A DNA stretch of 64,000 bases, from assembly GCA_000310025.1 (NCBI GenBank), contig FN649750.1, forward strand, positions 3,268,495 to 3,332,494, read 5' to 3'. Origin of the DNA: Ectocarpus siliculosus (lineage: Eukaryota; Sar; Phaeophyceae; Ectocarpales; Ectocarpaceae). Every line of letters begins with the position of its first letter. The stretch's first letter is position 1. Under the pieces are notes generated by a model, which ran no database searches, had not been told where the DNA came from, and saw only the letters and a list, made by a program, of their open reading frames with translations. Positions 1 through 64,000 of the stretch are shown here, one piece after another. The translations under genes and the position numbers were made by a program.

Positions 1-3000
1 GGTTTCTCCTTGGGTGAAGTGGGGCTGGTGGCACCGTCAGCTGTGGACCCGCCTTCCCTGGAGATGGAAAAGTCTTCCCGCAGGAAGGCCGTCTTCGTCA
101 CGTCCACGACGAAGCGGTTCCTATCGGTATCTTCTGATTCCATAACTCCTTTGAGGCAGTCGAACTTATAAGTCCCGACAAGAAGGTCTGGCTGCTCGCA
201 GTTCGGGGGCATGGACGAGTTCGGTCCGGCCAACTTACCATGTACGGGCTCGCCCTCCCACATTCCTCTTGGACGCACCACCACTTCCCCTTTGTCGTTG
301 GCAATAACCTGGGGAAGGTTAAGGCCGGTGGAGAAGCGGGTGGTGGGATGGCCCACGTGAAGTTTGACGAAAACGTACGGTGAAATACTGCGTTCTCCCG
401 GCGTAAGAGGGTTGGAGAATGCCGTATTAAGCAGAGCGGTTATCCTTGCAATAAATGGTAGAGGCTGTCATTCTGTGGGCAAGTTCATCGTGCAGGGCAT
501 CCATCACCTCGGTGTTGTCGCTGTGCACGTAGACCACCCTTCCGCAGACCTGAGAAGTGACTCTCGTGTCGTACGACACTAACGTCACACCTCCGTTGGG
601 CATCACGGCCCTGAGCCGAACTCTGTTGCCTCCCCGGGTGATGGTGACGGGCTTCCTCCTAGCGTGCTTCGAGCACATTTCCTCGACTTCGATGTCCACC
701 TTGAGGAGGTCGAAGGGGAGGTGGGTCGGGTCGGGCCGGGTTAATAGGGGGTTCAAATTGCAGTGTATTTGAACTGCAGGAATCAACGGATTAACGACGA
801 GAGGTGAAGCTGTTCACGATGTCTGGCTATGATGTGTGATTTGAACCAGAAATGATCAGGATAGTAGGCGGTTCGGTGTTTGCCAGACTGGATGATTGCG
901 TAGTACGTGAGGACCCGACCAGTTTCCTCCGATACCCCCATCCTCACTAGATAGCTGCCAAAGTTACGACTTAAAACCGTGGTGCGCAAGAACGCGTGGA
1001 GGAACGAACGAACCTCGCCAGCAGATATCTTGATAATTGGGAAGGTGGCAATGCCAACGTGCCGATGAGAACATCTCGACGAGTCGTGTCCGACAATGGA
1101 TCGTTCTTCTCCCCTTTCCACATATTTGGAGCTATCGGGCGGTACCTCGGTTCGTTTCCTCATATAGACTATTTCCCTTTTGAAGCGCAATCACATCCCA
1201 CCCACAGCCACATCACCGGAAGAAACCCCCCGCATGCCAAATATCATACGTTAAACCCCAAGCTCTAAGCTGCTCCCCACCGACAACGTGATGACTTCCT
1301 CCTCACCTCCACCGACGCAAACCCAGGACATTCCACCAGAATCAATCCCGCGGCAGCAGCACCCCCGTCCTCTTTCCCTTGGCGCCACCTCTGCGTGGTC
1401 CCGTCGGCGTGTCTGGTCACCGTCAGTTCATCTTCGTACTCGACGATCACCCTTCCATTTCCGCCGGGGGGGCACCACACAGTGGCACCGGTTTCCACAT
1501 CCGTCACAGGCGTTCCATCGTCCGGCATTTTCGATGCACTAAAGCCGCTCGAGGTTGGACCTGTCCGGTCATCATGTTTATCTTTGTTTGCGATGCTGGG
1601 CTGACCGGATGATTGCTTGTGCGTTGAGGGTGGGATGGGAACCCATTCCGTGCAGGAGGCTTGAAGAACGTTTGGAGGGGGTGTGGCTCTGGAGGCTTTG
1701 CCTTTTGCGGGTGGTGTTGGGTTGTTGACCTGTCGTTGCGTCGTTACGACGGGGGGGAGATAGCGAGGGTATAGAAACCGACTTTCCAGCTCACGAGCAA
1801 CGAATTTCTGCTCAACGAACCGATATGGATTTTTGCTAGGAGAGCGTTGAAGGAATTCTCTCCCTGAAGTGCAGTGACGAGAGTCGAAGAAGCTGTGGAG
1901 TACGACCGTTTCCAAGAGATGCAGAAACCCCACAATGACTGTTCCATCAATTGCATTCGCCGTTATCGCGCATGACTGGCGCCTTTCATCGGAAGGTTGA
2001 CTCTCCCCTTGAGGAAGCGTGCGTATACGTACGAGGTATACGTGCTAGGGTCCACATGGACATCTTCGCGCCATGTCACAGTTGGAGTTAGGGCGGTCGA
2101 AAATAATCGTAGAAAAACGAGCACAAATCAACGCCTTCACAACAAACTGGGCCCACGTTTCCGGGACAAAGTGAGTGCACAAGATTTCCTTGTATGAGAC
2201 GAACGAATTCGAATTTACACACGTTGAAGCTTGGATTCCAGAAAGGTTACGGAATGCTCCCAAGGAAGGCGAGATCAGTAAAAGAGCACTGGTATCAGCG
2301 GCAAATCAAAACCGAGGCCCGCGAGTTCATCCCAGTCTTGACTCACGTTTCCAGTAGCAGCCGGAGAAACGGGGGTTTGTGTTTTCCTGAAGCGCTTCCC
2401 AAACTTGTCTGTCAGAATTGTTTCTTCACCATTGCGAACAACCACGTCTCCTGCCGGCAAGGACGAGTTCAGCGGTTGCATGAGGAAAAACGTCAAGATT
2501 TGGTGGGTCCACTTCACCGAAGGTCGAGCAAACAAAACGGGTCAAACTTACGTATAGTCAATGGACCATTGTTTCAATCATTGGCACATTATTTTGACCC
2601 AGTCGGACAAACACTCACGATATGAAAACCATCAGTCTGGATTCAAATGTGTCGATGATATGAATTGAAAGGAAACTTGTGTACATGACGGTAAAGCTTC
2701 TCTGGAATAGCCGTAGAAGGGCAGGGCGGGGGCTTTTCGGCCCGCATCGGACGGAAAGTTAGAAAAAGCGACAGGGCAGCGCCACAATAGCTGTTCTGTT
2801 TTCGTTTGAGCGCGTACACCAATTCGTTAAAACCTGTCACGAAGAGCATCTGGATGCTGCCGTCCCGCATGTACCGCACGACCGTACCCTTCCCCACTAC
2901 GGCACGAGCAAACTCGTCCTTTGCAGCCTGTGGAAAACAAGGTACAATATCGAGGGAGAGGGGTAGGAGAAACAGTCACAAGATCGCGATCGTATGCCAA

Positions 3001-6000
3001 GGGGCGCTATGGGCACATTGATTTGACGAGTGGTCACCAATTACAGTAGTGGGCAAAGAACATCGAGCACATTCTGATCATACTGCAGGGAGAGCGAGTA
3101 TACCAGTATTCAATTCAGGTCTCGTAAGCTAAGGGCGAAAGAATGTCAATTCAGATACCAAATCATATATTTCGTTTTGGTATCACCTCTGGTACGAAGC
3201 CACTAAGGCACTTTCCGCCGGGGCTGCGTTTAGAGTCCAGCACAAACTTCATGCCCACCTGGATTGTCGCGGTCGCACAAATAGCAGAGGTACGTGAAGT
3301 CGAACACTTCACACTTGTGAGGTTGGAGTTCTTGATCTTTCGCAATAGGATTCTTCCGAACGAAGACTCCAAACCTACAGATGCTGCTTCTTGCCAAAAT
3401 GTTATAGGATTCAGATGTGTAGACGGAACATAGAAGAGAATTGTTCCTTCTAGAAGGCGCGGAGAGATGTGACTCCCCGCGGAAGGATAAAACAGGGGAC
3501 AGGATCTAGTAGCCCCTGCTTGTATTGAGGATCCTGCGCCCCTTGGTGTCATTCCTACCGATACCCAAGGCAACAGCTACTGCTGCTGCTGTTCTACAAG
3601 AGTAACAACAAGTGAGTTCTTCTTCACGGGTCAACCAGACTTCATCACGCGTGCATACCACCACACTTGGCGTCGTCGGCAGGACTTCACGGGTCAACCA
3701 GACTTCATCACGCGTGCATACCACCACAAACAGGTCTTGTCTTGTGGCAATCCCAAAGCAACACTGTTGCCAACAAGCGCTTATGTCGCACCACCAGTCA
3801 CGTGCACCAGTCCAATCAAACGCGTGCCAACGACCTTGGTGACCCCAACCCCCCCCCCCTCCCGGCTCACCGTTCCGCCGCTACCCGTAGACACCACCAA
3901 CCCCGTGGGAAATGTGTGTACACACGTGACGGTTCCAAACCCGTCAGGCTTCCCCTTGCCGCCATTTAGACCCCGGGTGGAGAGGCCAAAGGCGGGAACG
4001 GATCCCTGAGTAGTTGTCGATTTCCGCGTCTCTCCTTTGGAGGAGGCTGGTCGAGACGGCGGAGGAGGGGGTGGGGGCTGCCCCTCTTTGACGACAATAC
4101 GAGAGTCGTCCGAGAAGCTCATGGTAAACTCCGCAGCAAATTGCGGCTGGGTGTATTCGTTCGGGCCAGATTAAGGACGCAGCGGCAGCAAGCAACGCGG
4201 AAGGGGGCCGGAAATGAGTTGGTGTGCATCGAGAATCCTCGTATGGGGAGTTGTAACGCGCACAGGCATATACTGGTCTGCCGACACGAAGTCATGTATG
4301 GACGCAGCAATGTTGAACTACGTAGAACTTGGCAGACAACTTATCGCTAGTGATGAAAAAAGCAGAACAATGGTTTGTTGTGCACCAAACGTGGTTTGTT
4401 TCCTACCTACACCCACAGGAGGCTTGGCTTGAAGAGGCCCGCTTCAGAAAACCTCAGAGCACTTCAGGCACATAATTTGCCACCTCATGCAGAAACTACT
4501 AGTACGCCTTGAACCATGAAAAATAGTTGCATTTCGAGGTACGAGCCGAGAACTTATTCTGTATGATCACGAGAAGTGGAGCACTCTGTGCTCACTTGTC
4601 GATTGGCATTGGTGCCCTTCGTGTCCACTCCATGAGATTCGCCTGTGCGACCCCTGTTAAAGAGGCGATTTACGATGCATTTTTTTTAGCATACGATAGA
4701 AGAATGGGGTCTATGTGATTCGGGACCGTAAGATGCATGTATAAATCAATATATAATTTGTGCGAGATATACACTATGGGTCCCTGAAATGAGGTCTGTG
4801 GATACACATCTTCGATGTTGCCATGAGCATACGGTTTTGTGGTCTTTCAACTTGCAACTCAGCATCACGAGGGTGGCATAAGGGTACGTTGTGGTACGCC
4901 AGCGTTAAAAAGTAGCCACTGGTCAGCCCACCTCGAACAACCGTGCCCCATGACACCATGCGTGGCTTACTATTGTTCTAATCTTGGCGGCCTGAAGTCT
5001 CTGATAATCTCCGCTAAGAAAGCACTGATGTGAGGGCTGAAAAAGAGACACAACGAAGATTGGGTACTACACAAATGACGCTGATGAACTTGCGAGCCAA
5101 CTTTTTGGGTATTCCTCTCCACCGAATAGCACTCTCCGTTAACTACGCCTTCAGTTCGTCTCGGCGAATGCTCATGCCAAAGTTGAACACGTTCATTCAT
5201 GCTCACCGCGGTGATGTATTGTCGGATTTGTCCGTGAGCCGAAGGCCCATGACATGTTGATCCTTAAACACCGATAGCCATCGTTGTGAAGTGGCGACGA
5301 AACCGCTCATCACCACAAGAGAGTGGTCTACATTAGGAGAGGTAGGTCCGTCGAATGGTACGGTTTGGGGTGTGAGTTGCGTATCTCTGGTGGAAGCCCC
5401 AAGTCGGTTGAATGCTGGAATATCCACCGAGAAAGGATACTAATCTCAGCGTTTAACTTGAGTTCAAGCGTACGTGCAACACACCGGAACATACTACTTG
5501 AATTCGAACTTGAGCGAGCTTACGGTCCTTTTTTTCGTTGTCCCGTACATCAAATAGAGAAAATATGAACTTTCTTGAAAGCACCTTAGCTCAGGTGAAA
5601 CGGATATTCCATGCTAGGTGCAAGAAACGTCGAGGACGTAGAGCGCTGGGGCCGTCGTTCGGCCAATACTGCTTGTCGATCACCTGCCGGGAAGAGCTTG
5701 ATGCTCTTAGTCTTGGCGCGATCGAGGTCTGCCTTGGAAATATCCATCAGAGCCCCCAAGGCCACAAGGGTTCGTGGGGTGTAGCTTGAATCTTTGGCAG
5801 CGACCATGCTTGCCCAATCCTTGAAAGACGGTCTGAAGTTCAGCCTTTGAGACAGTCGTGCGTGGTATGAAACATCGCATATTAGGTACAGTGCGGGCAC
5901 GAAACTCCGGCTCTGCCAGAAAATGAAGAGACATGGGCAAGAGTGTGTATGGCCTTGTATTTCGAAGTACCGCCATACCCAGGTGAACAGGGCGATCGAC

Positions 6001-9000
6001 AATACGAATACAGGTGTTAGAACAGTATCATGCCGTCCATCAGAGCTCCCAAGGCCACAAGGGTTCGTGAGGTGTAGCTTGAATCTTTGGCAGCGACCAT
6101 GCTTGCCCAATCCTTGAAAGACGGTCTGAAGTTCAGCCTTTGAGACAGTCGTGCGTGGTATGAAACATCGCATATTAGGTACAGTGTGGGCACGAAACTC
6201 CGGCTCTGCCAGAAAATGAAGAGACATGGGCAAGAGTGTGTATGGCCTTGTATTTCGAAGTATCGCCATCCCGGGTGAACAGGGCGATCGACAATACGAA
6301 TACAGGTGTTAGAACAGTATCATGCCGTCATTGCTCAAGCATCAATACGATAGAACAAGTCGGGGGTCATATTTTCGAAGTTGTGGTTGTGTTGTTTCAC
6401 GATGTTCTGTCGCTTGCGCCTTGTATCAGCTCCAATCCTAGCGTGCAGCTAAAAAGAAGGTAAGCCTACCAACTACGTATCTTGCGTAGGATTGACTTGG
6501 AGGGTCGTACAGCCAAACATGAATGCAACAAGAACTTCGCAAGTATTTTGAGAACTGAATAACTTTCAACTAAGGAAAAGGAACTTGTTTCTGGCACGAA
6601 CGGAGGTCGTCTGAAGAAATACTCGTCGTTGCGGCTGTCCGATTCCACTCGACTCACGGAATAGACCCCGAGGTGCATGGGTCCCACGAACAGATACGGG
6701 CGCGGCCAGGGGGGCTGTCGTGGTGCAGTGCAACCAGCAACTCGTCTGTGGGTCTGCAAGAAGTTCATGGCAGCGATGCAGGTAGCGGCAAACGACCGGT
6801 AAATTGGATCTGCAAGCAGGACCGAAGAGCGATCCATTGGAGAAAAATTCTCCGACGGAAAATACAAAGTAGCGTCTTCGATGCCTGCGCGAATGGCGTT
6901 AGGAAGGAAGAGGAGAAAACAGCCAACAGAAACAACTCTCGACACTCACGGGTAGTATTGTCGAAGGCACAGTGGTTCAGTTCCATTTTCAACTCGCAGC
7001 ACTTGCTGCACGACGTGTTGCGGCAAAACGTCCCAATATCTCCTGTTGTCGAAGTTCCACAGCTCGCCTTGGCCGGGAGGGGGGTGGTGGGTGTTGACGA
7101 GTCGTGCCAGAGCCCACACCTTCCTCGTGCGATCCACGTCCTGTCGCATTCACCGCATGAATCAACCACGGAGGGAGGATCAAGGGTAAGTTAGTAAAGT
7201 GCTCTGGATGCCGGATATACCAAGCTCTTTCGGCGCCCTACACGAAATCGAGCATATCGGTGATAGTTCTATGGGCGCCCGCCCCGTACCTGCTTGTGAA
7301 TGCATGTGGCCTTGCGATAAACGCAAAGCATCCGTGCAAACGCAATCACATGACGATGACACTAGGCTCCGTTGCGCCACCTGTATCAGCCCAGAGATGT
7401 GCTTGCCCCTGGCGGACCCCGAACGAATATAGAAAAGAAATGCACAGAAAATGCCCTCCTTGAACTGCTTAAGTACGAGCTCCGGATCGAAAGAGTTGGA
7501 ATAGCGTGAACAACAGAACATTATGTCGCACAAGCACCACCGTCAGCCACACCGCCGGTCTACTGCTCATGGCAAAAGCGATGGTGCTTGCTTCAGGCGA
7601 ACAAGTGAAATACCTTCCTGCCTAGATCGGTGAACGCTAGCAGCTCGCCTTGCTCCGTCCCACGATCCTTATCATTCCTTTCAGGCTCCCGGGGAAGCGC
7701 TCCCTGCCCTACCTAAATATTTGGTGTCATGGCCGAGAGAATTATCTGATAAACGAATGTAGGTATCGTGGGGCTGGATTTCAGAAACTTGACGTGAACA
7801 CAGTGTTGACTCGATGAGAGATGGTCGATTATTGGAATACACTGACTGACCAGCCCGCTCTGACCGGCTTCGAGACACACTTCTCTAGGAGCTCTGTATA
7901 CTTCCGAGTTACTGGAATGTTCTTCACGCTGATAAACCGCCAAAGTCATGCGGACGGTTTCGTTTTGAAATCGATCAATCTAAACGGTTCTGTGGGTCTA
8001 GCACATTCCTTAGGTGCAGTCATATCGCAAACAGACTTTAACCCAGTCCGCGACGGACTTGCGGTTTCAGAGTTTACCAATGGAGTTACCGTATGGCAAG
8101 CTACGAGTTGTCTTGACCAATACAGAGGAGAGCTCGTCTCCTTTATCACCTCCCTGTGTTTTTGTTTTCGAGAGGTGGAGAAGTAAGCATGAATTCTCAT
8201 CACTGGACCGAAAGGTCCGGTGGGACAAACTGTTGACCACTCTCTGAGTACCACTGACCACTCTCGGATTTTGCAGCTTGGCCACAGCAGCTCTCTCCAC
8301 GGCAACCACCGTACGAGGGTCGACCCTCTCCTCTCCAAACGCCGCAGCCCGATTCAACGCCGCACGAGCCACTCGCTCTCCGATCAGATCTCCGAACTCC
8401 AAGACCACGTTGCGCGCTAAGTGAGGTATTGGACTGTCCGTGGAAGCGAGAGTGCTGACGTCCGTCCCTTGCGTCTGAAGATCATCCCCTATCTCGGGTG
8501 CTCGTTCTTTGAGGGTGTCTTCGGGACCAGATCCCAGACGTTCGTTTGAGGGTGGAGCCACCCGTGTAGGAGCCTTATAGTTGCTGCCCGCCACCACCGA
8601 TGCTGGGGCGTTGTTTTTTCTACAGGCACGGGGGCTCAGCGGAGCGGGTGGCGAGGTGTCCAGCGGGCGAGGTGTGGCTCCCGTGCACTCCAGCATGACA
8701 GCCTCGACCTGCTCGCGAATATTTCGGAATTATGCATCCGAAGGAGGGTTGGGGGAGGGTGAAGGGGACGACATTTGGGCCCGTATGGGTTGGCGCCGGT
8801 TTCCTCCACTCTTGCCGCTATGGCGTTTGTGAAGACGATAAGGGATAGTCTAGAGGTCCTGGGGGTCGGAGGTCCCAAACCTTTGTATCTGAATGCCCAA
8901 ATCCGTTGTTAAGGAATATTGGTCATTAGGTTACATCTTTCGGCCTGAATTAACACACCAGCCGGGGTCACAGACAAGGCCGCACAGGAGAATTGTGTTT

Positions 9001-12000
9001 TCTCCGCCTTAGCGGTGGGTACCCACGATTGCATTGTTCCCCCTTGTTGTGTGCCATGTGCCAAAAGTCCCAGTTCGTGTGAATGCGCCGATACTCAGAC
9101 TCGCGTCCTAACGTGACAAAGGTTGTGGGGCCACCAATCGAACTGTAAGGGGCGATTGATTATGGACCCCCTTAAAAGCACGTCATGCCACAACGTGGGA
9201 AGCGGCTGAATTTGCCCCCTCCCAACGTTCTCACCATGCAGTACACCGCCGTGGCGACTGAGCTCAGATCGTCGGGCACAGCTAACATGAGGTCTGAATA
9301 TGCAAGGAGGGCCGGATCCGTCGACCAAAGACTGCCTTTTACCCTTGCTGCACTCCCACTCGCCCCGCTTGAGCTCGCCAACGGTCCTGTCCCTGTCTGC
9401 TTTGCTTCTGAGACAGCTCGAGCAATATCTATTCCTCCGTCTTTCCGAGGAATGGTCACCACTTCGGCGGTACTATTCGCAGCGGGTGTTGAAAGATGAG
9501 GACACGCGCGGGCTGTCGTAAGTGGAGTAGTTGATTGCGGTTTTGCCGTACCGTTGTGGTTGTGTATATTGGTATAGCATACGTGTGATTGGCTTCCGAA
9601 TGGAGCAAAAATATGTGCTGTGGTGTGGTGTCGTTCTGGACTCTGAACTTGTTTACTGCCAGGATTTTTCATGATTCGTGAACAGTGGCACGTACGCTGG
9701 GTCGCGGTGATTGTTTTCCGCGCCATATTTGGGGTTAGCTTGTGGCCACGGAAACTGACTTGATTTCCTATGACAAAAAGGGGGGGGGCATACTGGACCA
9801 TCCTGTTGTCAGACCCGTTTTCAATTTCGAAAGCCAACAAGAATAACATCAGTATTGCAGACAACTGTTTTGCGCAGTTACCCTCTGGGAGACTATCGTT
9901 GCGTGTGCGGTCCTGCTAAGCTTGTACAGCACCAAACCAGCTTTCGGTACAAGCTGAAAGTCTCTGTGATTTCATTTGTCGGGGTTGTCATTTTCCATCA
10001 GCGACATGCACATTCACATGACCGAAACGGGAGGAATCCACACAACCCACGTACGTACATACCTGAACCATTGGTGAAAATCGAATTTCTCGAAGGCCAT
10101 TTGGGTCACCATCTCCTTGAACTCCCCCGCTAGCTTGAGTATATCTTTGATCTCGCCAATCGGTTTCGCCGCCCCCTTTTTTTCGGGTTTTCGTTCCGGA
10201 CTTGAAGGTCGGACGAAAGCTTCTTTCATCCTTGGGTCCTTGAAAACGATTATGTGTGATGATTGGTTTTTAACACCGCAACGAACGCAAGGGGGGGAAG
10301 TGGTGTGGTGATGGAATCTAAGCAAACATGATATTTGTACCTGGCAGTTAGTTTTTCTACCTAAGCGGTAGCTAATATGGGGATTCTCTCTCTAGCACGA
10401 AAATAACACTGCATAGTAACGCATGAAAATTTCGACAACATGATAGGTGCCGCATTCTTAGCGGTACGCCAAGGAAATACCTTGGAAAGGGGGCGCATTC
10501 AACATATATCCTTCCTTCTTCACGCCAAACCCTGTAGTCAGTAGAATACAAAAACCAAAGAATGAACACAATCGACCAACCGGAGGAGCGACGATGTTGA
10601 TGTAGCAGAATGATAGGTCTTGCCAAACAGTTCCACCCTTTGTCTGTGCAACAGCTAGCGCCTTGGTTATTCCAGAGGCTTGCGTGAACAGGCGGGAGGT
10701 ACTGCGAGAAGCACAACACAGAAGAGGGCATGCACGTGAGTGGCTCGTACGCCGAAAAGCGTTGAAATTAGGCAACGTCTTACAGTGGCAGACTCTTATT
10801 TGAAGAACATCAGAACGCTTCCAGATTGAAAGAAATGTGGTACCAGGCAGAAAATCAAAGCCTCGCATGTCTACATGAACTCGCGATACGTAGGCACGAA
10901 AACAGCCCAAACCGGGCTTAAACCTCAAACGGTTGGCATCGTTTAGCTTCAAGTGCGCCCGAGCTCAGAAAACGAGATGGCCCAAACGTCGTTGTGGTTG
11001 ATTTGGTTGGCTCACTCGGTGGTTCGGAGACGGTCCCACACGTTCTCTCTCTTTCGACGGTCGATGGCCTCGTCCGCCTCCTTCCCTCTCCCTCCGGGAC
11101 TATTGCTGTTGAATGGTACCCATGTCGACGGCGTCGTCAATTGACCAAGTGGAAAAGGTCTTGTGAAAAAGTAGTGAAGGGCGTCACCGTATCTTTTGGA
11201 GGTTTCTGCAATTTGGCAGTCAGAAGAAAAATCTTCCGCAACTCAGGTAGATGCCCGTTCTGAAACGAGACCTTGGAAAACACCACGTCTGCTTCACCCT
11301 CACATCATTGAAAACGCCATAAGTCATTACATCCTGCCGGTGAACGGGCACCGCGAAAATATCCAATCGAGAAGCCACACAAGTTTCTCCCACAAAGAGA
11401 TGGTTTGCTCATGCTCGAAACGGAACAAACACTTCAGCTCTAGCCCAAGGTATGGAGCAGCATGACGTACAACGAACATCTGAGAACTACAGATAAAAGT
11501 CAGCACCATATGAACCAGCTCTCACGCCTGGTCATCTTGAGCAGACCGAGAAGATCCGCAACTCGACGCAGTTCCAGGTCGAGAGCCGGCGCGGACGGAG
11601 TTCGCACGGGGCGACGATTCCGCCGGTTTCACCAGATCCCTTAACCGAGTCGCCACAATCAAAGCATCGTGTGCGCACGTGAGCAAGAAATCGAACGGCC
11701 CGCGCTATTCGACTGTGATTGAGTGGATATTGTTCGGAAGTGGGAGCGTTGACTGTCTACACTCCGATTCCCCCAACGGCAACAACTTGCGTGGTTAATA
11801 GTTTGTATTCGATCGACCGCGTTATCAAAACACCATCAGGCGTATTACAATTCTACGTTGCCGTGGTTAATAGCGTAGCTAGCTCCAATGGTCAAACACG
11901 AAACACGTGGCCCGACCCTCAAAGTCATTCGATTACCACGAACCTGTCATTTTCCGAACTCATGGTGTACCCCTTTCCCTTCTCTTGGATCCATTCGCTT

Positions 12001-12680
12001 TTCAACTAGAAGTGCTAAGGTACTCTGGAAAAGACGCAAGTTGCGCGAAAAGATTTGTGATCCTGTCCTCTAGCCCCCGCTTCCTCACAGCCTCCCCGCT
12101 TTGCGCGCTTTGCGCAACGCGAATATTCGGCTTCCTCACCTTGTTGTAATCTGAATAACAGCATCTAGAGCGCTGAGGAAAGCTGGTTTGTCGTCCCGCT
12201 TCTCTGTCGGAGGAGGAGGGCCTGTACCCTTGTGTTTCTTCTGGGGCGCAGAGTAGAATGCGTTGTTTTCTTCGAGGAACTGAGCAGCGTCGGTTTCCGT
12301 GGCAGGAAATCCTTTGAGGACGTACACTCTGTGGGCAACAAACAGTTCAAGACAAGGACAGTAGCTGTGGGGGATCGATCGACGTTGTGGCGGTTGGTAC
12401 GCTGTTTCGCTGCCCGGAGATAGTCTATCCGACGGCATTTTCCATGGATCCTCGACTGATGCTGAAGAAGGCCGTGCATGGGTTCCTTCGTCAACGAAAA
12501 CGCTCAAGGCCAGAACGGCGGGGGCGTCACCCCTATGCTGGACACGAATTGGCGGTTCGTCGTTGCTACACGAGCATCTCAATATCATGCTATTCCTGGT
12601 TCGTGTACCCAGCGTGTCAATCCATTTGATCCCATTGCTACCGCTGCTACCCTCACCTCTACCTCGCGCAACCAACCGCC
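1..12680 (-). CDS. SPAG17: SPAG17/PF6-like central-pair protein, partial at C-terminal end
   Basis: Scaffold protein of the C1 central-pair projection of motile axonemes. The gene is split into many exons whose order matches animal SPAG17. The clearest is 2927-2841, which contains GTVVRYMRDGSIQMLF, close to the human GTVVKYM-DGS-Q-LF segment. Others are about 12328-12140 (VYVLKGFPATETDAAQF), 11704-11560, 10238-10063, 9500-9235 (AYSDLMLAVPDDLSSVAT), 8700-8270, 7140-6950 (YWDVLPQHVVQQVL), 6753-6658 (TDELLVALHHDSP), 5845-5668, 4146-3780 (proline-rich), 2460-2290, 1600-1307 (VTRHADGTTQRW), 780-430 and 360-239. The 6950/6753 junction keeps phase across GT-AG. Introns of 0.5-1.5 kb fill the spaces and show no other gene. 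The first exon was not found; it may lie upstream of 12.7 kb or in the nearby gap. The C-terminal part runs past base 1. The family call is firm, but several exon edges are approximate. Confidence 0.85.
3625..3728. repeat. 41-bp direct repeat, two copies, period 63
   Basis: The same 41-bp sequence starting CACGGGTCAACCAGAC occurs at 3625-3665 and 3688-3728 with 22 bp between. It lies in a presumed intron of the SPAG17-like gene, just downstream of the proline-rich exon on the minus strand. Confidence 0.9.
5745..6329. repeat. 293-bp tandem duplication inside the SPAG17-like gene
   Basis: Two head-to-tail copies, about 5745-6037 and 6038-6329, differ by only a few substitutions and one single-base length change. 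Each copy holds the 5' portion of a minus-strand exon (reading LNFRPSFKDWASMV in both) plus upstream intron with its acceptor. Only the downstream copy continues into the rest of the exon, near 5668. The high identity points to a recent event. Confidence 0.92.
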
Positions 12681-12724
12681 TTCTGAGTAATTCTTACCTA
12701 CCCCCTTTCCGCCCCCCGGTGTTT

Positions 12725-12841
12725 GCCATCGGGGTTGGGTTTTCGTCGCTTGGCAACGACGTTGTAAAACAAGCCCCCCCCTCGGTGATTGCCATCGGGA
12801 TTGGGTTTTCGTCGCTTGGCAACGACGTTGTAAAACAAGCC
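12725..12841. repeat. 51-bp direct repeat, two copies, period 66
   Basis: A block running from GCCATCGG through GTTGTAAAACAAGCC is present at 12725-12775 and again at 12791-12841, with one substitution seen. It includes the near-palindrome GTCGCTTGGCAACGAC. It lies at the presumed 5' end of the SPAG17-like gene. Confidence 0.9.
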
Positions 12842-13295
12842 AATTCACTTCGTGAACTCGGCAACCAGGCGGTTTTTTTTTACCTCTGTTTTTTTTTTTG
12901 CGGTAACCATAATGGTGGTCGAGTAGATCATGTTGTGCGGGGTGGAGAACCCTCACTCCGCGCAACGGGGGATGATCGCACCACGTTGTGTTAAAATGGT
13001 CAAGCACCCTCGAGGCAGTTACACAGTGCTTACAACTGTCTCTGGAAGTGAAAGCACCAGATAATAAATTAAGTCATACGCAGCTGTCATTCGTACGCAA
13101 GGAAGTAAGCACAAGATGCCGAACACCCTTCGCAGGATGCAGCGCACCCTTCATGCGACTCGCCGAATACCTCACGGCGCTTCGCGCTTGGTGATGTGAG
13201 AGCCTGGTCCGGTGAGAACTCGGCGTGCTCCGTCCCGGCTTTGTAGGGATGCGAGGTCAATGGTCTAACGACTACGGCATGCGCGACTATGAGTA

Positions 13296-13316
13296 CCCCC
13301 CCCCCCCCCCCCCCCC
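13296..13316. repeat. 21-base poly-C tract beside the assembly gap
   Basis: An uninterrupted run of 21 C precedes the N block by 44 bases. Similar but shorter C or G runs occur near 14875, 21427, 30640, 32215, 38543, 38780 and 48776. The long run probably helped break the assembly here. Confidence 0.95.
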
Positions 13317-13360
13317 TATAGATCTTGCTCCGCGGACAAAGGTCGATGTTGCCCCAACAA

Positions 13361-13460
13361 NNNNNNNNNNNNNNNNNNNNNNNNNNNNNNNNNNNNNNNN
13401 NNNNNNNNNNNNNNNNNNNNNNNNNNNNNNNNNNNNNNNNNNNNNNNNNNNNNNNNNNNN
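13361..13460. other. Assembly gap (100 N)
   Basis: Exactly 100 consecutive N, a conventional placeholder of unknown true size. The retrotransposon remnant begins immediately after it, so the element's 5' part is probably inside the gap. Adjacency of sequence on the two sides should not be assumed. Confidence 0.99.
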
Positions 13461-14848
13461 TACATCAAGGATTTGATAAGGGCGGTTGATCAGTAAGACA
13501 GGGAGTCCAAGTTGGGGGGAAAGAGTGTGTCCGGACTGATGTTTGCAGATGATTTCGTGGGGGTATCCCAAACACCAGAAGGGTTGCAAGAACAAATAGA
13601 TGCGGCGGTAGGATACACCCGAAAATGGAGACTGTCGGCGAACGTAGGAAAATGCGCAGTAGTGGTCTGTAACGAAGACAAGAAAAATCCCGTATAATTC
13701 AAATGGAAATGGGGGGAGGAAGAACTACCGGTAGTAGACAAGTATACGTACCTGGGAGTAGAGATTTCGAAGGAGTGCTCATGGGACGCACACATAGCAA
13801 AGTTGATTGGGAAGGGTAAAGATCAGATAGGCAAGATGGAAGATCCTTACGGACCCACACCTAGACACTAGGATTAAGAGGTGTATTCTCTTGAATGTGA
13901 TTGTACGTAAGCTAGAGTATGCAGGAGAGGTATGGGAAGGTAACGAAAAGGCCGTCACGCAGATGGAAACGGTGCAGATGGCAGCGGCCAAGAAAATACT
14001 AGGATGTTCAAGTACAACGAGCAACCCTGTATTGAGAGCAGAAATGGGAATGTACTCTCTTAAAACAAAGAGAGACATGCAGAAGTTGAATTGGCAGTAC
14101 AAGGTAAGTAGAATGTCGGACGATAGACTACCAGCCATGGTTGACAAGGCAGCTTGGGGAAAAGCGACTCCAGGGAATCAGATGGGACAAGGTGGTAGAG
14201 AAGGTTTGGAAGGAGATAGGAGACGAGGAGGAGACGTTGGACACGGAAGGGTTCGGGGGGTTCAAGACGAAAGTCAAGGAGATGCTAGAAAGTAGGGAGG
14301 AGGCAACCCTTCGGAAGAAGGTACGAAGCGAAGACCACTTGGAGATATACGGGAAGTTGAAAGAAGGGATAGGGATGAAGACGTACTTGGACGGCCCCAT
14401 GGACTACGCGAAAAAGCTGAAATTGCAATTTCGAGTAGGCGATCTGGACTTGCCAGAACGGAGGAAGAGGTATACCAGCCGTAGGAGAGAGGAAGAGGAG
14501 GGTAGACACACATGTCCATGTGGCAAATCGGAGGAGAGTAGACCCCACATAGTTGGGGAGTGTGAGTTGTACAGGAAGGAAAGAGAGGATCTCGAGGAGG
14601 AAATGAGACAGAGAGGGTGTGACATGGACAAGTTTGGTAAATTAGACAACAGCGAAAAAACGATCGCGATAATTGGGGATAGATGGTGGGCACAAGAGGC
14701 CCTAGAGGACGGGGATAAGATGTGCAAGAAATTTTTTTATGTAGTTTGTGGCAGAAACGTAAAGAGCTCCCAAATGTTGGTGGTGTCTCTAGTAAGGGTA
14801 GGAACGGTGCTCCGTCTCGAAAGGGACGCGTGGTCAATGGTCAAATGA
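13461..14848 (+). mobile_element. Non-LTR (LINE-type) retrotransposon remnant, 3' part
   Basis: The reverse-transcriptase palm motif appears as GLMFADDFVGVS at about 13536-13571, followed by the thumb-like stretch that LINE polymerases carry. The reading continues in other frames: 13891-14140 (LEYAGEVWEGNEKAVTQME) and 14141-14848, which ends with a zinc-knuckle-like CPCG...H...C segment near 14516-14570 and then a stop codon. In-frame stops at about 13494 and 13695, and at least two frame changes, show it is dead. It starts at the N gap and so lacks its upstream endonuclease and fingers. No poly(A) tail or target duplication was recognised. Family assignment beyond LINE-like is not possible by eye. 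Confidence 0.85.
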
Positions 14849-15223
14849 ATAAGGCAAGCAACAAATGAGTACGCCCCCCCCCCCCTCCCCCTTTGTTCTG
14901 GATACCAATCGAAGCTATTGTACGTAAAACTATCCTCGGCTTGCCTGTCCGGAGCTCCAAGGTCATCATCGACAGTGGTAAACAAGCGTGCGGCCCTCAG
15001 TTCCAATTTCGCCTTCTCCCTGTCAAGAGCAGGGTGGATACAGCCTGCTTCAGCCGCGTTGGATTGTTGATTTGGTGGCGGTCAATCAATGTGGGTAACG
15101 CACCGAATATCACGACCTACGCGACATATCAACGAGGGGGAGCAATACTCCTGACGGCTCCTTCGATCGCCCCTTGTGACGAAATTCGAAGTGCTGATCA
15201 GAACAAAAATTACAGCAATGCTA

Positions 15224-16759
15224 TTATTGAAAGTTGGACTGTGCTTTGCAACTTGACAGGCATGTGCCAGAAATCAAGCGGCACCTCTCCGCCTGCTTCC
15301 TAGCAATGTCTTCCAGGTCTTCCTCTTCATCATCCTCGGCCCCGTCCTTGTGGTTGCTGCGAACGGTTCCTTCTGTAGCGCTCTCGTGCTCGATCTTGTC
15401 GAGGCCACCTTCGGTATTCTGCTGCCTCTCAAGCCCCCGATCTCCATCGTTAATGGGTTCGCTGTCGGCGTCCCTATCATCCATGCACCAAGCAGTCACA
15501 ACGTCAATCTGTGCGTCACACTTGTGCTTACACTAAAAAATGCACCAGGGTTATAGCTGCCTCGACCGAGGTATGGAATACATCCCCTGGAACAACTATT
15601 ATTGCGGGCGGACACATGCGAGATACCGTGTAGGTTGTGCTTGGGAGATTACCGTGGAGGGAGGCCACGATTGAAACGAAACGGAGGTCGCACCTGAGAT
15701 CGATGTTCTTCTCGTTATCTTGGACGAACTTGTTCTTCTTCGAAGCCAATCCCTCCTCTCTATCATTTGCCATTCTCCACACCAGCGCCTGAGCCAGCGC
15801 TCGTTTGCCTGATATCCCGTTCTGTTTCGCCATTTCGGCCAAGGACTCCTGCCAAATTGCGTGGGGACCTTTGAGTGAGCCAGTGCGCCACAGTTACCAG
15901 AAGAACCTTGGACACAGCAACCGACAAGCCACCCTAGAACAGCATTGACTACATAAGTCGGCAGCTGTCTACAGAGAGAAAGTGTTTGGTGTCGCTGAAT
16001 AGGTGGAAAGATTGCGGATGTGCACGACACCTTGGATCCAGTAGACAACAACGGCCCATGAACATGACAAGCGTTGTAGAACTACCACTTCAAGAATAAA
16101 CGAAAGACGCACACAGCAGCACCGAATGGCTGTTCAACATTGAACGTACTTTGGTAAGAACCGTGAAAGATGTTGCGTTGTTGTCGTCTTCTTCTCTTCC
16201 GATAGCCAGCTCTGTGATCTGGTCACACACGCTGCTTGCCTCCTGCGACCCCGGCTGCATTTCATTGTCATGACGTGCAAGCGTGTGGCCCGATGGGAGG
16301 AGTGTGAAACAGTCGCGTGACACTGTGAACTGTGAGCCTGCGGTCCTCCATGTATCGGCGTGTGCACTGTGGGTGTCGTATGCTGTATTAGCATCCACAA
16401 ATGAGTCATCCCATGTGATCCTGTGGCTCTACGAGTCTCTAGGCACGTTCAATAGGTACAGACGGAGCGAACGCGCTGTTCCACTCGTGAGAGCCAGTGG
16501 CAAGTTCGATCTCGAGTCCTATTTTTACTACAGCGTCTCGCCCCCGTAAGCGCCGTACCTGCGGCTCCAGCAGCATTGTGAATGTGCGCCACTGCTCTAC
16601 CGCAGCCCTAGCTCGCGCGTCGTCGGCATCGATTGGTTGAAATATGGGAACGCGCCGCTGCCCTGGCGCCTGCTGCTGAGCGGGAGGAGTCGAGCTGGTA
16701 CTCCGCGAACCGCTGGCGGCAGACTCGGCAGTGGTTACTGACGATGATTCTTGCGACAT
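15224..16759 (-). CDS. Unrecognised four-exon gene, acidic protein of about 240 residues
   Basis: I do not recognise the family. The exons are 16759-16559, 16254-16150, 15848-15694 and 15473-15224. All junctions are GT-AG and the phases agree, giving one open frame. The start reads MSQESSSVTTAESAASG, a Ser/Thr-rich leader, then a Gln-rich segment and helical, charged sequence (AAVEQWRTFTMLLEPQ). The third exon is Lys/Gln-rich (MAKQNGISGKRALAQAL). The C-terminal exon is strongly acidic, with EDDEEEDLEDIARKQAE near 15330. There is no signal peptide or membrane segment. The start lies 303 bp from the divergently transcribed argB start. The Met was chosen because a phase-0 donor closes that exon and no better upstream Met is attached to it. 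Confidence 0.6.
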
Positions 16760-17061
16760 GTTGCGCACAAGCAGCGCTACAAGAAAGCTGCAGGGGCAGC
16801 AGGCGAAACAGCCTCTCTGCCCTCTAAGGCGAATTATAGGCCAAAAGATCGTATGCAGCCACCGAAGCAACAGGAAGGAAGGATCCAAGGCATGAAGGAT
16901 CGTGTCAAGGAAAGGATCGTATTCCAGGGGTACAGTAACGCAATCGATACTCCACCCCCCCGAAAATCCCCGTACTGTGCCCCTCAGAGTCATCTCATGC
17001 ATCACATGACAGATGATCATCGCTGCTGTTACGCTGGCGCCTTTCCACACCCAAGCCAAGC
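16760..17061. promoter_or_regulatory. Short divergent intergenic region, likely shared promoter
   Basis: 302 bp separate the start codons of the unknown minus-strand gene (16,759) and the N-acetylglutamate kinase gene (17,062). Both 5' leaders and any promoter elements must lie here or overlap the genes. No TATA box in a convincing position was identified. The assignment rests on geometry only. Confidence 0.4.
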
Positions 17062-21905
<4,844 letters not shown>

Positions 21906-22904
21906 ATGCAATCCCTTGTCCACGAAGCAGAAGTTCGTTTTTTGGACAATCTCCGGGTACACTAGCCGGTGTGTCCGTGGCTAGTTGGGTATTGAACGGA
22001 TGCGAACGTTTTGGATAGTTTAGTATGCACCTGTAGCGTTGTGTGTTTTGCTTCTTTATCTAGACTGGGTGTGGTCTGGTGCAGTGTTGTGTTTAATGTT
22101 TTGGTGTGTGTTGCAGCGCTCGTTGATGAACGGTGGAATATATTTGGGTGCGCATGTAGTCTGCGAGCAGAGGACGTTTTTCGTTTGTAGAGCCCATAAA
22201 TGACTAAATGACAGCTGCATGGGAGACCCGCGTTGGTCACCACGATGGTTCTTTATTCTATTGCTGACATCGTTGGCTGTAGTGTAGTGTGAGAGAATGT
22301 CCCACACTTTGTTGAAGACATGGATTTCTTCTTGACGGCCGCGACAAGGATTGTGTGTGGGTTTGATCTCACCTCGATAGCAACGACGAAGACCAAACGC
22401 ATGTGACGCCCCCCCCCATTATCCGTGCATGTAGTCGAGTCTAAACTCTTGCTCTACACTCTACACACACGTGGGAGCTAAAAAACAGATGATGAGCAAG
22501 TCAAGTGCGTGCATGCATGCACACCATGTTCTGGAATTTCACCTTCCCACTGCCCTCGTGAAAGGTCTATCTCTACACAAAGGTAGTCCATGCAAGCATA
22601 AAACGTTGAACATCTGCTGCATGCAGAGCATTGAAAAAAAAAAATTGGGCCCACAGAGAGTCGAGGCGGGGGTTCGACAGATTGTACCAGTGGTGGAGCA
22701 TATTCAACTGCGCCAATGTGCTACTTGTTCGGCCCCCCCCGGACCGATCCATCGGGGGACACGTTCAACCACCCTCGCCGGAAGCTCGCCGCGCCCTCTC
22801 CCAGTTCTCAACTTAACTTCCTTGGGGTGTTCGGGTTCTTGCGTTGGAAACCATCGTTGGCTTCCTTAGTCTGTGGTTGCAGCAGCTGTCAGCAGAGAAT
22901 ATTC
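21906..22904. other. Intergenic region, tandem same-strand genes
   Basis: About 1 kb between the argB stop and the UROD start, both on the plus strand. It presumably holds the argB 3' UTR and the UROD promoter. Visible content is a short poly-C run at 22411, an A10 tract at 22632 and no coding frame with family similarity. Confidence 0.6.
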
Positions 22905-25900
22905 ATGACGTCCGTACGACGGGTTTCTTCGCTCTTGGCGCTGGGAGTGGCGCTCTTCGCTGCTGGAGGTGCCGATGCTTTCACCACGACATCTGGGTAA
23001 GATACATGGCAACAGAGAGAGAGCTTCGATAACGTCCATATATCCTTAGTGGTTGGTTTACTGGGCCATCGTTGCATCTGGTCGGGCAGCAGTTAGAAGA
23101 CCGCGTCTCCATTGCACGCATGAATGAATGCATGCATCACATGAGCCGCTCTTCCGACGACACATGTGGCGTGGTGCAGCAGTACACTCTCGGAGTCGCT
23201 GATTGGAGGCGGCATAGTTGTCTCGTAGACTTGGCAGCGAATCCACACGAGTAGAGGCAACCGTGGTGCTGCGGTTGAGAAGGTGTTATGACTTGTTGTG
23301 TTCGTTGTTCAAGCCATGAGTATTTTGGGGGGGAAAGCTGCCCCACGCACATGAACGCGCCGCTCTAACCGGGGTTAGCTTGTCATTGCCCCGCTTGCCA
23401 ACACCCAGCTTGCTACTTGTATGCCCACACAGCATCAAAGTGGGCAGTGGATTGTTAGGAATCAACCCGTAGCATTTGACATTTTGACGTCAAAGGTGTA
23501 TTCATGCGGCTAGCTTGGTACTGCGTGTCCTGCTGTCCTACTGGCAACAAGCATTTTTCCTATGTATGTCAGCCCCGTACCGGCACGTGTCAATTAACTA
23601 TCCACCCGTCAACTGCCCGAAGCTTGGAGCGCAAAATAGGCCACCTCTGCAGTCTCTGTAGAATGTCACGTACGACAACGACAACAGCACGGGGGCATGG
23701 TGTTGAGCTGCCTGCTGCTGTTGCGTGGCGCTATGAAAAACACCAACATTTATGTAGTGTATGTAATGTAGGCGAAATCGAAATCAACCATCTACCGCCA
23801 AAGATCAAGATTAATCTTGTCGCGTAGCATACGGTGGGTGTCTTTGTTTCGCCTCCTCGAGCTCACCGAATCTACCGTCGTGCATGTATGTTTGACGCTT
23901 GCGTGTGCCTTGTCCTCCAACGGTAGCCGTGTGGGTGTAACCACCAATGCCCGACGGCTCGAGCGGGCAGCAGCAGCAAGCACGCCCTCCTCGGTTCGGG
24001 GCAAGCGACGGATCACCCCGACAGCCGTTTCCGCACAGCCAACGGAGAAGGCGGTAGATGCCGGCAAAGATACCACGGACCCTTTGCTGCTGCGTGCGGC
24101 TCGCGGAGAGGTACGTCTCCCTTGTGTGCGGCTCAGTGACTGCCTGTGGCGGTTGCGTCGAGATTAGTCAAGGCGAACGTTATGCTCCTGTAACGTGTGT
24201 TATGAAGCGTGAGTGACACGTGTCACAGTTTTTGTGTTAGATGAGCGTGCTGGGGATATTGCTGTTGGTGCTGTTAATTTTGCAACTATCGACGTGCTGC
24301 GGCCAACGTTTGGCCGTTTATTTGAAACGTCAGCCACGTAATGCTCATCGGGTACCACCGTACGGCAGTATCAGGCTCCTTATTCCATACCCAACCCGAA
24401 GTACGGGATGCATGTGTCAAGAGCCATCTCAGCAGCAGTCTACGTACGACTCCAAAACGTTGCTGGGCGTCCGAGTTGTGATGAATGGTAGAAGCAACGC
24501 GTGTGCATAGCTCTTGGTTCTGGGTTTTTCGCAGAATGTAACAACGTGTGCGTGGTTGTCAGCTCTACTTGTTTGCTTGACACCGTTTGAGCAGAAAGTG
24601 GAGCGAGTGCCGGTGTGGATGATGCGGCAGGCGGGCAGGCACATCAAGGAGTATCGGGATCTCGTCCAAAAGGTGGGTTTGTGAGCTGGAGCAAGATGTT
24701 GGTGGTGAAGAAAGCTGCGGCGATGCAAGGTCATGCTTTCGGCAATAATTCAGAAGCTTTTTGTGGCACACAGAAGGAAGAGAAACAAATTTGAAAGCGG
24801 TAGGTTCTTTGATTGTAGCATTGTTTCTAATTGGTATTTTGAGCAAGAAACCTGACGAGTATTGGGTTGCAGTGGGCAGACACTCGTTTCCCAGCGCTGC
24901 CCCCGGGGCTTAATGTTGCAGAATACTAGACTGGCAGCAGCTCTCCGGTATGTTCAAAGCAACGGCCTGGTGCGCGCGTCAATGGTATTATTTAGGCTGG
25001 GTGGGTTTTCCGCCGTCACATCGGCCACGTGACGTCATGCAATACGTGCGTTTGGTACGCTGATACGGTTATCATGGTCGAGTGTCGTTGTAGTGTCGAT
25101 GGGGCCTATTTAGTGTCGTTGACCCAGCTTGTCCTGTTTCCACGTCGCAGCACCCTACCTTTAGGGAGAGGTCGGAGACCCCAGAATTGTCAACTGAGAT
25201 CTCTCTACAGCCTTGGAGGAACTACAAGACTGACGGCGTTATCCTCTTCTCCGACATCCTCACACCTCTCCCGGTAAGCGAGGCAGATATAGAAAGAAAA
25301 TCAATCCCACCGTGTTTCAACCCTCTTTCTGGGAGACGATTTGTAACGTTGCGCCCGATTTCTGCATGTGTACGAAAGACGTATCCATACTATGGTTTAC
25401 CTTTCTCTGAAGTCTGTTGTTGATATAGAAAGTACTCTCTCTGGAGACTATGATAGGCGTATAGGAAAGTCTAGCTCCGTGGTAAGGTTGATGCAAATCC
25501 ATGTTCCCCACACTCTACGTTGTGCCAGCTCTCGTGTGCGTTTATGCTACAGCTCAACGAATTGACTCGACTCCCTTGCTTGATTTGAAAGTCTTACTGT
25601 GCGAATGCGTGTTGGAATGGGATGCCGCCATCGTCATGGTGGGTGCTGCTAGATTGACGGACAACAACGGTCTGCGTTCTGCTGACGATAGCGACACATG
25701 ACAACCAACTGGTCGAAACTGCAGCGACTCTCCCCCTTTGGCTAGCTGCGTGGAGAATGTTGAAGTCTCATATACCCTCAACCCTGCCTAATTTGGTTGG
25801 TGTGTGCCATGGGTGTCTCGCGGTTATCGCAGGGTATGGGCATCGATTTCACCATCGAGGAGAAGGCGGGGCCGAAGATTCCTCCCATGCGAACATGGGA

Positions 25901-28900
25901 TTCGGTAAGTCTCAGCACCTGGCACTCACGCGACGTGTCTTGAGTCAGTCGATCGTCGGCTTGGGACTTGCTTTGCATTCACACCCTGTTCATTTGGAAC
26001 ATCGTCAGTCAGCGAAATCTCTGTCCACTGAAAGAACCATTGTCGTTTGCCAGCATGGGCGCTTCGCCCGATAGTTGTCGGCATTGCGAAGGCGCTTGTT
26101 GTCAGAGTGCCTGTCTCACACTCGATTAGACTGTTGACATAGCGCATGCCCCGCTGCACCAGGCTGTACCGTGCACCACTGCTGTTTGGTTGTTTTTCGC
26201 GTTCCCGTGGCATGTGGCGTACGCAATATGCGCATAGTCATGTCTCGGTGAGTCGCGTCGTGCGCCAAACGTGCTCTGCTACCTGGGTTCACAAGCGAGC
26301 GTTTGATGAACGTGTGATGAACGCGTTGGGTGTTCCGGCTCTTGCAGATGAAGAAGATGCACCCCATCGACCCGGAGAAGGCGTGCCCCTTCGTGGGACA
26401 GACTCTCAACGAGCTGAGGGGCGTTGTCGGAAACGAGGCCACCGTGCTCGGCTTCGTCGGCTGTCCCTACACGCTGGCCACCTACATGGTCGAGGTGAGG
26501 TCATGTCGCTCGTAGGTGGTGGGTGCTCTCAAATATCATGTCGAGTAGGTGCCGCTAGCCCCCGTATTGCACACCGTGGAAGTGTTGGCGTGAGGAAAGG
26601 AAAACGGTATTGTAGTCGCCCATTCCCGGACTTGATTCCAGGTACTGTAGGTGCCCATTGCTGGACTTGCGTGTCTTTCATTCTATTTTGGCTGTTGCTT
26701 TACTGCTGTAGGATCGATGTTACCGAAGGTACATCACGTTTGCGACGAAAGGATTAGCTTGGCCAGACCCACCCTAGGCGGGTTGGCATTCCAGCGATCC
26801 GGTCGATTAAGGCCAAGCTCTAAGCCCCTAAGCGTCAGCCAGGAGGTCTCGTGGTTAGAGGTTCTATGATACTGCAGGGTACATGTGGCAATAGATTCGC
26901 AGCACGGGAAGACCGAGTTCAGGGCCCTTAAAAGGTACCTGGTACAGCGTACAGCAGTAAACTTGAAGCCATTGGCGGCCAAAAAATGGCATTGTGCATT
27001 GTGTATATGATAGCGGTGTAGCACACTTCAGGCAGGAGCTGAGTTTCTGGCATAGTATGTTCACGTTACTCCCGTCCACTTTCGATGTCATGCGTTGGAC
27101 ACTGTGGTGGAACTTGGACCGGACCAACGACCAACAGGGCAAGACCTCCAAGGAGTACCTGGAGATCAAGAAGATGGCGTTCCTGGAGCCCAAGCTTCTG
27201 CACGCCATGCTGAAGAGCCTGGCTGACTCCATCGGCGACTACGCCAACTACCAGGTAACCAAGCGAGCAACGTTTTTTCTCAGTTCACGGTGTTAAGTAC
27301 TATTGGTACCGCGATTTGCTTGGTATTGAGTTAACGTCTAATATGAAACTACCGGTTCTCTTTACCTGAACTTACCCATTTCATTAGCAGACCCCACTGC
27401 TGTATCTACGCGTACGTCGAACCTCAGGTCATAAGAGCTGCAATGAAATGTGAAAGTGCTCGTTCTTCAATCTGTGTTATTTCGTTATTTTGGCACGATG
27501 GCAACCACGGCAGGTGGACAGCGGCGCTCAGGTTATCCAGGTGTTTGACTCTTGGGCGGGACACCTTAGCCCCAAGGACTACGACACGTTCGCCGCACCC
27601 TACCAGGTAATTAGGTTCACACGCTCATTGGCTCCCCTGTAGTCCGAGTGTTTCGATCGTTCTCTAATAGGAATATCCCCCCAAAATGAGGCAAGGCACG
27701 ACAACATGATGTATCCCGTTCAAGGTCGTCGTGAAGTAGGTTTTCCCCGAAACACGAACGCAATCTGACGGACTTGCTGAGTCATGCTGGCGGGAGGCAA
27801 CGGGTTTGGCTGGTGGGTGCCGGCATGCATTCAAAGGGTGGACGAAGGTTTGCCTGGGACAGAGTTCCCTCGCCGTGTAGATCTATTCAGCTGACCTAAA
27901 TTTGCGTTAACAGACGTTCTTGGCAGCGTTGTTGCCTTCACACATTGAATCGTGCGTGTGGTTGTCGTGCTTCGAATGGGGCGGCATCTCGGCATTCCAT
28001 TCCACGATGTATGGCCATGGCAACACCCCACCGGACCCATCGCATCCCACCAACCGACGTGCGCTCATTGACTCGCAACATGCCTTTTCGTATCCCGCAG
28101 CGAATGGTGATCGAGAAGATCAAGGCGGTTCACCCCGAGGTCCCGGTGATCATCTACATCAACAAGTCCGGGGCTTTGTTGGAGCGCATGGCCACGTCTG
28201 GCGTGGACATCGTATCGCTGGACTGGACAGTTACGGTCCCGGAGGCTCGCAAGAGGATAGGTACGACACATTCACGCGCCCACAATTTGGCGATGCCCAT
28301 CGACTCGCTGATCACCGCCTGCCCTCTGCCTGTTGGGTCGCGTCGTTTCGCGTCGTTGTTTCTGGCGACGGTGTAGCGATTGTGACATTGTGACCCAGCT
28401 TCTCCCGTTTGTCTTGTTTGTCATGGTATCGCTCGCTTCCTGCAGGCGACGACATCGGCATCCAGGGCAACCTCGACCCGGCCATCTTGCACGGCGACCA
28501 CGCCACCATCAAGGTACTGATCTCTCTCTTGCAACACAGCGTCGTTCCTGTTCTCTAGGCAACAGTTTTGTGTTTGTGTTTTCCAATGGGCACAATGGGT
28601 ACATCACACCACTGTACCAATCCTTGGCCACATTGGGTTAGGGTCAGAGAGAGCTGTTCAGTGTTGGGTCTTTCAAATGTGCAATGATCGCGTCCTGCAC
28701 GTGTGTAAGTTCCAAGGATTGTTTTGTCCCATCCGAACACCAGTCTTTGGATATGTTGTTGCTGTGCCCCTTACGATCTAACCCGAGCCTCTCGAATGTG
28801 CCCCACCTCTTGTTGTAATATACTCATAGGAGCGCACGGAGGAGATTCTTCGCGACGGAGGGGGGCGCAACCACGTCATGAACCTTGGACACGGTATTGA

Positions 28901-28964
28901 TGCAGGAACGCCGGAAGATAATGCGGCGTTCTTCATAGACACCGTCAAGAACTTCCGCTTCTGA
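22905..28964 (+). CDS. hemE: Uroporphyrinogen decarboxylase, plant/cyanobacterial type, plastid-targeted
   Basis: Decarboxylates uroporphyrinogen III to coproporphyrinogen III in the plastid, feeding haem and chlorophyll synthesis. Eleven exons keep phase throughout: 22905-22996, 23927-24110, 24595-24672, 25151-25273, 25833-25904, 26348-26494, 27138-27254, 27514-27606, 28101-28260, 28446-28513, 28830-28964. They encode 422 residues, a normal size for a precursor. The signal peptide ends at GGADAF (Phe26 at +1) and is followed by a basic Ser/Ala transit segment. Family motifs are [12 protein letters not shown] (substrate arginines), FSDILTPLP (catalytic Asp), LATYMVEG (Tyr), [12 protein letters not shown] (Ser) and [12 protein letters not shown] (His), so every key active-site residue I looked for is present. 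The start Met is the one preceding the hydrophobic stretch. Confidence 0.95.
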
Positions 28965-30453
28965 GCCAACCCCTGGTCGGGTGGAAGCGTACAGATTATT
29001 TGTCATGGATGAATAGGCAATTTTGGTTCGGCAGAAATTTAGCATTGCTGGAGTGCTTTATACAGATTGAGACTTTCGAATGTGTTGCGTACGTGTGTCA
29101 GACCTGCCCACTTTTGCTCTGGTACGACGTGGGACAATCCTGATAGTTTATAAGGTCGTTTATGATTGGTTATTCGGAAAGTGTTGATTCCACGTGTAGA
29201 CAGAAATGCGGCGCGACTGTGATGATGACATAGATTTTTTTCGTCGAGGTCGTAGATGAAAAGCTGTGTATTTAGAGTGTTATCCGATGGTCTGACACTG
29301 TTGAGGCTAGGAAACGAACGAAGGCTCCTGAGATACAGCAGTCTAACAAGTTAGCTTCCCGCGATAGACGCGGTTCCACACGCCTTCGCCACAGCCGGTT
29401 TCGCCCATGGCGCTAACCTATATATTCGGCGTTGTGGGCCAGACCTTCAAGGAAGGAAGTGTTTCTCCGACAAAGTTGGTCCCCAATGCACCAAAGTGGG
29501 CGAACACGTTCTGATGTGCACCAGCAGCAATGCCGACATCGACGTCGCCTGCCGCAGTGCTGCGTTCTACGTTATTCCATAGCACCCTCAAAAGCAACAT
29601 GGATGATACACCCCCGCTTCTAAGCTTCAATTGTGTTGATTGGTCTGGGACGATCGATTCCTTGTGGAAGGGTGAGACGGTGAATGGTTTGCGGGAGAGA
29701 GTCCTCGGTGTTGGTCGACATCTTGGCAACGACACGGAGAGTGGGATCGCATGTGTTGAACCAACGCGTGCTCGTTTTGCCTTTCGCGCAGAGCGTCGTG
29801 GGTTCTCCGTGTTGTATACCACGGTTGTGATATCGCCGCCTCTGGCTGTTCAGGCGAACTCCGGCAACCTCGAACTTCAAGTTACATTTCAAGGATCGTG
29901 AACATATTCTGCGACGTTTCTCCGATCGACTGCCTGCCTTCTCCTACGGTAGAGTGCAGTTGAAGTCGCACGTCAGGACTCGCTGATGTACAGCAGGTCT
30001 GAATAATCCGTATGTTGGAGACGGAGCGCCTGGAATGACAGCGAGAGGCGTCGTGCCAGGCTCAAGAAGCAGCTTGCTTGGTGAACTTTGGTAATCAACT
30101 TCAAATTCGTTTCTTCTGTGTACGGCGCCAACCGTCTCGCCAGACTGGGGGCGGTATTCAAGCCGTTGCATCCTCTCTGCTTCGACGCGCCTATGTTGTC
30201 CAAGCTGCGAAACTGCCCCCAAGTCAGATTCATTTCTTACACGTTCGTGGTCCCTCCTCAAATCCATGCGGCATTCAAGTCGAGACGCCAAATCCATTCG
30301 ATGTCCTCATCGCAATGACAGGTTAGTGTTACTGTTGTAATGCCATCCATTGCATGCTCAATCTGCCCAAGTAACCCGCAAGACGCACGCAGTGTATGGT
30401 CTTGTACCATGCACCAGCATCACCTAAAAATATGTACATGGAAGGCGACGGCG
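28965..30453. other. Convergent intergenic region, no gene supported
   Basis: About 1.5 kb between the 3' ends of the decarboxylase (+) and the dynein chain (-). Brown-algal transcripts often have long 3' UTRs, so much of this may be transcribed. A plus-strand open stretch at 29530-29901 (123 codons) has no recognisable motif or splice partners, and I do not call it a gene. Confidence 0.55.
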
Positions 30454-33400
30454 CTACTTGTCATCGGCTGGGTCTACGTCTAGCGGTGCCCCTTCCGCTC
30501 CCTTGCTCTCGTCGTCCTCTGCCTCCTTGATCATTGCCAAAAAATCGGCGTCCACCTTTGTGAGGACATGTCGGGAGAGGGGTGGGGGGGTGCGGGTTTC
30601 CGTATTGTTGAGCTTCTGAACAAGGACCACCCCGGGGGCGGGGGGGGGGGTATATGCACGTTTGAGTGCGAAGACAACAGCATGACGACCGTGGAATCTC
30701 GTACCGTTACCATTCCGTTTTAAACTGCAGCAAATCAGTTTCGGCAGGATTTCCCCTGCTCTATGGCAGGATTTCTGCGCAAAGCAGCTTTGGTGAGTTA
30801 GGCAACCCCCCCCCCTCTCCGCCCCCCCTGAAGCTTCGCACCAGTCTTTGTGAGCCCGTTCTACTACAGAAGTCCGGTCCTTATATCTTGTGAACTATGG
30901 CCGCACCTTTCTCAAAAGTTCCTCCATCCGTTCATCCTTTCCATCCTTCTTCTCGGCGTCAGCTTTATTCTTAGCGTCTTGCTCAGCTGCCTTTGCCCGC
31001 CGCAAGTCTCGCTCCCGGAGCTGTTAGATGCGGCAATGTTGTGGAACCCAAAGAATACGTGCCCCGGGCGGAGAGCACGTGCGGGCAAAGAGGAAGAGAC
31101 AGGATTAACATCGAACGGATCCATTCGATAGACTATGGGACATAAGTAGTGGTTGCGTTGTTCATCCATTGTCCTAGGGCATGCATCCCTCGAACGCTTG
31201 GCTTGGCTTGATTCTTTGGCCGATTCTACAACGTCAACGTGTCGTGTCGACTAAATAGTTTATCACGCAATCTGGTTTGCTGCACATGTTTCAACATATT
31301 CAAGAACCCCACACCCCGTAGTCTAGACTAATGCCTGCCACCACGGTGGACGTGTTGGTAGTTTTACCTCGATCGAATCCCGGCGAGCAAGTTCTACACT
31401 ATCGAAAAGCTTGTTCGTGATGGTACCCTGAAGGAAGTATTGAACGCTTCTCGCATTATTATGAAAGGCTGCATCGGAGCGGAGTTCTTCCGTGTAACCC
31501 CAGAGCACTTCACTTGGAGAGGTTAGACCGTGGGCTAGGAAAAAACTAACACAGTGATTCCAATTCCTGCATTGTAAATGGGGGATGACGACGGACACGC
31601 TTGAATATCCGCAAGAAAACACGAGTGGTTTCTGGAAATGTCTCTCGAGGGTGACCAGAAACAACAAACGCCACCAACTACGGCGGCAGCTCAGGGGCGT
31701 TGCCTTGGTATGGATATAACCTTTAACGCTCTTGACTTATGTCATGTCACCTCGAGGTTTTTCTCTTGCTTCATCTCCCTCTCGAACATTGCGCCAATGG
31801 CCCCCTTCTCCTGGCTACCGGCACTCACAGCTAAAGACTCGCAAACCTGCCAAGCAGACGAAAGCGTCGGTTGATATGCAGTGATCGAGCTGGGATGCCA
31901 GCGTGCAATGGTGGGTCGCTCCTTCAGTGGCGGCATCTCACAAGGTTGAGAGTTCGTTTCGGTTGCATGACATACGTGGTGACTCCCCTGGTTCCTCCAC
32001 GATCCTCTCGCAAACTGCTTGAAAAAGGTAAACAATTCCAGTCCTTGCAGGCTTGTGACATGCTCACCATCTAACGTAGGTCGAGCTACCGTAGATGCTT
32101 TACGCCGTCTGATCGTACCACCACCGTGAAATGTGTCGTAGGGCGCGAAATATAGTCCCGGCTTCTTTTTTCAACATGTCAACCACACGAGGCACCCTCC
32201 CTGCTACATACGCGCCCCCCCCCCTTCCACGAGTTATTCGAACTATGATATTTACTCTGTACCTGAAAATAATTGTAGCGTAGGTGGTTCTTGTAGATAC
32301 GTTTGGATCGGAGAGGTATGTACACGTTGAAGAAGATGACTCCAAGGGAAGGGAGAGTGTCCCTCCCACCAAAAGGGCCGCTTGCTCTCGACATCGATCA
32401 GTAGAATCTACGTGTAAGCTCATCTTGCCTCGATTAGACTATTTTGTAGCTGGACCTAATTCTAGGGCGATTTCGCGCACTGATTGAGGCGTTTACACCG
32501 TCAAGGTTAACGATGCCCGAAAGCAAGACGGGCCTCGTGACACACACCAAGAGTTTCCTCGCTGCCGAAACGTAAGGAGATCGATCTCCCACGCTTGTCA
32601 CCGCGCTGTTGTTGGAGCTGGGTCAGGGATTGCATGTAGGCTTACCTCCAAGAGTGAAACCGTGCCGTTTACGTCCCCAACCGCCACGAGCTTTCCGCCG
32701 ACTTGGACGTTGCCTTGTACTGAGATCGAGCTGAGAGGAGCGTCTCCCACCTACTGCCCCGGAGAAAAAGTCGACAGAACGGTGTCGCATCATGAGGACG
32801 AGGGTAAAGACATACAGGCACGTATATGGCCCGGTGTCTAGAGCGCTGTGTCAAAGAGTAAGTATTGCCCTATTTTGTGTGTGGATGGTACTCCCATCTA
32901 CGGTGTGTAGAGGAAATACATTTTCAACATTGCGGCCTGCCAAAAAAAATTGTGTTACAATCTTTTTTTGTGTTCACCGGGGCGCGTTCAGCTGAGTGGG
33001 ATCCATGAGGGTAGACCCCTTGTCTTGCTTCTAGTCTTCCTGGTTGCAAGCATTCTTCAGTAAAGCTGAACAAGGGAGGCAGACATTGTTTTCTGCGTAG
33101 CTAGGAGGGGGAGACGCGTTTGCGGATTGCCTGCAAGCTCCGAACTAGGCATTTTGACCATACTTTTGACGGGGGAAAACATGTGCCCACCTTGTGGCTA
33201 TACGCGACCTCGTTCTGACGGTAGAAGTAGTCCCAGATGTCGACCACCCCGTCCATCCTCGTAACAAAGAATACCCCTGCCCTCGTCGGACTGAAACACC
33301 CGCTCGTCAAGTATGCGCTGTGGTACTGCGGTGGGACGGGTACGACGTGCCGCAAGGCAACACAGGATGCCCCCCTTCATAAATAGGACACGATAAATAA

Positions 33401-36400
33401 CTGAGCGATGGGTTTATGGGAGTTGTTCACAATGTTCTGTATCACTGTCACTCTCGCTCACCAATTTGACCTGGATGGATCGATTGCACGGAAGTCAAAC
33501 GTGGTGAACATGAAAGGGACCCACAGCCCCTACAGTATTCTGAAACACCGCCAAGCATTCGCGACACAATACAACTTGGTGAACGCTTTCTGTAGGCGCA
33601 GCACCGCAAAAAAGAAAGGGAACGCTCTCACCTTCGTGGTCATGATTGGGGTCTTGAGGTCCTCTGCCCATATTCTCGCCGTCCAATCACCAACGGTCAT
33701 GAAGTACTTGTTTTGAGTTGGGTTACGTTGGATGCTATAGATCGGACCGTGGTGTTTACCCGCGCCCATGTCGAACACACTAATACCGTTGTTCTGCTTC
33801 CTGTTTCGAAGGTTGACCTGACAACAATGTCGGTTGCAGACAACAGAAAGGAAGGAGGTAGTCCCGGTCGAGATGCCCTGTCTGAGCGCAAAGATTTACC
33901 TCAACAACGAAAACTCGTACCGATCGCGAGCGACAAATATGTGTCGACTAGATGCGTACTACACACGCGCGCCTACAACACTCAATATGCGGGCCCGAGA
34001 AACGTGCCATACACAACCCCAGACAACTCTCTTTCGTGACCGCTCACTCGCCGTTTTGGCAACACAACCACAAATGGCTTCGATCCCCCACCTACCCGAT
34101 AATGATGGTACATCCACCCCGCCCACGGCTCGCTACTGCACGTGCGAAGTCGGCTTTCTCACCTGCAGCACGATGCCTTGTTCTGTCCCCACAAGGTACT
34201 TAGTCGGCCCCGCTTCCTGGTTGTACTCCATCGAGCTTCCGCCGAGGACCATTCCACCCCCCTTAGAATCCGTCGCCAGCTGCAACGTGTCCGTGGGCTC
34301 GCCCAATCGACGAGTGTCCCACCACATCATCTGGCCGTCCGTTGACACCGATGCGCACTGGTTGCCTGTCACAAAGATTGAGTATGTTTTCAGACGGTGG
34401 TAGAGCTGGCAGATATTGACGATGGGTCGGAAACGCGCGTGCTGTGTCGCACTAATAACTACGGCCGCCATCCTTCGTATCGTATCTTCCGTGCCTCTTC
34501 ATGATATGGTCAAAAGCGGTCATCAACATTTGCAGCTGGTGTAGCCTCTGGCTTGTTCAATATTTATTGATGTAGGTTTACGACACCTCACAGATGCCAC
34601 TCGCTGATGGATCCGTTGTTCTGAAAAAGAGAGACATGTTTCCTCCCCCGCCTCACGGTAAGATTCCTTCCAGCACCTCTCCGCTGTGCCGACACAGTTT
34701 GTAGACAAAGTACAGTATGTATGTATGCAGCGTACCTGTCTTCGAGGAAATCCAGAAGACGTCATAGACTGGATCATGGTGACTCTTTTCGATCACGGAC
34801 GTCTCTAGCGGCACCGCCTGTCCAATCGTAGCGCCGGGCTTTCGCAGGTCGAAGAAGTTGATCAGCCCGTTGTACGATCCGCCCACCAAGTTGTCCGTAC
34901 TCTAGCGTCACAGAAATGATTCCAAGAACAGACAAAGAATTTGTTGAGTTGACCAACTCTATGAGAAATCGGCCAGGCCTCGGTTGTTTGCATTCGGAAG
35001 AGACGCACCGGACTGACTCCTTCCTAGCTTGAACATGGCAGAGTCGTGGGGTGTGGCAATACGAAGGAAAGACTTCGATTTTTTCCCCCACCTGCTGACG
35101 AGCAAACACAATGGCATGCTGCGCGCAACGGTCCGATTCGATGGCACCCTGTCTACACGCGGGGGCGATGTCGGTTGATTCGTTTGATTTTGACTCGCTC
35201 TCACCTTGGGGTTGAATCGAAGACAACACAATGGACTCGGCGGTGTGAGTGCCACGTCCGGGGTATTCGGGTTCATCGTATCCCACACATAAGACTGGAC
35301 CGGCATCCGCGCGTTCATGAACCGTGGGTCTTGGAAGTTGAGAATACTGGGATAGAATTCAAGCAGACCGTTAGTCCGAAGGTGGATCGTTTCACGGAAT
35401 ACAGGGGAAGAAAGTCATGAGCAGTGTGACCAACGTCGATCATGGTTCCGAATAATGTTCCGTGCGTTTGAGCACGATTGTGTTTCACAGCCATTGCTGT
35501 TTCCCCAAACACAGTACAATAGTCTCCTTCCAAGGTGAACAATATTGTTAGAGAATGGCCCCGCTTAGTCCAACCTGTAGGAAACGGCAATCTTCGTCGG
35601 CCCATCGGGATGCCAGTTGATTGATGTCGCCGTCCTCTTGATGCCGTTGACTGCATTAGGGTCACGGAAAACCGCCAACCCCTTCGCGCTTGGTGGTTCG
35701 CTGGAATGATCCACCTCGTCTCCATCGAAGTACTCCTACAGGCACACAGATGTCACAGACAGAAAGTGCGGTTTCTGGAACTTTCATCCCAAGCATTCGC
35801 AAGCTCTACTACAGTACCGATGCCCTTCATTGCGTAGGCCAATACTGTTAGTAATGTTAGTAGTTTTCGACAGCACAGATACGATGCAAATAGAGTCAAT
35901 AGCGACAAGATGAGCCATTTGTTTCGTTCTGTCATGAATCGGCTCCCTCACCTCGTAGATATCGATAGTGTTGTTTTGCTTCATGCACCGCCCGATGATA
36001 GGCCCTAGGCTCTTGATTGCAATCTTGTAATCCTCATCCTTTTCTGCCTTCTTTCGGAACCGGTTCACGTCCGACTGCAGCGACAGCAAACATAGTAATC
36101 CATGTTTTGATGGGTGAGTGTTCAGGTTTCCATTGCTCATTAACTGCTTTCACAACCGGGGACTCGATCGACAGCGGTAAATGCCACATGTAGAACCTTC
36201 GGTGTTGGGAATGTAAAACTGTATTGGGGCAGACTGTTGGGCTCGTGCCTGTAAGAACTGTGGGGGCGATCCGAATATTACAGATAGATAGGAACAAAAT
36301 CGAACAATTTATACAGCCGCGGTGTCGCCTTACGCTTGACCTCCTCGCTACGTGTCCTTGGTGCCATCAACGCACTGTACCATGCAGCTGTAATATTATC

Positions 36401-37989
36401 CCCCCGTCTGCGGGCGCAAGACGAAACCTTTTCATCGATCGGTGATCTGATGGGTTAAGGCTGTATGTCGTGTCTAGTCTACATGATGCGTGTTTCTTTC
36501 GAGCGCTACAAGTCGGCACCCGACGTACTCAGTTCACCTACACACCTGCTCTGTGAAATCGACATCTTTTGGCCAGCCTCCTTCAACGTGCCGCATCGAT
36601 GTGTGCTTCGTGATCAACCTCTCCGTGTTTGCTTCGTGCTCTGATCAACACAGAACCGATCGAGACACGTGTGTTTCCCGGACAGGACAAGTGCAGTACA
36701 TGGTCTTCACATTATAGCAACCAGTTGTGAATAAAACCATAGCAAACGGTCACGTGGGTACGAGCTAACCTGGCTGGCTGCGCTAGACTTACACGAGAGG
36801 GATCGGCGCGTGTAAAAGTAAAAAGTAGTGGAGCCCAAATAATCCACGACGATTGGAGCTCGTGGTGTTTTACGAAGCAGGCATGCTGTCGAGCCTTTGC
36901 TTTCTTACCCGACATATGTGGTGAAGTGTCCAGCTCGGCGACGCTGGGATTCCGCGCGACATAGTTATCATCGTACTCTGTGGAGCACGGCACAGTTTCT
37001 AAGAGGAATGCCGGCACGTCCTTGAAGGAGCAGTGCTTGCCGAACTCGGAGCGGACCTTGGTGTAAAGATATGCGACCTGCAGGAGCGGGAGACATGACA
37101 CAAGAAGGTCAAAACAGTTGCCGAGCACAATGCATATGTTCCGTTGATAGCAGGTGCTCGAGGAGAGTGTGTGTCCACTCAACTCATGGGGCATCACAGC
37201 TATCGCACGCGTTCCAGAACAACCCATTACCTTCCGAAATGTGAACTACTGACTGCGTGTTGGGTTGGGTTGTCACCCGATTTATCTGGACGTCGACCAT
37301 TGACTTGTACACCTTCCCGTAGGATATTGGACCATCAGCCGGGCGGGTGTACACACAAATGACTCGCTATCCACATTTTTTTGCAGGTATATCTTGGTTC
37401 ATGTGACTGCGCCGAGAGTTGACCTCATGGCATGCTTGCAAATGTTAGTTGCAAGGGCAACGGCGGTGTTTCAACAGTTTGGTGCGTGCGCAAGGTCGAC
37501 TCTCATTTTTTCACCCGACCATGCTGTTGTGTCTCACGCTTCTTTGAAGATTCCTGCCCAATTGCTGTATAACAAGTCGGCGTGATCATTAGGAGAACAC
37601 AGCACTGACTCTACAGCGTCTGTTGGGCGTGGTATGGATTAAACCCGGCTCTCTGTCGCGCCGCATCTTTCAAGACGATAGATTCGCGTAGGTACAGTAT
37701 CCCTACTGCTGTCGTCCGTGGACATACCGTATTGTCTTTGGACTACACTGCTGTTCGGCGCCGACTTCAGGAGCTGCCACATAGTGAAGGAATCTCAGGT
37801 TGAAGATGTGCGCTAGGTGTGGAGCAGCTATTAAGATGTACACGGACCATTCCAAAAGTACGAACTGTTGACAAACGGAGATGCTGCGCTGTATGGAGTA
37901 CCATACCGCACCGACAACATTCGACATCTTACACACGTGCTGCTCCTTGACTCTTACCACACGTAACACGCAGCTTCGCTTACCTCCAT
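30454..37989 (-). CDS. DNAI2: Axonemal dynein intermediate chain 2 (WD-repeat, outer arm)
   Basis: Outer-arm dynein intermediate chain, which docks heavy chains onto doublet microtubules. The N-terminus assembles from a coding mini-exon ATGGAG (37989-37984) spliced to 37077-36909 (VAYLYTKVRSEFGKHCSF) and 36640-36546 (EHEANTERL...HVEGGWPKDVDF), matching the family start with all phases agreeing. Further exons: 36074-35952 (AEKDEDYKIAIKSL), 35735-35575 (INWHPDGPTKIAVSY), 35347-35215 (SYVWDTMNPNTPDVAL), 34901-34736 (GGSYNGLINFFDLRK), 34365-34163 (STDGQMMWWDTRR, VGTEQGIVLQ), ~33785-33632 (TVGDWTARIWAED), 33325-33191 (TRMDGVVDIWDYFYRQ), 32750-32646, 31810-31751 (MFEREMKQEKNLE), 31020-30907 (charged coiled coil) and 30555-30454 (acidic tail, stop). 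WD-type signatures recur through the middle. One or two small exons may be missing near 34.0 and 32.1 kb. Confidence 0.94.
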
Positions 37990-38283
37990 ACTTTGACGGC
38001 GTTGGTACACCAGCACCGATTGTATCAAGCCGTTGAATACCTTATGCGTGTGTCTCGCGTACGATCGTGCTCCGAGCAGCGTGTTGAAGTCGATGTGTCT
38101 CGAACAAAACACAAACAAATGGGGCACGGCAGTTACACATTTCTATCCACGGTTTTGACTGGCGCGTGCCCCCCCCTACCCCCCTGTTTGTGCTGGCTGT
38201 GCAGAACATTGCGTTGTGCAGCTCACAGACTAGGTGCGCAGCAACGCAACGTTGTCCAATTGATACCTGCTGTGCTTCATGCC
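37990..38283. promoter_or_regulatory. Short divergent intergenic region, likely shared promoter
   Basis: 294 bp separate the predicted start codons of the dynein chain (-) and the M41-like peptidase (+). If both first exons are right, any promoters must overlap. No specific element was identified; the call is from geometry. Confidence 0.4.
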
Positions 38284-41200
38284 ATGCGTCCATGGACAGC
38301 CCTCGGGCTAATAGCCTCCATTGGGGTCGGGTTCCAGAGGGGTGAGTGGCCCTCGCTATGGCTATCTATGGTGGTGCAATGGATGGATGAGTGCGTGGTT
38401 TTTAAATCGGTGCTGCTGCGCGTGTGTGTGTCAGCTGCTACCCTCGCTGCCGTCCCCTCTCAACCTAGACTATTGGTAGCTGGTAGACACAGTGATATGG
38501 GGCCAATCGTCCCGTGTTTTCTCTCGCGGGCTCACTTCTGGTATGGGGGGGGGGCTGGTACCTCTTGTGACGCTATCATTTCTCATGAGAACAAGAGGTG
38601 CCGAAATGCGGCGTGATTCAAGCAGCACACAGGGCTCAGCAAGGCGTGTACCGGCACGCACCATCTGCTGTCGTATGTCGCACCTCTCTTCGCCCAAGGC
38701 CACTCCCCGACACCGCCCCGCATGCGATGCCCATAGCCCCGTGCTGTCGAACATGATTTTGCGAGCGCTGCTTGGCAGAGGGGGGGGGGTGAGGCTGGGC
38801 GCTACTGGTTATTTATTTTTCTCTTAGTGAGCGCAGTCGTGCTTTGTCGCTACGCAAGCCAACACAGCTGTGTTATACAGCAGCAATCCAAAGATGCAGT
38901 AAAAGCACCGCTAGTTGCTGGGTAACACGAGAAGGTAAATATTTATCGAAGGGTATGAATATGCAATGATACAGCTCTCACCCATAACCTTCAACTCTGC
39001 ATCTCTACCCGCTGGCCAACGTGTACATCGTTCTCATGGCGTGTCTGCTAACACACGCACGCAGGGTTTGGGTACGCTTTTACCTCGTCCAAGGTCACGT
39101 CGTTTCCCAGCTCAAGCAAGGGCACACCCGCCTCCAGCAGGCGCCATGCCATGTCCTCTACGCAACTCAGGATGGCTAGCTCCTTCAACCCAATTGAGGT
39201 AAATTGTGGATAGAAAGTATGGCACCAAGTCGGCAGGGCTGCTGCTGTACGTTCGCCTTCGATAGGGCGGCAGCACTGAAACCGGACGTACTTGTTGTTG
39301 CAGTGACCAAGGGTAGGAAGTAGGCTGCATCAAACGGCTGGAAAATGCCGAAAGGTGCATTCGTGTTTGCGTTGGCAGCCTAATAGAGTGCAGTGTTGCG
39401 TCGAGTTGTCCCTCATCTCTGTTGGAAAGACAGAAGCAAACCAGTTGCATATTGTTAGTCGGTGCAAAAGTGCATGGCGGCTGTTGTCGCTGCGTTTCCG
39501 CGACACAGAGGTCTTGTGTAAGTTCCGTCCCTCGGTTTGGGTGCTCTTGCATTGTCATTGTTTGTCTCTCACTTCTTAGGCGGTGAAAGAAGCGATGGGC
39601 GGAGACGGAAGGGTGAACCCCGTTTACCGCCAGATGGTGGTGCTGGCCGTAAAGTCTGGAGCTGCAGGGGCAGCTCGGTACTTGAACCCTTCAGGGGAGA
39701 GCTCCACCTCCACAGGGAAACGCGCTCTTAATAAGGTCAGCTACGAGCACGATTGTATTGTAGCTCTACGACGGGGGTAAAATATAATGTTCCACATACG
39801 GTTTTACGCTTGAACGTGTGCCCCGCTAGTTATCGAAATACCTACATAGAAATGTACAGTACAGTAGAAATAGCCCGAAGAGAGCGCCTCAGCCGACATG
39901 TAGAAAGTCGTATATGGACGTGTGGTGTCCGAGAATTTAGACCCCTTGCGTAGAAGTTTTGGCCGTTGTGGGCGTTGGCACTTGGTGAGCATGTTCCCCT
40001 TGGATACTTCTAGAATTGGCGGAATACATATTACCCCGAGCTTGTTCTACCACCCGCCGGTATTGCATTTCACACACCCTGGTGTATTCGTACATGCAAC
40101 TCACTCACTCACTCACCCACTCACAACGTCGCCGGAACGCAAATTTCGTTGAGGCAACGCACGATGACCATCGATAATCTGTTTTACTTGCAACGTCAAC
40201 GACAATCACCCCGGCCCCTCATCCTCATTCTTGCCGCCGCCCGTCCGCTCTCTCAGGCAGTACAAGCCCACGTGGGCCAGTTGATGGACGCTGTCCTCAG
40301 CCCGGCCCCGGACGAAGAAAACGCCGAAGCCATCAAGAGAATCTTGGACCGCTGCGAGGAACAGCACAAAGGAGCGGGTGCGACCCTGGCGCTGGGATAC
40401 CTGGACACGGTGTGGTGGCTGCCCGCCCCGATTCGTCCCGCGATCGGAGCTTTGGCTATCCTAGCCGTATACGAGGCGCTCCGGCGGTTCGGCGTTTTCA
40501 CCAGGTGTGACTTGCACCCTTTGTTGTTGTTGTTGTTGTCTTCACAATAGACTCGTGTCAGTTGCTCATCCCAAAATCTAGCAAAGACGCGGTCCGTGGT
40601 CACAAGAATGCTAGAGCCATCAGAAGATCCAAGGAACACGCAAACTAGCAAGAAAAGGGTACACAAGCCCGAAGAGGTACACCTACATACCTGCAGCACG
40701 TTTGCGTGCCCAAAAACTGAACTACCTGTCCACACACTACATTCGACTACAGCAGCATCATCCCCCCTGTCCTACACTTTACCAAAACGAATGTCGACTA
40801 CAGCGTACAGCTGTCTGGAGTTCTGCCTGTACACAACACCATGGTAGGCATGGTACAAGTTCGGGGCGCGCAACTGCTGTCTGAAGTGCTGTCAGAATGC
40901 GTCCGTGGACATACAGTGAAAAAGAACAACCAACCAAAGCCATCATTGCAATTGACAATCACCGAATCTACCCCTGATCATCTGTGTTGGACACAGCAGT
41001 GTAGATAATCGACACTGATTAGGAATCGTTCCACATTGAAGGGGTCTTCCACGATGCAGGCACACAATAAAGGCACCCGGGCTATCCGCGCCATCTCTGC
41101 CGCGTCTCTCTACAAAACCAGTGACGTCATCACATACACACCAATGTTCAGGAAAAAAAACGAAAATATTTGACAACACAGAATGTTCGTCCGTGTGTCA

Positions 41201-44200
41201 CGGTTCGATGTCGTCCGTGTACTCCGGCGCCGCTGCTCAATGCCGCTGCTCCGGTGCCGCTGCTCCGGCGCCGTGTCGCTGCGGCCAGTCCTAGCACGAC
41301 CAATATCGACCCGCTCCGTCCGCACACGCTCTCGTTGCTGTCCTTCCCAGTCGGTTCCTCGCTTTCTCCCTCGTTGCATTTAGGGGTTTTGGTCTGAAAA
41401 TTCTCGCGCCGAAGGGTCAACCAGCCCACTCAGCTCGTCACCACCTGTTCCTTCCTCCCCTTTGATGGCGAAGCCAGGTTACTGAGACAGTACAGCTCCC
41501 TCTAGCAAACCTAGGGCCGTGTACATAGTGCCCTTCCACCTTTCTGATGGCGTCTGCCTCCGCGTACAAAACTGAGATGGACATTGCTGTCTACACCGAC
41601 GGCCATGAGGCCCGCGCATCTGCATTTTTGTACCTGACGCACCAGTGCCGACCCAACTCTACCACTACGTACGCCTCGCGGCGGGTGCGCAGCAGCAAGA
41701 AGGTATCGGTCCCTTGAGGGTGAGTCTAGCCATGCTCGCTAGAAAGACCCTACTGTAGACTGAATAGTCCTATGCATACCCTTGAGATACGTACGCAAAA
41801 TCCATGCTCTTGTCCAATCTTGACAGGTGTACGTCGTTGCCAGACTCCGTTACCCGCTGAGTTGAATCACTACGTTCTGGGGTTACATGTATTTGTTCAA
41901 ACATTCGTATTACTTGGAAGGGTAAGACCAGAGGTCGTTCCTCACTTTCGTCTTCTACAGCTGGACATGAATGTGCCTGCCGCACAGACCCTAAACCTTA
42001 AACTTCATCCCACATTTGGTTTACCAACTATACGCAATCGTCTCTGGTGTCTCCATCTCCATCATGACTGAATTGCCTCCCCAATTCCACTGCGTGTGAC
42101 ATCTATTCAGGTTCGGCATGGTAAAGCTTCCTGATACCGAGTTGGCACCCACGGAAACCGTCCCTGAGCCCGTTGAGGGTATGGAAGACTCACCGATATT
42201 CAAGGCTGCCCAGTTCGAAACTGATGCGAGGGTGAGTTTTTGTTTTGTTGTTGATTGGTCGTGAGAGAGAAACTCTGTGTGGAAGTATCGTCCTCACATG
42301 TATGTATGCAGTATGCACATATCCCATTTTACAGTAGTAACGCCCAGTGCCTTTCGTGCGGAAGCAGTCAGTCGTACCCCTTGAACGTTTGTTTTCCCCA
42401 CAAGCACCAACAGCCTTGCGCTGGAAAGTGTGTCTCACATAATTTACCCTATTTGACGTTTTTTTTGCCCCCCCCGTCCCCCCCAACGTGAAATCATGTT
42501 TCTCTCGTTTTCGCAGAGCTTATCCTACTACACCCTCATTGGGGCGTTTTTAGTTTCCACGATGTCCTATGTTATTTCGGGAGGTGACGGGCAGGTGGCA
42601 TGGAGTGGGATGCTCCTGCTGACCTTCGTGGCCTTCGAGAGGGTGAGCAACTTTTAGGGCGGGTGGAAATAACGTCTCGGCCGGTGTCGCCAAGTACCTC
42701 GAGCCATGATGGCATGACGGCGAGAGAGACCCCACCCATGGCGAAACGAAGCATCTAAAACCGCACCTCTTCTAAATACTAGAGTCCAACCTGTCTGTGG
42801 CCGTCACCGGTACCATGGTGCACTGCGTGCAAAATTTGGACGAGGTTTGCGTCTTGTGGTCGATGCCTTCGCATCCTCTTGGCAATCCGTGTTAGTTGTG
42901 CAGCTGGTAGTCCACTTGGAAATCTTGGGCAAGGCCCTACCTGACGCGGCGTTTGTCCCTCCCCTGTTTTGGGTGTGCATGTCGGTGTATGTCGATGCTC
43001 CGCTTCTCTTCAGGAGGTCCTGCACTCGGCACTGTACAGCGAGGCGATTATTCGGGTTCAGCCGATGCTGACGCAGTTAACCTCTGCACACGAAGCTGGA
43101 CACGTCGCCGCTGCGTATCTCACGGGTCTCCCTGTGGCTACGTATACGCTTGGTGAGCTATGCATCTGCATGATGTGCTTACTTGTCCTGTTTCCTCGGT
43201 GGCTCGTGCGTTGAGCAGGGCTGGTGAGGTCTTGGGGGGTAGGACACGAGATACTTAATGTGGTCCTTCCGGGCATCGTACTGCCCGTGCCGTGTTTGTG
43301 GTACCCCCACAACTACACTACTACATTTGGACCTCAGTGGATAGGCTGACGCCAACAATGCTTCCAGTTTCCTGGTGTGGGTGCACGCTGCACGCTCTGC
43401 GAGCTCCGGGTGTTACCTGTAGCCTCCTGCCTGAGGCCAACAGTGGCATTCTGTGTTCGACAAGAAGATGCTTTCCTCATGCCGGCCCTTACCTTGGTTG
43501 TCGTGTGTATCGATCTCATTCACACCAACGCGCGTTGCCACAGGAGGGCTGGGCTCACTACAGCACGGAGACGAGGTTGGATGTGGTCCTAGCTGTAACA
43601 TTATCAACGCGGAGTTGAGTACAGCTAGAATATGGCTTCCGGAAGAGCTCCTCACGGGGCCAGCGTCGGAGCCGGAACCAAGACTCGAAGCGCGTATGAC
43701 GTACCCGTGGGAAGATCCAGCGCGATTACAGAACTTGGTGGAGCTGGATTTTTCGTCGTCGGAGATTCCTCACAAGGATCGAGTAGCGCCGTTTGATACA
43801 GAGGGGCGACACGCGATGTCGAATCGTATGGCGTTGACTTCGATGGGCGGGATCGCTGGAGAGATGATGGCGAACGGCTTTGATGTGGTGAGATGTTGCT
43901 AGCCTTTTTTTTATCTCCCATGTTCTTCGGTGATGGACCGATTCCATACTCTTGTAAGAAACACACCGATGTGTTGGCGCTGTATTCGACCGTCCAGGTG
44001 GTCTTGGCAGCCTCTCAGCAGCACAAAGTTTGGTACTCTGCATGTTCACGTCAATGTTCTGTCCTTAATGCTGCGTGGTCTGTGCACAGGGTGGTGGCGC
44101 CGACTATTTCAACATGCGCCGGAGATTCAAGGGCCTTTGGCCCTACATGTCGCAAGACGACTTGAGGAGGACGGAGAAATGGGCGTTTCTCGAAAACTTA

Positions 44201-44344
44201 AAAATCTTCAAGGCGGAGCGCACAGCCATGGAACTGTTGGCGAAAAATATGCGGGAACGTCGCCCAATAGGGCGCTTGATGTTGGATTTGGATCGATCGT
44301 TGACATCCACGGAATTCGAACTAAGCGCTGCTGAAAGGAGATGA
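38284..44344 (+). CDS. M41-like membrane metallopeptidase, plastid-targeted
   Basis: Resembles the plant/algal FtsH-related peptidase M41 superfamily proteins that lack the AAA domain. Ten exons keep phase: 38284-38341, 39065-39198, 39580-39735, 40257-40504, 42111-42231, 42517-42642, 42785-42844, 43014-43152, 43544-43887, 44090-44344. They encode about 546 residues. The N-terminus is a hydrophobic signal ending FGYAFTSS (Phe25 at +1), an ASAFAP-like site, then a Ser-rich transit region. Hydrophobic segments around IRPAIGALAILAVYEAL (exon 4) and LIGAFLVSTMSYVI (exon 6) should span a membrane. The zinc-binding HEAGH motif is near residue 327 within TSAHEAGHVAAAYLTGLP. A downstream MGGIAGEMM...GGGADYF segment matches the conserved later part of this family. 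The substrate is unknown. The first exon is inferred from phase and signal character only. Confidence 0.82.
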
Positions 44345-44896
44345 TAGATCGTAAGCATCTCCTTGCGGATCGCAAGCACGAGGCTTCAAGTGCTTTGGTC
44401 TAGGTGGATCCAGGTGAATATCAAGTTTCGGGGGCTGCGTTCTGCATTTTGGCGTCTTGTACATATCAACGTGCTTCCTGCACGTTTCAAGCACCTGTAT
44501 AAAACACGTTTGTCTGTGTGTTTTGTTTCTGCAAAACGTGCTTTGTCACGTTTTTTCGTGCTGACAAGATAAAGTGACTGCTGTGCTGCTATCTGCTACA
44601 CTAACGAACATGCGACGAACGCTCCTATTCTCCGATCGCCGTCGCCTTCGTAGTGTATTGAGCAAACGAGAGACATAAAAAAAAAATGTTGCGTGATTGC
44701 ACCAGTGTCGCCAGTTTTGAAATCCGGCGAGCAGGTGGACAAGAACTTACTCGGCCGCTCAAATGCAACAAATGGACTCCTACCTACGATTAGTGGACGT
44801 CAGCAACAGCACTATAATAGCTCCAGAGACCAAAGACTACGGATCTTCAACCCTAACACAGCCAAAAGCTATTTAGACACTATGGATCCCAAGGGA
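44345..44896. other. Convergent intergenic region
   Basis: 552 bp between the stops of the M41-like gene (+) and the second decarboxylase (-). It contains an A-rich run near 44678 and no coding frame of note. Both 3' UTRs must end or overlap here. Confidence 0.6.
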
Positions 44897-46561
44897 CTAG
44901 TGCGCTGCGGCTGTCTCCGCCGCGGCTCCTGTCCGAATCAGTTGTTCCGAGTAATCGTGAATGGCGTCTACAAAGGCGGCCACGCTCTTGGGGTCCTCCT
45001 TTCCCATTAGACCCTCACCCAGGTTCGCGATGAGCTTCTGGGGGCCCAGCTCTCTCATCATTGTTTCCGTCGCCTCGCGGACCTGCATTGGCGGGTTGTG
45101 GGTTGTTGCGATGCACGTCAAGAATATTCAGTCGTGCCGGTTATCGGGTTTAGCGAGCGACACTCAGCACCAGAAAAACATGATTTTCGGTGGATTTCGG
45201 GAAAAAGCAGGTTCTTCTATGCGTAGTATACCAACAGGAGACACTCACGTTGATTTCGCTCATTGAGCTTTCATCAGTCAGCAGCCGCGGGTCGAAGTTG
45301 CCCTGTACCACCGCTGGTTCCCTCCCGGTCTCTCTCGCTGCCTCTTCCAGGGCATCACGGGTAGCTTTTCGCCCCGTCTCAGTGTCCATGGTCACCACGT
45401 CGTACCCGGCTGCCTACAAACACAACGGAGTGGCCAATAGTGCGATAAACAGTGCACCAGATGACATCGTAGTCCAAATGGCACGCTGTTGGCGTACCTC
45501 TTCTACGGTATTTCCATCATTGTGGTGAGACAAGACACCAATCGGTCTTGATACATGGGTCGAGCACGTAATAAAGTTGACCAAGGCTCAACACGAACGA
45601 ACATTCCGTTGTCACCTGCAAAGCGACGTTAGCGTACGTGGCACCTCTCGCGAAAACCATCAACGGCACTCCCGGGCACCGCTCCTTCAGCTCAGATGCA
45701 ATCCTGATCCAAAGAACACGCGGTGAATAGAGACAACAACGACCGGGTTTGATATTGAGGCGAGTGATATCCAATTTCCAGGGACGCCGGGTGCTTGGTT
45801 AGTTCATAAGACATAGAGCGAAAACGAAGATCTGATTCATGATAGCCTTGTTTTAAAAAGAGGGAAGGGACACCAATTCATCGATTGGCCAATACCGCTC
45901 CTTAATCACACGTATCAGAATCATGACCGTGAACAACCAACGACCAGTTGCTTGGAAGAAGGCGGAGGATATGGCCGATTGTGTTCAAGCGGCCGATTGA
46001 GACGACTTGACGAAAATAGCCGGATGCAGGGCCACAGCGAGGTCAGCTCATATATTACCTGGTCAGGTACGGCATGGCTCGGTCATAGAAGTGGTCCTCG
46101 CTAATGAACCCACCCATGGCTTCGAACACCTGCAGAATGTCAGCCCCAGCCTCCACCTGGGTCATACACCAAAAATATGGACCAAGAGTGCGGGGCTTGA
46201 GTTGTCGAGAGTGGTGGAACACGAGGGGTGCTATTCCCGCGCGTGTACTTCAAACTATTAGGTGGGATGCGTCCTGCTTCATGGCTGACAACAACCCGCG
46301 CTACTCAAGCGCTTGCCAGACACATATCACGATGCAACACCTACAAGGTTTACCGCACGCACCTGCGCTGCCATATAGTCGATGACTACACCAGTGAGCA
46401 AGTCCATCATCTTTGCTGAAGCCTCAGGATGATCTTGGAGCCACCTCTCCCCTGTGATTGCACAGTGAGTGAAGTCAACATCGCGAAGACTGCATTACAT
46501 CGAGTAGTGGCATACCCCGCTACTGCGCGGTTGAATGCACAGTCGGATGCCGTAGCGCTGC

Positions 46562-46597
<36 letters not shown>

Positions 46598-48684
46598 AGT
46601 AGGATCAAGAACCAGCGCGTGCCTCGGACAACGAATGTGCTCATACTTCATACTTCATACTTCATACTTCAACTCGAAACAGCGCGGCAGAACAACAGAC
46701 AGCTGACAGAGGGGAAACCGTCGCAGTGTATGCATCGCATTCCTCACTCTACTTCGCCTACCGACTTTTTGTTCCTCTCACCCGAGTCGGTGTTCTTCTT
46801 GCTGCTGCCGCCCACCATGTAGAACATGAGCGTCCACGGTGCTGCGCTGAAGCCGATCAATGGCACCTTTCCTTTCAGCTCCTTAGTCACAGCACAACGG
46901 CGTGTCTCACGTTGGCGGCGCATATCCGTTATGAAGCGACGAGTGGTTTCGCAACCCGAACCCTTACACAAAGAGACAATGAACCTCGAGCGTTGCGATG
47001 AATTCAAGACTGACGATGTCGCCTACTGCGGGACGTACGCACACAGAGGCTCCGTCGTGGTACTTGAGTCGACTATCATGGAAGGAGCACTAATGCAAGC
47101 TTGGTCGAAACCATTTGGTTGATTCACCTCCTTGATGCGCGTGACCGCCTGAATCACGTGGGACAGCTTATCCTTCACGTCCACCTCCTTCGGGATGCGG
47201 GCCTCAAAATCAGCGGGGTCTTTGAGAGGATGAGGCACCAGGATTCCTACGCCACCCGGCATTTCCACATCGATTCCCAATGCCTTTGGGTAGAGCAGAC
47301 AAGCGAACGAATGTGCTGAACGAACAGGTGTTCATGTCGGGTGTGACCGAAGATAGAGCAACTCGACAGATGAGTGCATTTACAGCGGCATACTCCCCAC
47401 GACTGGGCGTTGGTCCTCAAGCTTCAAATATCATCAAACACAGAGCCACATCGGAGCACTCCCTGACAGCAGTTGCAATCAATCTCATACCTGTGGCACC
47501 ACGAGGATGTCGGAAAACAAGATGGCGGCATCCAGGTTGTATCTCCGAATAGGCTGCATAGTCACCTCCGCAACGTCATCTGGGTCCTGAAACATGTGCA
47601 ACACACGGCACACAAACGAGAGAGAGGAAACCGGTATTAATAGGTGCCTCCTTCCGGACAAAAAATGTACGTTTGTGAACCGATCGGATCTCCCACTTCC
47701 CACCAAAAACGCGTCTGATCGTCACGGTTGCATACAGGGTCCTGGCATCCTGGAAACCATAGACGCGTGCGGCATTTGAAACCAGACACGAATTTTTTTA
47801 TACTGGAAGCTGCTGGCCTTTTATCACCTGCAGCAACTCCAGGAAGTTCTTTCCCTTCTCGTTCTTGTAGGCGCTATATTCGGGTAGATGCCTGTTCATG
47901 TTTCATGTTTACAGCCGCAGCGGAGGAAACGGACGATACAGGTGAGAAATACAATTGTCGGGCGATGGCGGAAAGTGTCACGGGCACTAATTGTGCACGC
48001 TGAAAATGTTAAGAGTGAGTGTTCACCGGGAAAGATGCTGTCTCTGGGTCTGTGCGGAGGCAACCATTTTCAGCGCCCGCCATGATTCGCGTCGGTGTGT
48101 CGGTGTGTCGGTGTATCGGTGTACACGTGTGCAGTTGAGAGTAGATAATGATCCAACAGCCAGCGCAAAGATAAACTGGATAAGCGAAGGCGACACAGAA
48201 CCCCGTAACCCTCCATCCAAAGCGCCATAATAGCAGTACAAGCAGCAGAGCACACTCACCTGTTGCATCTACAGCAGGACATGAAACATGTGTGCTACAG
48301 CTCTCGCAAAAATGCGGCGGAATGTGTCGAGGTGGGCAAGTGGCGCGCATCCGCTCATGTTTCTCATGTTCGCTCTATGCATACAAACACATACCAATCA
48401 TTATTGGGTCGCACGTATGCATAGGTGCCTACGTACCTTCCAGCTTGTCGGAACAACCACACCGGAGTACGCTCCACCTTTTCTCCCTTGGCCGCGCGCA
48501 CTAAAAGGTCGTTCTTCAAGGGAAACTTTTCGTTAGCACTGAGCCGTAACGCGCAGGTTCGATGCCGTCCATGTTGAGGAGAGCGAGCATATCTGGGTGA
48601 AGAACTGAAAATGAAGGCCTCCACGCAGCAAACCACCAGCAGCACTGAGAGCACCGCCGTACAGGCACGGTACAAAGCCCTCAT
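44897..48684 (-). CDS. Second, divergent uroporphyrinogen decarboxylase-like protein, plastid-targeted
   Basis: Ten exons keep phase: 48684-48437, 47891-47828, 47586-47491, 47283-47128, 46881-46782, 46451-46363, 46156-46059, 45703-45616, 45413-45249, 45082-44897. They encode 429 residues. The signal peptide ends CCVEAFIF (Phe24 at +1, ASAFAP-like). The core aligns best with animal/fungal UROD ([35 protein letters not shown]), unlike the other copy. The substrate-binding RQAGR and catalytic FSDIL are kept, as is the Tyr of FYMVGG. The conserved Ser of the FES-AGH segment is replaced (VFEAMGGF), and the conserved His of NLGHG is Glu (NLGEG). It may have altered or no decarboxylase activity. No intron position is obviously shared with the neighbouring paralogue. 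The start Met is the tenth codon of the open frame, where the signal peptide begins. Confidence 0.92.
46563..46593. repeat. CTG/CAG trinucleotide repeat, about 10 units
   Basis: An uninterrupted CTG run on the plus strand, so CAG on the transcribed strand of the second decarboxylase. It lies in the intron between the exons ending 46782 and starting 46451. Confidence 0.95.
46641..46670. repeat. Heptanucleotide tandem repeat, four units
   Basis: Four head-to-tail copies of a CATACTT-type heptamer, in the same intron as the nearby CTG repeat. Confidence 0.9.
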
Positions 48685-51344
48685 GGTTGGCAGGGTATGA
48701 AACAGCAGCAATGTCTGCTGCGGTCATCATGGTCATCCATGCCACCCCCCACCCCGCCGCGCCCGGTGCGCCGACCCCCCCCCCCCAAGGTTCACCTCCA
48801 CCGACCGACGTTGAGACTACAGTACGTATGCATACATCCATACACATGGCGCCAGACAGAGTGTGGCGCAAGAGCTGCTCGTGAATGTGCTTGCCCTGCC
48901 CTGAATAGGCAGGCAGACCCGTATGATGTCGTTGTACTTGAAGGTATAGACATATACGCGTGAGAGAGCCCCTCTCTTGGATAGATACGATCCTAAAACC
49001 CTACAACTTGTTGTGTGGATATGACAACAGACAGACGCTGCCGCTGTAGGAAGAGCAACCACACTTACGTAGTATTATTATATCTAGAACGGGGTAGTCT
49101 CGCTGTGGTTGACTGTATACTTTCTGAGAATAGGGGTACATGGTCATACTAGTTTTTATTGATAATCCACTGGAGGCGACAGAGTGAAGGAGAAGCAAGG
49201 GAGGGCGCGTGGTGCGACACCGCCACGCTTCTTTTTGATGATCAATCCGAGGAGAATAAAAAAAGTTCAGGCAGACAAAATATTTGAGGCGGAGACGCCG
49301 AGCATTGCGCGCGTAATGTGGGGCTTTCTGTGTGGCACTCGCCACCGAGGCTCCACACTTCTCGTGTTATTTTCGAGCTCGCCCACGTTTCGCCGTGTCA
49401 CGATTCTTGTGAAAGGAGGGCCGACGATGACGACAGCACATTTTGGGCGGCCCAAACCAACAACAGAGGAAGAGGCCAAGAGGGTTGCCTTCGCTATAAT
49501 CCTGTATCGGCCCCCCGTCGGCGCAGGTTCCTGCCTGAGTACGCACGCGTGCAAAACGAAAATATATATACGCCGTCCTTCCCACACACCGGTGCACGGT
49601 CATCAATACCAGACCACTATTTACTCCTCCTGTACTGTCATTCCAACTTCCAACCTTCCTATGACCTTCCTTACTCTATCTACTGTATCTTTCCAAAGAG
49701 CTCCGATCCGGGGTCAAGTACAGCAGCTCCCCTCGGTTTTTCTATAATTTTTTAACGCGAAAAAAGTTCAGCCGTCCTTCCCTGTAGTTTACTCATGAGC
49801 AAGCGCTTGCCACACCTACTTTCTAGGCACGAAATGGGGAACAAATGCACCTCGCCAAGAATCAAACTCGCTCCAGACCTAGCCACTACGCAATGGTGTT
49901 CGAGGTTACCACCCATACGAGACCACTGGGGTGGCAGGCATATCGAAAAGGCTCCGCACCTGTTCTCGTGAAGACAATAACGAAACAACAACGACTACGA
50001 CGACCACCATAGTCGATGACAACATCGACGCTGACTATTGTACGTGCCTTACGACGGCGAAATTGAGATGGCGTAAACGTTTTGGGGCATACGGCCTCGA
50101 AATCAAACACTTCTGATCCCTACCAATACGAGCCGCTTGAACGGATGCCAGACAAACCTCACAATATAGGTCGGTGTACATGTCTGGAAGAGTCATGTTA
50201 TCTCCCTGTTGAGTGCGTGGACACCTTCAAAACTCCTTCCAAAGGAAGAAAATCGTGCTTCGTATTCTTCTGGAAGAGCCAGGAATCCCCCCTCCCCCGA
50301 GAGAGTTAGAAACTCCTCCTAGTTTTACAATTTTTTACTTACAAGGGGTATCAGTAACACGAGACACGATTATGCCGCAACAGGCGCATCATGTTGGCAA
50401 TCGTCGGCGGTAGCAGCCATTGCAGCGCAAATATGGCGCAGGATTCCGGTATTGTGTGTGTCGGACCCTAGAACCTGGTTGGAAAAAAGTAAGCAGCAGA
50501 GGTGTAAAAGTGTACCTTGGTTAACTAAATTTATAGACAGCCCATCTTGTAGCGCGTGCTCTGTTCGTGCGGTTTTTCGAAGCAAACAACTGTAATTCCT
50601 GGGACGCGCATAGCATGTAACTGGGTAAGGTCGCCCGCGTTGCAGGAGGTACATGTTCAGACAAACGAAAACCAATTGACTTTTCCAGGCGCTCCCCATG
50701 TTTAGCGGCCGAGACTATCCAGCCAAGACCTTTGTCACCGCTAGTGCTTCTCCAAAGGCCGTGGATGTTGCTACGAATCAGCAGGAGGCTCCAAACATGT
50801 CTCATTCTACACGCGCAACGCTTTCGCGCCCAGAATTTGCTCTGGAACGAAGAATTGCCGCGCCACTACAAGGGAAAGTGACATGGCTTCAAGCATCGTT
50901 TCGCAGCTCAGAGCACCAAGCTTCATGCGCCTGATCGACATGGAACGAGCCGACAAAATCGCTCCCTTAGGCATAGGTAGCGTTGAAGGCTTCGTGAATT
51001 TTCTTTATCCTCACTACGACGGTGGCTCAAGCGAATATTTTAAATTGTACATAGCAGCTGAATAATGCATACTTAATAACAGGGGATGATAAGGTTTCAT
51101 CTCCTCTCCTGAGGAAACTAATTCCGATACTGATCTCCATAGAAAATGGTCAGAAAGGAAAGAAGGTCGTCGTTGTTTCTCTGGCACGCGCCAAAAAAAG
51201 TGTTTTTTCTGATTTTGTTTTCTTTGGATTTTTGGATATGTGAACTGCCTGTACACCCACTTATTCAAGTACCATTGCTAGTTCTTTGGTGTTGACCGGG
51301 AGCAAAACGTCAGGGTGGACAAATGTTGACACTTGGAGGAGCAT

Positions 51345-52601
51345 AAGACCCATGTTTAAGGTTTTAAAATGTTGGAAATAAATCTTCAAATGTTTTCAAA
51401 CATTTGCGCGCGAAAACCTGCCAGAGGAAAATTTGAGTACCATTTTATGCGCAAAAATATCTTATCGTGTGGTTTTCTCGGAATGCATCAGAAGTGCGGC
51501 GGGAATCGTGGTCTATTGCTACCAAACGATTTGTGACAGACAAACCACAAATGCGTCATGGAAACTGAATGTAACGAGCTCGCAAAGGGCTCCCCACAAC
51601 CCTTGATGCACTGAGCTGATGCCGTGCCCGCCAATATGTGGCGATAGCGCTCCGGGCGTGCGAGAAAAAATGTTCACGGTGTCAAAAAGAGGCCAAAACG
51701 TGCGTCAGCGCTTCCCAATGGCAGAAAGTCGGCCGCTTGAGAGGACACGTGAGTACAAAACTATCCAGCTCTCGCCCGTTAGACCATCGACTCATGTTTT
51801 GTGTTCTTGGGTGTTCTCTCCATCAACGACTCTCCGGTCGCGCGTCGGTTGGCAGTGGCCGTGCTCAATCGGCAGGGAGGCACATCGTTGTGCGCGCAAA
51901 GTTGTGGACAAAAGTTTTTTTTCGGTCTATTTTTTTACTTGAATATAGAGGGCTTGTTCCTCCGTCCCAAAAAAGACTTTTTCAACACATCGAGTTCACA
52001 GCGACGCGCCTCCGTGCCTTTTGAGTACGTCCACTGCTGAACCACGCACACCCGGATGAGAGCCGTTGATGGAGAAGACACCCAAGAAGACAAAACATAA
52101 ATCGATGGTCTAGAGGACGAGAGCTGGATAGTTTTGTACTCCCGTCTCCTCTCAAGCAGCCGACTTTTTTGCCGTTCGGAGACACAAACCACGTTTTCTC
52201 CGTGCCCTCCAAACCACCCCTTTCTGTTTTTTTGTGTACGCTTGTCGAGCTCCCGCCATGTATCAGCCGGCAAAAGTTGACGCGGTTACTCTAGGGTTGT
52301 CCGGATCCCTCTATGAGCTTGCTACGTTGAGTGTGCGCTGCGCAGTGGTTGGTGTTTAGGACAGAAGGGCCGGTCGGCTACTAATCTCGCCGCTCTTGGT
52401 AAAGATTTTCGCGACCTGCCCCATTTCAAAATGTTTGTCAAACATTTTGTCAAACGAACGGCTTTTGCCCCATTTGAAAATGTTTGGGAAGATTTTGCCG
52501 AAGATTTTCTCCCTTAAAAAGTGAAACAATATCTTTATCCGCAATTCTTTGAAAATTTCGACATTTTCGCAAAGATTTGGCGACCATAAACATGGGTCTA
52601 A
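51345..52601. mobile_element. Fold-back element with long inverted-repeat arms
   Basis: Short inverted tips (AAGACCCATGTTTA at 51345-51358; TAAACATGGGTCT at 52587-52599) enclose a larger imperfect palindrome. The core arms are clearest at 51739-51834 and, inverted, 52058-52153. They are about 88% identical by eye and extend on both sides to roughly 51,650-51,930 and 51,960-52,260, around a centre near 51,950. Because of this symmetry both strands give related open frames, so those frames are not genes. AT-rich flanks with repeated AATGTTT-type words separate the tips from the core. No transposase was found. It is probably a non-autonomous fold-back or MITE-like transposon. Confidence 0.75.
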
Positions 52602-52859
52602 ACACAGGGAAGACCTTTTTTTTTTAAACAAAAACGTGATTTTCGGGAGAAAAAGGGAGAAGTAACCAGAAACGGGTATACCCGGGTGGATTATCACCAT
52701 TTCAGGGTACACTTGGAAATCAACACGACACCAATCTCCGACAGTATCCGCCGTAGATCGCGGCGAAACCAATAAACCGCTGTCTGTGTCCTGTGTCCTG
52801 TGCCTCGGAAGCATGATGCACGAGGCAGGTCGTGCCCGTTTTTCTCTCTCTGTGTGCCT

Positions 52860-52880
52860 CTCTCTCTCTCTCTCTGTGCT
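52860..52880. repeat. CT dinucleotide microsatellite
   Basis: About nine to ten CT units between TGTGCC and GTGCTTTT. It is outside any predicted gene. Confidence 0.85.
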
Positions 52881-53814
52881 TTTACTGATCAGCACCACAC
52901 CGGACGAACTCGCGCGTCAAGCGAGTCCGACCCTCTGTCGAGAGGGGCCGGTATCCTATGGAGGCGGTGCCCATCAACGAGCGAGCGTTGTTGGTGGTTT
53001 GGTTGTGGTTATGTATGTGCGGTACACGGTATGTGCGGTACACGGTTGTGTCTGCGGGTTTTATGCTAGAGCGTCGGGCGCCGGGATTATATGACCATTT
53101 CTGGGTACAAAATCGACCTCTTCCGGGTACACCAGTAACCAATATCGGTCACACCAGAGGGTCCTAATTCCAGCGGAAGTTATACCCGATGGAGGTTTTT
53201 TCAGAACTGGGTACGACGTTTTTTCGGCCAATCAGCTGACAGCCTGGGGGTGCAAGCGTGTTGATTCTAAGTACCCTAAAGTGGTGATAAAGTACCCGAG
53301 TAACAAGTTTCTGGTTATTGGTCAAAAAAAGTGTTCTGAGCGGGGATCGAACTCCTGACCTCGTGCTTAGCACGTCATCGCGAGATATTTCGCCTTCTGT
53401 CCTTATCGACCTTATATTGCTGATCAGAGGGAGTAAAATCTAATCTGCCTTCAATTTTTTTGAGGAGAAACCAAGGATTGGCGCACCCAAAAGAGGCTCG
53501 CAACTATAGTGAACGTGTAGAGAACTTCTCGGAGATTTTTCTTAGGGTTGTGGGGATGTTAGATCGCAACTACAGTACAGCAGTAGTTGTTGAGGAATGA
53601 CTGCCCATCTCTATGGTAAAAATGGCCCTAGGGGCTCCGTGCCTCGCGATGTTCTGATGAGTAAAAAAATAAAAAGACGCTTTTGTGTGGGACCTGCTTG
53701 ACTTTCCCTAGACATTCGGTGGTCAGGCCAGATATGAGGTTACTACCCCACCTTCATCGCTTCGTGGCACGTACCCCAAACTCAAGGGCCATCAGGCACG
53801 TTCATGCGCAAAGC

Positions 53815-56800
53815 TCAGGGCCAACACGAACAAAATATGTAACTCGCCTCTCTCCCATCCTGGTTGACGCGCACGGTGGTCGCCTTGAGAGTTGTCCGAG
53901 CTTCAAAGAAAATTCGCTGCACCTGACCTATTCCAAACGAACTCCTGCCGACGTTGTTCATGCAGTTCAGGGGGTCCTGCGTGCAAGGGCGATTGACAGA
54001 AGAACAAACACCTGTGACTAAGGATAACAAGGGTGGGGTTCGCATTCTTCGTCGGAATTCGGTTGAAATCATGATACATACATCCGACGGGTGGTAGTGA
54101 AGGGGATCGTGTGCGAGAGAAAGCGACATTCCGTGGGATATGAGTTCGGCGATTCTGGTATCGGAGCAAAAGAAAGCACGTCCAACCACCTGAAAAGAAT
54201 CATGAGCAGCCGCTGGAGACAGCCTGATACACACCCGGGAAAGCCCGAACCTATCTATGGAGCAATCGACCACCTGTATCCCAATCTACATGCCCCAGCT
54301 CACCTCAATTACGATTGGGTCGGATGCTTGCGGGTGCGGAGGATGATCGTGTACGCAGAAACGAAACCCACCCCCTCTGACGCTGAACCCTTCTCGGCCC
54401 ATGTCAAAATCTTCTCCGAAAAGATGAAGAAAATCCAGTAAGAGCTCGCCGAGCACCTGTACGCACCAGGCACCAAGAAATAACAGTAAGTACAAGTTTT
54501 CACCATACTGTAAGCATGTTGTACGGGTTTCACAAGTTCCACTAGCCTCTACTCCACAGGTAGGTGCTTTCTAGTTGAATGAGCTCGATCACTTAGATGC
54601 TAACGCTCCTGGAGCGGACCGGAATACCCCATACACAAGTAGAAGTGAAGGGAATACGCGCAAACCACTCACTGGCTCTTCGCCACTCATAATGTACGGT
54701 GACATCGGGGCCATCATGGGGTGTGAAGCTGTCTCTACCACAGGCTCCGGCAGGGGAGGTGGTGGCGGAACTGATGACTGGATGATGCTGCTGTCGCGAA
54801 CCTGCAACAATCAGATGATTTCAAAACAGAGGGGTTGGTGAGTCACGTTTCACATCGTGTTCATAACGTACGTGTGCTTGCAAGCACAGAGAGAATGTTG
54901 CACTTCTGAAACTACGACGTTTGGCGCTCAAAAAAGCCTGCCAACAGAGGCGTCAGGTGCACTATTATACTATATAAACACTCAGAGCAACTAGCTTTAC
55001 CTGCTCCAATTTCGATGCCGGAGGGGCAGGCGCAGGGGCGCCCGCATAAAAATCTTGCATCAGCGTTGCTCTTGCCGTCCGCGATCCCAGCCAATACTGC
55101 TGCCGCGGCCTGTCGCAACAGACAAAGCGCCATGGATGACGCCCAATCTTTGTCAAACCTAATGCAAGCAAGAATTCTCCAACATGGTCACACTTTCGGT
55201 ATCGTCGTGCCGCCCCCTTCAACCAGGGCAGGGCCTGAAGAGAGCCAAGAGAGTGAAGAGGGTGACAAGGCTGGATGTTCGATTGCGCCAAACTGACGGC
55301 GAAAGTGCTTCTCAACCAAATCTGCAGGTGTTCAAGAATGACAGGGCTGAATTCCATACCCTTCACATAGATTATGTGTCAACACGCAACAAACATTGAA
55401 GAACAAAGACAAGAAATAAAGCGACAAAGGCGTATGCATAGGGAGTGCGATGCGGCGGTTGGCGGCCTTGGATCCAACTGGTTAATCTGCAGCAAAGAAG
55501 CTAGAGTGAGTAACGACGGTTGTCCTTTGGTCCCATCGTCTACAACATTGGCAGCGTGGTGTAAAGGGGTAATACAAACATCTCAAGAACAAAGAAAATC
55601 GCTCGGGGGGCTTGCCGACGTCTGAGGTGCTACATGCACTAAAGGTTCAAGAGTTCCGTCGCTGGGCTGCCCGAGGACTGTTACGGCGAATTCCGTTGTC
55701 GATGCCGAGTGCTTGATGCGGTTGCTTTAATCTTGTATTGTGTGAGCACAACCGAAACGTCAACTTGCTAACTGAAACCAGAGAGAAGGCACAACAACAC
55801 CTGTAAGTTTTTTCGTGTGTGAAGATTGCTAGCAAGTTCAACAGCAGTTCGGTGTCTTCGTGACTCTGGTATCTGGAGAAAATAGGATGAAAATAACCTA
55901 GGGGTCGCCCCAGCCTCACCTGAAGCCCCAACGGCTTCGCCAGGCTAAAGAAAAACATACTTTATATTTGTAGCCATTCGATACTGGTAGCAAACGTGGA
56001 GGACATATCTCGGGTGTAATGCATGAATCCAAACAAGTAGGGTCTGCAAAAAAACAGAGTGAAGCTTGAGTTTTGGTGTGACGAAAAATGTAGGTTTTCG
56101 CTGTGAACCAGCTTGCATTGTACAATTCGTCCCTTCACCCCCTCTCGACTAAAACATGATGTGATGTAGTCATAACACACACAGAGCTTGAGGCTGACAA
56201 AAAGACATCACGTGGACCGGGTCCTCGTGCAAGAGAAGAGTAGTTGAACACGCCATGATCCTCGTTGAAGCACCCAACACTTGAGCGCCATGGCCATACC
56301 TGTCCCATGAAGATATTCTCCCCCCTCCGGACGCTTGGGTCTTCTCCTGTTCGTTCAAGGCATTAGCGGCTCGTGCACCGCTTGCCATACTAAGAGTTCT
56401 TCCCCAGCGGCTTTCCACGAAGGAAGATGGCTGCCAGAACCGTTGTCTACTAACAGAGGGTGCTGCTCTCTTCCTTATCTTCTTTACTGGAGCTTCTCGC
56501 GGCTTTGCTTTGGGCGACGGCGGAAAGCTGCTTGCATGTCCTGGTGATGGCGGGACTGGAACGTCTTTAACGTCCGCCGGTTGGCATCGGGAAGGCAAGG
56601 TCCTTGGACGCGAAGCTTCTGGTTGTGCACCGTCAGCCTGATCTTCAGCGGGAGCAGAACCCGAACTAGACCGTTGGAGGAAGTTGGACCCCGGGGAGGG
56701 AGGAAAGTGGTCTCTCTGGAGAAGGGCAAACGTAACCATCAGCACCAAACCGTAGCTCGATAAACCTCCCGTAAACGGGTCGTTTAGGCCACGGGACTGC

Positions 56801-59800
56801 AAAAAAAACGCAAGTGGTGAGTAAGGGACGGATGGTCGTGAAAACATCATAAACTGGCCATATGGCCGTATGGGGAAACAGATGGTTCCTAGGCAGCACA
56901 TATACCGAGACTGCTGTGCATACAAGGTATGGACTACTCTTTTCACCTGCAGGAGTTGTTTGAGCACCATTGTCAAGGGACACAGGTTCGGGAGGTGGTC
57001 GGCAAGGTATGACGTAAACGCACTCGTTGCCAATCCAGTGTGGGATTGACAGTCGATGGAGATGTCAATGCTGAAGCTGACAGTATCGCCAGAGCCGTCG
57101 TCCCCGTCGCTTAAGGCACCTGTGCGCGCTTTTATGATGGGTACCATGGCGTGAGGTATCACCTTCATAGAACTGAACGTTCCCTGGAAGGACAGGTGTT
57201 CGTTTACGGAGGGCATTCAAGGGAAATATGTTGAATTAAGGCGAAGCCATACCAGGATATCATGGCACAACTGAAAAAAGCTAACCGGCCGCCGAAAACT
57301 GCTGGCGTTCAAGCCTTCCTCTTACGTGCTGTGTCAAATGATCCGCGAGCTCGTGAATTCTGGTTAGCATGCCACCAACGCTGTCGGTGCGACTCCCTCG
57401 CCGGCGTGGCTGGTCGTCCTTCGCCTCAAATGGCGGACTCGAGTTCTTGCAATCTCCAGGAAACACCTGACGGCCCATCAATACACGACGGGGCACACGC
57501 AATTTGTAGCCGCTCGGAAACAAGTATCGCACAACAGAATGTTCTCAAGTGAAAGGACAAAAGGTAACCTGTCTCCGAGTAGAAAATACCCGACTCCAAC
57601 GAGCGGAAGAAATAACTTCGACGCGCATAACTTAAGGCAGAGCACAAAAATAGAATTGACCTCGACATCAAAACGTCATGCACATGGCGCGCGGGTGCGA
57701 ACACATGTCACAAGGGCGACGTTAAACACGGGCAACGCTGCTGTCTACAGGAACTAACCATAATGTCCACATCGCTCTCCGGTGTCATCATGCCACAAGC
57801 GTAACTCCCGTATGGGACAACGACAGTATCCGGCCACAACAAACAGATGACGTCTTCGATGCGACGCCACAGATTCTCCAGCACTCTCTTCCGCTTCTCT
57901 TGGACATCTCGGCACCTGCAAAGACAAGAGATAGTGCACGCACTCTTTGGTGAACAGATGGATGGGTTGCTGCGCTTGGAGACCAGGTTTGGGAATAAAT
58001 TAATGCAGCAGATACACATGTCATCCTCCTGACCGCAGGCTAGAAATCTCGCACACCATGGGACAAACGCACCTTGCCGCGAAGTCCAGAATTTCCTCAT
58101 GGAGTATAACCATTGAACGGCTTTTCTGATCCTCCAACAGCCGGTGGAGTAAGCTATTGCTCTGCCAGTCTCCTGCATAATTCGCACGTCAACGTGCGGC
58201 CATGGTTGCCTAACCCAGACACAGCACACGCAGCCGAAATATCAAGACTCGCCAAATAACCTCAGGCTGACCACACAAGAACCTACGCAGCACCTACAGT
58301 ACTCTAGGATAGTTCCAGAGTGAAAGGCGCAGGTTGTCGGTAGAACATACCGAGCAATACAGTGCCCCTTGCACCAATTCTGCATTGTAAAGGGTGCTCG
58401 TTAGTTCTGCAACCTCTGCAAATACCGCAGATGTCTGCAAGGTGCACTTCGCCAGGACTATGCACTGCAAGCGCCCGTGCCAATGTACTTACCCTGATTA
58501 ACCCTTCTCTCCCTCTCTTCCTCAGCTTGCTCCAACACCATCTCCTTCGTCTTCGCTCGCTCCGCCTTTTCTTCGGTAACGTCAGGGCCTGTGAAGTAGC
58601 AGTGTTCTAGGTGCTCGGCGAGGGAGCTCCTGGGGCAGCTGTGGGTACACCCGAGAACCGTGTTGGGACAAACGACCTCGTACTCGCCAGCATCCACCTG
58701 GAAGGAGCGGGATTGACGGTAAACAAAGCGTACTGTTCTACAGTAGGGGCACTGGCACTGCACAGAGAGCACACGCTGATTTCTGCCCCATGTGTGGCTT
58801 GAACAGCAATGCACAAGCGTCCTTGAGTGCAAGTTCAACTCGGCACAGCAGTCGCTCATTTCTTACGTCGTCCAGACGTTGCCATCGTCATGATTCCTAT
58901 TTCCACTCACCAATGCAATCGAATCGGAGCTTTCGGGTTCTTTATTGAACTGGCAATCTTTTGCCAGGTGCTTGTCCAGCTCAGTTCGGAGGCAAATGTG
59001 TCGGCATCCAAGCGAAGAGTAGGGGCAGCAGATTTCGTAGTCTAGATCCAAGGTGGAGATGGTCCCTTGAAACCAATTAGTCCCCTGGATTGAGAGCAAA
59101 AACTGGAGCAAGCAGACCAAAATGCGAAACAGGTGGTGAGGGTTGGACCACTCAAGAATCTCCTGAGCTCTCCCAAGGTTGTCCATACCGATTGTCAAGT
59201 CTGGAGCGCTTTCAAGTTGTGAACACCATAAAATGCATAACATCATCACGTATCTTCTGCCCACCTAAATGGGACATTCACAAACAACCGAATCGAAGGG
59301 CTGCCTAGTCACTACAGGAGAACAGGGTTGGCACCGATTGTTCCAACGGATAAACTCGGTCCGGAGCTATTTAGCTGATGAGCGATCGCTCATTTCCCGG
59401 AGCAGCGCGCTCTAGAATCGACCAAAACAAGGCGCCCGTTGAAGGCCTGGCAGAGTAACTATTCACCACATAAAATCTGACCAGGCACAAAAACTCATCA
59501 TACCTCTTGACTTCCTCTCCGTCGCTGCTCCTCGTCCATGGCCGACAACGCCCATGCTCGCCTGGCCAAACGTTCTCTGTGCTCCTCCCGATCCATGCCT
59601 TCAAGAATCTGCGCATTGGACACAAGATAACATTCGAGGTCCACGGTATCTTAAACCCGCGTCTTTGAGGCGGGTCGCACGTCAAACACCAAGGCATGGC
59701 GTACATCTCATTCTGCCAAATCCATGAAGAAAAACAAATACTCGCGTAAGACATGTTGCGTGCACACAACCCGACCTTCATCCGCCGCTGTCTCTCGTGC

Positions 59801-60390
59801 TCGGCTGCATGCTTCGCCCATTGTTGCCACCTTCTCCGTTCGGCTACGTCCGATTCGTTTTCGTCAGACAGAAGTTCGTCTCCGCTGTCAAGTGGCCAGT
59901 TGTTCCGCATCGCGTCTGCCCATGAATCTGATTCCTCCGGCAAATCCAACCAAAGAGCGGGTGGACGAATCGCAGCCCACCCTTCTTGGGCGTCCTCCAC
60001 CGGATCGCTACCCGAGAGTGGGATCGTCTCTGCCGATTTAGCCGACGGTTCAACTTCTGTCATGCAACCCTCCGCCGCCCTGGTTGCCTCGCCGGTCTGG
60101 AAACTCTCATTTCCAGGAGCTTGCGGAGGCATCCAGTCACAGATCTGGCAGGCGCGGTTACCTGCTCTTGTCTGCGACTCTATCTTTGCTCCCGCTGGGA
60201 CTGAGGCATGCAGCTGGACTGAAACGTCACTCCGCATTGAAGAAGGCGTCGACTGCGGTCCTGGGGTTCCCTGCGGGAGGGAGGTATCGGGGAGAGCTCT
60301 TGGTGCAAGTGCAACTATCGTAAAAAACGACAACAGCCGAACAAACGACTGCAGTCGCTGCATGTCACATCTTTGGTCAAAATGGGACAC
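53815..60390 (-). CDS. Non-canonical poly(A) polymerase (TRF4/PAPD5-like) with TRAF-type zinc fingers
   Basis: Likely adds short 3' tails to RNA for surveillance or maturation. Exons recognised: 60363-59776, 59608-59514, 59065-58911, ~58700-58493, 57916-57759, ~57453-57325, 57183-56947, 56796-56300, 54801-54673, 54456-54304, 53976-53815. Two TRAF-type zinc fingers come first (CPYSSLGCRHICLRTELDKH and CPNTVLGCTHSC...EHLEHC), followed by a Glu/Lys-rich helix. The nucleotidyltransferase core then has VPYGSYACGM with ESDVDIM (two metal-binding Asp), FSIDISIDCQSHTGL (third Asp) and RGLNDPFTGGLSSYGLVLM. A long Pro/Ser-rich insert follows. The PAP-associated domain is VLGELLLDFLHLFGEDFDM ... DPLN--NNVGRSSFGIG. 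The first exon starts with a hydrophobic stretch (LLSFFTIVALAPRAL). Exons between 56.3 and 54.8 kb are unresolved, and the stop at 53,815 assumes read-through of the last exon. Confidence 0.85.
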
Positions 60391-63248
60391 ATCAGTTCGG
60401 CCGCCGTCCTCCTAGCCACTCGTACGCGGTAACATCATTTTTCTATTCCACATATCCATGAAGCAATGGTGCCAGTGCAGAACGGCCTCGAAGACACGCG
60501 AGTCCGCATGGACAGCGATGACTAAATTTACCCCCTTACCGAAGACAAAGCTGGTGAGAACAATGACACCGGCAACAAGTGCTGACTTGGAGTTGAGGGC
60601 TGGTCCAGGCTGTGCTGCGAAGCGACGGCGCGATCTCGGTGTTCATCTGCACCCTTTGAGCTCGGCGTTTCAGCTCCCTTTTGTCGCTCCGGGGCAGTCG
60701 TGCTCGATACTCTGACCCACCTGGTGACCTGCAGCGAAACGGCGCCGCAGCACATTCAACCCTATCAGTTCACCAACATCTGGCCTCACAGAGGTACGCC
60801 CACGGGCGAGTGCTACCCCGGCACATGCACAACTCTTCAGAACGCTTGAATACAATACCAAGAACTAAAAAACCGGGAGAATCCTTTTCAAACAAGTCAG
60901 CTCCTTCAAGCTCAGCAGCTTCGTGACACCACATATCCGCTCAGAAAATAGTTCGCCTGGGGCACCTGATGGCTGGTCGCACCATCATTTGCGCCGCTGT
61001 CGTCGGTGGTGGCACAAGGTTTTCGCGCTCTTCTTCTAGCCCTGACACCACTCCTGACTTTCTTACCCTGGACCAGTGTATCAGATCAGGAGAGAAGCAA
61101 CGCACGTAGGAGAAATCTGGGGGTCACCAATGATGCATAGAGGGAAGGACACTCCGTGCTTGTCATTGGACGTTGGGGAACTGTAGTGCGAGTCAAACAC
61201 CAACCTCCCGCGCGGCTCTTGCCAGCGTTGAGTGACCATGCTACCTTGTGGTACGGAACTGTTACTACTAACCTAGCGTTGTGTGCGAATTAACCTTATT
61301 CAAGGAACATGAATTTATGTTCTTACAAAAGAACTGATGTGCCTAACATACGTTTATCTGGACGAGGATCTCCACTCAAGAGCGCAAAAATAATGGTGAT
61401 CTGCTAATAGAGTCACTGAGGTAAAAAAACAAAGCTACAGATACTCTGTAAGAGTTTGTTCCCCGCGGGCAAAAGGCTCAACGAGGCAATATTACGGTCG
61501 TTTTCGTGTACTTGGCAGCTGCGAGTCGTATCGGGGATAAACGAATGTGTGGTGATGGATTGATTGGCCAGCCGTAGAGCACTTTCATGCAAAAAGTGTC
61601 TAAATGTGGCTGAGTGTATTCGTTACTGCAGCCCAGTCGCCTGTTTTTTTTAAGCAGGTGATTGGACTCTTCGGCATGTTTGAAATGAAGACCGTAGGTG
61701 TTGATGCGGTTGTTTCTACAGGTCCACATCTGGAGGGAGGGTGGGTGAGTGGGGGAGCGAGACATTTACGCAAGTGCCATCATCCCATCATACGTATTCT
61801 ATCATCATCCCCTTCAAGGTGCTCAGTGTAGGTGGGTAAGTTGGGGATTTCGTTCGTGTGAGAAGGTGCCAGAGATCTGGTGTGTGCGTGAGTGCATCGG
61901 AGGCACTCACGAGTTTGACGTAGAAATTACAAAAAAGCGGTGCATCTTCGGACTCCATGTCCATGTATGAACCCTGAATACCCCCGCGGGTAATACAGGC
62001 TCAACACGAAGGTTTGGTGGCCATCATGCGTATCGGACAGTTATGTATTTGGGAGGGGGTAAAAGGAAGATGCTGGGAAGAGTTGGGTGTTCGTGTATTT
62101 GTTTCGGTGTTAAACAGATCACACATGTACTACACATGTTTGCAGTTGGTGCTACCCTAGGTAGTCTAATGTGCTCTTTTCCAAAACGACGTGAGAGAGG
62201 GAACGTTCAATTCCAGTGCATGTGCTACACTCGAGTACTCGAAAGAGAAAAGAAAAAAAGCCGTCGCCTTCTTCCTATGAGCATCAAATGACAACACTTC
62301 GAACACCTGCCGTAGGTAGCCTTTGTAAGTTAACATTAATCTTTCAACTCACGTACTGCTTGTGGCACTCATGAGAATGGAATACAAAACGTGTACATGT
62401 ACAGTCAGTCTATGCTACAACATGTATGAGAAATACGATAATCAAAGCCAGCAGTAGTCCAGTAGCAAGTACCCATCCTTTCTTCGGTATATGTACGGCA
62501 GACTTTATGCTTGCACATGACTAGAGAGGGATCCAGTAGCAACGCTCAGACAGCAGCGACGAGCAGCTCTGCAGAACAAGCCCCTGGCAGAGCCTGATGC
62601 ATCGTAACCATGTACTTCTAGTCTATATGCCATGACTCGTACGTGCCATGTACCATGTTGTACTCCACGTACAGATCACCTTAGACGATGTGCACATACA
62701 GCACTGAGGACCACCCCTCATACGAGACAAATGATCAAGAGGGGTGGTACGTTAAATCTATGCATTAACGAAGATCTGAAATAGAGAGTCACGATGCAGA
62801 ATTTGCATGGAATGGAACATTTGAACGTTTGAACGTTTGAACCCGCGTTACTGTACACACACAGCAGCAGCTTCAGAGGCACTCGCACCTTCGCCTGCTG
62901 ATCCATATTCGAGGACGAACCAGCAGGCCAGCTGGCAAAAAATCCAGACCACACGGTACAGGGGTGGGGGAAGACTACTTAGAACGGAGGGGGTGCGTGT
63001 GTGCTGCACGCCTGACAGCTGAACACAAAGGTGTAGTGACGGAGTGACGGAGTAGCGGAGCGGAGCAGGGAGCAGGCACTCCCAGGCGATCCCGAACCTG
63101 GGATTTGCAAGTGGCGTGCAGGTTTGGGTGTTTTTTTTTTTTGAGAACCACCTGCCCGCACCCTCACGCCTCACATCGCAACAACAGCAGCAACCTCGCA
63201 CAACGCACGGCCTCTCGGGCACGTTCGTTCTGCGGCCTAGTTTCTCCT
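60391..63248. other. Intergenic region, no gene seen
   Basis: About 2.9 kb between divergently oriented genes. It is AT-richer and broken by stops in all frames, with no recognisable domain. It includes a triple GAACGTTT repeat at 62,819-62,841 and a T12 tract at 63,130. It presumably holds both promoters and 5' UTRs. Confidence 0.55.
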
Positions 63249-64000
63249 ATGGCCACATTCGCGTCCCGGGTGGCGCTCGGTTCGCGTGTGACTGTCACCG
63301 GGAAAAAAGGCGTGGTAAGAGGGCCAACGTGCAGTAAAATACTCCTCCGGAGTCTAGACTTGTGCATACTCTTCCAAATACTGGACGTATGCATATGTTC
63401 TCATGCATGCTGTGGGCCGGCGCTCGGCGCACCTCCTTGTTGCCCTTTACATAGGTCATCTCTCTACTGGTTTGCGTTATTTTTCTGGATTGCCCTCTTA
63501 GTACTCTTGTCCTCCGTCTGGCAGGTCAAGTTTATCGGGCCAACCGATTTCGCGGCCGGAGAGTGGATAGGAGTTGAGCTCGATCTCCAAGAGGGCAAGA
63601 ACGATGGCCTCGTCAACGGCGTTCAATACTTCGACTGCCGCGAGGGACACGGACTGTTCGTTAAGAAGGCGCAGGTATTCCGCAACTCCGTCACACCAGT
63701 TGAAAACTCTCTCTGCTGCTGCAGGCAACACCAGGCACACAAGGTAGCACTCTGTATTTCACATGTACCAAATTGCACAGCAGCAGTAGCATTTGGTAGC
63801 AGCCGTGGTGAGGTAAGAGCGCGAAACTTAAGGGGGGGCAGAAGAGCAATATTGATGTTGACGAATTTTGAAAACAAACGCAAGAGGTCCAGAAATTGTA
63901 TGACAGACACACAAAGACCAGTCGGGAGGCATCGCGAAAAACAGCAATCGTTGATTCTCGCACAGGGCGGCAGTAGAGGCTGCTCAAAACATACATTTCA
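63249..64000 (+). CDS. CAP-Gly domain protein, N-terminal part only
   Basis: CAP-Gly domains bind the C-terminal EEY/F tails of tubulin, EB1 and CLIP proteins. Exon 1 (63249-63314) encodes 22 residues including LGSRVTVTGKKGV. Exon 2 (63525-63674, phase 0) gives VKFIGPTDFAAGEWIGVELD and then the signature GKNDG and YFDCREGHGLFVKKAQ. The domain therefore starts within the first ten residues, as in dynactin p150Glued and some other microtubule-tip proteins. Further exons lie downstream: a candidate 19-base exon near 63725-63743 is uncertain, and the gene continues past the window. The upstream Met is the only in-frame one attached to a proper donor. Which CAP-Gly family it belongs to cannot be decided from this part. 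Confidence 0.85.
   Translation, partial: MATFASRVALGSRVTVTGKKGVVRGPTCSKILLRSLDLCILFQILDVCICSHACCGPALGAPPCCPLHRSSLYWFALFFWIALLVLLSSVWQVKFIGPTDFAAGEWIGVELDLQEGKNDGLVNGVQYFDCREGHGLFVKKAQVFRNSVTPVENSLCCCRQHQAHKVALCISHVPNCTAAVAFGSSRGEVRARNLRGGRRAILMLTNFENKRKRSRNCMTDTQRPVGRHREKQQSLILAQGGSRGCSKHTF

Follow-up and report, generated by a model that had tools for sequence, protein, structure and literature searches.

The window, i.e., the complete 64,000-nucleotide stretch of Ectocarpus siliculosus contig FN649750.1 analyzed here, carries on its minus strand, from position 48684 to 44897, an altered copy of the gene for uroporphyrinogen decarboxylase (UROD), hereafter gene A. Its splice model comprises ten exons and nine GT-AG introns and yields an open frame of 429 codons plus stop, predicting a 429-residue URO-D protein. 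An earlier note on this DNA had given the coordinates, strand, ten exons and clean frame exactly, and the gene is intact. UROD genes found in the 189 Mb assembly are gene A and two more, copies B and C, while no second copy of gene A was detected; as weak matches could escape, these counts are lower bounds. The relevant features are listed below, with residues in human numbering and the source of each reading in brackets.

48437..48684, minus strand: gene A exon 1, start codon, hydrophobic signal-like stretch, VEA/F site, transit-like tract; from the mature start to RQAGR, M36F with R37 and R41 kept (splice model, alignment)
47828..47891, minus strand: exon 2 (splice model)
47491..47586, minus strand: exon 3, FSDIL with Asp86 kept (splice model, alignment)
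47128..47283, minus strand: exon 4, P106I (splice model, alignment)
46782..46881, minus strand: exon 5, G156A, with F154 and Y164 kept (splice model, alignment)
46563-46592: ten pure GCT (CAG) triplets within intron 5
46363..46451, minus strand: exon 6 (splice model)
46059..46156, minus strand: exon 7, VFEAMGGF with S219A and H220M (splice model, alignment, codons)
45616..45703, minus strand: exon 8 (splice model)
45249..45413, minus strand: exon 9, DTET vs. human DWTV (splice model, alignment)
44897..45082, minus strand: exon 10, IANLGEGL (H339E) and stop codon (splice model, codons)
24595..28964, plus strand: exons 2-10 of copy B, the comparison gene, a plastid-lineage UROD in the same window; its exon 1 ends at 24110
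about 4480-4170, minus strand of another contig (C2): frame-jump stretch of copy C (L009), which has NLGHG
19119-21788, plus strand: amino acid kinase gene upstream of copy B (PF00696 on 21107-21325), by eye an acetylglutamate kinase
34136-37092, minus strand: exons resembling by eye an axonemal dynein intermediate chain; three pieces without Pfam match
63522-63686, plus strand: CAP-Gly domain exon (PF01302)

The few pieces of genes scanned between gene A and copy B gave no Pfam match, and hence no link to heme was seen there.

The gene A protein scores above the cut-offs of both the hemE model TIGR01464 (324.9 vs. 302.95 bits; on the same scale the best matches from 28 lower-scoring bacterial genomes reach 350-395 bits) and PF01208 (346.8 vs. 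23.9 bits). Assignment to the MtaA/CmuA methyltransferases of the same superfamily was rejected, with scores of 69.6 vs. a cut-off of 244 bits (NF004889) and 56.8 vs. 235.4 bits (TIGR01463). The best matches among solved structures are human UROD chains (3gw0_A, 281 bits, query residues 54-416), and the best PDB match of copy B is tobacco UROD (406 bits). With regard to the residues expected of the enzyme, Arg37, Arg41, Asp86 and Tyr164 are all present, while Glu and Ala stand in place of His at position 339 and Ser or Thr at position 219. Gene A is therefore classed with the URO-D sequence family rather than among proven uroporphyrinogen decarboxylases: it is a variant of a universal enzyme of the heme and chlorophyll pathway, with a predicted activity.

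Residues were compared with those of 161 other proteins, i.e., 158 bacterial HemE, human and tobacco UROD and copy B. The bacterial proteins include the best 80 of at least 579 confirmed relatives (at least 593 matching stretches), mostly from Bacteroidota and Gammaproteobacteria. For the other 78, 200 genomes were drawn from the phylum to which a Psychrobacter genome belongs, 183 of which matched and 180 of which lay above the cut-off; the 78 consist of the 30 best, the 20 lowest among the matches listed (the Psychrobacter genome aside) and 28 from lower-scoring genomes. Both samples are selected and not random, the set is without cyanobacteria, Bacillota and archaea, and one row (L160) ends at a contig edge.

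Position 339 is Glu in gene A (E391, codon GAG, exon 10) and His in all 158 bacteria, human, tobacco and copy B. Position 219 is Ala (A264, codon GCC, exon 7), where 111 bacteria have Ser and 47 have Thr, and where human, tobacco and copy B likewise have Ser or Thr. Both replacements had been noticed before, the former as a change in the NLGHG motif, and both are confirmed, as are the intact substrate-arginine motifs (Arg37 and Arg41) and the presence of unaltered motifs in copy B (FDSWAGHL and NLGHG). The GHL segment, previously reported as lost too, is indeed absent from gene A, but this carries no weight because the His of GHL falls at human position 223, a freely variable site at which bacteria mostly have I, V, L, M, A, S or G. 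Further changes concern position 220 (Met; Trp in 155 and His in three bacteria), position 36 (Phe; Met in all 157 readable bacteria) and position 156 (Ala; Gly in 158 of 158), while Lys at position 50 (human Arg50) also occurs in 17 of the 158 bacteria. Unchanged are Arg37, Arg41, Phe55, Phe84, Ser85, Asp86, Phe154, Tyr164 and Phe217. W284T and L192M were dropped as evidence since both sites are variable in the wider set; the former is less telling as Trp occupies position 284 in 133 of the 158 bacteria. The 161 others are invariant at 29 columns, and gene A departs from them at three of these (M36F, G156A and H339E), while a leave-one-out count over the 161 gave no departure for 157 proteins and one for four. 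At a 98% threshold (36 columns) gene A departs at five and each other protein at zero to two, and against the narrower set of 80 loci alone, mostly Bacteroidota, gene A departs at six of 43 invariant sites. As judged from this alignment, the departures of gene A at conserved sites exceed chance. A UROD with replaced His339 was not found in the literature searched (titles and abstract openings). Scans of viral contigs for UROD relatives confirmed none; a degenerate IANLGEG pattern occurred in 12 viral contigs, in which tblastn with the gene A protein found nothing better than E 0.79.

Phylogenetic analysis (LG+C20+F+G4) was performed on 70 rows, comprising 65 of the 158 bacterial proteins (58 of them randomly picked), gene A, copies B and C, and human and tobacco UROD as the sole outside eukaryotes. 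Gene A shared a clade with human UROD and with L010 and L011, both Bacteroidota genes (support 100/98), and copies B and C grouped with tobacco UROD (100/100); a topology forcing gene A together with B, C and tobacco had a p-AU of 0.020. The order inside the gene A clade is weakly supported (98/73 for gene A with L010, 88/31 for these with L011) and long-branch effects are possible, the terminal branch of gene A being the longest in the tree (2.39; human 0.93, median 0.18). L010 and L011 belong to metagenome-assembled genomes and encode HemE proteins 55-56% identical to human UROD, an odd bacterial-eukaryotic affinity. By its position in this tree, gene A is of the host-type (eukaryotic) lineage, while copy B, 16 kb away, is of the plastid lineage. 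The earlier note had called gene A a paralogue, with copy B as the other copy; a recent tandem duplication is rejected as the two are only 30% identical and fall into separate clades. Two UROD genes of separate origin facing each other at a distance of 16 kb would hardly be expected by chance, given only three UROD genes in 189 Mb (probability about 8e-4, by hand arithmetic).

The very long branch would also be expected of a gene losing its function, i.e., an early pseudogene, or of an assembly artefact, and copy C of the same assembly exhibits three apparent single-base frame jumps in one otherwise conserved exon, due either to assembly error or to decay, which shows that base errors or decay do occur in this gene set. 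Nevertheless, we consider such an origin of the altered residues improbable: gene A retains 429 open codons over ten exons with nine intact pairs of splice sites, its G+C content differs by codon position (0.616/0.416/0.686, vs. 0.504 in the introns), and H339E and M36F need two base changes each, GAG being two bases away from either His codon and TTC two from the Met codon. A different splice model was rejected as well. E391 and A264 lie in the interior of exons 10 and 7, flanked by intact conserved residues, so no alternative splicing there restores His or Ser.

Agreement with the consensus, counted over columns ungapped in gene A and human UROD, follows column conservation. Gene A matches it in 31 of the 37 columns with at least 98% conservation (human 36), 24 of 27 at 90-98% (human 25), 26 of 53 at 70-90% (human 45), 25 of 65 at 50-70% (human 33) and 31 of 148 below 50% (human 49). 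This gradation argues for selection acting on the fold during most of the history of gene A, which by the same counts is less constrained than human UROD.

The plastid signal ascribed to gene A in the earlier note is plausible: a putative bipartite signal was read by eye as a motif, together with a hydropathy sum. Residues 11-25 are strongly hydrophobic (mean hydropathy 2.81) and followed by VEA/F, and residues 24-51 contain five K/R and no D/E. Copy C has a similar plastid-like pattern with SEA/F (by eye). In the diatom Phaeodactylum tricornutum, three plastid-located URODs have been described, with one UROD2 variant also in the cytoplasm, and UROD2 and UROD3 are highly correlated with chlorophyll genes (excerpts of PMC11914136). 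Several UROD lineages have also been retained in cryptophytes, chromerids, haptophytes and dinoflagellates, according to excerpts of PMC5115734, PMC8233740 and PMC6078071. With its eukaryotic-type phylogeny, apart from the plastid-lineage URODs, gene A probably fits the "UROD3" slot of the diatoms, an orthology suggested by lineage. Diatom UROD3 is called eukaryotic in origin, yet gene trees are also said to point to a green algal source (PMC11914136, in part), and the UROD3 of one cryptophyte is grouped with those of green algae, Euglena and further complex algae (PMC5115734, in part). As these accounts differ, several lineages may go by the name UROD3.

With an apparently plastid-bound product, changed invariant residues and kept core catalytic residues, gene A may be a repurposed enzyme. 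Excerpts of a docking study (PMC3510221) describe contacts of the product coproporphyrinogen with Arg37, Ala39, Arg50, Asp86, Phe154 and Tyr164 and none with Phe55, Ser85, Ser219 and His339; in a simulation of the same study His220 binds coproporphyrinogen. According to a review, the Bacillus subtilis equivalent of His339 is not close to coproporphyrin when this is bound, and its proposed role is to orient the product once partly decarboxylated; the His is also discussed as a key catalytic residue (PMC10427985, in part). On this basis we tentatively favor a plastid enzyme of shifted specificity, with the acetate-side pocket partly rebuilt and the catalytic core kept. Gene A would then be the eukaryotic-lineage, plastid-directed UROD of the alga, probably of the UROD3 line. 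Arg37, Arg41, Asp86, Phe154 and Tyr164 would grip the pyrroles and keep the product in place, such that the protein could still bind a porphyrinogen and decarboxylate it, while the acetate-positioning pocket would be altered at Ser219 and His339 as well as at 220, Met36 and Gly156. Glu339 would place a carboxylate where those of the substrate would lie, which suggests changed acetate handling rather than simple active-site loss. Accordingly altered, the enzyme would be expected to handle the eight-carboxylate uroporphyrinogen III weakly and partly decarboxylated intermediates better, and copy B, perhaps together with copy C, would make the bulk of coproporphyrinogen.

A shift in specificity is suggested by the core residues being kept while Ser219 and His339 are changed, both of which lack product contact in the docking excerpts; by the His339 equivalent not lying near bound coproporphyrin; by the hemE cut-off being passed by a fold under selection; and by the three plastid URODs of the diatom, two of which track chlorophyll genes. 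On the other hand, His220, which binds product in the simulation, is Met, Arg50 is Lys, the His at 339 has been discussed as catalytic (PMC10427985, in part), and relaxed constraint would also fit the terminal branch of gene A, which no other in the tree equals in length (2.39, with a median of 0.18). Furthermore, the split into an acetate and a product side is imperfect, since Phe55 and Ser85, without contact in the docking excerpts, are kept.

Gene A could instead encode a non-catalytic or weakly catalytic partner that forms mixed dimers with plastid-lineage URODs or holds coproporphyrinogen, thereby tuning heme and chlorophyll flux. UROD is a dimer and its His at 339 is discussed as important for catalysis (PMC10427985, in part), mixed dimers among the diatom copies are predictable by AlphaFold and stated to need testing (PMC11914136, in part), and two sites that the excerpted literature names as key for the substrate are replaced. 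Asp86, Arg37 and Tyr164 are intact, however, and nothing would oblige an inactive protein to retain them. Of the interpretation in the earlier note, the intact gene with a changed active site is thus supported, while a pseudoenzyme is one option and not a conclusion, and we regard it as rather unlikely.

It is also doubtful, if conceivable, that gene A is an ordinary active isozyme, in whose lineage His339 and Ser219 are dispensable and the changes represent tolerated drift. The curated hemE cut-off is passed. Human UROD mutated at His339 reportedly remains largely active, the main effect being a loss of isomer preference (attributed to Wyckoff 1996). Against this, position 339 is always His and 219 always Ser or Thr in the comparison set, and several changes occur together at otherwise invariant sites.

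Returning to the favored shift in specificity, brown algae, or ochrophytes in general, could conceivably all have Glu339 and Ala219 in their host-type plastid UROD, although we would not expect this. If so, an entire clade would have sent a host heme enzyme to the plastid and turned it into a protein handling coproporphyrinogen or intermediates, which would set heme vs. chlorophyll flow while plastid-lineage URODs carry out the bulk reaction. The diatom copies are differentially expressed (PMC11914136, in part); for the several URODs of different origin in the plastids of complex algae, a copy with changed acetate-side residues offers a concrete, testable division of labor.

Among solved structures, gene A is closest to human UROD (1URO and other PDB entries of the protein), with which it shares 43% identity over 348 columns, the same clade and Arg37, Arg41, Asp86, Phe154 and Tyr164, while differing by H339E, S219A, H220M, M36F, G156A, P106I and the plastid-type presequence. 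Tobacco UROD (1J93) and copy B possess the same URO-D fold and belong to the plastid-lineage branch of the same pathway enzyme; they are only 28 and 30% identical to gene A, respectively, form a separate clade and both retain His339 and Ser219. Diatom UROD3, called eukaryotic in origin as gene A is by lineage, is located in the plastid, the apparent destination of gene A too, beside two other plastid URODs (PMC11914136, in part).
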